A stretch of 64,000 bases of DNA. Origin: Aedes albopictus (taxonomy: Eukaryota; Arthropoda; Insecta; Diptera; Culicidae). Position numbers and translations under genes: made by a program. The notes below the pieces were generated by a model. The model searched no databases and had not been told where the DNA came from. It worked only from the letters and a program-made list of their open reading frames with translations. Positions 1-64,000 of this stretch are shown piece by piece; within the stretch, counting starts at the first letter, position 1, and each line of letters starts with the position of its first letter. The stretch covers positions 431,445,265-431,509,264 of the forward strand of contig NC_085138.1 in NCBI RefSeq assembly GCF_035046485.1, written 5' to 3'.

Positions 1-568
1 GGCGTCAGTACCGTCCCTCCTGCTCCTCCGATTTAATAGAATTCAAAATCGCGTTGCGCGGCTTTATCGATGGGAAACACAGTTCAAATTGCCTACTCCT
101 ACAAGTCAATTTGGCATGAACTTTGATTTTAGGTTTGCTCGTTGGTCGTTATTCGATTTCCGTTGCAACGATATGCGCGAAACCTGGCTCATTGCTAGGG
201 CAAAATGGGAGAAAATGAAAATCCAATGTGCACCGGCGCGGCGCGCACGAGGGAGCGAAGCCAGTTCCGTTCGTGAGGTGCTTATAAAAGTGGCAGCTTT
301 GATTAGACGAGTTCCGCTGTGAAATGTGACCCCACGATCCGGACAAAGTATGTGGTTAATGACGCTCGGAAATGTCAGAGATTCATGTGGCGATGTGCCG
401 CGGATTTCAGGGCGATCCTAAGTTGAGCCTACAGTTCGTCATATTTTCAAAAATTTAAGCTTTCCTTTACATTTAATGCTGCGTTCGTTCTAATCAACTT
501 AGTGAAAAACATCAACACTAACTAAACTTAAGATGATGATGAACCTGGGCTTGTTAGGGGAATATTTG
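1..568. other. No gene recognised
   Basis: I see no recognisable coding region, RNA gene or mobile-element end here. Short ORFs on both strands have no family features. The sequence looks single-copy within the window. Confidence 0.4.
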
Positions 569-774
569 CAAGTAAAAAGAAAATCGTGTACTGTTCCTTT
601 GAATTCCACTAAGAATTTGCATCCTTTGACAGATACGTATTTCGACCTCAACTGTAAGTCGAGTCAAGTACAAGGCACTGAAGACGACCTTACAGTTGAG
701 GTCGAAATACGTATCTGTCGCATCCTTAGGAATTCTAAGGAACAGTGCCTAACATAATTTTCTTTTTACTTAAG
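569..774. mobile_element. Inverted-repeat (MITE-like) element
   Basis: The two halves are inverted copies of each other. The arms run from about 569 inward and from about 774 inward for roughly 90 bases, with scattered mismatches, and share cores such as ACAGATACGTATTTCGACC. The two strongest arm segments are at 629-659 and 690-718. No transposase is present, so this is a non-autonomous fold-back or MITE-type element. I could not see an unambiguous target-site duplication, so the outer boundaries are approximate. Confidence 0.65.
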
Positions 775-1344
775 CTTAAGAATTGAAATTTAAGCTTGAA
801 GCTCATATTGACTATCCTAAAATGAAAAGCAGACTAAACATTCGTTCATTCTCATCTGAATCAGGTTCTTCATAATGATGCAAATCGCATTCAAACGATG
901 AATCAATTTTCACCATTAAACCACGCTTACAACACCCCCATGTCGGAGCACATAAAAAGACATCATTAGAATCAGGTGCTTCGATTGTACCCATACCGGC
1001 TGGCGGCAGGTACCGCCTTCTAGCTATAAATCAGGTTCCAGTTTTCCACTACGTAGTTGGATACGTCAACCCGGTGCAACGACGACCACGTTGCGACACG
1101 CGTTGCTTGGGAGTACGCATGCTCTCGAACATATGGCTTAGTCTACAAAATAGGCGGGTGAACTATTGGTAAATGCATCCATTAAAGGTCACAAGGTATG
1201 CAAACGCGCGTCTATGCATTGACTGCGCACGAGCCAGCGGGTGCAGCTCAGCTGCACATTCATCGATGTAGCAGGGCCATAAATCAACCGAGAGGAAACT
1301 AATTGATTAGCAATATTGGCAGTGCTCTGAGCGAACGATTAGTA

Positions 1345-1557
1345 CCGTAAACTGGGGTGTAGTTGATCAGTGGGGTGAACCTGATCACTCAATTACCCTT
1401 GGATATAGGCTTTCAAGAAAGCAACAATTCTATTTTAACCATTCACAATCCAATGACGTTACATTAGAATTGAATGGTAACTTCCTTGAAAGTCGATATT
1501 CGTGGGTTATTGAGTGATCAGGTTCCCCCCACTGATCAACTACACCCCAGTTTACGG
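1345..1557. mobile_element. TA-flanked MITE, 213 bp
   Basis: The terminal inverted repeats begin CCGTAAACTGGGGTG and extend about 50 bases inward with few mismatches, including the shared tract TGATCAGTGGGG. The element is flanked by TA on both sides (1343-1344 and 1558-1559), as expected for Tc1/mariner-type target duplication. It has no coding capacity and is therefore non-autonomous. Confidence 0.75.
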
Positions 1558-1559
1558 TA

Positions 1560-2070
1560 ACGGTGGTTGCGAAAGTTCAATTTTACTACTGATGTAACAA
1601 ATTGGGGATGCACTATCATCGGTCGTAGTCACCGACGAAGGACTCCTGTGGCATGCATAGCAACAACCCATATTTGTGAGAGACACTTGAAGTCCCGATG
1701 TTGTCATAATTCTTAGAAGACCGTACAAGCAGTCAAGTACCCCGCGGAGACAATTCTCACGCAAAGGAAACGCATATGCAGCAGTGCACAAATCAGTTCG
1801 ATGGCACCAAACACATCATGCAATTTGACTATCTCGAATTACAACGCGACCCAATCGCACAGGTTAAGCTGTTACCAGGGCGCACCATATTTTGCCTTCT
1901 CCTTCACACACCCATACTAGCACATCGATACCAACTTCAAGTGCCTCCCGTAGGTAATCTGTAGATTAAGAATCGAACAATAAAACATTATCAGTTTAAC
2001 AATCAAACTGTGCGTTTCGGTGTCGTCGGAAAAGAACGCCCTTCCTTAGTGAAACATTCCATACTCCTCA
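1560..2070. other. No gene recognised
   Basis: This is spacer between a MITE and a LINE relic. I see no supported gene or repeat. Confidence 0.4.
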
Positions 2071-2074
2071 ATCG

Positions 2075-2960
2075 GGTTCAGCCTGAATTGTGGACAAAAT
2101 TTTGTACGATGCATTGAGAAGTGTTATTCCTCTGTAATTCGCGCTCTCCAGTTGATGTAATTTCTTGTGAAGAGGGAAAATGTGACCATCCAAACAACTA
2201 GCATGAAGTTCTTCCTCTTCCCATATCTTGAATATACTACGGTGTAAGAATTGACATAGCTGCTCACCACCGTACTTGAGAAGCTTGATCGGGAGTTCGC
2301 CTTCCCAGCAGTGGCCTTGTTGTTCTTCAATCCTCTAATGGTGGTCTTGACCTCGTCTGGCGTTGGAGGTTTCTCAGCTTGCCCATCGTCGCTGATTCGG
2401 ACTGTCACTCTTCCATTTCCACCGTTCAACAATCCCTCAAAGTGCTCTCTCTACCGTACAGCCACCATTATTGTTTTGTCTATCAGAGAATTTTCATCAC
2501 GGTCATTGCGCACGACAGGATAAGGTGCTATTTTTCTCCGTACGCTATTGAGAGTTTCGTAAAATCTCCGCATATCATTCTGTTCCACACTCTCTTGCGC
2601 CCGATCAATCACATTTTCCCCAAAGACTTTTTTTGCGGCGGATTTGTTTTTCGGCTACTGTTTCTTCCCAGATGGCTTCCTGCTCTGCTGCGTCCCCGAC
2701 AACAGTATCCGGCTTCAGGCAACTCTGGCACTCCTCGTCGAACTATGTACTCCTTTCTAGGTCGTCTTTGAGCAGTGCCTATTACCTCCCGCGCTGTCGT
2801 TATCATCACTCCGTGGATGGGCTCCTGCAGAGTTTTGAGATGATCGCTCTCGTTGATCTCACTTAGCCGCTCGTCTAGCTTCTGGTGATAGTCAACTTAC
2901 CATGTTCAACTGGGTGTTGAAACGCATTGATCGTTGGTTCCTAGAATCTGCCACGGTGAA
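2075..2960 (-). pseudogene. RTE-like LINE relic (endonuclease-RT linker and start of RT)
   Basis: Read on the minus strand, from high to low coordinates, this decayed non-LTR retrotransposon fragment gives recognisable peptides scattered over several frames. They include RFNTQL and YHQKLDERLSEINE (about 2935-2845), FDEECQ (about 2740-2720), RRFYETLNSVRRKIAP (about 2575-2525) and REHFEGLLNGGNGRV (about 2445-2400), followed by PPTPDEV and GLKNNKA, the conserved start of the RT domain. The order matches the linker between the apurinic-like endonuclease and the RT in RTE-clade ORF2. Frameshifts and stops interrupt it throughout. It ends before the RT catalytic FADD box, so it lacks both the N-terminal endonuclease core and most of the RT. 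It cannot encode an active protein. Confidence 0.75.
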
Positions 2961-3705
2961 GTCTTTTTTTTATTTTTTTTTATTTTCTTACTAACTTCTA
3001 GATAGTGATCTGAGGCGATGTTTGGGAACCCTAACAGTTCTAACATCCATGATGCCCGAGAAGTGTCGGTTATCTGTCAGCACATGAGCGATTTTACTCG
3101 TGTTATAGCTGTGTGTAGAGTGCATCTCTGTGACTATCAGTGTTGCAATTTTTCGACAGGCCTTTATGATAGCGATATTTTGCTTTTTTCATTTTCTCCG
3201 TTTTGGTTTTCCTGTCAAAGTTGCTTTCCAATCAGCAGCACGGGAGCGAAATGAAATAGATACTCACACTCGCACGCAGCATGCTGAAAGCGAGAGCTGA
3301 CAGGGCTAAATTTCCATTCAATTTTCTGTAGTTGAGTGTTTTCACCCGTGCTAACGTATAGGGCACTCACTCTCACAAGCCACCGCTTGAGACGAATGGC
3401 CTTTCAGCATGAGTAGTGTGTGGATGATTGGGAATTGATCTTGTTGGGTCGCTCACGAATGGAGCTCTCGGATTCTGTCAGTTCTCACATCGAGGAACTG
3501 AAAACGACCGCCGCAGTCATTCATTTTCGGCTGAAAAACAGGCCCTGAGACTGATATTTTGCAGGATTGGTGACTATCAATGCTTCCGAAGAGCGACTAG
3601 CTCGCTGGGTCGGCCACCAACCTTCTAACTTGCCTTAGGATAATGAAACCCAGTTGAGTTCTCGGACGTTCATCAGCCACCCCAAACATGGAGAACAGAC
3701 GCTAT
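2961..3705. other. No gene recognised
   Basis: This is unique-looking DNA between the LINE relic and a SINE. It contains a T-rich tract near 2965-2990 and a weak inverted similarity (AGCATGCTGAAAG near 3280 against CTTTCAGCATG near 3400). Neither is strong enough to call an element. Confidence 0.35.
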
Positions 3706-3719
3706 TGTGAGCTGATCCT

Positions 3720-4008
3720 CCTCTCCTCTTCTTCTTGGCGTAACGTCCTCACTGGGACAAAGCCTGCTTCTCAGCTTAGTGTTCTATGAGCACTTCCACA
3801 GTTATTAACTGAGAGCTTCCTCTGCCAATGACCATTTTTGCATGTGTATATCGTGTGGCAGGCACGAAGATACTCTATGCCCAAGGAAGTCAAGGAAATT
3901 TCCTTTACGAAAAGATCCTGGACCGACCGGGAATCGAACCCGTCACCCTCAGCATGGCCATGCTGAATACCCGTGCGTTTACCGCCTCGGCTATGTGGGC
4001 CTCGGCTA
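3720..4008 (-). mobile_element. Feilai-type tRNA-derived SINE, full length
   Basis: On the minus strand the element starts with a tRNA-like head (about 4008-3930) carrying an A-box-like segment (ATAGCCGAGGCGGTAAACG) and a clear B box (GGGTTCGATTCCCGG). A tRNA-unrelated body and a tail near 3730 rich in AAGAAGAAGAGG follow. It is flanked by a 14-bp direct duplication, TGTGAGCTGATCCT, at 3706-3719 and 4009-4022, which shows retroposition. The body matches the Aedes SINE Feilai as I know it. A second copy lies at 51913-52189. An extra partial repeat of the 5' end (CTCGGCTATGTG) sits at the head. It would be transcribed by RNA polymerase III and mobilised by a LINE. Confidence 0.85.
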
Positions 4009-4022
4009 TGTGAGCTGATCCT

Positions 4023-4471
4023 AACCTAAAAAAAACAGACGCTCAAGTTTGCAGGAGTAAATTAATCTCTTATCTACAAGCCTAGGACCACAGTTTCCAC
4101 CGAAGTTGATTACTCGATCTTTCCTACGGTTCTCGTAGCCCGACTATTGTCACGATAAGGTAGTTATAAGTTCCTGGGGCGAGATTAATAATCTCAGTCA
4201 AAAAATCTCTTTTGTGGTGCGTATGCGTGCTGTTTCTGGGAGTGATCAAAAACGCAACTGCTCCAAGGGTAATATAGGTCCAATCTTAACCCTTTGGGCC
4301 TGAACTTTTTCAAGCGTTATTTTATATCTTGTACCGATTGTAGTTTTGTTAACGCTTTTCATTAGCTTTAGAACTTGAGCACATAAAATTGACAAAGAAA
4401 GTAGAAGATTTTTTCAAGTACTCTATCATTTGAACTGTCCTTGAGTGTACATCATAAAGTCTACAGATGTT
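4023..4471. other. No gene recognised
   Basis: This is a spacer between a SINE and a MITE. I see no supported coding region or RNA gene. Confidence 0.4.
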
Positions 4472-4975
4472 CCCGAGCAGAAGGGCATACCTTACAAATA
4501 CCATGCGAAGAACAACATGTGCTCTAATACCTGAAATTGTTGTTGCTGCGTTATTCTACGAAATGTTATGAGAACACCACAATAACAATTGGAGGTATTT
4601 GAGCAGAATTTGGTACTGATGTAGTATTTGTTGGTTTAGCAGTGAAAATAACCGAAGAACAAGATTTGCTATTACATCATAAAGTCATCGAACAAATGAA
4701 ACATTTAATAACAATAAATGTTATTAGTTTGTTATTCAATAACTTTGGGATAACAAATACAGCAGTTGAAATTTTAGGTATGCATTCATTATTGAAATAA
4801 CAATACTTGTTAGTTTCTAGGTGTCATTTATACAAAAATTTGGTACCTATTTGTTTTTGTTATGTTGCCTCTTATTACCACCTAATGAAGGGCATATCAA
4901 AGTATGGTAGTATTTAAGATAAATACCTTGATATGTTATTATCTTGTTATTTTCTTCTGCTCGGGTTGTGGTAAC
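4472..4975. mobile_element. MITE-like element, about 500 bp
   Basis: Short terminal inverted repeats CCCGAGCAGAAG and CTTCTGCTCGGG bound a very AT-rich interior rich in short TTATT/AATAA repeats. The interior has sub-terminal inverted similarity (GGGCATACC near 4484 and AAGGGCATATC near 4890). No coding sequence is present. The flanks give no clean duplication, so the superfamily is not assigned. Confidence 0.55.
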
Positions 4976-5079
4976 TATTTTTGTCGCACAAAACAACGCT
5001 GTGTAAGTCCAGTGAATCTTCTGATGATTCGCATTTAAATATCTGTTGTGACGTTCTAGGCCACCCTGCTAGTATTAAC

Positions 5080-5185
5080 TCTGGGTGGGATTCGTGACCG
5101 TGCGGTTAGTGACGCCAGCCGTCTGGGTGTTTTGTAAGCTTCGAAGTGTTGGTTCAATTCCCGCTTTAATCGGTGAATCATAGTT
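5080..5185 (+). mobile_element. tRNA-like SINE head or tRNA relic
   Basis: A pol III A-box-like segment (GTGCGGTTAGTGACG near 5099) is followed 50-60 bases later by a B box (GGTTCAATTCCCG near 5152). No good acceptor stem is apparent, so a functional tRNA gene is unlikely. A SINE head, possibly fused to unrelated sequence downstream, fits better. The 3' limit is unknown. Confidence 0.45.
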
Positions 5186-5199
5186 GAATAACAGCACAT

Positions 5200-6597
5200 T
5201 GTGGGAAAAAAAACTACTGTTAAGGATTGAATTCAAGGAGAGTTCAGAGTTAGGAGAGTTCCAATATCTAACGTTATTCGTTAAAGCGGATATTATCTAC
5301 TTTTTCGAGTGTGGACCTGAAGTTCTGCTCTTTAGAATAGTTCGATCAAAAGTGGTTCGAAATGTTTGATACAATTCCTAGAAGGTCATAGATAATGGCT
5401 AAACATTTCAAAGCGAGAATTACTACTGTACAGCTGTAAATATCAAGGACTAAACCCCAGGATAATTTAGACGACTCTAAGTGCCCCACAAGTATTTGAC
5501 AATATCTATTAGTCTTCCAGTAGGTCTGGTAACCATTGTTAATTATGATTTTACTTATGATTTCTATTTCAGGGAGTTTTTTTTTACTTGGCGCAAACAG
5601 TTTACAGTATTCGATCATTTCACGTTCGCTTTGGGCCATCCGTCGTCGTTTCTGTTAGTATCGCGTAACTCACTGGAACAATCCATTCCCTGCCATCTTA
5701 GCGAACTACATTGTCATTGTACTCACGATCAAAGCGACTTACTCCGCCAAAGCTCCACTCGTCAATGAGGCAGCATCACATTGACGACGTCGGCATAATG
5801 CTTGCTGTCACTTATGCTTGCTAGGGAAAGGGCTAGAATTTAAGGGGAATGACACTAACGTTGATCACACCCCACAGTTTCGAGATTGTGTACGGAGGGA
5901 GAAGAACATTTTGCGGGAGTCAGGCACACTGGCTTTCGCCAATTCTTTCGATTTGTTTCGGTTTATCCTTCGTTGGACGACCGTAGACCAGGCTTGATAA
6001 TTCTTCTCAAAATCAAAAGAGTTTTGCAACATGCTCTAGAGCGGTGTTTTGCTTCTGCCTCGTCGCGAGGGAGCGAACGAGAGTCTTTCTTTGTAAGGGA
6101 GTGGAATTCGCGAGAGCTTTTTGAGTGTGAGTGGACGTGAGAAACACAACAAGCAATTATGAGTGCAGGACGAACTCCTTGCTGCGCGACAAGCTCACGC
6201 TTGGTGCTGTTGAGGATTTGTGTTGTGATTTCTGAGTTTTAGTTTTTCTCCTCAGAAAACCGTCAAAATCGCTTCCTCATTTTCGCGCGAGGGAGTTTCT
6301 ATCAAGCCTGCTGGAGACTCAGTGAGTGGTATAAACGAGTGGTTTGGAGGCCATTTTAAGTTTATTGGATCCGATACCGAAGGCAAACACAGAAAACCAG
6401 CAAAATTTTAGAGTAGCCTAGTTTCCGAGCAAATGTTCGTGGGATAGCCAGGCTTTTGTCGCGGAAAATCAATCATCATGATGTTTTCCGAAGGTTTCCA
6501 GTATTAAGCTTACCCTGCTACAACAAACCATCTGGTAGATCATTCCGTTCTGGTTACTCATAGGTAATTCTTGCGCTGATGGCGAGCATACACTCAT

Positions 6598-6628
<31 letters not shown>

Positions 6629-9600
6629 TTCATCATCATCAGACTAGAAGAGGTTCTTAAAACCACAATAAAACCAAAAAAGGAACGCATTTTATGGCGG
6701 CTCTTGAAACCTCTACAAGATTAATTAGCCATCAATATCTATGTTACTTGGGCTAGGACATCCTAAGATTTGGAAAAAAAAAATCATATTCTTGCAAAAG
6801 TCTTTTTAAATACATATGAATGTAAATCGTACCCAAAATCGCAGTATTGAATAGCGTGTATCAATTCTTTTGGTTTTCCAAACTTCTTGGTGTTCAGGAT
6901 GTTCTACGATGTCAAAGATGCCACACGCACATGCATTTATATTTATTACTAAAACGAGTAGTAGGTTCGCAATAACTTTGCCAAAGATAAAGTTAATAAT
7001 TCTCAACGGGGTGATTTCACGGGTGAATCTATACAGCCATTTTTCATTTGGTGTCATATATGACCTCTCTGGAATCAAGAATAATCTGCTGATAATATCC
7101 TCTATAACCCTATAATATAATAAGATAAAGTCACTACCTGCTAGGTGCTTTCAGTCGGCGCAAACAACGCAACTGATAGAACATTCAAATTAATCATTAG
7201 GATTTAAGATTGAATTAGGAACGGCTTGGAACCAAATTAAAAGCGTATCATCGCAATGGTATTTGTGAGTGATTTAATTTATTATTGTAAGTTTGTAAAA
7301 TAAAACTTATTTTTCAGTTCAGGTTGAACCGCACTGCCCATGATCGCACAGTCGAAGTAACAACCATTGACAATGCCAGCATTCAAAAGCTAATATCTAT
7401 CACAAATACATAATTGTGATCAATTTTATTCAATAGGGCACAAGATCTAATCACTAGCTAGATGTCAACGTGAAAAAAAATCTTAAACTTTCCAAATGTT
7501 TGTTGAAAAATACAGTGGCGTTTACGTCAACTATGGTATCATGGGCAGCGCAACAATGTAGTCATGTATGTTTATTAACCCCCCTACTTTCTCTCTGTCT
7601 TAGGTACACTTTAACTTTTCTGCTACCACACTTTAAGTCCTTAAACTGCTCTGAAAACAATCAAACTCCATTTCACAAATTTTAATTTAGAATTTAGAGG
7701 ATATACTTAAACATAATTTACTTAATAGTTCTTACATTGAGATTCGAGTGCATAAACACTCGTTGTGGGAAGTCCCAGTCGTAGTTCCATGTACATGGCT
7801 TTACAAAACAAAATTTTTCCACGTCCTATCCGCATGCCACTGACTCTACCGGATTAAAACGGTCCGCTATTTGTCTAAACACTCAAACATCGCTCTCGCT
7901 TCCGAAGGGGCATTAAAAGCACTTTACGAGCTCCGCTTATCTCGGAAGACTAATCTGCTTAGCCAAAATAAAAGCTATTCACTCACTCCAGTTATCCGCG
8001 CTGCACTGATTCGAATTAGTCAGCCCTTCGGCTTGCTTCTCGACCGGGCCGGCATTCCACCAGCACCAGCAGCCCCGTAAATTGGGGACGCACGCATCTG
8101 TTTAGAAGACGGCTGGCAGCTAGGTAGGTGGGTGTTCACATCAGTCCAACCTTTGGGGCGTTACCCGCGTGTGGCACGATCGAAGATAAATGAATGCGCG
8201 CGGCACCGTCGCGTCGCCGCAGATGTCACTTTGCAGTTAACTACTGCCGAGTCAGTATGGTGACGCCCCATTTAGATAAATATTCAAAAGTCACGCCGCA
8301 CGTTGTCTAACCGGTAGTCTGCTGTTTGCTTCTTACTTGGTGTCAATTTATTAAAATGCAATTCGCACTTCTTTGCTACAATATGGGGAAGTCTTGTCTT
8401 GCCAGCAATACGAATTAAAAGAAGTCGATTTTCAAACGTTCAAATACTATGTGGATTGGTAGGATTTATTAGGTGTAGCTGATAAGCAACGTAACGCTTT
8501 TCTCGCAGTAGTGGATGATCCAAACCATCTTCAAACAATTACCCTGCAATCTTAAAATGTATTTGAAATCTCGAAACAATTTATTTGAATTTTAAAATAG
8601 ATATAATTTGTTCTTGGAGTTACTTCAGGGATGTTTCAGTATTCTGCAAGAAATTCCCTTCATATATTTATTGAATGCCTGCACAAAACTTGTCATGAAC
8701 TCCTCCAAGTTCGTCACTTTTGCAGCATCGAAGTCACTCACCCACCGAAAAATGGAATTGTATGACAACCGCATTTCCCTCCAACCAATTTCAACCCAAC
8801 AAAAGCCCCCCATTAGTCGAAAAAATCGATTGTTCGTCGCCTACCAGCACTCGCAATTCGATCCCAAGCTTTCCCTTCGGTTTCAATGTGCCGCCGCCAA
8901 TCAGCCAGCATTCCGAGAAAAATAAGAAACATTGCACTCCATGCCCGCATAGTTCCGTCCAAAAGGAAAATAGTTCACGCACTCGCATCTCATCTCCGCA
9001 CAGGCATCTCCACGTTCTCCGTTCATCAGTTTCTGCATCCAACCTAGCCGTCGTCGCATAATCTACATTTAATGGTCGTAGGAAAGCCGGTGCCGGTAAA
9101 GCGACAAAACCGAGTGCACACACAAAAGCGCATTGTTCTGCAGGGGGGCTCGAACCTCGCCCAGGCTGGCCTGGTGGCATGCGCTGACTGGAAGGAAAGT
9201 CGAACAAAATATGCAGCTTATTCGTCCGTCAGTCGTCTGTCTCCGTCATTACTCGCTGCTGCTGCTGCTGGCTTGCAATTGATGGCATTTGTGTCGCAGC
9301 AGTTGTGCTTCCAAGTGAGTTTTGTGCCATTTTCACTCTCTGCAAACTGATGATTTGTATAGTGGTTTTAGAAAAGATTTGACCACTTTTGAAAAAAAAA
9401 ACGGGAAAAGGAACGGATATATAGCCAACTCCGGAAATTGTCCAATAATTGGGTTTTCCAATTATTCTTGGATATAGTAGCATAAAACAGAATTCATAAA
9501 TTAGAGCAAAGTTTTCGGAAAAAAAACTTATCACTTGGACAAAGTTTTCAAGTTTTTTTTAGCTGAAGTTTTTTCGTGATTGCTTATCAATTCAGCCATT

Positions 9601-9990
9601 CCATCGACAATCGATATAGGGGTTCTCTGAATGTCGTGATACTTGGTTGTTGTTCGTCGAAAATAATTGGATTTTTTTTATTCCGTCATAAGGGTGACCT
9701 ATAGGATGATAGGGTTGTCCAATAATGATAGTTAAATCTTGAAATCTATAGATTTTCAAAAATACATTACTTTCAAATCAGTTGGCCGATTTAATTTGTT
9801 TTTGTTTGAATTGTAGTTTTCAGGAGAAATACGTTGAAATGGTCTAATTGCGTGTGGGGTTAAATAAAATGTAAATATATAAGTTTTCTTCACGTTTTCA
9901 TGGTTCCATAACCGAATGTTTAATTGAAAACTAAATCACCAATTGTTGCACACTCCATGCTTTTCTTATGAGTTTTGCAATAACTAGCGA
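5200..9990. other. Long stretch with no recognised gene
   Basis: About 4.8 kb of mostly unique-looking DNA lies here. ORFs up to 138 codons occur on both strands, but none shows a domain, signal or composition that supports coding. It includes a (CAT)n microsatellite at 6597-6641, a short CTG/GCT run near 9252-9270, and a moderately GC-richer block at 8000-9350 that could hold regulatory DNA or an untranslated exon. I cannot support any specific call. Confidence 0.4.
6597..6641. repeat. (CAT)n microsatellite
   Basis: About fifteen tandem ATC/CAT triplets occur here, interrupted once by a CTT. It translates as poly-methionine on the minus strand, which is an artefact of the repeat. Confidence 0.95.
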
Positions 9991-9993
9991 GTC

Positions 9994-10604
9994 TTAAGGA
10001 GAAACATCAGAGAATACAAATATGGCTGCCACAATGGCCGACTTGGACCCCTTCTCACGTTTTCAAGGGCACCAATCTGAAAAATGTGTAAACAAATGCG
10101 CTCGATTTGGAAAAGCTGTTTTTCTTGCAAGTGAGCAAATCCATGATAAACAATAGGACAGATCGGTGAAGTACTAGATTTGTAGTAATGAGCTGAATTT
10201 TAGTATGGTGAGAAGGTAATTTCTCCGTTTCTCCAATGAAATGGTGCAAAAAGAGTGGGTTTTATGATTTCTTGCCTAATTTGATGCTGTTTGAGCAAAA
10301 CTTTGGGCAACAGTGTTGTTGTTTTCTCCATTTCTTGCTACATAAACAACATAGTTATCCAAAGTTTTGCTCAAACAGCATCAAATTAGGCAAAGCATCA
10401 TAATACCCACGCTTTTTGCACCATTTCATTGCAGAAACGGAGAATTGACCTTCTCACCATACTAAAATTCAGCTCATAACTACAAATCTAGTACTACACC
10501 GAACGTGCCCCATTTCGGCTTGGTTCGATGCTTCATTCGTCAGATTTGTGCTTCTAAAGTTTGTATGCAAGATTGCAATGGGATTCCTTGATGCTTCACC
10601 TTAA
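9994..10604. mobile_element. TTAA-flanked MITE (copy A), split by a nested element
   Basis: The ends are TTAAGGAGAAACATC and GATGCTTCACCTTAA, so the terminal repeats are imperfect inverted copies inside a TTAA duplication of piggyBac style. A close relative occurs at 35350-35602. Aligning the two shows that copy A is about 255 bp once the palindromic insertion at 10156-10511 is subtracted. Shared internal text includes ATGGCTGCCACAATGGCC and TCGTCAGATTTGTG. The element is non-coding and non-autonomous. Confidence 0.7.
10156..10511. mobile_element. Palindromic MITE nested in another MITE
   Basis: Long inverted arms of about 100-150 bases (for example GTACTAGATTTGTAGT near 10171 against its complement near 10480-10495, and TTTGATGCTGTTTGAGC near 10279 against 10367) flank a short loop at about 10315-10350. 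It interrupts the outer TTAA element: the uninterrupted relative at 35350-35602 reads straight through from GATAAACAA to CGGCTTG at this point. The precise ends and duplication are ambiguous by a few bases. Confidence 0.7.
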
Positions 10605-11074
10605 GGTGTGCAACAATTGGCGATAGAAAACTTACAGTTTCAAATGTTTCAGAAAGAGATTATATTTGTAATAACTTAAAAAAATCTAACATTCGTTTAT
10701 CAATGAATCAGATATTTTTTTTGGGTATTTCAACATGCATCATTCTAATATTTCTTATATATGGTCGGCGTTAAGTCAGACCGGACCATCTGTTTTTCAA
10801 CAATTTCAGAAAAATGCCCTGCGTGAACTTGTAATATCAAATGTAGTACATTTTTATCGGAAATACTATAGTTCCTTTATGTAACGAAACATCTGCATCA
10901 AAATAATGACGAAAAGTTCAAAGTTTTTGAAACCCTTCGCATATCTTTACCTAGAAGTGTGTACTGCCCACCGTATCCTTCTGACATTGGAAACCGCAGA
11001 GCGTAGCAAGCACGTGGTTCATCCTTTACCACCATACACCGTTACCTTGTACTGCGTCAAAGATCATCCTTAGA
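10605..11074. other. No gene recognised
   Basis: This is AT-rich spacer. I see no supported feature. Confidence 0.4.
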
Positions 11075-11159
11075 CCGTTCGCAATGCTGTTTTATTTTGT
11101 ATGGCGAGTTTTAAAATTTTTAAAACTCTCCATACAAAATAAAACAGCATTGCGAACGG
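11075..11159. repeat. Near-perfect 85-bp palindrome (hairpin)
   Basis: The arm beginning CCGTTCGCAATGCTGTTTTA is repeated in inverted orientation, ending in GCGAACGG. Only a few unpaired bases lie at the centre around the AT-rich AAAATTTTTAAAA. Arms are about 40 bases and almost fully complementary. This could be a minimal fold-back transposon or the DNA template of a hairpin RNA. The sequence alone does not decide. Confidence 0.85.
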
Positions 11160-11343
11160 CCATAGCACTCATCATTTGAAAATTGTGCTTGTAAGTGTTG
11201 TTTGAGCATGGTTTATTTTTCATAGAGGACCACCTTATTAGCGTTCTGTACATCTACACAGATGAGAACTGTCTCAGTTTCTTTCCGGAGATGATGTTAT
11301 TTGATTGTATGGGGCCGAGTTCTTCGGATACAGAAGTTCAGAA

Positions 11344-11351
11344 TTTATAAA
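11344..11351 (+). promoter_or_regulatory. Candidate TATA box upstream of a small ORF
   Basis: TTTATAAAAG occurs about 95 bases before the ATG of the small ORF at 11443. An initiator-like sequence (CAACCAGTTC) lies roughly 40 bases downstream, near 11386-11395. This is a motif match only. Such motifs are frequent by chance in AT-rich DNA. Confidence 0.25.
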
Positions 11352-11442
11352 AGTAATTGAAGCCACCTAACAAGCAAACGTGGAATCAACCAGTTCATCA
11401 TTGGTTAGCTCTTTCCGAAGACTAAGTACGCAATTCAAAACA

Positions 11443-11592
11443 ATGTTTGTTGTTCACACGTCGAACGTGATGCTAATAGCAACGGCCATTAGCGTAGGCA
11501 GTATTTTGTTTTTTTTTCTACTCACTGTTCTGAATAAGCACGACGAAGAGGAGAACAGAAGACGGTGCAACATGCCTTATCTTCCACGATAG
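11443..11592 (+). CDS. Possible 49-residue single-pass membrane microprotein
   Basis: The ATG lies in a good insect initiation context (CAAAACAATG). The frame encodes 49 residues: a short N-terminus, one hydrophobic segment of about 22 residues (roughly residues 9-30, rich in I, L, V and F) that would span a membrane, then a charged tail (KHDEEENRRR) ending in PYLPR. The frame is open upstream to 11380 without another ATG, so I chose this ATG. A TATA-like box lies about 95 bases upstream. I recognise no family, and one short hydrophobic ORF in AT-rich DNA may be chance. No close AATAAA signal is visible downstream. This is a hypothesis rather than an annotation of a proven gene. Confidence 0.25.
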   Translation: MFVVHTSNVMLIATAISVGSILFFFLLTVLNKHDEEENRRRCNMPYLPR

Positions 11593-11854
11593 TAAAACTT
11601 ATTAATCTGTAAATACAGCATTGTTTAGTCTTCTGGTTTCTAAATATATTGCTGGGAGCAAATTTGTTCAATTTATTAAACTACAGCTTTATTGCATGAA
11701 ATCGACCCAAACGAATTTAATGGTGAATATCAATTAGCATTTTTAGAAGATAGTTCGTGACATTTAACTTGAATTTTCGAAAAAGAGTTAGTTTTTCGTG
11801 ACTTTCTTGTAGAACTAGTCTAGCCGCACAAGTTTTTCATGTACCATATTCTCA

Positions 11855-12605
11855 GGTTCAGCGGTCAAACCTACAACCAATTAGTGCACTATCTGATAGC
11901 TCTTGATGTCCTGATCAACTTTGCCGAAGACGAAATTCTTCTATGTAGTTTGATTCTCGAGCTACAGAAGTTTAGATTTGTTTTGATACACTAGCGCCAC
12001 CTAGCGGATAAACCTACAACCAACTAGTCCACTATCGGATAGCTCATGATGTCCTGATCAACTTTGCCGAAGACGAAATTCATCTTTGTAGTTTCATTCT
12101 CGAGATACAAAAGTTTAGATTTTGTTGAACACAAGCGCCACCTAACCGAATAAACCTACAACCAACTAGATCACTATCGGATAGCACTTGATGTCCTGAT
12201 CAACATTGCCGAAGACGAAATTCGTCTATGTGGTCTGATTCTCGAGATACAGAATTTTGGAATTTTAAGGACTCACTAGTGCCACCTGGCGGATAAACCC
12301 AGAACCAGCTATTTCACAATCGGATCGCACTTGATGTCCAGATCAACTTTACCGAAGACGAAATTCTTCTATGTAGTCTGATTCTCGAGATACAGAAAGT
12401 TTGAATTATGAGGACTCACTAGCGCCACCTAGCGGATAAACCTTGAATCAACTAGTTCACTAACGGTTAGCTCTTGATGTCCTGATCAACTTTGCCGAAG
12501 ACGACATTCGTCCATATGGTCTGATTCTCGAAATACGAGCGCGAAGGTATTGGCTACACCTATCAAAGCAAAATGTTTCGTGATCACTAGCGCCACCTTC
12601 TGGAG
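11855..12605. repeat. Tandem repeat, five units of about 143 bp
   Basis: The anchor motif ending TTGATGTCCTGATCAAC recurs at about 11901, 12044, 12186, 12329 and 12472, a spacing of 142-143 bases. Each unit also carries CTTTGCCGAAGACGA, ATTCTCGAGATAC and AGCGCCACCTAGCGG, with 10-15 percent divergence between units. It resembles a short satellite array or the tandem core of a larger element. The units have no open frame in common. Confidence 0.9.
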
Positions 12606-12635
12606 CGAATACGTACTATATTACGTACTATTAGA

Positions 12636-12689
12636 TTGATTGATTTGTCTTTATTAGAGAGACTTTCAGCCCTTGGCTGGTTCGTCTCT
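12636..12689 (-). mobile_element. 54-bp 5'-truncated retroposon fragment
   Basis: Only 54 bases lie between two perfect copies of a 13-bp duplication, ACGTACTATTAGA (12623-12635 and 12690-12702). On the minus strand the insert ends AAAGACAAATCAATCAA, a short repeated tail like that of a LINE or SINE. The same sequence sits at 46840-46899 with its own flanking duplication. It is therefore a severely 5'-truncated retrotransposon copy. The parent family is not identified. Confidence 0.75.
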
Positions 12690-12778
12690 ACGTACTATTA
12701 GAGAGTCCTTTGCTGAAGACACCAGTCTTCCAACATTCCTCATTTCCACATAGTTATCGCAAAAGTATCTGATCTATA

Positions 12779-12832
12779 AATAGATCACTGGGCGTGCGAG
12801 GCATTAGATCTATAAATAGATCGCTGGGCGTT
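12779..12832. repeat. Short direct duplication with palindromic core
   Basis: Two copies of GATCTATAAATAGATC followed by RCTGGGCGT lie about 35 bases apart (around 12773 and 12808). Each core is a perfect 16-bp palindrome. Confidence 0.7.
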
Positions 12833-13139
12833 AATGGGTTAAAACTACAAGATAAAAACAAAAAAAAACCTTTAATAGGTGAACTGGTTCAAAAAGTTAT
12901 GTTGTCCTTGAAAAACTTTGAATTTAGGATCACCCCTCCACCCTCAGGACTCCAAAAATGGTTTTACGGAATCTTTACGATGCAGAAGCATTATACAGGG
13001 TGATTGGTTCCAGACTTTACAAAATTTTAAGAGAGTTTGGTCTCCTAAAGTTATGAAAAAATGCCTAAGGAACATAAGGTCGGAAATCACTGCTAAGTGA
13101 GTTAATCACAATTAGTTTTCAAACTAATTTTTCAAACAA

Positions 13140-14070
13140 GTTTTCAAAATTTTCCAAAAGGCAGCCAATTAATCGTCCCATAATAAATTAAAAAGTTTCC
13201 ATAAATAATTCGAAAATTACCAATAAATAATTAGGGGTGGAAGCAATAATAAACTAGAAAAGTTCCATAAACAATTCAAAAAGCGCATAAATAAATCGAA
13301 ACTTCCCATAAATAATTGATTTTCTAGCAATAAAAAATGTATGAATTTCCACAAATAAATCAACAATTGCAATAAAAAACTATATTTTTTCCAACAAAAA
13401 TTTTCGAACATACTACATTATAGAACTATGATAGAAAGACTGAAACTATTGTGCAATTTAACAGACAATCGCTTGCTGTCCGAACTCGCTAACGCTCGTC
13501 GGACTTAAAAAAGGGATAACATCTCTGTTCGCATTATACCGGGCAAATTCTTGGATCTGTGGATTGCCTAGAACCGAATCGACGCAGTTACGGCGCATCG
13601 GATTTCGGAAACATCGGCGGCCTTCTGCCGCCTCAGTTCCTCAATCCTCTATGCGGCTTCGCCGCATGGCTCAGCCGGTACTTTTACCTTGCTCATCAGT
13701 TCCTATTTATTGCTAAATTTTCAATTGCTTTTTTGATGTTTTTCAATTGGGAATTTGTAAATTTTTTATGGAAAAATCAGATTTATTTATGGAAAATTTT
13801 AACTGTTTTGGTGGAAAAAATGTAGTTATTTATTGCAATTATTGAATTATTCGTGGAAATTCCGACGTTTTTTATTGCTCGAAAATCAATTATTTATGGG
13901 AAATTTTGATTTATTTATGCACATTTTGATTTGTTTATGGAAATTTTATAGTTTATTATTGCTCCCACCCCTACTTCTTTATTGGCAATTTCTGATTTTG
14001 TTACGGAAAATGATCACTTTTTTATGAGTCGTTTATATTTTAGCCTTTCCAAAATTACCTACAAAATTCT
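13140..14070. mobile_element. Fold-back element with AT-rich arms and a GC-rich loop
   Basis: The left arm (about 13140-13420) and right arm (about 13720-14070) are inverted copies. For example, AATAATTAGGGGTGGAAGCAATAA-like sequence near 13225 is mirrored by TTATTGCTCCCACCCCTA near 13960, and GATTTTCTAGCAATAAAAAA near 13317 is mirrored near 13870. The arms are rich in ATTTATGGAAA-like units. The loop at about 13440-13715 differs sharply and is GC-richer, with several strong small hairpins. No transposase is visible. Peptides from the arms are repeat translations and should not be read as genes. Confidence 0.7.
13480..13715. other. GC-rich stem-loop cluster in the fold-back loop
   Basis: Perfect small hairpins are visible at 13616-13632 (GGCGGC-CTTCT-GCCGCC) and 13651-13667 (ATGCGGC-TTC-GCCGCAT). 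A third lies at about 13477-13503, with GTCCGA pairing with TCGGAC. The segment is compositionally unlike the flanking AT-rich arms. It has no long ORF of recognisable type and no match to a tRNA, rRNA or snRNA that I can identify. Confidence 0.6.
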
Positions 14071-14169
14071 TGGCGATATTCTCATGAGATCCACAAACAC
14101 ATTCTCCCACATATTCACAGCATATCTCTCGGGAGATGTATATGACAATTTACGAAAGACAATCTTGGA

Positions 14170-15605
14170 GGAACATATTCCATGAAATTTTCTTCCAAAA
14201 TTCCTCCAGAAATTCCTCTAGAGGAACCTCAAGAAATATCACTAAAAATTGTTCTAAAAAAGCATCAATGCTTAAGAAATTCCTCCATAGATTGTAATAA
14301 AATCTACTTCGGGGATTCTTTTAGAACACAATCCAGGGATTCCTGACATTCTAAAAGAGTTCAGAATTCATTCAGAAATTTCTCTAGGGATTTCTTTAAA
14401 ACATTTTCCGAATATTCCTTCAGAAATATTTTTTTTGGGATGCCTTAAGTTCCTCCATTAATTTTCAAAGAATTTCTATTGAGAACCTCCTAAAATGGTT
14501 CCATTGATCCATTAGAATTTCCGCAAAAAGGGTCACTCAAAAATAACTATCTTCAACTTCCTCCCTCTTATGGCACACTTTTTGTATGTGACCTCCTCTG
14601 AATTTTGTGTATGGGTTATCACATTTCTCTGAACCCTCTCTCTCCTCAAAGCGTAACTTTTTACGCTTACAGACGTTCTTTCTTCAGAAATTATTCCAAT
14701 TTCCGAAGTAATCCGATGATTCTTTAAGGAATTCCCCAATCTGTTGCTTCAAAAATTCTTTCAGAACTTTTTCAAAAAAAAAATCTTCATGAAAAGTCTC
14801 CAGGAAATTCTCAAAAGTCCTTTCATGATTTCATCAAGTGATTCCAACAGATACATATCCAGAGATTTCCGCAGAAACTCATGTAAAGATTCCTTCATAT
14901 ATTTCACGAAATATTCCTCCTAGATTTCTTCCAAGGATAGCTTTCCGAATTCTTACTCGGATATTTTAAGAAATTCAGAAAATAGGTTCAGAAACAAATC
15001 CTAGAATGTTTTAGATAAATTTCTTTGAAATTACCAAGGGTTTGTAAAAGAGATTTCCAGAATTTTTTTTAGCAACTCTTTCTAAAATTTCTTTAGGAAT
15101 CCTGAGATTCTTTCACGTAATCTTTCAGGAATTCGTTTAAGAATATCTCCAGGAATGTTTACATGAATTAGACAGGAAATTTGTTCCAATTTTTTTTTTC
15201 AAAATTCATTCAGAAATTCCTTTATAGATTCCATCTAAATCTTACTCAGGAATTCCTTCAGAAATATATCTAAAGACTCCCTCAGTACTTTGAGGATTTC
15301 TTCATAAATGTCAACAAGAGAAAACCTCAGATTTTTTCCATAATGTTTTCAATTCTCAGAATTTTCATAGAATTTTTAGTGATTCTTTTAGAAACTATTT
15401 CAAAGGTTTTCTCCAGGAACCGTTTAAAAAATTCGTCAGTAGTTACCGAAGAAATATCTAGAAGGTTTCTCTTTGGAATTCTTCCTGCGGTTCCATCAAA
15501 AATATCTCCTGGGATTCATTTAGAGTTTTCTCCAGGAATTATTTCAGATATTTCTCCATAGATTTTTACAGAAGGGTTTTATGAAATTACATAAAAATAT
15601 TGAAG
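14170..15605. repeat. Degenerate repeat field, TTCCTCC orientation
   Basis: About 1.4 kb is built of loosely conserved 10-20 base units such as AAATTCCTCCAGAAATTCCT. The plus strand is enriched in TTCC/CC-pyrimidine units. No gene is present, and open frames here are by-products of the repeat. It joins an oppositely oriented field at about 15.6 kb. Confidence 0.85.
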
Positions 15606-18600
15606 TTATTCTTCTAGGCTAACCTGAAGGAATTTTTAAAGAAATGTTTAAAAACTTCTTGAAGATTCCTGAAGCAATTTCAGAAACAATCGTTGGATAA
15701 GTTCCTGGAGGAATTCCTGGGGAATACCTGGAGGCACTCTATGAGATGGATTGAGAACATTTTCTAGAAGAATTTTATGAGAAACTTTTTGAGAAACTTA
15801 ATAAAAAAAATCTTGAAAAAGTTTCTGAAAGGATTTCAAAAGGACATCCTTGAGGAATTTCTGATAAAGAAGGTTCTGAAGGAAGTCTCTTAGAAAACAC
15901 TCTTTGAGAATCCGTGCAAAAATTGCAGTAAAAGGTATTAGAGGAATTCTTGAAAAAACCCCTTAATAAATTTCTGAAGAGATTCCTGGAGGATGATTTG
16001 GAAACCCTGGAAGAACTCTTGGAGATACTTCTGGAGGAATTTCCAAAAGAATTTCTTGCACAATGTCTGAAAGGTATAAAAGGATAAACATCCCTGAAGC
16101 AATTGCCCCAGTTGAATTTTCGTAGTGAATTTTAATCAATTCGAAGAATTCTTAAAGGACTGACCAGGAGAAATTTCGGGGAAAAAATCTTAGTGAATCT
16201 TTGAAGCAATGCCTGGAAAACTGCAGAATGCTGTGCAGTAATTCAAAGAAGATTTTTTTGAGATATTCCAGAAGAAACGCTTAGCAATAAATCTTGAAGT
16301 GATTTCTGAAAGGATCTCTGAAGGGTTTCTGGAAAAAAAAATCTGATGGAATCCCTGAAGAAAGGTTTCTATAAATCTAAAGGAGGTTACGATCCATCCC
16401 TGGAGGAATTCCCGGATGAATTTCTTAAGGATTTTCTGGATAAATTCCTAAAGAAATGCCTGAGAGAAATTCTCAAGGAATTCCTGAAAAAAAAACCCTA
16501 AAAGATTGTATTAAGGAACCTCTAGAGGAGTTCCAACTGTTTCACAAATCTAAATTTCTAAACCCCATAAGAGTATCCTAGCTGGAATACCTGGATTATT
16601 TGACGAAATTTCTGAATTATAGGATTGGATAACATTTTAATAGCATCTCTTGGAGGACTTTCGAAAAATAAAATTGAAAGAATCCTTGAGGAAAGCACCA
16701 GAGAAATAAATAACGAAATTCTCAAAATACATCATTGGAGGCCATTGGAGCTCAATAAATACTTTGTCGAAAGAATACTGGGAGAATTTTCATTGGAATC
16801 GCAATAGGAATTTGTTGAAGAGCTCCCAAAGCATCGTTGTGAGAATTTCAAAAGGAATCATTGAAGGAATTCCCACAGTATTTGTTAGGATTTTTATTTT
16901 TTGAAGTAAGTGCAATAGAACTTCTTAGAAGAAGGAACTCTTAGTTCTTGGAGAAAATTCTAAGAAACCCATTGGAGATAACTACTGGGTAATAATGGAA
17001 ATACTTGGTTCAATCTTTTCGGTAGAATTCTACCAAATGGCATCCTTGTACTTTACTTGAGCTATAATGATTCTGAATTCTGGAACATACTAAAAAAGTT
17101 TTGAAAAGAACGGTAAAGTAATATTTTTTAAATATTTTTTTAAGAATGACTTGCTTAAGGAATTACACCTTAAGATGTTCTTGTAAGAATTTCTAATACA
17201 ATTGTTGAAAAAAATTCTCATGATTTTGGACAAACGGTTGGATGCTCCCTTGAAGAAGTTCTAAAAAGAAAAAAACTAAACTTTGAAGGATTTTTTCAAG
17301 TCTTTTATAAAATATCTGACTGATGGTGCTATCACAAAAAACTCTCTCAGAAAGCTTCTTAAAAATCCTAGGAGACATTTCTGAGAAAACCCTAATAGAA
17401 ATTTGGAAGAAAACCCTATCGAACTTCTTGGAGTAATTTCTTATGTTGTCGTTGGAGAAACTTTTAGAAGAATACTTGAATAACTGTCCAAAAAAAATTC
17501 TTGGAAGGATAGCTGATAAATTTCTGGGAAATTTTGAAGTTTTCTTGTGAGAAAAATCCGCAATAGAATATTTAGAGGAGTTTCTGAATCATTATGGAAA
17601 TTTCTTAAGAAATTCTGAAAATGACTCCTATAAAAATAATTCAAGAAATCCGTGGAGGATTTTTTGGAGGACCAATGAAAAAAATCTGAAAAGATAATTC
17701 AGACAAACTTGAAGATAATATAATAGTGCAGGCATTTCTTTATTCAAGGAATTCTCAAAAAAATCTTGAAAAAAAACCTACAAAAATATTGGTACGAAAA
17801 AAGAGAAGAGAAGAATCTTCTCCGAATCTTTGGATGGATTTCTGAACAATATCTTGAAAACATGTTTTTCGATATCCATGTACGAGCTCCTAGACAAAAC
17901 ATTGGAGAAAGACCACAAAGATGTCTTGATGAGTTCCTGTGAATTCCAGGAACAGTCGGAGTCAGAGGAAATTATAAAATAAATGATTGATAGAGTCCTT
18001 CATTATTATACTTTGCAAAAAACGCAAGAGGATTTTTTTGGATAAAATTCCCAAATAATTCTGAAAAAAAATCCCTAATAATGGAATTTCTGTAGAATTT
18101 TTTACTAAGAAAAATCTCATTCGGAATACTTGGAGAAATGTTTAAAGGATTTCCTGGGGGAACATTTTGAAGAATCCTTGAAGGATTAATCAAACAATTC
18201 TTTGAGGGGTATCTAAAGGAATAATGAGAAGAATTCCTGAATGAAAGTTTAATGAAACTTCTGAAGAAATCCCTCAACTCAATCGTTGAATGAACTTCTG
18301 AAGATATCTTAAAAAAAAAGACTTGAAGGAATTCTTGAGGGAACTGCCAATGCAGTTCTTGACAGTATTTTTTAGAAAATTTTTGAAGAAACACCCAGAT
18401 TAACCTTTTAAATTTTTTTTCAAGAAATTCTCGTAGAGATTTTTGGATGAGCTCCCGAAGGAAAATTTGGGAGAAATCGTTGAAAGTTCTCGAAACAAAC
18501 GGTAAAAGATAATTTGGAAAATCCTCCAAAGGTATTCTTGGAGCAATTTCTGGAGAATTTCTATGAAAAATACCAGCAAGAATTCCTAAAGCAATTTAGA

Positions 18601-18965
18601 ATTTTAAGAAGGAATTTGTGTAGCAGTTCTTGGAGTAATTCTTAAAGGTATTATTGAAGAAATGATGGAGCCTCTGCCTATACTATAAAATTATCTGAAG
18701 GGAGTCCCGAGGAAGCACTTGGTAGATTCCCTGAAGAAATCTTCGATAGAATTCTCAAAGTAATCCTTGATTAAATCGGTATAAGAATCCTTGGGAGAAA
18801 TGGTGGAGAAATGATCAAATTTTTTTTCTTTGAATTTATACTTGGAGAAAATGTTCGATGACATTCTCGTGTGAATCTATGAGCGTATTTTCGAGTAAAT
18901 TCCCAAAGAATCTGTGGGTTATTCGCATTAGGATGTTTTGGAAGAGAAATCCTTGAAGTAAATTT
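15606..18965. repeat. Degenerate repeat field, GGAGGAA orientation
   Basis: About 3.3 kb of the same kind of degenerate unit appears here as the reverse complement (AATTTCTGGAGGAATTC-like). Together with the preceding field it forms one large, strand-switched domain. The 185-codon minus-strand frame at 17972-18529 lies wholly inside it and reads as a low-complexity F/S/R/I-rich peptide, so I do not call it a gene. Confidence 0.85.
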
Positions 18966-19019
18966 TACAGGATTTCCGTGGTATCTAAGCCTTGCGTTGT
19001 GAAATTAACGCTTCTATGT

Positions 19020-19290
19020 AATAATCAAGATCAAAAGGGAGCGACTTTAGAGGTGGGTCAGCCGCACTCTACGCAGAAGTGGGAACGAAATTTGCAAGCA
19101 AGCGTTAGATTGGAACCCAGCAAGACATCGCAACAGAGGCAGGTGCAGAGGCCCATGGCGACACAGCCAAAGAAATGAAGGAGGTCGATATACCTTTGAC
19201 CTGGCCATAGGTCAAGGCGATAGCTGTCAATCGTCTACGATTCGGCCCTCTGCACCACCACGGTGCTCAGGACTGGAAGTAAGTAAGTAA

Positions 19291-19293
<3 letters not shown>
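19020..19293 (+). pseudogene. 5'-truncated LINE 3' end (RT C-terminus) with TAAG tail
   Basis: Two frames give C-terminal LINE peptides. The first is KQALDWNPARHRNRGRC-like near 19095-19150. The second is KEVDIPLTWP, then a stop, then AIAVNRLRFGPLCTTTVLR, ending at 19282. A (TAAG)3 tail follows at about 19279-19291, as is common for mosquito RTE-type LINEs. The fragment keeps only the extreme C-terminus and short 3' tail, with stops and a frameshift. A long (TA)n tract begins immediately afterwards. Confidence 0.6.

Positions 19294-19294
<1 letters not shown>

Positions 19295-19365
<71 letters not shown>
19295..19365. repeat. (TA)35 microsatellite
   Basis: This is an uninterrupted alternating TA tract of about 71 bases adjoining a LINE tail. 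The YIYIYI peptides in frames crossing it are artefacts. Confidence 0.98.
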
Positions 19366-19367
<2 letters not shown>

Positions 19368-19379
19368 GTAAAATGCTCT

Positions 19380-20520
19380 TGGAGGTAACATAATTTTTCG
19401 ACCAGAACTTACGACGTTCAGATTTCTGAAATTGTAGTTTTGATCTTTTTGAAAATGCCAATTTTGAGACATCTGTCATCATCCTACTTATGTATTCATG
19501 TTCCACATCATCAACCATAAATTAACATTCAAGAGTGCCTGATTGCAAGTTTATTTTGTCTTCTCGTTCGTTCTGTCCTATCTACAACTTCACCTGAGGT
19601 CTGCAGCAGTTTGCAGTCGTCATCTGTTGTCTTTGTCACCATCATTATAGACTGCCAGCTCTGCATCGACATCTAGCTAGGTACTGTCATCGTTGACTTG
19701 CTGACCCATTTTCTCAAGTACCTGTCCATAAATTAGTACCGCAAGAATGCCACACACGTGCGCTGGAACATACCCCAAGTGCCAGTTGCCAGCAGGTGAT
19801 GTGATGTGCTGTGAAAGAAAGGCATGGCGATTGTCAATCAATTTCCACTCGGTCTTCTTCCAACCACCCGCCCAACCAACCGTTCCCGCCGCAAAGATTG
19901 ATGCATTTTGTTTAGCTACTCCCACTTGTGTATCGTGTGCTATCCGCTTGATGCCCACACACATACGTCAATAAGGGACTACTAGACTACAAACCGTGAA
20001 GTACGGTTTCGAAACTCGGCACGTTCCACGCGAGAAGATCGCCCGAGCGGCGCGGCGAAGGCTGATGATCGATTGAAGATGCACTGCTGCTGCTGCGGCC
20101 GTTGGCTAGCACTCACTTAACAAAAGAGCGAACAAACACACTCACTTTCCGCCCTGGGGTCTGTTAGAGAGGAGAGCATTGGGGCAAAAAAGTGAACCTC
20201 ATCCCGTGCGCAAGTACAAAATGTAAACAGATTGATGCCAGCAGCAGGCAGAAGGGTTTCTTTAGTTGAGGAAAAACAAAATGCTACATAAGTGCGCGAT
20301 GAGTCGAAGATGTGCGCGCGCGTCGCGTCTGAATGCCTTCTCCCGCGGCTGACGAGTTGAACCCACTTGCCTCACGCGGATGTCCCCCAGCTGTTCTGCC
20401 CTACAGCTAGCTCAGCCGAGACAAAGGCGTGCAAAAACTTAGAAAGTGACGACTAGTGTTATACTGTTCAATATGATAGGACCGCATTGAGTCTTGAAGC
20501 TTAAAGCTTCATATTAAAAG
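19380..20520. other. No gene recognised; GC-richer unique block
   Basis: This block is less repetitive and more GC-rich than its surroundings, especially at 19980-20430, where GCGCGCGTCGCG-like and CpG-rich text occurs. It could contain a promoter or untranslated exon of a host gene. I see no conserved protein, splice-bounded exon or RNA gene that would prove it. Confidence 0.3.
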
Positions 20521-20524
20521 TACA

Positions 20525-20640
20525 TGGAGCCATAAAGCCGAAGCAGTAAACGCGCGGGTATTTAGCTCGACCATGCTGAGAGTGATGGGTTCGATTCTCA
20601 GTCGTCCAGGAACTTTTCGTAATGGAAATTCCTTAGACTA
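20525..20640 (+). mobile_element. Truncated Feilai-like SINE head
   Basis: The plus strand resembles the tRNA-like head of the Feilai-type SINEs at 3720-4008 and 51913-52189. It carries AAGCCGAAGCAGTAAACGCG, then a B box GGGTTCGATTCTCAG near 20588, then CTTTTCGTAATGGAAATTCC. The body is missing, and degenerate repeat sequence follows directly. No duplication is visible. Confidence 0.65.
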
Positions 20641-21905
20641 TATTTATACCTGGACTTTATTCTTTAGCATTTTCTAATGATTTTTTTCTCTAGTTCTTTT
20701 AGGTATTATTTCAAAGATTCGTTGAAAAAATCATTATTTAACTTTATTCAGTGGTTCTCTAAAAAATCCACCAGGATTTTTTTTTGTATCTGCAGAACTT
20801 CGTTCAGAAATTTCTCCAGAAAGTAATTTTGCGATTTTTGTGCACAAATCGCTTCAGAAATTGCATAAGAAATTTTCTGAGAATTCCTTCAGAAAATCCT
20901 CCGGAGATACCTCAGAAAATTAATGAGGGATTTCTTCAAAATTCGGCCAGTACCATTGTCTGTGATTTCTGCAAGCACTTTAAAGAGATTTCTTCAGGAA
21001 TTCCTTTACGGATTGGATCCTTGGATTTACTTGCAGAACTCCACCAGCAGTTTCTTATGAATGTTTTAAAAAAATAACCCTAGTCATGCATTGGGCTTCA
21101 TTACAGGCAGACATGCCCGATCAGCGTACACTGCGTCAGCGAGGTGAACTTGTGCTAATGCACGAAGAAGGTAAGGCATGATGTTTCTTCAGGTATTTTT
21201 CTAGGCATTTATCCTGGGAATTTCTATAAAGGCAGCTTCAGAAATTGCTCCAAGATTTTTTCCAGGAATTCCTCTAAAATTCCAAAAGTTACTTCAAGGA
21301 GTTTGCTACGTGATTTCTTGAAACAATCCAGGAATTTCCCAGAAATGCCTTCACGTATTCTTCAAAGAATACATAAGTATGTTTTGTGCAAATTCTTGAA
21401 GAAGTTTTGGAAAATCCCAGAATGAATATCTGAACAAATTCTACAAGGATCTCCATGGGGAACTCTGATGACATCCAAGGAGATATTTCTAATTTGATGT
21501 TCAAAATAATACCTTGTAGGCATTTTTGCTGGAATAACTAAAGCAATTTTTCAATGAGTTCTTAGAAAAAACCCTGGGAAGAATCTATGAAAAAATCTTT
21601 GAAAATTTGTACACAAATTTTTAGTAGAGTGCTGAAATTCCTGAAGAAATCCCTAAAATTCTGAAGAAGTCTTCAGAGATAAAATATATTCTCAATGAAA
21701 TTTCAGAAGAAATTCCGGCAGGGATTTAATACAGACCCCCTGAAGGAATTTTCTAAATCATTAGTATAATCCCTGTAGAAATCTTAAAAAAACTAAAAAA
21801 AGGAATTAGTAAAGAACTTCCTGGAGGAATATCTGAAGATACTTCTCGGGAAACCCTTGTTGGAGTTCACAGAAAAAAATATTGTGGAATTCAGCGATAA
21901 ATTCT
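20640..21905. repeat. Degenerate repeat field with internal strand switch
   Basis: This is another domain of loosely repeated AATTTCTCCAGAAA-like units. The pyrimidine-rich orientation prevails to about 21360. The complementary AAGAAATTCC/GGAATATCTGAAG orientation prevails from about 21390 onward. A GC-richer non-repetitive island interrupts it at about 21085-21180 and is listed separately. Confidence 0.8.
21107..21170 (+). CDS. Candidate small internal coding exon
   Basis: A 60-64 base island of balanced composition sits inside a degenerate AT-rich repeat field. It is bounded by good splice signals on the plus strand: CTTCATTACAG or the next AG (GGCAG) on the left, and AAG followed by GTAAGG on the right. 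The open frame through it reads ADMPDQRTLRQRGELVLMHE, a polar, protein-like sequence unlike the translated repeats around it. I do not recognise the family. With the downstream AG as acceptor the exon is exactly 60 bases. If real, the window lies in the introns of a plus-strand host gene. I found no second convincing exon. Confidence 0.3.
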
Positions 21906-21908
21906 ATA

Positions 21909-22122
21909 GGGTAGCGAACCACTTGGGCAGCGGCCGGTATTTTGGGCACTCTTCGCTATAACTCAGTCAATTCCAAACCAATTGACTTGAAATTTTGTAC
22001 ACGACTAGATACTATACGTATCTCATCTCGTTCCAAAAATTGTGTCAATTGGTTCAGAATTGGTTGAGTTATAGCAGAAATGTGCCCAAAATAGGACCCC
22101 TGCCGAGATGGTTACACTTCCC
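21909..22122. mobile_element. TA-flanked MITE, 214 bp
   Basis: Long inverted repeats (about 90 bases with mismatches) share TATTTTGGGCAC, GCTATAACTCA and ACCAATTGAC between 21936-22000 and 22030-22100. Outer ends are GGGTAGCGAACCA and TGGTTACACTTCCC. TA flanks it on both sides (21907-21908 and 22123-22124). The element is non-coding, of Tc1/mariner-type insertion style. Confidence 0.75.
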
Positions 22123-22124
22123 TA

Positions 22125-22880
22125 ATATAATTCATGGACGATTTTCTCAAACTATTTCTGCAGATATCTATTGATGAATGCCTTGTAGAAATTATTAGGG
22201 AATACCTGAAGAACCGCATACATAAGCGTCTACAAAGATTCATAGAAAACAATCTTGAGGTACAGGGGTTAGAAAAAATGATCGGGATGGGCAAAATTTT
22301 CACTTTTCAAAAAATGATCAAATAGCTAGATGCTATTGCTTAAAAAAATCTCAAATTTATACTGTAAGTTGATCAACTAGTTGTGTATAAGTGATCAAAC
22401 TTGGGAAAAGATCGGGCAACTCTACGCGAAGTTAGAAAGATTCTAGAAAAATGTATAATTATCATATAGCCAACTTTAAGCTGTTATATCTCCGGATTCT
22501 ATGAACCAAATGCAATGAAATTTTGAGCCTTCATGACTTTAATAATGACCTACGGAAAGCTTTAAATTTAACTTAAAATTTACAACACAAAAGAAAATTA
22601 TAACGATTAGACTGACTGCTAACGACTGTATTGACGAGTATTTCGCTTGTTTTACGGCTCTTTCAGTCTATATTAAGCAGCTAAAACGCCTTTCGCATCT
22701 ACTGTCCTACGTTTCGGTGTGTATTTCACCTTCTCCTTCTCCTTCACCTTCTTCGATTAGATTATTTTCTAATATAACACCAAAATTTCCAAAACATGAG
22801 CCTCGTTTGAAAATTCTAAATGATAATGGTAGTTCATATTAATTTTCTTTAATTGACATGAATATAAACCTGTTGCGAAG
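22125..22880. other. No gene recognised
   Basis: This is AT-rich spacer with a short TTCTCC run near 22730-22760. No supported gene or element end is visible. Confidence 0.4.
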
Positions 22881-22979
22881 AAAAAAAAAACTAAATACCC
22901 GACAATAAATTTAAAAAATATTGGAATGCATTTTAAAAATAGACCAATTTACTAAATAAAAAACATAAAACAAAAAAAA

Positions 22980-24310
22980 ATCGCTAAAAAAGTTTCTGAA
23001 GAAAAAAAATTTGGTAGACCGAATTGCTGGAGTTATTTTTAAAAGAACCCCTGGATTGATTTTAATTTTTATTTTTAGAAAAAAATTGAAATTTTTGAAT
23101 AAGTCGCCAGGGAAATTCCTGAAAAAAAAAAACATTGAAGGAATCTTTGTAAAAATTTCTGACGGAGTTTGTGGAAGATTTTCTAGATAAGCTCTTAAAG
23201 AAATCTCTGGAGGAAGCTTTGATTTTCATAAAGAATCGCTGAAAGCATTTCTGCATTAATCCGTGAAGGATTTCCTGAAAGAATTATCACACAGCTTCCT
23301 GAAAAAAAAAACCCAGAATGAATAGAAATGGACGAATCTGTTCAATATTCTATGGAAGAATTGCTAAAAGACTGCATGTTGAAAATTCTGAACGAATTCC
23401 TGGAGAAATTTTCGATGAGTTTCAAACGGCATCTACAGAAATTAACTTATGGGAATTTTAAAAAGCCACAGAAAAAAATCTTCAAAACTATTTAAGACCG
23501 CATTCCTGGAGATATTTTTGAAGGGATTCCTACTCGCCCACTCGTCTACTGTTTATCAAAGAATCTTATATGATTTTTTTAAAGGAATTTCCTGGAAAAT
23601 TTCTAAATAAATCCTTTAAGTAATCTCTATAAAAATTTCTGAATGAGTTTGTGAAAGGTTTTCTTAAATAATCGTTGGAGAAATTTCTGGAGGAACCTTG
23701 GAATTTCATAAAGAACCGCTGAAAGCATTTCTGAATGAATTGGTGGATGATCTCCTGAGAGAAGTCTCGTGGAGGTTCCTGAATAAAAAAATATCTATGG
23801 AGGATTTTTTAAAGATACCCATGAAGGTATAGAATCTACAGAATCTTTTTATTTTTAATTTATGGAGAATTCTTTAACGGAAATTTCAAAGGAAAATCCA
23901 GAAGAAATTTTGAAGAAATCCAAGAACTTTTAAAAGAATACCGTGGAAGACTTTACGTAAGGAATTCTTGGGTGATTTTCTAAAGGATTCTATAGAGCAG
24001 TTAAATTCTATAGAGCATAATCTTTAAAAAAAAAATATGGAGTAATAACGACTGAAATATCTCAATAAATTCCCGTAGGAGACTAGAGAAATCCCTGGAG
24101 AAATTTTTCGGATTATTTCTTGATATGTATATTTCTCAAAGAGCCCGTGGAGGAATTTCAGGAAAACATTGTGGGGATTTCTTCGGGGATCCATCTAGGA
24201 AATTCTTAAAAAAAAACATTATCTTCAGTTGTTTCTTTAGAAAAAAATAAACAATTTATCTCAGGAGTTTTCACGAGATTCCTCTATAGATTTCCCTAAA
24301 GGGCTTCTTC
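22980..24310. repeat. Degenerate repeat field
   Basis: Units such as AAGGAATTTCTGGAGG and AATTCCTGAAAAAA run in one strand orientation to about 24150. Weak pyrimidine-orientation units (GATTCCTCTATAGATTTCCC) follow to about 24310. No coding content is present. Confidence 0.75.
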
Positions 24311-24329
24311 TGTGTAATTCTCGGGCATT

Positions 24330-25005
24330 GGCGTTGCTAGAGTGGGTTGGTTCTAGGGGTGCCTGGACTCAGTTCGTGGTAGATCCAGAATGGTTTTTTG
24401 TGACTTTTCTGGGTAGAGTGTTCTGGTATCAGCCATTTTCCATAAAATTCGTTTAGTTGATTTTATTTGAAAGCTTTAATATAACTTTAATTAGATTGGA
24501 TAAAGCTTAAAGTTATCAAATATTAAGTGCGTGACTCCATAACAGTCGACAAGAGTAGAAGACCTACGAATCAACATTTAACAAAAAAAAAGTTATGAGT
24601 TTTTATGACGGTTTTGAAAGCCGCTACAAGATTAACTGGTCAGTATTTCTTCGGTAATAGGGCAGGTAAATATTTCAACCAGTTTCTTTGGAAATCCCAA
24701 CAGTATTTACAACATTGAAAATTTTGTCTACAATATAGTTGGGAGTTGTTTCTGTTATTCCTGTGAAAATTCCTTGATAACTCTTTTGTGAATTTCTCTA
24801 GTGAAGCATCATTTGAAAAGGGCATACAAGCATTGGGGTTAACAATGACTTCACACGTTACTCCTGAGCCCCCATTAGCTTATTCACACAAATTAAGACC
24901 GTTATCAGATAGAGCAAACATCGATCTTTCGGATAACGGTGTTCATTTGCGTGGGCGGGCTGCTGTTAGACCCTGCTTAGCGTTTTAGAAAAAAAGACAC
25001 AAGAC
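24330..25005. other. No gene recognised
   Basis: Non-repetitive spacer lies between repeat fields. A moderately GC-rich section at 24830-24990 has no conserved frame or clear splice boundaries. Confidence 0.35.
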
Positions 25006-25009
25006 CTCT

Positions 25010-25725
25010 TGGGCCCTTTTCAAATGTTGCTCCAGAATTGTTCGTCAGCAATCTTTGGGAATTTCTTCAGACATATGTATGGAAATATTTTCGGAAATTC
25101 CTTTGAAATTTCTTCGTATGTTTTTTTTTTTGCAATTTCTGTGGTTATTTCTTTTTTTTTTGTGATATCTGTTGTTGTTTTTTTTTTGCATTTTTTCGGT
25201 ATGATAGTTATTTTTTAAGAATGTATGTAGTAGTTACATTGGAATTTCAGTAGCGATTTCTTTTGAAAATTGTTTTGAAATTTCAACAGCAATTTCCCAT
25301 AAAATCCTTTGGTATTTCCTTTGTACACTTTTTCGGCAATTTTATAGTGATTCATTTTGTAATTATTTACAATTTCATATTTTTTTATTCCCGAAATAGC
25401 TTTGGCAATTTGTTTATAAATTTTATAAGCAAATATTTTTTTAAAAATTTATACGAACATATCTATGGGAATTCCTTTGGCTATTTCATCGATATTTTTT
25501 CGGCGTTTGTTTTGTGAATAACTTCGGTGTTCAGAACATTATTTGATAATTCCTTCGGATATTTGTTCAGTGAAAATTTCTTAGTCCAATAATTTGAAAA
25601 TTTATCACACAATTATTTTAAGAACTCATTTCACGAATTCTCCGGTATATTTTTTGTGGGAATTCTTTCGACTATTTCTTTGAAAATTCCTAGTCAATTT
25701 CTTCAGAATTTCAAAAGTTCTTTAT
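25010..25725. repeat. Degenerate repeat field, TTTGGCAATTTC orientation
   Basis: The units differ from the 14-19 kb domain: they favour TTCCTTTGGAATTTC and GGCAATTTC. The strand bias reverses at about 25.73 kb. Confidence 0.8.
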
Positions 25726-26665
25726 TGGCCGTGCTCAAAGAATTAACAAAGGCATTGAGATTTTCAAAAGAATAGCCGAATCAATTTGCAAAAGCGGTTC
25801 TCAAAGGAAAACCGGAAGAAATTTTAGAAAATCTTTCTGAGAAATTCCCAACGCAATTGCCGAATAAATTTCCTTCAAATTTATCTGAGAAGTTTATGAA
25901 GGAGTTACCAAAGGAATTCCCATGAGATTTGCCAAACGAATTGCTGAAGAAATTATGAAATTTTTTTTTAAGAAATTTGCTAAATCCAGTCTCAAAGTTG
26001 CCAAAGTATATTCCATTGAAGTTGCCGAAGCAATTTTCATAACAATTTCAGCAAGTAGAACGAAATTTTCGAAGCAATTTGCAAAGAATATGCCGAAGAA
26101 GGAGATTCCAGAAGAAAAAACTGTTCGATATTTCAAAGACCATGCTAGAGAAGTTCTTAAAGGAATTGCTAGAAAAATCATAGTAGGAATTCAGGGTTAG
26201 TATTCCAAAAGGAATTGCTAAAGCATTTCAAAGAAAATCCAGAAGGAATGCCCGAAAGAATTCTGGAGGAATTGCCAAAGATTTTTTTTTCTAATAAATT
26301 TTCTAAGAATTATTCCGATGAAATTTCCTAAGGATCAATCGCAGAAGTTTCCAAAATAACAATCGAAGATGTCTTCAAAAGATTTGCCTGAAAATTGTCC
26401 ACAGCAATTGCTGATAAAATTCTCAAAACAATTTCGAAGCATGTTACATCGGAGATGCCAAAAGTTTTCAAAACGAGTCTGCTGCAGGAATTCCTCAAAT
26501 ATCTACTGTGAAAATCTTGAAAAAAAAACTAAAGAATTATTATACGAAATAGTCTAAAGGATTTGCAGATGAAATTCTAAATAAATACCAAATAAATTCC
26601 GGATGGCATTGTCAAAGAAGTTTCCAAAGTAATTACCAATGAAATTTTCAAAGGAAGTGCCGAAA
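25726..26665. repeat. Degenerate repeat field, AAGGAATTGCCGAAG orientation
   Basis: These are the reverse-complement counterpart units of the preceding field (GAAATTGCCAAAGG-like). The pair gives a mirror-like domain of about 1.65 kb. The two frames at 25894-26200, on opposite strands, are repeat translations. Confidence 0.8.
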
Positions 26666-26848
26666 AATGTTTTGTAACAAAATCAGACTATGATTATTAC
26701 CAAAGAAATGATCCAAGGAGGGTATCCAAATTTTGGATTTTGTTTATGTTTTTACGTTTGAGGTCATAACAAAAAATGGAAAACACACATAGGTAACTTT
26801 TCTACATACATGAGGTCACAAAAAACCTGTAGGCAGTTTCTAACAGTT

Positions 26849-27061
26849 TGTTGTGACTGTGTATTAATAGCTTAAGAATATGTTATCCCAGAGAATGAGA
26901 TACTGTCGAAGGCGAGAGCTGAGCTACCTCTCGAGTAGTGTTGTATACGAATAGGAGAAATATAGATGAGAAATGTTGTGTCTGTAAACAGAACAAGACG
27001 TGTTTTATTATCGCTCCCGTCTTCCGTATTGCTTTCCCTTTTAACCATTTTGTTGGTTACA
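26849..27061 (+). mobile_element. Possible LTR (about 213 bp) with adjacent primer-binding-like site
   Basis: The segment starts TGTTGTGACTG and ends GGTTACA, a TG...CA frame of the usual LTR type and a plausible short LTR length. Five bases later comes TGGCGACGAGGATGGGA (from 27067), which has the TGG start and position of a tRNA primer-binding site in Ty3/gypsy-like elements. No second LTR, polypurine tract, gag or pol is recognisable, so this would be a 5' fragment. The call rests on layout only. Confidence 0.45.
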
Positions 27062-28000
27062 TCAACTGGCGACGAGGATGGGATATTTTCCATCTTCAAG
27101 ATGGGTTGGCCACCAATAATTTGTTTAAAATATGTTTTATTCGTTTAATAGCGTGCTTTGTTTAGTGCAGTTAGATGTGAAGTGCAATTTTGTGACTTTT
27201 AACTTTGTTTGGCGAGAATTTGTGTTTGATTTTTTTTGTGTAACCTTTGTGCAGTGGCATTTTTTTTACAAACACAATAGCCTATTTTTGTGAAACTTTT
27301 ATGAAATGTTTGTGATTTGAATTGATTTTTTTCCTAATTGTATGCGCTTTATTTTATCCCGTGATTTGAATACTGTTAGTTTTTTTATCATAAAGTTTGG
27401 AATTACGTATTTTTCACGGAGGCGTACTTTTGTGTGTGTGTTTTACCTATTTTTTGGAATGTCAGGCGGTTTATTTCAAATTTATTTTTATTTTTCCCTG
27501 ACAATTTCATATTTTTGCGATGCTAACATGTACATTTTTGTAACAATTACATTATAATAATGAAATTTTGTGCAGAATACATCATTTTCAGACCAGGCCA
27601 TTTTGAATCACTGAAGATTCTTTTTGTCCAGACATTTTTCTTTGGACTGGATTTTGCCTGTTTTTGTTCTATTTTAGTTAGTTCTGTTTGCTCATGGTGA
27701 GCTGTGAGCATGAGCGTCACACTTTTATATCTGGACCAACATGACAATAACGTCGCCGATCCGTATGTGAGCGCATCAGTTTTATTTGATCATCGACGAT
27801 AAGCTTTTTTTCGGGACGATTTGCTGTTGAGTGCGAGCTTTATTGAGTGCAATATTTCACTCCATATGGATGAGAGACGTGAATTGTGTGTGAGAAAAAC
27901 AGAGAGTAGATGATCAGCGTATCCAGCACATACACATAATCGAGCTGACAGATGCATCTAATGGAGTACGGAAAATTTCCTCTCAAGCCCTTTTTATCCT
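27062..28000. other. AT-rich stretch, possibly LTR-element leader, no gene
   Basis: The first 500 bases could be the untranslated leader of the putative LTR element. They are T-rich and non-coding. The rest to 28.0 kb has no supported feature. Confidence 0.35.
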
Positions 28001-28122
28001 TTAACCCTTCAGTAGTAGCGCTGTTGTATTTTGTACAATACGTTGAAAAATCTCGATTGTTGTACATAGCATCTGCGTGGTCCTGACGGCGGTGGTCGAC
28101 CGCGAGACTGAAGGAAGATTAA
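28001..28122. mobile_element. Short MITE-like repeat (copy 1 of 2)
   Basis: It begins TTAACCCTTCAGT and ends ACTGAAGGAAGATTAA, giving imperfect terminal inverted repeats. The right half matches a relative at 47424-47529, where GCGTGGT, GGCGGTG and ACCGCG are shared. Length is about 122 bp. It is non-coding. Confidence 0.55.
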
Positions 28123-29920
28123 ACACCCCTTGCTCACCCCTAAAAGGGCCTTTAGCACCTCTGAACCCCCATGAAGTTCTCCTCAAACCCCTCTGAATTC
28201 CCCTGAAATACTCTTGATTTTAAACATGTTCAATCTTATTGCTTCTATCGCCAAAAGGGCATACCGGGGTCAAAAGTTCAGTCTATCATTGAAAGTAAAC
28301 ATGTTCATGCAAAGCTGCAAAATTCATATCTTCCCTTGTTTTCACACTTTGCCATTGAAAACTGTTGTCTCAGCTAGACAAAGGAAAACAAAACACTTTC
28401 TCATTTTCTTCTACAACTACTGCGCCGCCAGAACCATCATTGTTTGCAAAAGACATTAACATATCGTTCAGCAATGTACATTAATCGTCCGAACATGAAT
28501 ACTGTATCACATTCATCCATGTAACACAACTCGAACACATGCCTACAGAATGCCTATGTCAAGCATGACTGATATAGCTAGCGCCAGCCAACCAGTCAGC
28601 CAGCCGAATTCACGTTTTACTCGTACGCAGATCACATAGGCACGAGCTTGACACCGTGATGGATAACTCGGTTGATTTCCCCCGCTAGATAATACACGCA
28701 CAGCACACTCGAGGTGGCCGGCGTTCGACGACACCACTGAAGACCTAGTGTACGGGTAGACCATTTTCAGCCAAACACCCAAATTTGGAGCATTCTTTTT
28801 CAAGTCGTCCGCGATTGTATGCTTATACGGCAGCAGCACAGCACCAAAACTCAATAGAGATCTCACCTCTGAGATTAGCTGCAACGTCGTCGTCATCCAA
28901 CGACGCGACGTCTAGGGTCTAGGCCGAACGAACAAGAGTGAGAGGTTCGTCGCTTTCTTTGGAAGTGAGCAATTGAAATCAACCGATTGACAGTTTGTTG
29001 CGGGATCGCCTATTTTTCGCCATCGAATAGACTGTCCGTCCGCCCGGTGAACACTTCGTGTGCAAGCGGTGAACATTGATTGATTTTGATCGACAGCTTA
29101 CTTATTGGGGGTGAAGATCTGGACGTAGTGAGATGGTGATCGATATCGATGTCTTGGGGAGGCCGTCGTGTACAGAGACTGTGGGATCCGAATGAATGGC
29201 TGGGATGAAATTTCGATGTGTTTAAATAGGGCACGAAACATGAGCTTGTGCATGGTTTTCAATTTTTTTTTGTGAACAATTCCTTAGCAGCATTGAGAAC
29301 GAGAAGTGATAACTCTCACAATCTCGATAATGAAGTTTTACATAAACCTTGTGGATCAAAAACATTTTTTTCATCTTCATTTGAAAAGCATGCTCACAAG
29401 AACATTATATTCATATACGCTAAACATGCTAACCCAGTTAAATGGGCCGTGACATCCATAATGCTGCCAGTTTTACACTCCAGAACAGACCACACTGACT
29501 ACCTGCCTGTCATGTGCCCATCAACCCAACAAAGCTAATTAAGCAGCGCGGTTGGTGGTAGCATTCACTACTATTGTAGCAATAATGGCACGCGAAGAGA
29601 CCACAATCGTTGTCACTGAATCATTTCACACACTGTGTCATTTATGCCACGGAAGCTTCCTCCTAAACAGCATAGCTGCGACTGGCGGCGGTGCGGTGGC
29701 AGTTCCAGCCAGCACACAATAATCTGTTTTCATTTCATTAACTTTGACCCAGACCTCCGCGAAGCAGGTGCGGACCTGACCTTCACGTCGCAATTATGTT
29801 GTGGGGCTGCTGGGGTAAAATGTGACCTCCGAAGCTTGTTGTTCGAACTGCAATCCCCTTTGACAAAATTTGGTGATTTATGTCGACGTATATGGTGGAT
29901 GGTGAGGGGGGGGGGGGATG
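28123..29920. other. No gene recognised; unique, partly GC-rich
   Basis: This begins with a short run of CCTCTGAACCCCC-like degenerate units (28130-28215), then unique DNA. The block at 28540-29250 has moderate GC content and a 117-codon minus-strand frame at 28543-28896 that I cannot relate to any family. It may be host regulatory or untranslated sequence. Confidence 0.3.
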
Positions 29921-29929
29921 GTGGTGTTT

Positions 29930-30640
29930 TCAGAATAACTTCAGGAGATTTAACGAGGAATTCAGGAAGTTTAAAGGTAGTTTAGGGTAGCTTAAGGGGT
30001 CTAAAAGGTGTAAATGGTATTCCACAAAAAATCTGGTATGTGTTTTGGGTTTCACTTTTTGAGAACGGAGTTCAGGTGATTTAATTTGGACGTTATGAGT
30101 GTTTGAAAAGAGTTTCAGTTGGTTTCATAACGATTTTAAGGTGTTGCAAGGAATTTCAAGTAGCTGGGAAACGCATTTCAAGAGCGTAATGGTGATCTTA
30201 GGGGATTTCCGGATTTTAAAGAATTTCATGAGGACTTATAATGCGTTTCAAAGGATTTCAAGGGGGTTTCAGGAAGCTTGACAAAGATTCAGAGTGTTTT
30301 AAAAATGTAAAAGGTAAGTTTCCTGAAGTTTTGAAGAGGTTTCGATGTAATTAACATAGGCTTCAGAGGAGTTTTAGGGGTTTCAGGATGTTTAGGGCGT
30401 TTCATGGGAGTTCAGGGGTTCAAGATTGCTTTTAAGGAGCTTTGGTTTCAGGAGGGTTCCTGGAGTTCCAAAAGGTTTTATAGTTTCAGGGGTCTCTACG
30501 AGGGATGTCGGTTGTTTCATAATTCATTACGAAGGTTTTAGGAGGATTATACAGAATTTCAGTGCAATTTAAGGAAGTTTTGGTAGGTTCCATGGTGTTT
30601 TAAAATGGCTTTTAGGATGTCCAAGGGAGGTTTATATGTA
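29930..30640. repeat. Degenerate G-rich repeat field (TTTCAGGGG units)
   Basis: Loosely repeated GGTTTCAGGGG/AGGATTTCAAG units run in one strand orientation. The family resembles 52320-52517, 53846-53960 and, reversed, 61310-61500. No coding content is present. Confidence 0.75.
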
Positions 30641-30699
30641 TTTCCGGAAGCACTCCAGAAAGTTGCTGGGGACCAAAAACTTATTAAACTCATCACTTG

Positions 30700-31250
30700 G
30701 CGAAACATAGTTACATGAGGCTGTGCGGGCATAAACTTTGTTAACAATGCTTGACATGATCTCGCGTTTCGATTCGAAGACCTACGCTTAAGGGAACGTG
30801 TGTCGCGACAGAATTATCGTATCACAGCTAGAAAAGTTTATGATCAATTTGTAAGGCCAAGTTCGCATCAAAATTAACGATAACCTTAAAAAAACTTAAA
30901 CAATGATCCAAACATTTATCTCAGTAAATCCAGCAATTCTACGAGCTTTTTCCTCTCTATCAACTGACTGCAAGGACGTGGCTACTGTCGTTATTGAGTG
31001 AAATAGTTAAAGAGAAATTATTGAACCATGTTCCGTGAGTATCGTTATCACTATTTCTCTTACTCAATCATCTTTTCAGTTGATTCTTTGTACATTTCTC
31101 ACTAGTTGCGTTCATACACAGAGAAGCATCCAAAAATATGTGCAGTACGTCTTTTCTATGGAGAATATCAAAATCATAAACTACTTATTTGTTCGGTTTA
31201 ATTTTTTATTTTTTGGAAATTCGATCGAAAAATGAAAATGTGTTCCACAT
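30700..31250. other. No gene recognised
   Basis: This is AT-rich spacer with an imperfect inverted repeat around 30990-31070 (GAGTGAAATAGT against ACTATTTCTC). It is not strong enough to call. Confidence 0.35.
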
Positions 31251-31462
31251 TTCTTTGGGACACTCTTTTGACAATTCCTTTGTTTTCTCCAGTAATTCAT
31301 TTGACAACGTTTTAAAGACTTATTTCGGTAACTTCTATAAGAATTCCTTCGACTCTTATTGAGAAAATCGAATCAGTATTCCTTTGGGGATTTTCTTAGG
31401 AATTTCTTTGGAAATTACTTTGAAAAATCCTACCGCCATTCTTCAGTTAGATAGATAGTAAG
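31251..31462. repeat. Degenerate repeat field (TTCCTTTGGGAATTTC units)
   Basis: This is a short block of the degenerate AATTCC family, directly before a tetranucleotide repeat. Confidence 0.65.
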
Positions 31463-31464
31463 TA

Positions 31465-31522
<58 letters not shown>

Positions 31523-31523
31523 A
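31465..31523. repeat. (GTTA)n microsatellite
   Basis: About fourteen tandem TTAG/GTTA units occur here, preceded by GATA and TAAG variants. Confidence 0.97.
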
Positions 31524-31562
31524 TTACCTCCGGAAATTTCTCATGTTCTTTTCTGGAAATTA

Positions 31563-32870
31563 CTAAATATGTGAGTTTCTTTGAAAATTTCTACGACTAT
31601 ATTCATTTATTATATGTTGTAGAGAGTGATAATCATATCGCATATTTCTTCGGAGGCCACCCTTAGGCACATTAACCAATGGGTGCTCTCGAGGTGCTCC
31701 ACGTTTCGATTGACCGTTATCAAGCTCTAGGCTGTTTGACATACTTTTGGACAACGCCAAGATCGCCACTGATGATTTTTTGCAGGTGTATACCACGTAG
31801 CCACTGCAGTTTAGTTTGTCATCGATCGTGTCACATAGCTGCTTCAGTGACCACTTGGAGATGATCGGGCATCCGTTCGTAATGACCGGCGTCCGATGCT
31901 CTGACCTGCGTTTTTTACAAACACCGTTTTGTGATCGGCATGCTCCAGCTATCTGATAGAATGTGTCGCGGTTGGCTCCACCTCCTCTAATCGACTCACT
32001 GCATACCACAACCGTAATGTCATCGACAAAACCATCTAGCTTTACGTTTAGAAGCAGAGTAAACCTCAATACGCCGTATTTAGTTCGCCGCGTTTCGTAC
32101 TACCGGCTTCTGGTGATGCTGTAGCTCATCTCTCTTTCCTCGATGTCGTAAAGGAATACCCTGTTCCGGAAGTTTAGGACTCAGCATATACTTTCCAAAA
32201 CTCCTTGTTGATGTATTAGTTACTGACCTGCCGAACTGGTTATTCGAGAGCCCGGAATTATGCGACCTCTCGCTCGGTATGGACCATCAACCTCGACAAA
32301 ATAATTCGCTTCAACAGCTTTCCGGCGGTGCGCAGCAGACAGATAGGTCAGTACGCCAGTAGGCGGCTTCCTGTGTTTGGGCAGTTGTGCCAATCTTTGT
32401 TACTTCCCCCTTCCTAGAAATTCACCTCTGTCCAGGTATAGCTGTGTCAGGCGAGTTGCAATGGCTGCTACAACGGCTACGATCGGAATAGCGTCTGGAC
32501 CCGGTGCCTTATTCACATTAAGCGTCTTTGCTATTGTGATGAGGTCCTCGTTTGTTACTGAAGCACCCTGGTTTTGGCTGGTTGAGCCGTTGGGAACGGG
32601 ACCCCATGGTCATGAATCGTAGCGCGAAAACAGTGTTTACGCGATCTTCTGCCTATCCTGTAAGCAACCACGAACCCCTGTGTTGGCTGACTGGCAGAGG
32701 TTATCCAAGCACGTCCACTTACGCGTATCAATGTCCTTGTTAAGTACAAGTTTAACCACCTTGTAGACCCCGCTTTGCTCTGCTGTACCCTCATTGGTAC
32801 GAGCTCTTGGCACCCAATAAGGGTACAGTGGAGTCTGGGCGCTGGTTCCAAGAAGGTATCTTCTTGACAT
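31563..32870 (-). pseudogene. R1-clade LINE ORF2 relic (reverse transcriptase)
   Basis: On the minus strand, in order: a linker near 32700-32650 (CLDNLCQSANTG); VTNEDLITIAKTLNVNKAPGPD near 32560-32495, the start of the RT domain; LPKHRKPPTG near 32375; then the catalytic box as GFVDDITVV, with the two aspartates at 32019-32024; then TIDDKLN and YTCKKSSVAILALS near 31820-31755, the typical R1-type segment after the palm. Stops and frameshifts break it repeatedly, and several blocks between the RT start and FVDD are decayed. It is a long-dead copy with no endonuclease or ORF1 in the window. Confidence 0.8.
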
Positions 32871-32929
32871 TTCAGCGTTACACGAGCAGCAACTGTAAAG
32901 TCAGTCAAATAAGCTACGTTAATCCTAGG

Positions 32930-33655
32930 TATTTCAGCTGAAGTTTTTCAATCGCTTTCTTCTAGAGTTCCTCTAGGGTTGCGTCTCGAGTTTCCACGAA
33001 TATTTCTCTTGAAAATTCTCCAGAAACTCCTGCTGAAGTTCGTCTGAGAGATTCTTCTACCAGTGCAGTGGTGGTAGTTCTTACCCGGATTCTTTCTTGA
33101 GTCTCATTATGAATTCGTCAATAAGTTTCCTCCAGGGTTTATCTTGGTGCTCCTCCAGTTATTCTTCTTGGAGTTGATTTAAAACTTTCTTCAAGATATT
33201 TTTCTCGGATTCTTCCGAAAGTTTCTCTATGAATTCCTAATGAGGCTTCTCAAAAGAATGCTTCTGATGCTTCTTAAAAGATTTGTTTTGAATATTCTTT
33301 AAACATTTCTATTGGAGTTTCCTTCAGAGATTTTCCTAGAGTTTTTTAATAGATTCTCCCTGGAGTTTCTTCTCGGAATTTTTGTGGGAATTCATCTAGT
33401 GATTTCAACTAAAGTTCATCTAGGAATTCGCTCCTTGAGTTTCTTTGGGGATTCTCCCTGGAGCATAATCAGAAACTCTCTTTGTAGTTGCTTCTGGAAA
33501 TCTTCCGTAAGTTTCTGTAGCGGTTACCGGAGTTTCAGCAGCTCTAGTCTATGGTTTCCTCAAGGGGGTTCGTTTGATATTCCTTCTAAGGGATTCCTAC
33601 AGAGTTCTACTACATCATCTCGTCGATGCTACCGCAACTTCGCAAGGTCACGAAC
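32930..33655. repeat. Degenerate repeat field (GAGTTTCTTCAGG units)
   Basis: Units such as GAAGTTTCTCTGGAGTTTC recur with low conservation. The 117-codon frame at 33312-33665 is the translation of this repeat and is not called a gene. Confidence 0.7.
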
Positions 33656-34044
33656 ACATGTGTAATTCTCGATTTCATCGCTGATGTCGGGTCATATATG
33701 ATATGACCTCTCCGGTCTCATTGAAGACCGGTACTATTTTGCCCCTTTTTTGGGCTGCAAAACGGTGAGTCGATAAGGAGAGCGTCCAATATAGCTCTGG
33801 TCCTCACAAGTTCCTACCTCATGCTTCCACGGGTCAAGCGATGACAAAAACCGCCAGCTAAGAGTTGTGTGCTTAGCTGGTAGTGCAGCCTGGGCACTGT
33901 TGTCCTTCTGACTTCAGCTAGATTGAGGAGGTACGATCCGAGTGTCTGTTCACCAAGGAGGTGCGGCTCAAACAGCGTCTCTTCTGGCATCCAGCGGCTG
34001 AGTAAGAAACGCTGCACCACGCCCAGCTAGATCCAAGGTGGTAG

Positions 34045-34621
34045 CCCCATCAGCGTGGTCGTCCTAGTGTTGGTTGGGACGTTAAACAGAACTGGCACAA
34101 TGGCCCTCCGGCGAGACAGGACTGTTGGCGTAGGCCCAAGCCACCCGTAAAAATCCCCATTGCGAATAACATAGGAGAAAATACGACTCGATACAATCGG
34201 CAAAGACCCACGCGACGAAATAAGGACTACGATTGGAAACTTGGAACATGGAATTGCAAGTCACTAGGTTTCGCAGGATGTGACAGGATAATCTACGACG
34301 AACTACATCCTCGCAACTTCGACATCGTGGCGTTGCAGGAACTTTGTTGGACTGGACAGAAAGTGTGGAAAAGCGGGCATCGAGCGGCTACCTTCTACCA
34401 AAGCTGTGGCACCACCAATGAACTGGGAACAGGATTTATAGTGTTGGGCAAGATGCGACAACGTGTGATCGGGTGGCAGCCGATCAACGCAAGGATGTGC
34501 ATGTTGAGAGTTAAGGGCCGTTTCTTCAACTACAGTATCATCAACGTCCACTGCCCACACGAAGGGAGACCCGATGACGAGAAAGAAGTGATCTACGCGC
34601 AGTTAGAGCAAACATACGATG
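34045..34621 (+). pseudogene. RTE ORF, endonuclease N-terminal half
   Basis: The frame is open from a stop at 34042 and shows the apurinic-endonuclease-like fold start: KLGTWNCKSL with the catalytic Asn at 34252-34254, then FDIVALQELCWTG with the catalytic Glu at 34339-34341, then ELGTGFIV and FNYSIINVHCPHEG. The first in-frame ATG is at 34327, after both motifs, so the real start was further upstream or non-AUG, or the ATG was lost. The frame is cut at EQTYD by the Transib-like insertion. Its continuation begins at 36187 in another register, and the two rejoin in frame if the insertion and one 5-bp duplication are removed. Confidence 0.85.
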
Positions 34622-36181
34622 CACAATGGTCCGAGGACCAACATTAAGTGGAAAAAAATAATAACTCAAAAACCATCCAAGATAGAGTCTTCATGTCTTC
34701 TAGACATTTGCTCGTGAGTCCAAGCCGCGTTATATGCAAAAGTGTCCTAAACGCCAAATCTTAAAATACTTCATATTACAGCACCTAACTTTTTTATTTC
34801 AAAAGATATCGAAATAAAATGTTCTGCAAAGTTGAAGAAGGTAAAAACCCCGACAATTTCAGTAGCAAGTTACGCTATTGCAATTGCAAATAGTGCTTTA
34901 CGGTGCGAAATATGCATCAAAACTTCAATCGTTAAACTTAAATAGTTTTAAAGATTTGGAATAAAGAAAAGTGGCAGCACTTGATTTTGATCGTTGACGA
35001 AATTGACTGACTACGTGTCGCATCCTATCCTAGGATCAAAGGCCTTTCATAATATATGTCAAACATATAAAACTGGACGGTCCACAATTCAATTTAAAAT
35101 TTGCATACGATCACCAGATGCATATATCTGATGAATTAAGAAATCGAAAAACTATAGGGAATTTGTTTTATATTTTTGCTCACTTACACAAAGGAACAAA
35201 ACAAAACAAAAAAGACAACATTGGGTTCATCGCTACTCGAATGTTTAAGATAAGTGATCTTGAAACACGAGTAGATGTTGAACTCGGACATTATGGATGT
35301 CATTTTTCGTGAATTTGATGCCTAAAATACGGTCATAGTCAAATCACATTTAAGGAGAAACTTCAGAGAATACAAACATGGCTGCCACAATGGCCAACTT
35401 GGTCCCCTACTCACGATTTCAAGAGCACCAATCTTGAAAATTCGTGAACAAATGCTCTCGATTTGGAAAAGCTGCCTCTTTTTGAAAGTGAGCAAAGCCA
35501 GGATAAACAAGTGCGGCTTGATTCGATGCTTCGTTCGTCAGATTTGTGCCTCTAAAGTTTGTATGCAAAATTGTAATGGGATTTCTTGATGTTTCACCTT
35601 AAAACGCAAAACAAAAAAAACACCCTCTCCAAAATTTGTTAAAATGCAGTTTTTGTCATACTAGATCCGGTGGTGGGAGAAAATTAAAGATTCACTTGCG
35701 CCTTTTTCAAATGTTACGCTAGAAAAATTGGCTTAAAAAAGTACAAAAATACTTATATATTTTGATAGAAACATCGTACAGCTTTGATGTCTTCTGACGA
35801 AATGTGTATTTTGGCAATATGTACAATTGCTCTGAACATAGTAGGCTTGAAAAAATGATAGTTTTTGACATATGACAAAAAAACCGATTTCAATAAGTTA
35901 TATCTCCTCAGATTGAAGAGATAGAAAAAACTGCTCTTCGAGAAAGTTGTCGGGGGTTTTACCTTCTTCAACTTTGCAGAACATTTTATTTCGATATCTT
36001 TTGAAATAAAAAAGTTAGGTGCTGAAATATGAAGTATTTTAAGATTTGGCGTTTAGGACACTTTTGCATATAACGCGGCTTGGACTCACGAGCAAATGTC
36101 TAGAAGACATGAAGACTCTATCTTGAATGGTTTTTGAGTTATTAATTTTTTCCACTTAATGTTGGTCCTCGGACCATTGTG
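34622..36181. mobile_element. Transib-like non-autonomous element with RSS-like ends
   Basis: The ends are inverted repeats of about 235 bases (34622-34859 and 35943-36181). Each terminus begins CACAATG, the heptamer typical of Transib elements and close to the V(D)J signal heptamer. Then comes a spacer of exactly 23 bases (34629-34651), then an A-rich nonamer-like AAAAAAATA (34652-34660). The right end mirrors this with the same 23-base spacer and AAAAAATTA. The target duplication is CGATG (34617-34621 and 36182-36186), the 5-bp length known for Transib. The interior has no transposase and contains a separate TTAA MITE at 35350-35602. Removal with one CGATG restores the host LINE frame. Confidence 0.8.
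35350..35602. mobile_element. TTAA-flanked MITE (copy B) inside the Transib-like element
   Basis: The ends TTAAGGAGAAACTTC and GATGTTTCACCTTAA and the interior match copy A at 9994-10604, without its nested insertion. At 253 bp this is the complete form of the family in this window. It is the third nesting level: MITE within Transib-like element within RTE LINE. Confidence 0.75.
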
Positions 36182-36186
36182 CGATG

Positions 36187-37175
36187 GTTGCTCGCCGCGT
36201 GACGTGAAAATCGTTGTCGGCGACATGAACGCGCAGGTAGGAAGGGAGGAAATGTTCAGACCGGTAATCGGGCGAAACAGCCTGCACGCCGTATCGAATG
36301 ATAACGGCCAGCGATGCGTAAACTTTGCAGCCTCCCGTGGTATGGTAGTCCGAAGCACCTTCTTCCCCCGCAAAGATATCCACAAAGCCACCTGGAGATC
36401 ACCCGACCATCAAACAGAAAACCAAATCGACCACGTTCTAATCGACGGTAAATTCTTCTCAGATATAACCAACGTCCGCACATACCGCAGTGCGAATATA
36501 GATTCGGATCACTACTTAGTCGCTGTATGCATGCGCTCAAAACTTTCGACAGTTATCACCACGCGTCGAAGTCGAACGCCGCGGCTCAACATCGAGCAAC
36601 TTCGTAACGTAGAAGTGGCTCAAGACTACGCGCAGCAGTTAGCAGTGGCCCTACCAACGGAAGAGCAGCTTGGCACAGCTACACTTGAAGATGGCTGGAG
36701 GGACATCCGATCCGCCATAGGTAGTACCTCGGCTACAGCACTAGGCTTCGCGACTCCGAATCACAGAAACGACTGGTACGACGGCGAATGTGAACAGTTG
36801 AAAAACGAGAAGAATGCAGCATGGGCGAGAATGCTGCAATACCGTACGAGAGCGAATGAGGCACGTTACAAACTGGCGCGGAACAGGCAGAACTCAGTCT
36901 TCCGGATGAAGAAGCGCCAGCAGGAAGAACGAGATCGCGAAGCGATGGAAGAGCTGTACCGCGCTAAGGAAACACGAAAGTTCTACGAGAAGCTGAACCG
37001 CTCGCGCAGAGGCTTTGTGCCACAAGCCGACATGTGCCGAGATAATCACGGTAATATTCCCGTGACAAACACGAGCGAGCGTGAGGTGGTCGAGAGGTGG
37101 CGGCAGCATTACGATGAGCACCTCAATGGCGACGTTGCAAGTACCGAAGGTGGCGTGGTAACAGATCTAGGAGTA
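36187..37175 (+). pseudogene. RTE ORF, endonuclease C-terminal half and linker
   Basis: This continues the endonuclease: DVKIVVGDMNAQVGR with the catalytic GDMN at 36219-36230, TWRSPDHQTENQIDHVLI, and the terminal IDSDHYLV with the catalytic SDH at 36504-36512. A long charged linker rich in R, E and K follows (YRTRANEARYKLARNRQNSVFRMKKRQQEE near 36840-36930), then FYEKLNRSRRGFV and HLNGDV, as in other RTE ORFs. It is uninterrupted for nearly a kilobase until the TA-type MITE at 37176. All catalytic positions I can identify are intact, so the copy was inactivated mainly by insertions. Confidence 0.85.
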
Positions 37176-37432
37176 CACTACCCGTCATAAGTACGGACTC
37201 ACAAAAAATATTGCAACAATATTGCATCATCCTGACTCACCTCGATATCTCCAAAACCTGAGGACTTACAAAGGTGTTATCTTCAGGAAAGTTATTCAGA
37301 AGACCAAAAGCAACAACTTTTCTGAAGGCGGCATTTTTGTAGGTGTTCTGGTTTTAGAGATATCGAGGTGAGTCAGGGTGATGCAATATTGTTGCAATAC
37401 TTTTTGTGAGTCCGTACTTATGACGGGTAGTG
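37176..37432. mobile_element. TA-flanked MITE (257 bp) inside the RTE ORF
   Basis: Nearly perfect terminal inverted repeats of about 85 bases begin CACTACCCGTCATAAGTACG and flank a short loop. TA is duplicated at 37174-37175 and 37433-37434. Removing the element plus one TA (259 bases) puts the upstream endonuclease/linker frame and the downstream RT frame in the same register, reading through DLGV to CAQDERLP. The MITE has no coding capacity of its own. Confidence 0.9.
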
Positions 37433-37434
37433 TA

Positions 37435-38578
37435 TGTGCACAGGACGAAAGACTGCCGGCCCCTGACCTTCAAGAGATTGAGGAGGAGGTTGGCCGGTTG
37501 AAAAACAACAAAGCCGCTGGAGCAGATCAACTACCAAGCGAGCTTCTAAAATACGGTGGAGAAGCACTAGTGAGAGCACTACACTGGGTCATTACCAAGA
37601 TTTGGGAGGAGGTAGTATTACCGGAGGAATGGATGGAAGGTATCGTGTGTCCCATCTACAAAAAGGGCGACAAGTTGGATTGCGGGAACTACCGCGCGAT
37701 CACACTACTGAGCGCTGCCTACAAAATACTCTCTCAAATTTTATGCCGCCGTCTATCACCGATCGCAAGAGAGTTCGTGGGGCAATATCAGGCTGGATTT
37801 ATGGGTGAACGCGCTACAACGGACCAGATGTTCGCCATCCGCCAGGTGTTGCAGAAATGCCGCGAATTCAACGTGCCCACACATCACTTGTTCATCGATT
37901 TCAAATCGGCGTATGATACAATCGATCGAGAACAGCTATGGCAGATTATGCACGAATACGGATTCCCGGATAAACTGATACGGTTGATCAAGGCGACGAT
38001 GGATCGAGTGATGTGCGTAGTTCGAGTATCAGGGACACTCTCGAGTCCCTTCGAATCTCGCAGAGGGTTACGGCAAGGTGATGGTCTTTCGTGCTTGCTG
38101 TTAAACATTGCTTTGGAGGGTGTAATAAGAAGAGCGGGGATAAACACGAGTGGGACGATTTTCACGAAGTCCGTTCAGCTGCTTGGTTTCGCCGATGATA
38201 TTGATATTATTGCTCGTAAATTTGAGACGATGGCGGAAACGTACATCCGACTAAAGAGTGAAGCCAGGCGAATCGTTATTAATGTGTCGAAGACAAAGTA
38301 CATGATGGCAAAGGGCTCCAGGGAGGAATCACCGCGCCCGCCACCCCGAATTCATATCGACGGTGATGAAATCGAGGCGGTTGAAGAATTCGTGTACTTG
38401 GGCTCACTGGTGACCGACGACAACGACACCAGCAGAGAAATTCAGAGGCGCATTGTGGTAGGAAATCGTGCCTACTTTGGACTCCGCAGAACTCTACGAT
38501 CGAATAAAGTTCGCCGTAACACGAAGTTAACCATCTACAAAACGCTGCTTAGACCGGTCGTCCTCTATGAGCACGAAA
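37435..38578 (+). pseudogene. RTE ORF, reverse transcriptase domain
   Basis: RT blocks are intact in order: GRLKNNKAAGADQLPSELLK near 37495, CPIYKKGDKLDCGNYRAITL near 37650, FIDFKSAYDTID near 37891 with the first catalytic Asp at 37897-37899, GLRQGDGLS near 38067, and LGFADDIDII with FADD at 38188-38199. EFVYLGSLVTDD and IYKTLLRPVVLYEHETW follow. The frame is open from the MITE to about 38578, where an indel shifts the remainder (FERKVLRTIYGG) into another frame. The apparent start inside the MITE at 37378 is spurious. The RT core itself shows no missing key residue. Confidence 0.9.
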
Positions 38579-39155
38579 CATGGACCAACGCACCCTTGGA
38601 GTTTTCGAACGGAAGGTGTTGCGTACCATCTACGGCGGAGTGCAGATGGAAGACGGGACTTGGAGAAGGCGAATGAACCACGAGCTGCATCAGCTGCTGG
38701 GAGAACCAACCATCGTCCATACCGCGAAAATCGGGAGGCTACGGTGGGCGGGTCACGTCATCAGGATGTCGGATAGCAACCCGACTAAAATGGTTCTCGA
38801 GAGTCATCCGACCGGTACAAGAAGACGTGGGCGCAGCGAGCTAGGTGGGTCGACCAAGTGGAGGATGATCTGCGGGATGGCATTCACCATTTGCAAAGAG
38901 TTACATTCACTTGCTACTATCTCAGTTCATAAGCATGCTATCAAAAAACAATGTATGGATGACTTTTACCTTGTAGTTTTATCTGAAAGTTTGCTGAATA
39001 TCATAAGGGCCGCACACGCCGTAACTCTTTGCAAATGGTGAATGCCATCCCTGCGCACCCTACGCAGAGTGCGGAACTGGAGACAAACATCCATGGACCG
39101 AGTGGAATGGAGGCGGCTACTATGTACAGCAGAGGCCACCCCGGCCTTAGCCTGA
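38579..39155 (+). pseudogene. RTE ORF, frameshifted C-terminal domain
   Basis: After an indel near 38578 the frame continues as DQRTLGVFERKVLRTIYGG, MNHELHQLLGEPTIVHTAKI and GRLRWAGHVIRMSD. A second, probably one-base, deletion near 38830 shifts it again, giving QRARWVDQVEDDL. The 176-bp MITE at 38875-39050 then interrupts it, and the last 34 codons (LRTLRRVRNWRQ ... RRLLCTAEATPALA, stop at 39153-39155) follow. The C-terminus is that expected of this RTE family. Two point indels and one insertion therefore affect the C-terminal third. Confidence 0.8.
38875..39050. mobile_element. 176-bp MITE inside the RTE C-terminus
   Basis: Perfect 30-base terminal inverted repeats start GGATGGCATTCACCATTTGC. 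The direct duplication is CTGCG (38870-38874 and 39051-39055). An alternative reading with ends GGGATGG gives a 3-bp duplication TGC. Removing it joins DDL to RTLRRVRNW, the expected RTE C-terminal text. It has no coding capacity, and its superfamily is not assigned. Confidence 0.85.
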
Positions 39156-39182
39156 CCGGTAAGGTAAGTACTATTTTGCCCC

Positions 39183-40150
39183 AGTTTCCTGCGCTCATGA
39201 AGATGGCATGCCCCGTAGACATTATTTCCGGTGGTCCAATAAATCAAAATGCAAACAGACTGGAAGTACACCACGGCAGTCCACCACAGTTCACATGAAT
39301 CCGAGACGAAAGCACAAAGATATGCGCAAATCGGAATTGAAAATAAAAAAAAAGCGTAGAGCTTACGCTTTTGCGTCGGTTGTCATTCGGGCTTCTTATG
39401 CAGCGAGCGCCACAATTGAGTTACATAACTACCAGAGAAGCGTCAGAAAACAGAAACATTTTATTGTTTGTAGCCTGACGCACCCGCCCCCGAGGAAGAG
39501 ATTTACGATGTGAAAAGATCAAATTGTGGGTGCATTTTAATTCTACGGCGTTTGTACTCCGGGACTGGACGAGCGACGAAATGGAAGCAGCTTTAAATTT
39601 GGTCCGAATTGAATGGTAAAGCCACACTGCTGAGTACCTTTTTGGTTGTGACGGGGGTGGACGATTGTTTGTATGAACTGATTACAGTGATTTCCAGTGG
39701 GATTAATTGTTCACCGGCTGTGGGGTAGCACAGCTTGAAAGTGGGTTAATGGAACTGGACCACTGACTGGGTGGTTAGTTGGTGCGTCTGTAGAGAGAGC
39801 ATTCATCATTTGAACATTGAGAGTTCTTCACATGATTGTGCAGCACAAGTTAATATACGAATAAGACAATTTTAGCTTCAATTAGACAATGAAGTTCCTT
39901 AAACTTGTGAGAAGGTGGCTTCGTCAAACAGTTGACCGAAATGTAGTCCTGTATATTTTTCATTTAATATTGTTTTAACAATTGAAAATTAAATCAAACT
40001 TAATTTACTAGTACATACTACACTACAGTACACTACTGTACACAATCGTTTCAGCCAGTTTCGTCATAAATCAGTAGTACCACAAATAGTGTAAAGGAAT
40101 TTTGTAGGATAACAATGCAAAGATACTGCAGCATGGAACCCGACAGAACA
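39183..40150. other. No gene recognised
   Basis: This is spacer after the LINE with a short A-rich tract near 39340. No supported gene or element end is visible. Confidence 0.4.
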
Positions 40151-40165
40151 TAGAACTCTTGAGAC

Positions 40166-40287
40166 CCACGGTTCCCAACCTTGGCTCTCGCGACCCCCCA
40201 GTCGGTCATCACTGCGCTTTTCGTAAAACAATCGAAGCGTGCCTGCAAGCGATTGGGGGGTCGCGAAACGAAGGTTGGGAAGCTATG
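40166..40287. mobile_element. hAT-like MITE, about 122 bp
   Basis: The terminal inverted repeats are of the hAT type, beginning CACGGTTCCCAACCTTGG on the left and, read from the right, CATAGCTTCCCAACCTTCG. A CGCGACCCCCCA/TGGGGGGTCGCG pair lies inside. Flanks CTTGAGAC (40158-40165) and CTTTAGAC (40288-40295) agree at 7 of 8 positions, consistent with an aged 8-bp duplication. The interior is only about 55 bases and non-coding. Confidence 0.7.
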
Positions 40288-40295
40288 CTTTAGAC

Positions 40296-41759
40296 AGAAG
40301 TCTCACGATGGACAGAAGGCAAAATTATTGAAAGGTGGAAGAAGCACTTTGACGAGCATCGAAGAACGTGAAGTAGATAGAACGTTTGTAGTCATTTATG
40401 TAAGAAATTATTGCAGAGGTTGAGGTGTAGTCATCAAAATTAAGAATATCCACTCTAAATTGCCTGAGTTACGGAAAACTGGTAATGGAACAAGAGCATT
40501 CAACACCTGTTAAACACTTTCGTGATAGCGCTGCAAACAAGTTCTGAAAGATGGGGATGGAGAATCTTATCGATAACCGCAAAGCTGTTTCTCTTCAGAG
40601 AGTACGATCATGCAATCGGCTCCACCCGTATCACGTTAATTTAATTTGATTTTGATTTAAATGCCTGCCAGTGATAGATCTCCAGCTCGTGTAGCGGCGA
40701 CCACACGGCAGTTATCTCTCATTCCGGCCACGCTAAATTACCACAGCAAATTACTATATTTAAGAGTGGGATTTATTGCACACCCTTTGGCTCAGTACCG
40801 CTCGATGTTCATGTAGGTAGGTACGATGAGCGATTAGGCCCTTCCAAGGTGCAACTTTATGTAACATTGTTTGGTCCTACCACATGGGGCCTACCACCAT
40901 TCATTCCGAAGAAGCGCGTAGGAAGTCGCCAGCGAGACCCAATTGCGCAGCAATTCGACTTCCACCCTTACCTCGAGCGAGCGACACAATGTGACAAGTT
41001 GCTGATGCTAACTGACTTGGACTTGGCTGCGAATTCAGATGTTGTTCCAGCCGAGCTCAAAATGGGACACACCATTTTCCACCCGAAAAGAATTACCATA
41101 CAATGGATGAATTTGTTTTCTTCCGAAAACAGATTTCCACCCGCTAAGCTTTGGCTGTTTTGCTGCTGATGGTGGCTGTCACAAAAATAGGTCTTTCGTT
41201 AGGTGCTCTGCTGGGCTAAGTTAGGTACGACGGAAATGGGTCGCAACATAGTTGGAGATGCGGAAAAAGAGAAAGATTTGGATTCCGACTGACGGCGGCG
41301 CGCACACCACGTGCAGCCTGGCGCATCTGCTTCAACTTGCTGCTGCAGTCGTTCGTTGCTTCGTCTGTCCATCAGTGGAACGCATCAAAAGCGAAAGACG
41401 GCGACGTCGGAATGGGATGAAAGTCTGCCTTTATGTTGTTTATGCTTCAGTTGGCTTTTCTTTCTCTCTACGAACATGAATATTCAGTGGGAAGTAACAG
41501 TTGTTCTTGTAAAACTAAACTCGGTCTAATATGGCATAATTTTACTGCCTTTTATTGCAGCCAGGTGTGGTTGCAGCACCCAATTGGGCGAATGAGGAAC
41601 AATGAAATTGGAAGTGGGTACTCAATAATTGTAGGTGGAAATATTTTGCTTTTAAATTATTTTTTTTAATTACTTTTAAAATATTTAACATTTCTCTCTA
41701 AATGCAGAATTAATGGCGATTTTATATTTGAGCTTCTAATAATTCAAAAATAAAGCATG
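40296..41759. other. No gene recognised
   Basis: This is unique-looking DNA. A segment at 41558-41608 has a strong polypyrimidine-AG acceptor on its left (CTTTTATTGCAG) and a weak GT donor on its right. It has no protein-like frame, so I do not call an exon. GC-richer text at 40660-41480 could be regulatory. Confidence 0.3.
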
Positions 41760-41761
41760 TA

Positions 41762-41976
41762 GGGTATGTGTGCCATCAGTAATCTCATGCTCCCATATTC
41801 ATCCTATTCGAGAACAAGCGATTACGGCACCGATTGATTCCGTTCTTTTTGTTCTCATGGGTGCTCACTTCTAACAAAAAATACAAAAATAAGAAACAAA
41901 ACAAACAGCGCTTCAATCCTTTGTTTTTCGTAGGATGAAAATGGGAGCCACATGCTTAATAAGGGAACTAATACCC
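41762..41976. mobile_element. TA-flanked MITE, 215 bp (copy 1 of 2)
   Basis: It begins GGGTATGTGTGCCATCAG and ends AAGGGAACTAATACCC, flanked by TA (41760-41761 and 41977-41978). An 85-90 percent identical direct copy lies at 42446-42660. Terminal repeats are short and imperfect. The element is non-coding. Confidence 0.8.
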
Positions 41977-41978
41977 TA

Positions 41979-42443
41979 CCTGCAGTAATTGGAACACAAA
42001 TGTGCAACTATAACTTTGCAATTGATCGGAGAAGTTGATATTTGCTGTATGATTATTGTTTATGCCAAAATAATAAAATAAAAGACTCGGTGCAGTGGTT
42101 GTAACTGTTGCGCACAAATAAATAAAGGTGCATTCAATTATTTTATAGGGTAAAGGTGGACAAAGACGCGACTGCCTTAGGGTTAATGATGAAAGTTCGT
42201 AAGAATTATATTTGTGAGTGTTTCTCATATTTTTGTAATGTTCGTAACTAAAGGGAAAGGGATACGAGGTTTGAGGACATTTCACCGTATGAACACAAAA
42301 TTGAATCACTGAAGGAAGTTCGATACCAGCATGAACTCGATATTCAGTAAACGCTCATGTAGATCTGTGTATCAGCACTTGTGTTCCGTCAACCGAGAAG
42401 ATAATCCTCCGTCACCTCTCTGAGCTCTCAACATACATACAGG
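41979..42443. other. Spacer between two copies of one MITE
   Basis: Non-repetitive DNA separates the two MITE copies. I see no feature. Confidence 0.4.
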
Positions 42444-42445
42444 TA

Positions 42446-42660
42446 GGGTATGTGTGCCATCAGTAATCTCACGCTCCCATATTCATCCTATTCGAAAACA
42501 AGCGATTACGACATCGTTTGATTCCGTTCTTTTTGCTTTCATGCGTGCTCACTTCTAACAAAAAATACAAAAATAAGAAATAAAACAAACAGCGCTTCAA
42601 TCCTTTGTTTTTCGTGAGATGAAAATGGGAGCCACATGCTTAATAAGGGAACCAATACCC
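42446..42660. mobile_element. TA-flanked MITE, 215 bp (copy 2 of 2)
   Basis: Same family, length and orientation as 41762-41976, with its own TA flanks (42444-42445 and 42661-42662). Separate TA duplications argue for two insertions, though segmental duplication cannot be excluded by eye. Confidence 0.8.
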
Positions 42661-42662
42661 TA

Positions 42663-44560
42663 TGTATAGTAATCCCAAAGAAAAGCGAAACACACCAACA
42701 ACAAAAAATCACTCATCGTCATCCATCGTCTTCCCGCGAAGCCGGTATTGTTCGACTTGTTCTTCCCTCGGACCATTACCGGATCGGAACAGTCAGCAGT
42801 GCGAAGAAAAGTGCAGTAGTTAAACCGGTTCCGTGAAAGGGAATCTCGTGCGCGCTGTTTGAAAGTCAGGTGCACAACACGGCAGTAATGTCTGCCTACA
42901 TATATATGTATGTACCAACCAGTTGTTGTGGTCCAGAAAATCAGCACCGATCACGGCTGTGGGCCACGAGCACGATTATGATCACGTCGAAAGCCCATAA
43001 TCATGCTCGAGATCGAATATGGATGCGCCACTAGGGTGGGCCATGGTAGAGGAAAGTTTTGAAATTTCATTCATGATATCTAAAATTAAAGTTTCAGAGT
43101 TATGTAAAATCCTTTGGAAACTTGAGATCATTAGGTAAACGGAAAGTTTTGCTTTCAAAAACTCATTGTATGTAATTGTGTAGGAAAATCAACTACATAT
43201 TGAATAAAAAGGCTAAAGCTAAATATAGTTGTTATTGGGCACCACTGTTAGTTAACATGGTATTCGTTAATATTATAAATTTTATAAATTATATACCTTG
43301 AGTTAATCTACGGGCATATTTTTTAAGATCTCACTGCTCAAGGTAGCGAACCTTGATGTGTTGTGATGATGTAGATACGGTATTATTAATATTATGGGCT
43401 AAATTTTATGTTTTCTTAAATGAAATTGCTCAGCAGAGTTTAGAACATATGTAGTCCTATACACAACTGAGAGATAACCCACTTTTACCATTTAATGGCT
43501 TGAAATTTCAGATTTGGTCTCTTCTGGATCACTCTATGCCGGCAATAGCAGCAGGTGTGCCGGCAACTAATAAAGCGAATCTGGTGCACCAATTAACTAA
43601 GACAGCTGAGGGCGACCGCCCGCCCATCAGGAAACGCACCAGCCAACTAGAGGTGGTACAAGCACTGTACATATACCCACCAACCGAAGGGGATTTATTC
43701 GATCTAATAAACTTTGGAAAGTGGTAATTAATTCTGATCCGGGAGCCGGATTTTCGCGCGTGCTCCGTGCACGTTCGTTCGCTGCGTGCGTGTGAGACTG
43801 GCTGATCTTGTTGGGTTCATCGTGTGGATTGTTTTGGGTTAACGTAATGCAGCAGGTTCATACATATATTCCACCTGAGCAACTGCTGCAGTAGTTGATG
43901 GGAGGGATTCTCGTAGTGCTACCGATGCTGCAATGGGCGGGAATACTCGCCTCCCCTACGTTCTTGTTGCACCCGGGTCCGAGGACTGTCTCCCATTTCA
44001 TTCGCCAGAAGATATCATAAATTGGAGAAACGTGTAAGGTACGGTTAGTGGAGTTTGTAACTGGTGCGAGCACGCAATCCCGCCGCCGCTACGATCGCGT
44101 ACCTACACTGACTTATGCTCGGAGTGATCATAAATCAGCGCACTGTCTGTTGCAATGTCTTGTTTTTGCTGATTGTTTCATCGTAAATTACTGTCGGAAC
44201 TGCAGGGGGTGCCACTAAACGAAGCTGACAGGTGATCTGGTTTAGTTTTATTTTGACACGTACGGAAAATAGCTCTGGACGTTAAGCGGAATTTTGTTGG
44301 ATGTTTTCTTGATACAAAAATAACAAGTACAAAAATAATTATTATTAAGTAACTTTTTATGCATTCTAACCACTTTTTAAACTCATTTTAAGGGGAAGAA
44401 GGTAAGGATTGTAATCAAATAATCTGTCTTCCGGCGGTATCATCCATTGGTGCATAGGAAAAAAGTTCATCTTCTGAGGGTGTTGCTTATAAACGTTTGG
44501 CGCTGGATATTCTTGCACGATTTAGCTTGGTTTTATCTTGGAATTTTTTAAGAAGTTTTA
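42663..44560. other. No gene recognised
   Basis: This is unique, variably AT-rich DNA. A 14-base imperfect hairpin (CGAGCACGATTATG against CATAATCATGCTCG) sits at 42967-43010. No coding region or element end is supported. Confidence 0.35.
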
Positions 44561-44564
44561 ATTT

Positions 44565-44815
44565 GGAGAGCTGTCGACCCCTGGATTGTTCAGGAGGTTT
44601 CTCAGGAGTTTCTTCAAAAATTCCTTCGGAGGATTAATCAGATTTTAAATTCCGTCCTGGAATTTCTAAGGAGATGCTTCAAAAGATTCAGCGGGAACTG
44701 GCATTTCTTAATGAATTTCTCCGGAAGTTTCTACGGGAGTTCTTTTCAAAAAAAAAAAAACTCCTTCTGAGATTCCTTCAAAATTGTTTCTGTGATTTCT
44801 TCAGCAGATCCTTCA
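44565..44815. repeat. Degenerate repeat field (AATTTCTCCGGAAG units)
   Basis: This is a short block of the degenerate AATTCC family with pyrimidine-rich plus-strand orientation. It runs into the left arm of the inverted-repeat element at 44818. Confidence 0.7.
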
Positions 44816-44817
44816 GA

Positions 44818-45203
44818 GACTTTCTGGAATTTTCGGTTTTCAGCCTAACAAATTGCGTTAAATAATCTTCTATCATCGCCTCACATTTCGGTAATTGGGG
44901 CCTAATAAGGTCAGTAGGTTGGCTCTAGAGGCACGTTCTCCTCCATTCGGGAAATTTGTGCCATTAATAGGGTAATTGAGGCTTAATTATTTATTGAAAT
45001 TGACACAAATTAACTTCAAACATTTAAATTAACATTACATAAGCTCACTCGATACACAAATCAACAGGTCATAAAAATTTTGCAAATTTTCAAACAGACG
45101 GGTTGTAAAGGGTCACGCCTGGTACCCTATTGGGCCATTCGGCGATGATAGAAGATAAATCATCGCAATTTGTTAGACTGAGAACCGAAAATTCCAGAAA
45201 GTC
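44818..45203. mobile_element. Inverted-repeat element, about 386 bp
   Basis: Arms of about 63 bases are inverted copies: GACTTTCTGGAATTTTCGG, CCTAACAAATTGCG and CTTCTATCATCGCC at 44818-44881, mirrored at 45139-45203. The interior is AT-rich. It contains a segment (near 44913-44943, GGCACGTTCT core) that recurs at about 46471-46498 outside the element. No coding region and no clear target duplication are visible. Confidence 0.7.
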
Positions 45204-45359
45204 AACAATCATCCAGTGGCGATCCTTTAGAGTTTCTTCAAATAATTTCATCTGGAATTCTTTCAGGTAGTATTTCCAGTAGTGCGCACTGTTGACTGCA
45301 CGACCGAAACAAACATAGGGACTGCAGGAGTTTCTTTAGATATTCCAGTAGGAATTCCC

Positions 45360-45672
45360 TCTAAAATTTAAATTCATTCAAATTTGTTCTTAGTTTCCTC
45401 CAAGAGACTCCAAGAGAACCAGTCGTCGTGTTTTCGAATCGCCTGTCGCGTTTTTTCTCGTCTCCGCTTAAAGACACGGACACGTTTAATGCTTCCAGTG
45501 AGCTTTTCGCTCTTTGAAGGAAGCACGACACTAGACAACGGACTAGCATGCAACGCCCAGTGGCACAGCCGAAAACTTTTCCTGACAGCTGCGGCGGGAA
45601 TCGAACCCGCGCTCCTCAGCACGATGCGACTAAGAGCTTGGTGACCCTAGCCGCACGACCACGGAGCCGCTT
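45360..45672 (-). mobile_element. tRNA-derived SINE (second family)
   Basis: The minus strand begins with a tRNA-like head (about 45672-45588): GCGGCTCCGTGGTCGTGCGG as A-box region, a long variable-arm-like stretch, and the B box GGGTTCGATTCCCGCCGC. A tRNA-unrelated body extends to about 45360. The head resembles Leu/Ser-type tRNAs with a long variable arm and differs from the Feilai-type heads in this window. No flanking duplication is clear, so the 3' limit is approximate. Confidence 0.6.
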
Positions 45673-45941
45673 GATGTCCAGTTTCTGACAAATGAACAAA
45701 ATTACTGGTGAAAATGGGAAGTGATGATGGAATTCAGCAATACATATTTCAAAGAGAAAGTGCTTGTTAACCGTCAGGATTGTGATCAACTCATTTTTTC
45801 AGTTCTGTACAAGATTTGGAAAATGTGATTTTTTTTGGCTTGTGATTTTTTCTCTTGAGCTTTGAGAGCTTCTTTTATAAATTTGAGAAATTTCTGCTGC
45901 TCCAAATTGGGCAATCCAGAATCTTCAGTGATGGCATTATA

Positions 45942-46210
45942 CCGTCTACCCCCGTTAGTTTGAACGACACCTCATGCAAACTAACGGGGTTCATTTTCTA
46001 ATTTGAACCTCTAGTAACCCTGTGGGCATCGAAAAACACACTGATGGTAACCCTTTTTGCTGTTTTGTTTTGATTCTGCGTTCCGTTTCACCCCGTTCCA
46101 TAAGCAGAATGACATTTGAACCACTTTTAGTTTGAACGATGTGCAGGTTAGAGGGGGTCAAATTAAAAAGTGTTCAGATTAGATGAGGTCAAACCAACGG
46201 GGGTTGACGG
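45942..46210. mobile_element. TA-flanked MITE, 269 bp
   Basis: Terminal inverted repeats CCGTCTACCCCCGTTAGTTT and (from the right) CCGTCAACCCCCGTTGGTTT are flanked by TA (45940-45941 and 46211-46212). Sub-terminal repeats of AGTTTGAAC/GTTCAAA occur inside. The element is non-coding. Confidence 0.8.
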
Positions 46211-46212
46211 TA

Positions 46213-46830
46213 TCAATTAATTCTGCATTTGTGTGATTCAGTGGAGATAAGCGGTCGTTATTTGCATGTGTCACTTTTCAACTCTAGGTATAGGAAAATA
46301 GCCGCATGTCTTCAATAATCCAAAATGATCACCGGAACGGCTTAACCGGCTTAAGGGGAAAGAATCCTTTTATGTGTGTGAACTCTGGATCTGAAAAACC
46401 TGAGAAGTGCTTAGTTTCCGACAAAAAGAAAACTAGTACCAATGGAGGTGGTACCAGAAATCTACCGATCAGTAGGTCGGCTCCAGAGGCACGTTCTACC
46501 ACACGTTTAACCGCAGTAAAAAATTGGGAAATTAGGGCCGGAATTGCAAATGTGAGGGCCCGGGACACAGTGTGCTCTTTATAGTAGAAATAACATCAAA
46601 ATGGCAATTTATACAATTAGATTTTGTGACCAACATTTTGATATAGTTGGGAAACATGTTGTCAGGGGTTTGCAATGAATTACATCCTCTATTTTCAAGA
46701 ATATCTTTTACGAACACCTCATTTTTGTAAGAAATTTGGACCATTCATTTTCTAAACGGCTCTTGCCATAGTTTCTGTAAACAATAATTCAACAGTTTTG
46801 AAGTTCTATTTGAATGTGTCATAAGTTTTT
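46213..46830. other. No gene recognised
   Basis: A 92-codon plus frame at 46306-46584 has no identifiable domain. The segment near 46471-46498 repeats text seen inside the inverted-repeat element at 44913-44943, so part of this may be an unrecognised dispersed repeat. Confidence 0.3.
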
Positions 46831-46839
46831 TTCAAATAA

Positions 46840-46899
46840 TTGATTGATTTGTCTTTATTAAAGAGACTTTCAGCCCTTGGCTTGTTCGTCTCTCGTTTA
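46840..46899 (-). mobile_element. 60-bp 5'-truncated retroposon fragment
   Basis: This is the same sequence as 12636-12689 (TTGATTGATTTGTCTTTATT, then the CAGCCCTTGGC core) with its own flanking direct repeat TTCAAATAA (46831-46839 and 46900-46908). On the minus strand it ends in a short CAAT-type tail. It is a second independent, extremely short retroposition event. Confidence 0.7.
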
Positions 46900-46908
46900 T
46901 TCAAATAA

Positions 46909-47423
46909 AACAAAACAATAGAATTCCGAACATTCATTCTGCATCTCATCTTACAGCTATGACAAAAATATTCAACATATTTACGAAAATTTCTGGGAAC
47001 AATAGACAAGAAGCATGTTCTCGAAACTTTGAAACTCTGTGGAAAATTGTTCGAAATATCTTCAATAATTCCATAGAAATGAACACCAGAATTTAGCAAG
47101 AACATTTTGACTACCCATTCTATGGAGTTTTGGAATTCTTCCAGCATTTAGGTGAAAATGTAGTGAAAATAGATTGACAAGCCGTGGAAGAAGTCTAAAA
47201 ATTCATAAGGACCTGGAAAAATAGCTAAGAACCACAACATATCACATACAGTTTGCCGTAGACAGTTTAGGCAGCATAGAAAAGCTTTGTTTTGTCACAC
47301 AGTGTAATCATGGCAGTGTTCTTCATACATTTCTAACAAAGGAAAATCATTGATGATATTGTTGATAGGTACCAGAAATGACAAAATTCTCCATAACGGC
47401 ATGACTCGAGAAGCAGCTCATGT
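46909..47423. other. No gene recognised
   Basis: This is AT-rich spacer. A 113-codon minus frame has no recognisable features. Confidence 0.35.
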
Positions 47424-47529
47424 TTAACCCTCGAGTGATCGGTATTTTGTTGAAAAAAATTGCTTTTTGTAATCAGCATTAGCGTGGTGCTGGCGGTGAT
47501 GGCCAACCGCGCGACTGACGGAAGTTTAA
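47424..47529. mobile_element. Short MITE-like repeat (copy 2 of 2)
   Basis: It begins TTAACCCTCGAGTGATC and ends ACTGACGGAAGTTTAA. It is related to 28001-28122, with clear similarity through AGCGTGGTGCTGGCGGTG and ACCGCGCGACTGA. The family is diverged and non-coding. Confidence 0.5.
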
Positions 47530-48653
47530 AGAAGGCAGCATTCCTGATTCAACATTCCAATACCCGACGTTTCAATGGATTATGTTTTGATTAAGTTTAA
47601 AAGAAAAGCCTCCATTTTTTGAAGAATACCCTACAAAAAAAATCAGTAGATCTCTTCAAAATTATTCAATAACTTTACCTGTACTTTTGCAAAAATATTT
47701 TCTGCATCAGCTACATGTAATGTCTACTTGCATTCTTCCAAGGTTCAATAGATTCCAAAGTTATTTGCTCTGAAATATCTTAAAGAGCTTTGTTCAAATT
47801 ATCTGATTCTGAATTCTGAACAATACAATCTGGATAAACCGGATAAATAATTTATTGCACTTTTCCGGTTATACCAGGCGGCCAGTATTTCTGAAATTGA
47901 CGTAAAAACAAGAAGCATTTGAAGGCAAAGTGCGGATTATTGGCAAATTGAGAGATAAATTTGTTAAAATATTATTTTAATGGGATTCGTACCCACGACT
48001 CCGCATCGCTAGTCCGACGTTATAATCAACAGCACTGAAAGCGCTTTGCATTCAAATACAAAGTTTTTACTTCTGGATATTCTCCCCTGAAGTTTCATAA
48101 AAAAAAACGAATATTTTGGAGTTTTTCAAGAAAATGCATTCAGATACATCTCTTCAGAATCTTGGCTGTGTTCTTAGAGCATACTTTAATCGGCCTCTTT
48201 TTCTTCTTTCTTTTATTGTTTCTTTTTCGAAGAAATTTCAGTTAATTTCTGGTGAAATGATTAACAAAGCAACTTCAGTCGCCGCAAATGTCTAAAACAT
48301 GCAGTGCATAGAATGTAGTCGTTATTGCGTTATAACTTTTGTTGTTTTGGCTATTTTGACTTAGTTTAGAAAGATTTTTTTCATTCAATATTACTAGTAG
48401 AACTAATAGGTATTTATTTCTTCAGTATGATCGCTGTATAGGAGGTCCGCTTGTTCATATTCCACCAGCGAATAATTATACCTAGTGATTTGTTTCAGAC
48501 ATATTTGAAAGAAAATGAAATTGTATGAGTCAAAATCCAACAAAAAATCTTTTTTTAGCTGCCGGATAGCGTCAAAGCGTGGTAAAACATAAGTTCAGTA
48601 ATTTTTTTGTCAATTTCTCGATTTTTGCTTAGTGAAAATTACAACGTTTGATA
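47530..48653. other. No gene recognised; one weak tRNA-like relic
   Basis: At about 47970-48045 on the minus strand a B-box-like GGGTACGAATCCC follows a degenerate A box. It is too decayed for a tRNA call. The rest is AT-rich spacer. Confidence 0.3.
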
Positions 48654-48889
48654 GCTTTGACACTCATGCACACAACAGAAACACTTGTTTGATAAACACA
48701 TTGAGATTTGAATTATGAAAAGAAATTCACGTGCTGCGGTAGGAATCGAACCCACGACTCCCAATTTGCTAGACGGGCATTTCTTTCCTCCAAGCTTTAG
48801 AGCCACTTGACCATCTCCGTCACCGTCAATTTCAAATCTCAATTTGTTCATCAAACACGTGTTTCTGTTGTGTGCATGAATGTCAAAGC
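48654..48889 (-). mobile_element. Fold-back element enclosing a tRNA-like pol III unit
   Basis: Arms of 59 bases (48654-48712 and 48831-48889) are inverted copies with four or five mismatches, starting GCTTTGACAYTCATGCACAC. Between them, on the minus strand, lies a tRNA-like unit with a perfect-consensus A box (TGGTCAAGTGG near 48812-48802) and B box (GGTTCGATTCC near 48753-48743). A long variable-arm-like insert separates them, as in Ser/Leu tRNAs. The acceptor stem is poor. It is a chimera of MITE-like ends and a SINE-like promoter core. Confidence 0.65.
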
Positions 48890-51800
48890 ATGTTTTTTTT
48901 TTATTGTTGAAAGGTACACTCTACTATAACCCTGTCTGTATCAAAATTGCTATGGTGGACTGTACAAGCGGATGAATCCCTAAAGAGTTAATCTCTCTTT
49001 TCCGTCTTTGGAACATTACCGGCGGACTTGAAGGGTAAGAACGGATCATGCTGCTTTCGTCAAGATGAAGTGCCAACAGACACTCATATCGGATCCAGTG
49101 TAGAGCAAGAAAGGAGAAAACAATCGAACCGGTAATTGCTCTGACACGCGTGAACAGCTAACGAGGACGGGACAGTAAAAATATTGTCTGTTGATGGCTT
49201 CCAATGAGAGTTATGTATATGGATATGGTAATGCAAAAGGCGTGCAATCTTCTGCATCGCGTACTTCCAAGCAAAAACGAACGACGGGACCGACGCTGTC
49301 ACAACTCGCAAGCGACGAAGAAAAAGGGCCCGGTCCACTGGGCACAACAGCGACGATGAGTATGTAGGATAGCAGCATAAAGAGTGAAGCATGTTACTCG
49401 ATCAACTTGTTGGATCGCCGAGCTAGTGCACGGCAAGTGCGAAAATGAAGACATCGTGTCGGATTTCCCAGACACGCTTTTTGGCGTTCACGCTGCCGAA
49501 TGTTCGGTGTCAAGTTCAGGTGCAACAGCTACTCCACCTTGCGTTCGCACACAGAACAATAATAACGAGTTCCTCACTGACATTGGGCCGGCGGCGGCGT
49601 GGTGGCCGAATGGCGAGATGCAGTTATTTACGGTCACCGGGCTTGGCGCGAGATGGATTGCATTGCATTGTGCCGTGATGCCGGCTTGAGCGTTAACCGT
49701 GGCCTTGAATGGGTTGACAGGGGCTATTTGCATTTTTTCGAACATTCCAAAGCTGATTCGGTTCGGGGAGTGCAATAAAGTGGAAGAGTTACTGACTCTA
49801 GAGGAGGTTCGTCGCTTGCTGCCAATCGAATCACTGTTGCACGACTTGGAACATTTTACGCAGTATATTTTCAAGAGGCATGACTAATACAAATTAATAT
49901 TTAATTTGAAGTTGATAGTCTTATCTTAAAAATATAGTGTGCTGTCCATGAATCGAAACTGTGAAAATACTAGAAGATTTGTTGAATAATGAAAGTGAAC
50001 GTGTCTTAAGAAGGCATTCCACCCAAATCCTTAGACTTTAACAACCAATCAATGGATCAGTTCTGTGGAAATCTGTCCAATTTCGATCTTCAACTCAGCA
50101 TTTCAAAGTGAAACCATTTTGAATGATGAAGCCCACTCGTTGCCACAGCAGCAATCAATTTCACTTTCGAAATCTTAACACCCTCAACAATATCAAATCC
50201 TATCGGTGTCGATTTTAAGAGATCTCCATAATTCCAAGGACCCTCAAACAATCGACTCGAAGCTCCATCAAAGATTTTAATAAGCATAAGCGCACCATCG
50301 TCATTTATAAAGAGTCTCACCAAATCAGATTTCAACACCATGTCAGTCGGATGCGGCAACTGAAATCGCCTCCTCGGCACGTCTCGTTTATGGTTCCAAA
50401 ACGGCACAAAGTACGTCTTTATCTTAATTGCTACTTATGTGGGCAGCCACAATCGTATTAAATTCATCGGAGCTATCCACACACACACTTTGGAGGCGCA
50501 ACGAGAGCCAATCGGCATCGCGGGCTAGACTGCGCGCCAACGATTTAACTCATTCATTGGGTGCTGCGCTTCCTTCCCAGACCGAGGCGCGGATGCTGGA
50601 AAAGTGAAGCTGGCGCTAAATTGCGCTGAATCAAAGTAACGAAATGAAAAGTAATCATCTCAATGAGGCTCCATAAGTTTCCGACAATGATTTAATGAAA
50701 ACGAATCCAATCGCTTTTGCACTCGGTTGATTGGATGAGCTTTTTTTTAGGTTTATGCTCCTACGCAGCTATAACGATGTGAACTTCTGAACTTGGCGGG
50801 AGGCGTGTAGGGCACGCAATGAAATTTATTGTTCAGCGAAAGTTTAGTTATTCCACTTTCCTATTCCTAAATATGTACAAGTTTTGCAAATTTCTTTCTT
50901 AAGCTTTATTAGCTTGAACATTTAACGTTTTGTGCAAATGTTAACATAACCTCAAATGAATCAGATTAAAACCATTATAATTTGTTCAATTTCTTCATTT
51001 GACCTACGATATCAAGCACAGATCACGAACTTTTGCATCGTCTAGCCGAAATTGGGATCGCCCGGTATGGAAGAACGCACTGCGTTCCATCGACATAGTC
51101 GAACCTACGCACATTTGAACCGATCCATATTCGTTCGCGATAAACCTCATTCAGATGGACGATTGAATGGGGGAGAAATCCAATTACATTCCGTAGCAAA
51201 TTCCACTCCAATTCTGATGCTGGGCTGGGGTCCGAACGATTATTGGCGCCCAAAATGGTAGGGCTGTTTAGCAAGTCGATATCGTTCAACCTCTCTGGTC
51301 GCTGCCAGCAGGCAGCGGTATGCTGTGCTGTGGCGCTGCGCCAGATAGCCTTAATTGGTTGCTGCATTTATGTTGAATGGAGGATAATCTGGTTTAAAAT
51401 TGTTTTCCGTTCAGGCCCAGTCAATTGCTCTATGTAATATGAATGAACTTTGTTGGTCAAATGATTAGATCAAAATGGGGAAAGAGTAATTCATCGCGAA
51501 CTACTCGTACGTAAGTCATAAAGAGAGGCCCATACTGTCTGGCTGGTACACGTGCAGCTATGAAATAAGGTCATGCTGAAAGTGTCTGGGTTCGATTCCT
51601 CAAATTTCTCCCTTTGAAGCTGTAAAACAATGTCTGTTCTAATAGAGAAGTCACGGGGAAAGAAATCCATGTTATCCCTACTTTCTCTCATCGTGGAAAT
51701 TCATAATTTCTCGTTCACTGCCACACTGACGCTGTTGTTTCATCAGCTGCCTTGATTATCCATGCTAACATTCTCCGTTTCGTTAAAGTGTTCATTATAG

Positions 51801-51898
51801 TGCTGCTTCCACCTTTCAATCACCTCACGTCCCACAGTTATGCGAATCCTTACAAAAGGTAAAAAAAAGCCTTAAAGTTTACACACTGGAACCTCTTT
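48890..51898. other. Long stretch with no recognised gene
   Basis: About 3 kb of mostly unique DNA. Frames of 101-128 codons occur on both strands around 49384-49887, 50090-50407 and 51023-51367. None contains a motif, signal or membrane segment I can tie to a family, and opposing frames overlap, which suggests chance. GC-rich text at 49250-49850 and 50450-50620 might be regulatory. A B-box-like GGGTTCGATTCC near 51588 lacks a partner A box. Confidence 0.3.
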
Positions 51899-51912
51899 TT
51901 ATGCCCGTGGCT

Positions 51913-52189
51913 CCTCTTTTCTCCTCTTCTTGGCGTAACGTCCTCACTGGGACAAAGCCTGCTTCTCAGCTTAGTGTTCTATGAGCACTTCCACAGTTAT
52001 TAACTGAGAGCTTCCTCTGCCAATGACCATTTTGCATGTGTATATCGTGTGGCAGGCACGAAGATACTCTATGCCCAAGGAAGTCAAGGAAATTTCCTTT
52101 ACGAAAAGATCCTGGACCGACCGGGAATCGAACCCGTCACCCTCAGCATGGTCATGCTGAATACCCGTGCGTTTACCACCTCGGCTATA
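51913..52189 (-). mobile_element. Feilai-type tRNA-derived SINE, full length (copy 2)
   Basis: Over 95 percent identical to the copy at 3720-4008, in the same orientation. The tRNA-like head lies at about 52189-52110 with B box GGGTTCGATTCCCGG, and the tail end at 51913. A separate 13-bp duplication, TATGCCCGTGGCT (51900-51912 and 52190-52202), proves an independent insertion. The near-identity of the copies suggests recent amplification. Confidence 0.88.
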
Positions 52190-52319
52190 TATGCCCGTGG
52201 CTGGGGGTGCATAAATTTAAAAAGGCATGAAAAGAAGTACAATTTATGCATAAATTAGGTTTGGGCTTTAACGAAAGAATCTAGTTCGTCAGAACAGGTC
52301 TGGCTCCTGGGCATTTCAG

Positions 52320-52517
52320 GTGGAGCTAATGAGGGTTTCCAGAAAATTCCCAAAGACCCTTAAAAGGGGGTTCCCTGGTGGCTACAGAGGCGTTTCAGGG
52401 GGTTGTTCAAGAGGACTTGAGGAGCCTTTTAAGGGCGTTCTGGAAGGATTTATTGGCGTTTTAACGGAGTTACAAGAATTCGGGGGGAATTCAATAGTAT
52501 TAAGGGGGTTTCACCAG
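52320..52517. repeat. Degenerate G-rich repeat field, left part
   Basis: GGGGTTTCAGGGGGTT-like units occur. The same type of repeat resumes at 53846 after the LINE-like insertion, so the insertion split one array. Confidence 0.7.
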
Positions 52518-52594
52518 TAGACAGCCAATACTAGCAGCCTTCGGACGTGTTTACGATTCGCTCCCGTGCTCCGTTTTGTTTTCTGGTAGTAAAA

Positions 52595-53750
52595 ATGTAT
52601 AGTGTTCGAAAAAACACTCTTGTAGTGGATTTTAACGATCTCCCAGTTCGACCAGATGTTGGCAGAGTCCATCATTTTCTGGAGAATGAAATTAAGTTAA
52701 ATAACGCGAAGGTCAACAGCATACAGTTACATCACACCCGTAACTGTGTGTAAATTGAAATGAAAGACCATGATATAGCGCTGCGATACGAAAAAGAGCA
52801 TCCAACGGTCTTTCATTTACAACGACAAGCCCTTTAAGATCCCCGTCTACGTTGATAGCGAGGCGGTTACCGTAAGAGTGTGTGACCTTCCGCCGTCCAT
52901 GCCTCATACAACCGTTGGAAATTTTATGATAAGGTTTGGAGACGTCATCTCCATCCAAAATGAGCGTTGGAAAAATTACTTTGGCGGTGTTTTCAACGGA
53001 GTACGAGTTCTGCAAATGAGACTCAAACAGTATATCCCATCGTTTATTACAATAGATAATCAGATGGCTACAGTTCATCATCCAAATCAGATTCGAACCT
53101 GTAGATATTGCTCTAAATCAGCACATCCCAACCAGAAGTTTTCTGATGTAACAGCATCCGAAAACAAGAACACACCAACAACAGCATCAGCAACTCCATC
53201 AAACGAAACAATATTCAACGAGACAGAGTTCCCGCCGATTCCAAATGTGCAATCAATAGGGCACTGCATGAAATTATCTCCTTCTCTTTCACTCTTGCAG
53301 AAATTTTGTAAACAACAAGGCCAAGAAACGTCAGAATCCCATACAAAATCAAAACAATGCATTGCCCTATAGGGCGCTGCATGAAATTCTCTCCTTCTCT
53401 TTCACTCTTACAGAAATTTTATAAACAACAAGGCCAAGAAACGTCAAAATCCCATGCAAAATCAAAACAATGCAGTACCCTATTCCATCTTCTTCCGAAA
53501 CGAGCAGCGGCAAACGTGTGATTGCTGCGATCTAAAACAAGACAAAAAGCCTACCTACGGACCAATCCACACAGCAACAGACAAAGAGCGATATCGATGG
53601 CGACGATGACCAGAACGATGATGGATCTACATCTCCGTGTGAAGGCTTTGATGCGTGTACCAACAAGCGACGGCTGTCAACTCGGCGAGGCAAGGAGAAG
53701 AAAAAAAATATGTGGCATTCGGGGATCCGGAATAATTGATTGTGATTCCA
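52595..53750 (+). pseudogene. LINE ORF1 (gag-like, zinc-knuckle) relic
   Basis: ORF1 starts MYSVRKNTLVVDFNDLPVRP and is broken by an in-frame TAA at about 52751 and a one-base shift near 52800. It then continues as KPFKIPVYVDSEAVTVRVCD, LPPSMPHTTVGNFMIRFGD and ITIDNQMATVHHPNQIRTC. A zinc-knuckle-like CRYCSKSAHPNQKF follows near 53100, where the last cysteine of CX2CX4HX4C is replaced by phenylalanine. After a double MITE insertion (53259-53480) it resumes with an acidic DGDDDQNDDG and basic KRRLSTRRGKEKKK tail to about 53750. The family resembles I/Loner-type ORF1 proteins, and I am unsure of the exact clade. Confidence 0.7.
53259..53480. mobile_element. Tandem pair of 109-bp TA-flanked mini-elements
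   Basis: Two head-to-tail copies (53259-53367 and 53372-53480) are about 93 percent identical. Each begins GGGCRCTGCATGAAATT and ends ATGCAKTRCCC. TA lies on the outer sides, and TATA lies between them. The pair interrupts LINE ORF1. The element is too short to encode anything. Confidence 0.75.
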
Positions 53751-53845
53751 ACTGATGTGTTAATTTCTTCTTGGGAAGTATTGTTATTCGGCCCCGTTAA
53801 GCTCCCGGGCGTTTGGGCCTGCAAAATAAACGAATATGAAATAAG

Positions 53846-54085
53846 GAAGTTTCAGGGACGTTTCGAGGGGCATTAAGGGCAATTCAGGGGTCAGGGTCGT
53901 TTTAGGGGGTTTTAAAAATACATATCTATAAATCAAAGGGTATTTCAGGGGCGTCTCAAAAGATATTGTGATGGGGTCTCTGAAAATCCTCTTTCCTAAA
54001 ATGCCTCCAAGATCTCCCTCGGACCCCACCTACGCACCTGAAACCCTCCGAAACCCACGAAAACGCATGCGTAGCGCCTCTGAAT
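53846..54085. repeat. Degenerate G-rich repeat field, right part, with strand flip
   Basis: TTTCAGGGGCG-like units run to about 53970. Complementary CCTCTGAATCCCGCC-like units follow to about 54085. Confidence 0.65.
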
Positions 54086-54089
54086 CCCG

Positions 54090-54555
54090 CCGAGGAGGAG
54101 GAAGAGGACAATTACCGTTTTTTTTTATGCGGTACCTACCTTGGGGTACATCAAACTTCATGGTTTTACAAAAAATCATTACTCCAGCAGTATTTAGGGA
54201 ACCATGGTTCCCTCGCGGAAGAGGACATAGCGTACCTTCATTTTTAATTTACAACTAAAATCACTCTATTTGATGTAAACTTTTATCTCATACATTTGAC
54301 ATCGTTGATAAGCATATTTAGACCATTTGGGAACAACTGATTGTGGCCACCGGATATAATCTTCGAAGGAACTTGCTACATGCTGTATTCTACGGCTGTA
54401 AGCTATTTGTCTGGGCCTCAATTATGAACTTTAGTGGTACATATAATTTCCTTTAAAGAATTTATTTTGTATACTTACATTTTTTATCCCAAATAGATCA
54501 GAGCATGTTTCTCAACTCTCCTTCATAGATTTTCGTTGTGATTTGTCCATACATT
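54090..54555. other. No gene recognised
   Basis: This is AT-rich spacer. I see no supported feature. Confidence 0.4.
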
Positions 54556-54559
54556 ACTT

Positions 54560-56175
54560 AAAATTTTCCTGTAGTTCGTATAAGAAATTCTGCAGAGATT
54601 CCTCCCGAAATTCCTGTTGGGATGGCTTCTAGAACGTATCCATGAAATACTTCTAGGTCTCCTCTAAAATTTTCTGTAGGAAATTATCTGAAAATTGCTC
54701 TAGCGATTCCTCCAGAGATATTCTTACGATTCCTCTAGGGATCCCTCCAGAAATTCCTGCTAGTAGATCTCCTGTAGTATTTACCAAAATTCCTCCAGAA
54801 ATTACAGCTGTGATTTCTCCTTAAATACCTCAAGAGATTTTTTGTTTCTGTGATTATGGGAGAAATCTTGAGAAAATTTCATAAATTAATCTCAGGTAGA
54901 TTTTGGGAATCTCAAGAAAAATCCCAAAAAGGAATTCCTGGATAAATCGTTGTAAAATCTCTGGAGGAATCCAAGCAGACTCCTACAGGGATTTCTCTCA
55001 AAACTTTTCCCGGAATACTACTGGGATTCCTTCGGAAATTTCTGGCGGAACCCCAGAATGTTTTGCTAAGGTTAATGATTTTTTAGCATAGCGATTTTAT
55101 CTGGTGAGCTCTTGCTGGATGACGTCCAAAAGCAAAAACAGGATAAATTCCAACCGATAATGCTTATGAATTTTAACAAGAATACCGAAATAAATCTTAG
55201 TGGGAATTCCTAGGAAATTCATGTAGAAATTAGTGGAAATATCTAAAGAAATCATTGGAGAAATCCACGAAGAAATCAAATCAAAATTACTGGAAGAGTA
55301 CCACTAAGAATTTCTTGAGGAATCCTAGCAGGAATTCCGACAGAATTTCTCCAAAGATTTCAACAGAAACTCCTCCTAGAATCGCTTCAAAAATGTTTGC
55401 TGAAATAACTCCAGATGTTTCTCGTTGGATCCCTCCTGGATTCTGTCCTGGGGTTCCTCCAGGAAATCATATTCAAGTTCCTCCAAGCCTGTTGGGATTT
55501 CTCTAAAAATCTTTCAAATGAATGATCCAAAGATTTTTGCATGGATTTCTGAATGAATTCCTTCAGAATTTTTTCCTGAGACTCTTCCAGAAATGCTTGC
55601 TGCGAATCCGCCAGTGAGTTTAAAAAGCACTGCTCCAGAAAAGTCTTCTGAATTACTTTTAGAAATTACTTATGTGACTCCACCAGGAATTTCTTCAAGG
55701 ATTGCCTCAGATATTTACACAAATTCCTGCTGAGATTTCTCCAGGCATTCTTGCTGGGATTTTTCAAGCATTTCTAGTTTCGAATTATCCAGTATTTACT
55801 CTCAGAAGTCCCCCCGGAAATCTTGGAGGATGCCTAACAAGTATTGTCTGAAGACACCCTGCAAAATTCGTGGATGGTTCCCAACAGACATTTCTGTCGG
55901 AGCCCATTCATGGAATAATCTCTTGAGAAATTTCTGTAGGAATTCTTTGAGAAAGCCTTTAGAATAAATGCTGGTGGAATTACTAAGAAGTCATTGAATA
56001 AATTGCAAGAATGGTGTGGAATGTCTGTGGGAACCTGTGTAGAATTTCCTCTAAGAATTTCTGAGGGATTTCTGAAATCGTCTGGAAGAATCCTTGCAGG
56101 AATCCCTGATGCAGCTTCTGAAGATTTCCCTACAGCAATTGCTGCAGGAGTTCCTAAATATATGAACAAAAAAAA
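54560..56175. repeat. Degenerate repeat field with several strand switches
   Basis: ATTCCTCCAGAAATTCCT-type units prevail at 54560-54840 and 55340-55790. Reverse-complement units prevail at about 54850-54950, 55140-55330 and 55830-56160. All frames here are low-complexity translations. Confidence 0.8.
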
Positions 56176-56246
56176 TTTATAAAATCAGGGTCGCCCATTT
56201 TCCCGGACAAGTCAGGTGCATTTTTTTCTACTGACATTACTTACTT

Positions 56247-56772
56247 TGAAAAATCATATTTCAAGAACAAAGCATCGTAGAAACAAAGTATTTTTTTAGA
56301 AAATGAAAGCAAATTTCCTCAGAAATCCAAAAAATATGAACTGGAAAGAATTTTCCGCATTTGTAAAGAAAAGCCGGAAAAACTATGACCGAACTCGTGG
56401 AAAATTTTCAGAAAAAATGTTTTTGAGAGGATAATTTTGTAAGCTTTAACCACTGAAATTTTTGGAATGCACTTTTTTTCGTTTTTGAGTTATGGCCAAT
56501 TTTGTTGATAAGCCTTTTCTTGGAAAAATCATAACTCAAGTACGATGCATCGTAGAAACAAAGTTTTTTTTTTAATGAAGATGAATTCTCTCAGGAATCC
56601 AAAAAAAATATGAAGTGGAATAAGTTTTCCACAAAATTTTCCACCGTTGAGAAAATTCATAATGAAAATTGTCAACAATATTTTTGAGAAGGTTGTTTTA
56701 TAAGCTTTGAGCGCTGCAATTTTTGGAATACACTTTTTTTTTCGTTCCTGAGTTATGGCCAATTTTGTGAAA
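56247..56772. repeat. Two-unit tandem repeat of about 270 bp
   Basis: Unit 1 (from about 56247) and unit 2 (from about 56521) share, in the same order, GAAAAATCATA, GCATCGTAGAAACAAAG, AGGAATCCAAAAAAAATATGA, TTTTTGAGA and GAGTTATGGCCAATTTTGT. Divergence is 15-20 percent. The repeat is non-coding and A/T-rich. Confidence 0.8.
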
Positions 56773-56775
56773 AAT

Positions 56776-57293
56776 AACCATGAAAGCCTATATTATATGG
56801 ATCGCCTTCGAAGACGTCCTTGAAGACGTAAATTTACATGTTTTGACCTCTAAATTTGTGTCTTTGAAGATGCTCGGATTTTTTCTAGGTGTGTTGCTTA
56901 GCAAAGAAAATAATGAATATTTTTTGAAAACAAGAAAGAGTCGCATGTACATTTACTTACGAAGCGCATCGCCGGCCGATCACTTGCGTTGAAAATGAGG
57001 AAGAATGAATAATTTCCAAGTAAGGCTACCAACCCGTCGCGTCGTTGACAAGCAGGCTGGAGGACCCCTGTACCATCTCCAACGCTGGCTAGAAGGCTAG
57101 GTCTATAGGGCTCCCATCAACACAGCATGGAAAATCAGGACATTTCATGTATTTTCCCGAGAATGAGTAGAACTCATCGGATTTGTTAAGAATTTTTGGC
57201 CAAAATAAGTCGAAAATCAGGACATGTCCTGCTAAATCAGGACGGATGGTAACCCTATAGGTCTATATAAGTAGGCCCCGAGGCTGCCATAGT
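56776..57293. other. No gene recognised
   Basis: A minus-strand donor-like GTAAGTAAATG occurs near 56960 without a convincing exon. Otherwise this is spacer. Confidence 0.35.
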
Positions 57294-57302
57294 GCTATGC
57301 GT

Positions 57303-57693
57303 GATTCCGGGTCATTTGACCGAATGCCGTTTGGCCGAAAAATGAATTATGAACTTAAGTAACCATTCCACTGTTCCCCGTCTCAGTATAACTCGAACGA
57401 ACAGCATATGATTCAAAGAAGGAAAAATCTTTGATAAAATATTGGCAGTTTCAACGCCCACTAATCCCAAAAAAACCAAACTAGGCAGAATAGCCTATGA
57501 TTAAAAGAAGGAAATACTTCTGATGATCATATTGACTGTTAGAATCTCAAAAACTTCCTCTGAATTCTTTTGATAATGATTCGGCCAAACGGTATTTGGC
57601 CAAACGACCCTTTCGGCCAGATGGCATTTGGCCAAACAGCGTTCGGCCAAACGACATTCGGCCAAACGGCTTTCGGCCAAATAGCCGGACACC
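57303..57693. mobile_element. MULE-like or fold-back element with minisatellite ends
   Basis: A perfect 9-bp direct repeat, GCTATGCGT, flanks the unit (57294-57302 and 57694-57702). The left end reads into CCGGGTCATTTGACCGAATG and CGTTTGGCCGAA. The right end is the inverted form, expanded into five or six tandem units of about 20 bases (TTCGGCCAAACGGC-like) at 57580-57688. A 9-bp duplication plus tandem-repeat ends suits a Mutator-like non-autonomous element. The superfamily is an inference, and no transposase is present. Confidence 0.6.
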
Positions 57694-57702
57694 GCTATGC
57701 GT

Positions 57703-58500
57703 AGTGATCCCAACACAGGACCGGGACCGCTGATGAGCACTGGCAGGAAGGTCTGCGTTGTGTAGGAAGATTCGAGGTTTCACTGTGTTTTCGAAATAGG
57801 TACCTACAACTGATCCATTTTTTGATTGGGCTGAATTAATCGCACAGAAATTCCCATCGGCCAATAGGGTTTCCTACTTTTTGTGATGCTGATGCTCAAA
57901 CAGTGACTTTGAAAGATCTTTTATTACACATTCCACGCGTTACGTTTGCGCGAGAATCAAACTTTCGCTTCCAAAAATTTTTATGTTGTTAAATGAATGC
58001 TAACCAACATATCGAACGATCAGATTCGAAAAGATGATTCAGTTTGTACTTTTCAATTATAAATTTGTTTTTTACTTCTAAAGAAATCAAGAAAAACAGC
58101 ATAACGGGACACCATCGCAAAAAATGACGAATTAAAAAAAGGTTTAGAGTACTATTAGAAGAATTTGAGTAATCATCTTCATTTTGGTGCTAAAAGAATC
58201 GAAATCGAAAGCAGAAGCCAGAAAATATCGTTCGATGAAGCTCAAAAACCACGGTGTAGAAGTGCGTGGAATGTGTCTTGTTTTTTTATTTTTTTTTAAT
58301 AACCTTTTTTAGTATCTCAATCAATTTTTACATTCTTCAACTTAATCTAGGTGTTCTGTGTATTATAACACACTATCATCCTAATTTGGTAAAATAAATT
58401 TAAGCTATTATCAATACTAATTAATAACATATATTACATTTCATTTACTGTAGCAGTTAAGATTTTTTGCAGACTTTATTTTTCACCTGCGTGTCAGAAA
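57703..58500. other. No gene recognised
   Basis: This is spacer, AT-rich towards the right. I see no supported feature. Confidence 0.4.
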
Positions 58501-58505
58501 TACAT

Positions 58506-59620
58506 TTTTTTTTTGACTTATCATAACCATACCCTGATAAAAAAGATCATAGAGATACAAAAGAATGTATTGTTACAACACGCTGAAATGAATGGTAGTT
58601 ACCATGATTTCAATTGTTTAAAACGATAGAGTAACAACAGACCCTATGGTTTTCCACCATAGCATGTATTGTAAATCTCACTTTTACAATAGAAAATGGG
58701 GGTTGTTATGTATCTTTACCATAGAAAAATCCAAATTTTCTGGAGCAAATTCAAGTCAACTACCATTCAATTTATGGTGTTTTTATTATTGAAATCTCTA
58801 GTGCCATTCATTTTATTGTGCACATATTGTAGTTCCAATACATAATTTTCAGCAGGAAAATACGTACACAATATGATTTGTTGTTGAACAATCAACTTTA
58901 TCATTATTCAATGAAAGTTTATGGCGATTTTATTGTATATTTTTATCAGGGTAACCTAAATTAAACTAATTATACAAAGAACTTATCGTAGCAATAGAAG
59001 ACTGCAACGATTTTTGACGAAAGTTTGCAATGATTTTAGTTGACATCTGTTCCAATATTAGAAATTTGATGCAACTCATTAGTGCTATACCAGGGAGGCA
59101 ACTTCAGAATCATTTTCAAAGTTTTATTTTGAATCCTCTGAAGTTGCTTCTTTCTGGTATTGCAACAGCTTGACCATATTGGGACAGCGTACAACATGGC
59201 CGGTCTGAAAATTTGTTTATAAATCAAAAATTTGTTTTTGCGACAAAGTTTTGATTTTCTATTAATAAGTGGGTATAAACACTTAATGTCTTTGTTCAAA
59301 CTAAGTGAATACTTTCTATGTGGTTTTTAAAAGTTAAGATTTTATCTAGTAAGAGCTTTAGATACTTAACTTCGTCCGACCAATTTATTGGAGTTCCCCT
59401 CATAGTGACAACATGTCTACTTGAGGGTTTCAAATAAAGAGCTCTTGGCTTATGTGGGAATATTATAAGTTGTGTTTTGGAAGCATTTGGAGAAATCTTC
59501 CATTTTTGCAAATAAGAAGAAAAAATATCTAAACTTTTTTGCAATCTACTACAAATGACACGCTAACTTCGTCCCTTGGCTGAGATACCTGTGTCATCTG
59601 CAAATAACGATTTTTGACAT
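58506..59620 (-). pseudogene. Juan-like (Jockey-clade) LINE, 5'-truncated RT and 3' UTR
   Basis: On the minus strand the copy begins within the RT palm: QKSLFADDTGISAKGRS, with FADD at 59604-59593. It continues through QKWKISPNASKTQLIIFPH, INWSDEVKYLKLLLDK, YKQIFRPAMLYAVPIWSSC and LPPWYSTNELHQISN, then after a shift MSTKIIANFRQKSLQSSIAT to a stop at 58968-58966. A short 3' UTR is interrupted by the MITE at 58532-58951 and resumes to an A-rich tail near 58506-58515. The layout matches Jockey-clade elements such as Aedes Juan. At least two frame breaks occur. Confidence 0.78.
58532..58951. mobile_element. TA-flanked MITE (420 bp) in the Juan-like 3' UTR
   Basis: Ends CCCTGATAAAAA and TTTTTATCAGGG are flanked by TA (58530-58531 and 58952-58953). 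The AT-rich interior has internal inverted tracts such as ACCATAG/CTATGG. Removing it reconnects the 3' UTR of the minus-strand LINE to its A-rich tail, so it inserted after the LINE. Confidence 0.8.
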
Positions 59621-59990
59621 CCCTGTGAATGTATCTTATGTGTTTCCTTCAAGGGACTAGTTAAAGACAAACGTCTTGAAATCTCGCTTCAATAGTGCAT
59701 CAGAACTTCAGACGCACAAATCTCAAGAAGAAAGCTTTATACAACAATGCACTTTATTATTCTGTTCTTGCTCACTTGTAATAAGCTTCAAATAATAAGA
59801 TCAGGTGCGCTGGTTTTGTTTACGAAGAGATTTGTGCGCTTGAAATCGCGAATAGGTGCCAAAGTCAGCCATTGTGGTGCCCATTTTGGGATTCTAACAA
59901 GTCTGTCCTTAAGTTACTTCAACAAGTGTTGAATGAAAATTGGAAATGTCCATAGCACGATTATTCACTAATCATTTTCATCTTGATCGT
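59621..59990. other. No gene recognised
   Basis: This is spacer. I see no supported feature. Confidence 0.4.
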
Positions 59991-59994
59991 TTAT

Positions 59995-60161
59995 GGTCAT
60001 CCATAAACCACGTGCTCATGTAAGTGGGAGGAAAGAGTGGGGGTTGGGCAAAGACCGTGGTCCATACATTTCTTTTTTGAACAAAATACCACGCAGGGGG
60101 GGGGGGGAGTAGGTGGGTTTGCAAATATTCAAAAAAATGACTACGTGGTTTATGGACAGCC
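59995..60161. mobile_element. MITE with CCATAAACCACGT ends, about 167 bp
   Basis: The terminal inverted repeats are GGTCATCCATAAACCACGTG on the left and GACTACGTGGTTTATGGACAGCC on the right, which pair apart from a few bases. The interior contains a run of G residues near 60098-60109. The target duplication is unclear. Confidence 0.65.
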
Positions 60162-60830
60162 TCTATGTAGTTCAGGAATTAGATGCTACTTCCAAAGTCA
60201 TACGATTGGATTCATGATGACGATGGATTCAGTACTTATTATTAGACATCTAAGACCAGTCTGCAAAGTTTTCACGAATGGCGACAACGAGACTAGTGCT
60301 CAGCATCTCGAGCAAAGGTAGATAACAATAACAATACACCTTGATAATAAACTGTGTTATCGGTATTATCATTTTAAGGGGATTGCTGAATTTGTCACGT
60401 TATCGATCAGCTTCTAATAAAATCTATCGTGGCAGCAAAAGAATCGATATCAGAAGAATGTTCAGCATCGAAGACTAGTTGAGTACAGCACAAAATTCTA
60501 TCCGACATCATCAGACCAAACTCGGCATTCTATAAGCTAGTCGATGGGGTAAGAATGAAATAAAATGGTTTTCATTACAGCGGGGCTACAATAAAATTCT
60601 GGACTTAGCTTTATTCGTCGGAGAAATTTGTTGTCGAAGTGATTGTGCATGACCCACTAGAAGACCATCGTTGAATTGGCGTGCTGAACAGAGAACTAGT
60701 AACACATATTAAAGACAAACGAGTTAGTCATGAGCATTGAAATACCACAAATATGTATTTCATTGACAAAGCCAATAAAATCATTTGTTTGTTTATTCCA
60801 AATAACGAAATATTTGAATACACTTAAACC
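60162..60830. other. No gene recognised
   Basis: This is spacer. I see no supported feature. Confidence 0.4.
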
Positions 60831-60831
60831 T

Positions 60832-61612
60832 CCATTTAGGTCGAATCCATTTAGGTAAAATCTATTTAGGTCCCTCCATTTAGGTAACGTTACCTAAATG
60901 GAATCTGATTGTGTTCAGAGCAGTTGGAGTGTTTTAGATTAGGGATAAGATTGGTTTAAGGGGATTAAGTTGCAAGTGGAGCTAAAAGGAGTTTGGGGCG
61001 TGCTCAGGAGGAGCAATAACGGGGGATGGGGTTGGTTTGGGACTGTTTAAGGTTTCCTAAGCACTTTCTTGAGCATAAGTCATCTTATATACGTGCATAA
61101 CTTGTGTGCTTAAATCTCTCTGAAGCTTACTTAAATAAGTGCTGGCAACAAACTTACTCAAAAACAAATCGCAGCAACGATGTATATACAATTGGGCTTG
61201 ACATTTTTTATCACAACCTTCAACGGTTTTTACGATTTTGATTTCTGACAGCGAGATATACGGTTTTGAATGCACTTTTACTGGGTCTGAAACTCAACAA
61301 AAATCATCTGAAGCTGTCTGAAATGCCTTCAAAATCCCCCTAAAACCCCCTCGGAGCCCATGTAACGCACCTGAGACCCTTCGAAACTCCCCGAAAATAC
61401 CCATGAAGACCCCCCCCCCCCGGTGCAACGCCTCTGACCCCCCCTCATCTTGAAACTCCCATGAAATCCCTCTGAAACCCTGCGTGGCCTCCTTTAAATT
61501 TCCAGGTCACTCGCTCTTCTTAAACTTTTTTGCAATCATCAATCCATTTAGGTAATAAACTGAATCCATTTAGATACTGAATCCATTTAGGTAAAAACTC
61601 TATTTAGACAGT
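60832..61612. repeat. Repeat cluster: CCATTTAGGTAA arrays bracketing degenerate repeats
   Basis: Several CCATTTAGGTAA-like units lie at 60832-60902, including an inverted pair around AACGTT, and again at 61543-61612. Between them lie a G-rich degenerate block (60950-61050) and its complementary CCCTGAAACCCC-like block (61310-61500). The flanking arrays suggest one composite element of about 780 bp, but ends and duplication are not clear. Confidence 0.5.
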
Positions 61613-61615
61613 CCC

Positions 61616-63770
61616 GACTCGTTACCTTAATGAAGATATTGGAGTATTTGAAAACCTATGATACTACAATAAAAAGGAATAACCTCGTTATTTGCCGCCG
61701 TTATTTGCTGCAAACAAATTCTTCGAAGGTATCTAACCTTTAATAATAAATTCAACACAAAAACTTAGCTCATGTATTGTTTAGCCAACCCATAAGCTAC
61801 AGATATCAGGAACAACTGTTATTCATGTTTATGACAATAACAAATTTCCACATTCCTTTGATTTCATACGACACTCAAATCCAATACGGTGGGAACCAGA
61901 TAGCTCTTTCAACCCCAGTCGTATGCAAACCACGTTCTTGTTCTTTTATTCCAATCTTACACACCGTCGTTCAGTTGGCACAGTTTCCTATCTGGAAACA
62001 GGTGTGTCCCTCTGAACACTACTGCCAGATGAACCGGCAGGTTTATTCTAGCATTTTACCAGATCATGTCGTAAATCAACGCTCAATTTCTCTCGTACTA
62101 CCTTACCGAGAATCAAGACGACGACGACGACGACTACGACGCCGAAAGAGTTCATAAATAACCTTTGCACGCGATCCAGTTATAACTTATAAATCCTGCT
62201 ACTTGTAAAGATCTCTCGGCTCAAGCAGGTACGATACCGCGGGGGGAGATTTGCTCACGTTCTTTTATGGCGGTCGGTGGTGACTCGCGTACGAGTCGAA
62301 ATGGCAAAAGGTTAATCTGGAACAACACCGGCAGCGGTGCTGGCTGGCTGGCAGTGAGAAAATAAGCAACGTTGAAGCATTCTTGGTGGTAATCTGGAAG
62401 CTGGTTTGGTTGAAGTGTACCTACTACTACATCTATTCGTGAGACATTTGACCAAATAGGCGCAACCGGCGTGTAAATTAGAGAAATCCAATCAAGTAAT
62501 CGACCGCCGAGAGGAGCCATAAATTCAGATTAAAAAATTGAATGCAAATGTGAATCGGTGCTTCGATATAAGGAAAGCCAGGTTCGTTTTTGATACTTAA
62601 ATAGATGGACGATGACGATTCGTGAATGTCCTGACGGTGTTTCACTTATAAATAAGGTCATGTATTTAAGATTTAAATGCAATCGAGCTGAGATAAGAAA
62701 CAGTACGCTGAACATTTGAATGTTTTCCAGCAAAAAATATTGAAGTGAGTAGTTGATTTTATATGCCTAACCGTGAAACTTGACGTTTGAGTTGTCTGAC
62801 GAGTACAATTATCGTTTGCAAACGCTACATTTGGGATGCCAGAGACGAAAAGGTGTGAAATCTCCTATTTCCACCCACATCAATATTCTACTACATATTG
62901 TGTTAATGTAGCTATAAGTATAAGATGCAGTCTATTTCATCCGTGTTATTTGTTGTAGCTTCACAAAACCAAGAATTTATAAACTGAGCGAACTGTAACT
63001 ATAAATTTAAACTAATTCGATGGTACACAGTTGTTAACAATTTTCTTCATGTTGGCAAACCATCTCACTCACTAACCATAACTTTAAAGGCTAACAGTTG
63101 CCCTTTTTCTTGTTCGAACGCCTGTTACCACCTAATGCCGTACGCTTGCTTGCGTGCCCAATTGATTTCCCATAATTGGCTATCGTCTGCGTTGCCCGAG
63201 CGTTTAATTGATTAGTTGTTTCCTTTTGCGAATCGATCGATCCAACCAAACACCGGCGGCGAGGCGGACCTATGGGTGAGAACAAACCACGCAAAAATGG
63301 GGATCTGACTGGATCTGGAGTGCACTTTAAACCAATGCAGTTTTTAGCAGCACCATTAAAATACCAAACACACATACGTTCGGCGATCGGGCCGGGTTTG
63401 CATTCCTCCACGCGTCGAAATCTTAGAAGACTAGTGAGGAGGAAGCTCAGCGGTTAGGGCGGCTTAGTCAGGATACCGAATTCAAACCATGATTAATCGA
63501 CAATAAACGGCTAAGTACACAGGAATGGGGCAACTTTCTGGCTCTGACTCTAATATTCCCGCAGAACTGAGAGCGAGCACAGCTGGCAAGCTACGTTCCG
63601 AAAGCGTTAATTAAATTGGTTCCGGAGGAGGTTTTGTGTGCGGCAGTTTTGCGCTTAAACACTCACCGCTGGCAACTGGGAAAACTGCGAAACCAAAGGT
63701 GTGGGGGAATCAGTGTAAAATGCAAGTATATATCATGTTTCTTCCGAGAATTATGGCAGTCCTCATCCAT
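61616..63770. other. Long stretch with no recognised gene
   Basis: This is mostly unique DNA. The 126-codon plus frame at 61777-62157 ends in poly-arginine from a CGA repeat and is not credible. A tRNA-like A box (AAGCTCAGCGGTTAG near 63440) lacks a good B box. GC-richer text at 62220-62520 and 63090-63420 has no recognised frame. Confidence 0.3.
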
Positions 63771-63774
63771 ATAA

Positions 63775-64000
63775 CTATACTTACTTGATACTTGATGGGC
63801 TACAAATCGTAGCGGTGAGTCTACGCCAAATGAAGCATTCGCCTCCACTGGTCTCGGTCCTGGGGCAATCGCTACCAGTCACCCTGAACGTTTAGAGCCC
63901 TCAGGTCCTCCTCAACTGAAAAAGCCACCGTGTGCGCGGCGTACCACGATGCCGACAACCCCTTCCTGGTTCTCTGCTGAATATGATTTTAGCTTGTCGT
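63775..64000 (-). pseudogene. LINE C-terminus and 3' tail, running off the window
   Basis: On the minus strand peptides typical of an RTE-like ORF C-terminus appear: EDLRALNV and QDRDQWRRMLHLA, with a stop and an extra base between them (about 63895-63835). A 3' end with a TCAAGTATCAAGTAAGTA tail follows near 63795-63775. The rest of the element lies beyond the right edge. It is the same class as the fragments at 2075-2960 and 19020-19293 but not demonstrably the same copy. Confidence 0.6.

Follow-up and report, generated by a model that had tools for sequence, protein, structure and literature searches.

Background

What kind of transposon occupies positions 34622-36181 of the window (the whole 64,000-nucleotide stretch of Aedes albopictus DNA that was analysed), and does the appearance of its ends say anything about V(D)J recombination? 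Transib elements share the terminal consensus CACWATG and are the proposed ancestor group of RAG1, the enzyme that cuts antibody genes; the nonamer of the recombination signals (RSS) has the consensus ACAAAAACC. The original prediction took the element for a non-autonomous one of Transib type, and each of its ends for an RSS-like signal consisting of a heptamer, a 23-base spacer and an A-rich tract. In our opinion these two components have to be judged separately.

Anatomy of the element

On re-reading the sequence, the outline of this 1560-bp element is as had been described. The heptamer-like end CACAATG lies at 34622-34628 on the forward strand and at 36175-36181 on the reverse strand, and the target-site duplication CGATG is found at 34617-34621 and 36182-36186. 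When duplication lengths from 1 to 12 were tried, a CAC start was compatible with 5 bp alone; the alternative literal parse, with GCACAATG ends and a 3-bp GAT duplication, is ruled out by other copies of the family. The terminal inverted repeats (34622-34859, forward strand, and 35944-36181, reverse strand) are 238 bp long with five mismatches, at 37, 56, 157, 226 and 236 from the ends, and a repeat search gives 98% identity between the arms. With up to three mismatches allowed, the 18-base end occurs twice in the window and in none of 100 shuffles. The 14-base near-palindrome claimed at the heptamer edge is indeed present: it is TGGTCCGAGGACCA, with 6-bp arms around GA, at 34627-34640 and in mirror copy at 36163-36176.

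Between the repeats, an internal-deletion junction at 34854-34860 joins family position ~238-240 to ~1262 with a CAA overlap, as judged by eye. It is followed on the forward strand by part of the centre of the usual family copy together with inner right arm (34860-35349) and, past a nested insert, by a further inner part of the right arm (35603-35943); no coding frame was recognised in either segment. The element had been said to lack a transposase, and this agrees with our searches: none of its frames is recognisable as one, a Pfam search with three interior frames gave no match at E<=0.1, and a homologue search with the 99-aa interior frame found nothing. Neither Rfam families nor tRNAs were found in the window.

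The nested insert (35350-35602) has a body of 245 bp (35354-35598) with inverted ends GGAGAAACTTCA and GGTGAAACATCA, and is flanked by TTAA duplications at 35350-35353 and 35599-35602, which presumably mark it as of piggyBac type. Among the 40 family loci L009-L048, the uninterrupted TTAA site is present in one arm or the other in 38, and a 30-base piece of the insert in none. Two relatives of this TTAA-flanked small element, which has ends near GGWGAAAC, lie elsewhere in the window: at 9994-10604 (88-92% identical to 35350-35602, in two pieces) and at 59661-59912 (68%). Nested within the former is another inverted-repeat element (10163-10502, with 158-bp arms at 91%), and a near-perfect hairpin, whose 42-bp arms are 98% identical and enclose a single base, is found at 11075-11159.

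The family in the Aedes albopictus genome

A search for other copies with the same end, as had been suggested, found the exact 27-base end 205 times in the genome (110 forward and 95 reverse), while the reversed control gave 0; the end string of the family is CACAATGGTCCGAGGACC. We collected 82 loci and dropped L002-L008, which are the same elements as L009-L015. The 75 remaining loci are a non-random sample, consisting of the best-scoring hits and the first 100 of the 205 listed ends, and they represent slightly fewer than 75 elements, since L011 and L033 are one element and so are L031 and L076. Both ends are present in 50 of them.

The duplications of these two-ended loci were tabulated, and 46 of the 50 are exact and 5 bp long: CAATG (13), CATTG (12), CAGTG (7), CACTG (4) and ten others found once each, namely CGATG (the window copy), AAATG, CATTT, CGCTG, CATTC, GAATG, GATTG, CACTC, CAATC and CAATT. 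CANTG thus makes up 36 of the 46, against a background of 0.35% of window positions, and the CGATG of the window copy is one base away from it. In an earlier count of 61 loci with 39 exact sites, C stood at -1 and G at +1 in 16 sites each, so that the outer C and G of the Transib target CCANTGG are weak in this family. The four inexact cases are L017 and L053, which differ by one base, and L034 and L043, which are perhaps mispaired or rearranged (L043 probably mispaired).

The usual copy, which we call form A, is 2356 bp long, with 949-bp arms about 99% alike and a 458-bp centre; its centre (string AAAACCATTGATTTGG) was found in 33 of the 75 loci. Nineteen full copies have a mean pairwise identity of 99.1% and diverge from their majority sequence by 0.47%, which indicates a young family of recent spread. 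The window copy joins family position ~240 to ~1262, and L036 and L038 are other one-arm deletions. Its 238-bp repeats are therefore the scar of a deletion that removed most of one arm: the left one is a remnant of the longer family arm and the right one the outer part of a 949-bp arm. Hence the terminal repeats of about 235 bp, presented as unusually long, are in fact shorter than the 949-1194 bp of the family.

Three loci share a repeat of roughly 990 bp at about 91% identity, perhaps a nested element: L077:996-1983, L078:1645-2632 and L046:1289-2284. In the viral_contigs collection neither the 18-base end nor an inner stretch of 20 bases occurred, and a 20-base end gave 0 in genome_contigs; both are non-mosquito collections, and these results carry little weight.

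Insertion into a LINE

The window copy interrupts a LINE within its endonuclease part. An open frame upstream of the insertion (34045-34621, forward strand) is assigned to the endonuclease by alignment to relatives; the part downstream (36182-37190, forward) has a weak Exo_endo_phos match with E 0.012, below the cut-off; and the reverse transcriptase follows in a different frame (37378-38676, forward; RVT_1, E 4.5e-27). As a whole, 34045-39041 is a degraded culicine LINE with endonuclease and reverse transcriptase in separate frames, several relatives of which carry the annotation craniofacial development protein 2-like.

The protein piece of the LINE downstream of the insertion has 186 relatives, and of the 120 best, 86 cover both sides of the insertion. 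In 43 of the 60 pairs listed, the two matches share a single residue, the upstream one ending and the downstream one beginning on the Asp that GAT encodes in the duplication; alignments of the remaining 17 end before the site or leave a gap. The shared residue at this Asp amounts to an empty site at the protein level. Transposition of the element is thus supported twice, by the duplications at other loci and by the interrupted LINE.

Do the ends resemble recombination signals?

Read literally, the description of the ends stands: CACAATG, 23 bases and an A-rich tract are found on both sides, as AAAAAAATA at 34652-34660 (forward strand) and as AAAAAATTA at 36143-36151. The nonamer match, however, is at chance level. 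The left tract scores 6/9 and the right one 5/9, when 1.95% of window positions reach at least 6/9 and 7.6% at least 5/9, and the majority sequence of the 19 family copies has a 5/9 tract at both ends. Thus ACAAAAACC, as looked for at a spacer of 23 +/-1 in a V(D)J-type 23-RSS, is absent. A better match lies at spacer 37 at both ends (34666-34674, forward strand, with its right-end counterpart at 36129-36137): TCAAAAACC agrees in 8/9, a score that 0.02% of positions reach and that was found with 113 positions tried per end. Spacer 37 is not an RSS-like spacing.

The presence of the same 23-type spacer at both ends had also been pointed out. Any inverted repeat gives equal spacers. Symmetric ends are, moreover, usual for Transib, according to the available part of one source (PMC8289069), and symmetric Transib spacers of 20-22 bp, with 12/23-like ends in some elements, are described in the part available of another (PMC8355894). 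The latter elements, together with the literal heptamer, spacer and A-tract at both ends, would speak for functional 23-type recombination signals, in which the transposase reads heptamer and nonamer alike. In our opinion this is unlikely, given the chance-level nonamer, the better match at spacer 37, and the statement in PMC8289069, as far as it was available, that most Transib families are symmetric and that nonamer similarity in Hztransib of Helicoverpa zea is little or none. At 99% identity, the family copies differ too little for conservation to be informative on the nonamer at spacer 23. We conclude that the resemblance above chance is limited to the heptamer.

A probable assignment to Transib

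The first component of the original prediction fares better. The Transib-type, non-autonomous assignment has come through the comparison of copies, which have the same ends, exact 5-bp duplications and a CANTG target. CAC termini resembling the RSS heptamer, 5-bp duplications and the CCANTGG target are all features of Transib. The likeness of the 7-bp Transib termini to RSS is noted in the available part of PMC4411706. Hopper and transib2, the Transib elements of Drosophila melanogaster, have 5-bp duplications (532 of 533 sites and 7 of 7, respectively) and the target CCANTGG, according to the accessible part of a Drosophila population study (PMC3276498), as our family does. Since ends, duplication length and target agree with Transib, we consider the assignment well supported, though no transposase partner was found, and we give a probability of about 0.87 to the reading that the element belongs to a young Transib-type family of Aedes albopictus, of which it is a non-autonomous copy with a deletion.

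Differences from the known elements exist as well. Autonomous Transibs such as hopper and transib2 encode a transposase, whereas none was found in our family, which has arms of 949-1194 bp. Almost the entire element being inverted repeat is also a property of Foldback-type elements and long-inverted-repeat MITEs, which are non-Transib and have other termini and duplications. The N in the names of TransibN1-N3, families of Anopheles gambiae, stands for non-autonomous. These are likewise Transib families of a mosquito, but they have asymmetric 12/23-like ends, in contrast to the symmetric ones here; the comparison is by description only, from the part available of PMC8355894. Hztransib shares with our family long inverted repeats and a 5-bp duplication (GCTCG; PMC1852546, in part), as well as symmetric ends and the heptamer (PMC8289069, in part). 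It differs in its 3518 bp, in a 489-aa transposase-like protein and in the GC-rich duplication of the one copy described in the available part of PMC1852546. We found no description of our family in the available portions of the literature on Transib, Aedes albopictus and palindromes, nor is it described in the accessible parts of PMC7204232, PMC9033116, PMC3442997, PMC7728395, PMC5199201, PMC11844651 and PMC9435367.

Could the family belong to another superfamily with 5-bp duplications? A hAT5 group with such duplications does exist (PMC12730594, in part), and that a Transib transposase was not recovered is in its favour. To judge by ends and target, it appears very unlikely: CAC...GTG ends and a CANTG target match Drosophila Transib (for the target, the available part of PMC3276498), and the same source gives 8-bp duplications at GTNCGNAC for the hAT element hobo.

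CACTA/EnSpm and Chapaev elements have CAC ends and duplications in the range of 3-4 bp. An element of this kind, with the end-adjoining G/C counted as part of the element, would agree with the literal GAT parse and GCACAATG ends, and CAC ends with 3-bp duplications are given for EnSpm in the available part of PMC12730594. CATTT, CATTC, CAATC and AAATG in other copies refute this, unless those copies are misassembled: the outer G/C varies between copies and so derives from the target, which makes the duplication 5 bp, as in 46 of the 50 two-ended loci, and not 3 or 4.

Search for a transposase partner

Of the family, which has 205 exact ends, 75 loci were read, and none yielded an autonomous Transib with such termini. 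Ten longer frames that lie within or next to nine of the loci (L056, L062, L066, L067, L068, L071, L079, L081 and L082) were scanned with Pfam; no transposase domain appeared in any of the ten, nor was a transposase seen in further frames looked over by eye. Above the cut-off were reverse transcriptase in L067, L071 and L082 and RNase H in L079; L056 has a reverse-transcriptase zinc-binding match just below it, L068 has DUF1759 and PHD, L062 a weak protease match, and three frames are without a match. A RAG1 Pfam model and a RAG1 query found no match in the Aedes albopictus genome, an outcome that is uninformative.

The longer copies of 3.1-3.8 kb (L014, L049, L050, L061, L077 and L078) were weighed as autonomous candidates and rejected. 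No frame of at least 120 residues is listed for L049, L061, L077 or L078, and L050 has one of 164 aa; by inference, the extra DNA of these copies consists of nested or unplaced insertions. According to the part available of PMC4411706, a genome contains a single autonomous Transib copy or a few at most, which would explain why the partner was missed.

Proposed mechanism

The ends, the 5-bp duplications and their target motif, the number of copies, the internal deletion, the TTAA insert and, at the protein level, the empty LINE site were observed; beyond these, we propose the following course for the Transib-type family. The CACAATG ends would be bound by a Transib transposase encoded at another place in the genome, which would probably recognise the terminal ~15-35 bp and not a 12/23 RSS. 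Excision would leave hairpins on the flanking DNA; Hztransib, like RAG, leaves a hairpin there, as described in the available part of PMC6941560. Insertion would then take place at a staggered 5-bp site, preferably CANTG and in this case the CGATG in the LINE. The order of the internal deletion and the TTAA insertion we likewise infer.

A palindromic sister form

In our opinion, a second form of the family (form B) is a more interesting lead than the RSS reading. L066:101-2485 (2385 bp) and L073:101-2487 (2387 bp) are near-perfect palindromes of about 2.39 kb with 1194-bp arms; L054 and L063 retain portions of the two arms as far as 1194, and the one-ended L041 has its centre preserved. The centre string is AAAACCATTGCAATGG: up to the axis it reads AAAACCATTG and beyond it CAATGGTTTT, where form A continues from AAAACCATTG to ATTTGGTGC. 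The axis lies exactly at the edge of the CATTG at family position 1190-1194; the 2356-bp element has just four internal CANTG sites, this one included.

One may speculate that the palindromic form owes its origin to the hairpins that the transposase itself makes, although we consider this more probably wrong than right. A copy would have inserted at the CATTG of 1190-1194 (giving the string AAAACCATTGCACAATGG) and would then have been excised, leaving a hairpin-capped CATTG flank; replication of the capped half-element would yield a perfect palindrome whose two ends are both usable, and this palindrome could then spread. The position of the axis at the CATTG edge fits such an origin, as a post-hoc reading of the sequence, and is no proof of it. 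The plain alternative is a break followed by snap-back replication.

Whatever the origin of the palindrome, its centre has been revised repeatedly. At 13 loci (L043, L047, L051, L052, L053, L055, L059, L061, L064, L071, L074, L075 and L080), 2-9 bases past the axis are kept and the sequence then resumes 20-1047 bases into the opposite arm, as measured from the axis; unmatched bases are found at the junction in L053 (6), L059 (4) and L043 (1). Such counts are biased to copies retaining the axis motif by which they were found. L037, L042, L045 and L046 were excluded, since after 2, 10, 0 and 5 bases past the axis, respectively, they continue into non-family sequence, and L049, L057, L058, L067 and L069 are cut differently. 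L072 was scored as palindromic but retains ~20 nt of the form-A centre and is better regarded as A-derived.

Implications

The RSS resemblance of these ends adds nothing on V(D)J origin beyond the known heptamer. What the family does show is that this mosquito lineage of elements has the Transib target motif CANTG in common with Drosophila; it also provides young natural substrates for a Transib transposase, in high copy number. If the hairpin origin of the palindromes were true, transposons that form hairpins (Transib, RAG, hAT) would in general have this way of giving rise to non-autonomous elements with long inverted repeats; P-nucleotide-like centres would be the mark of this route, and the one-sided deletions at the centre would document how palindromes are naturally repaired in the mosquito germline. 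Forms A and B set side by side, within one family, a stable asymmetric centre and a palindromic centre that is repeatedly revised.
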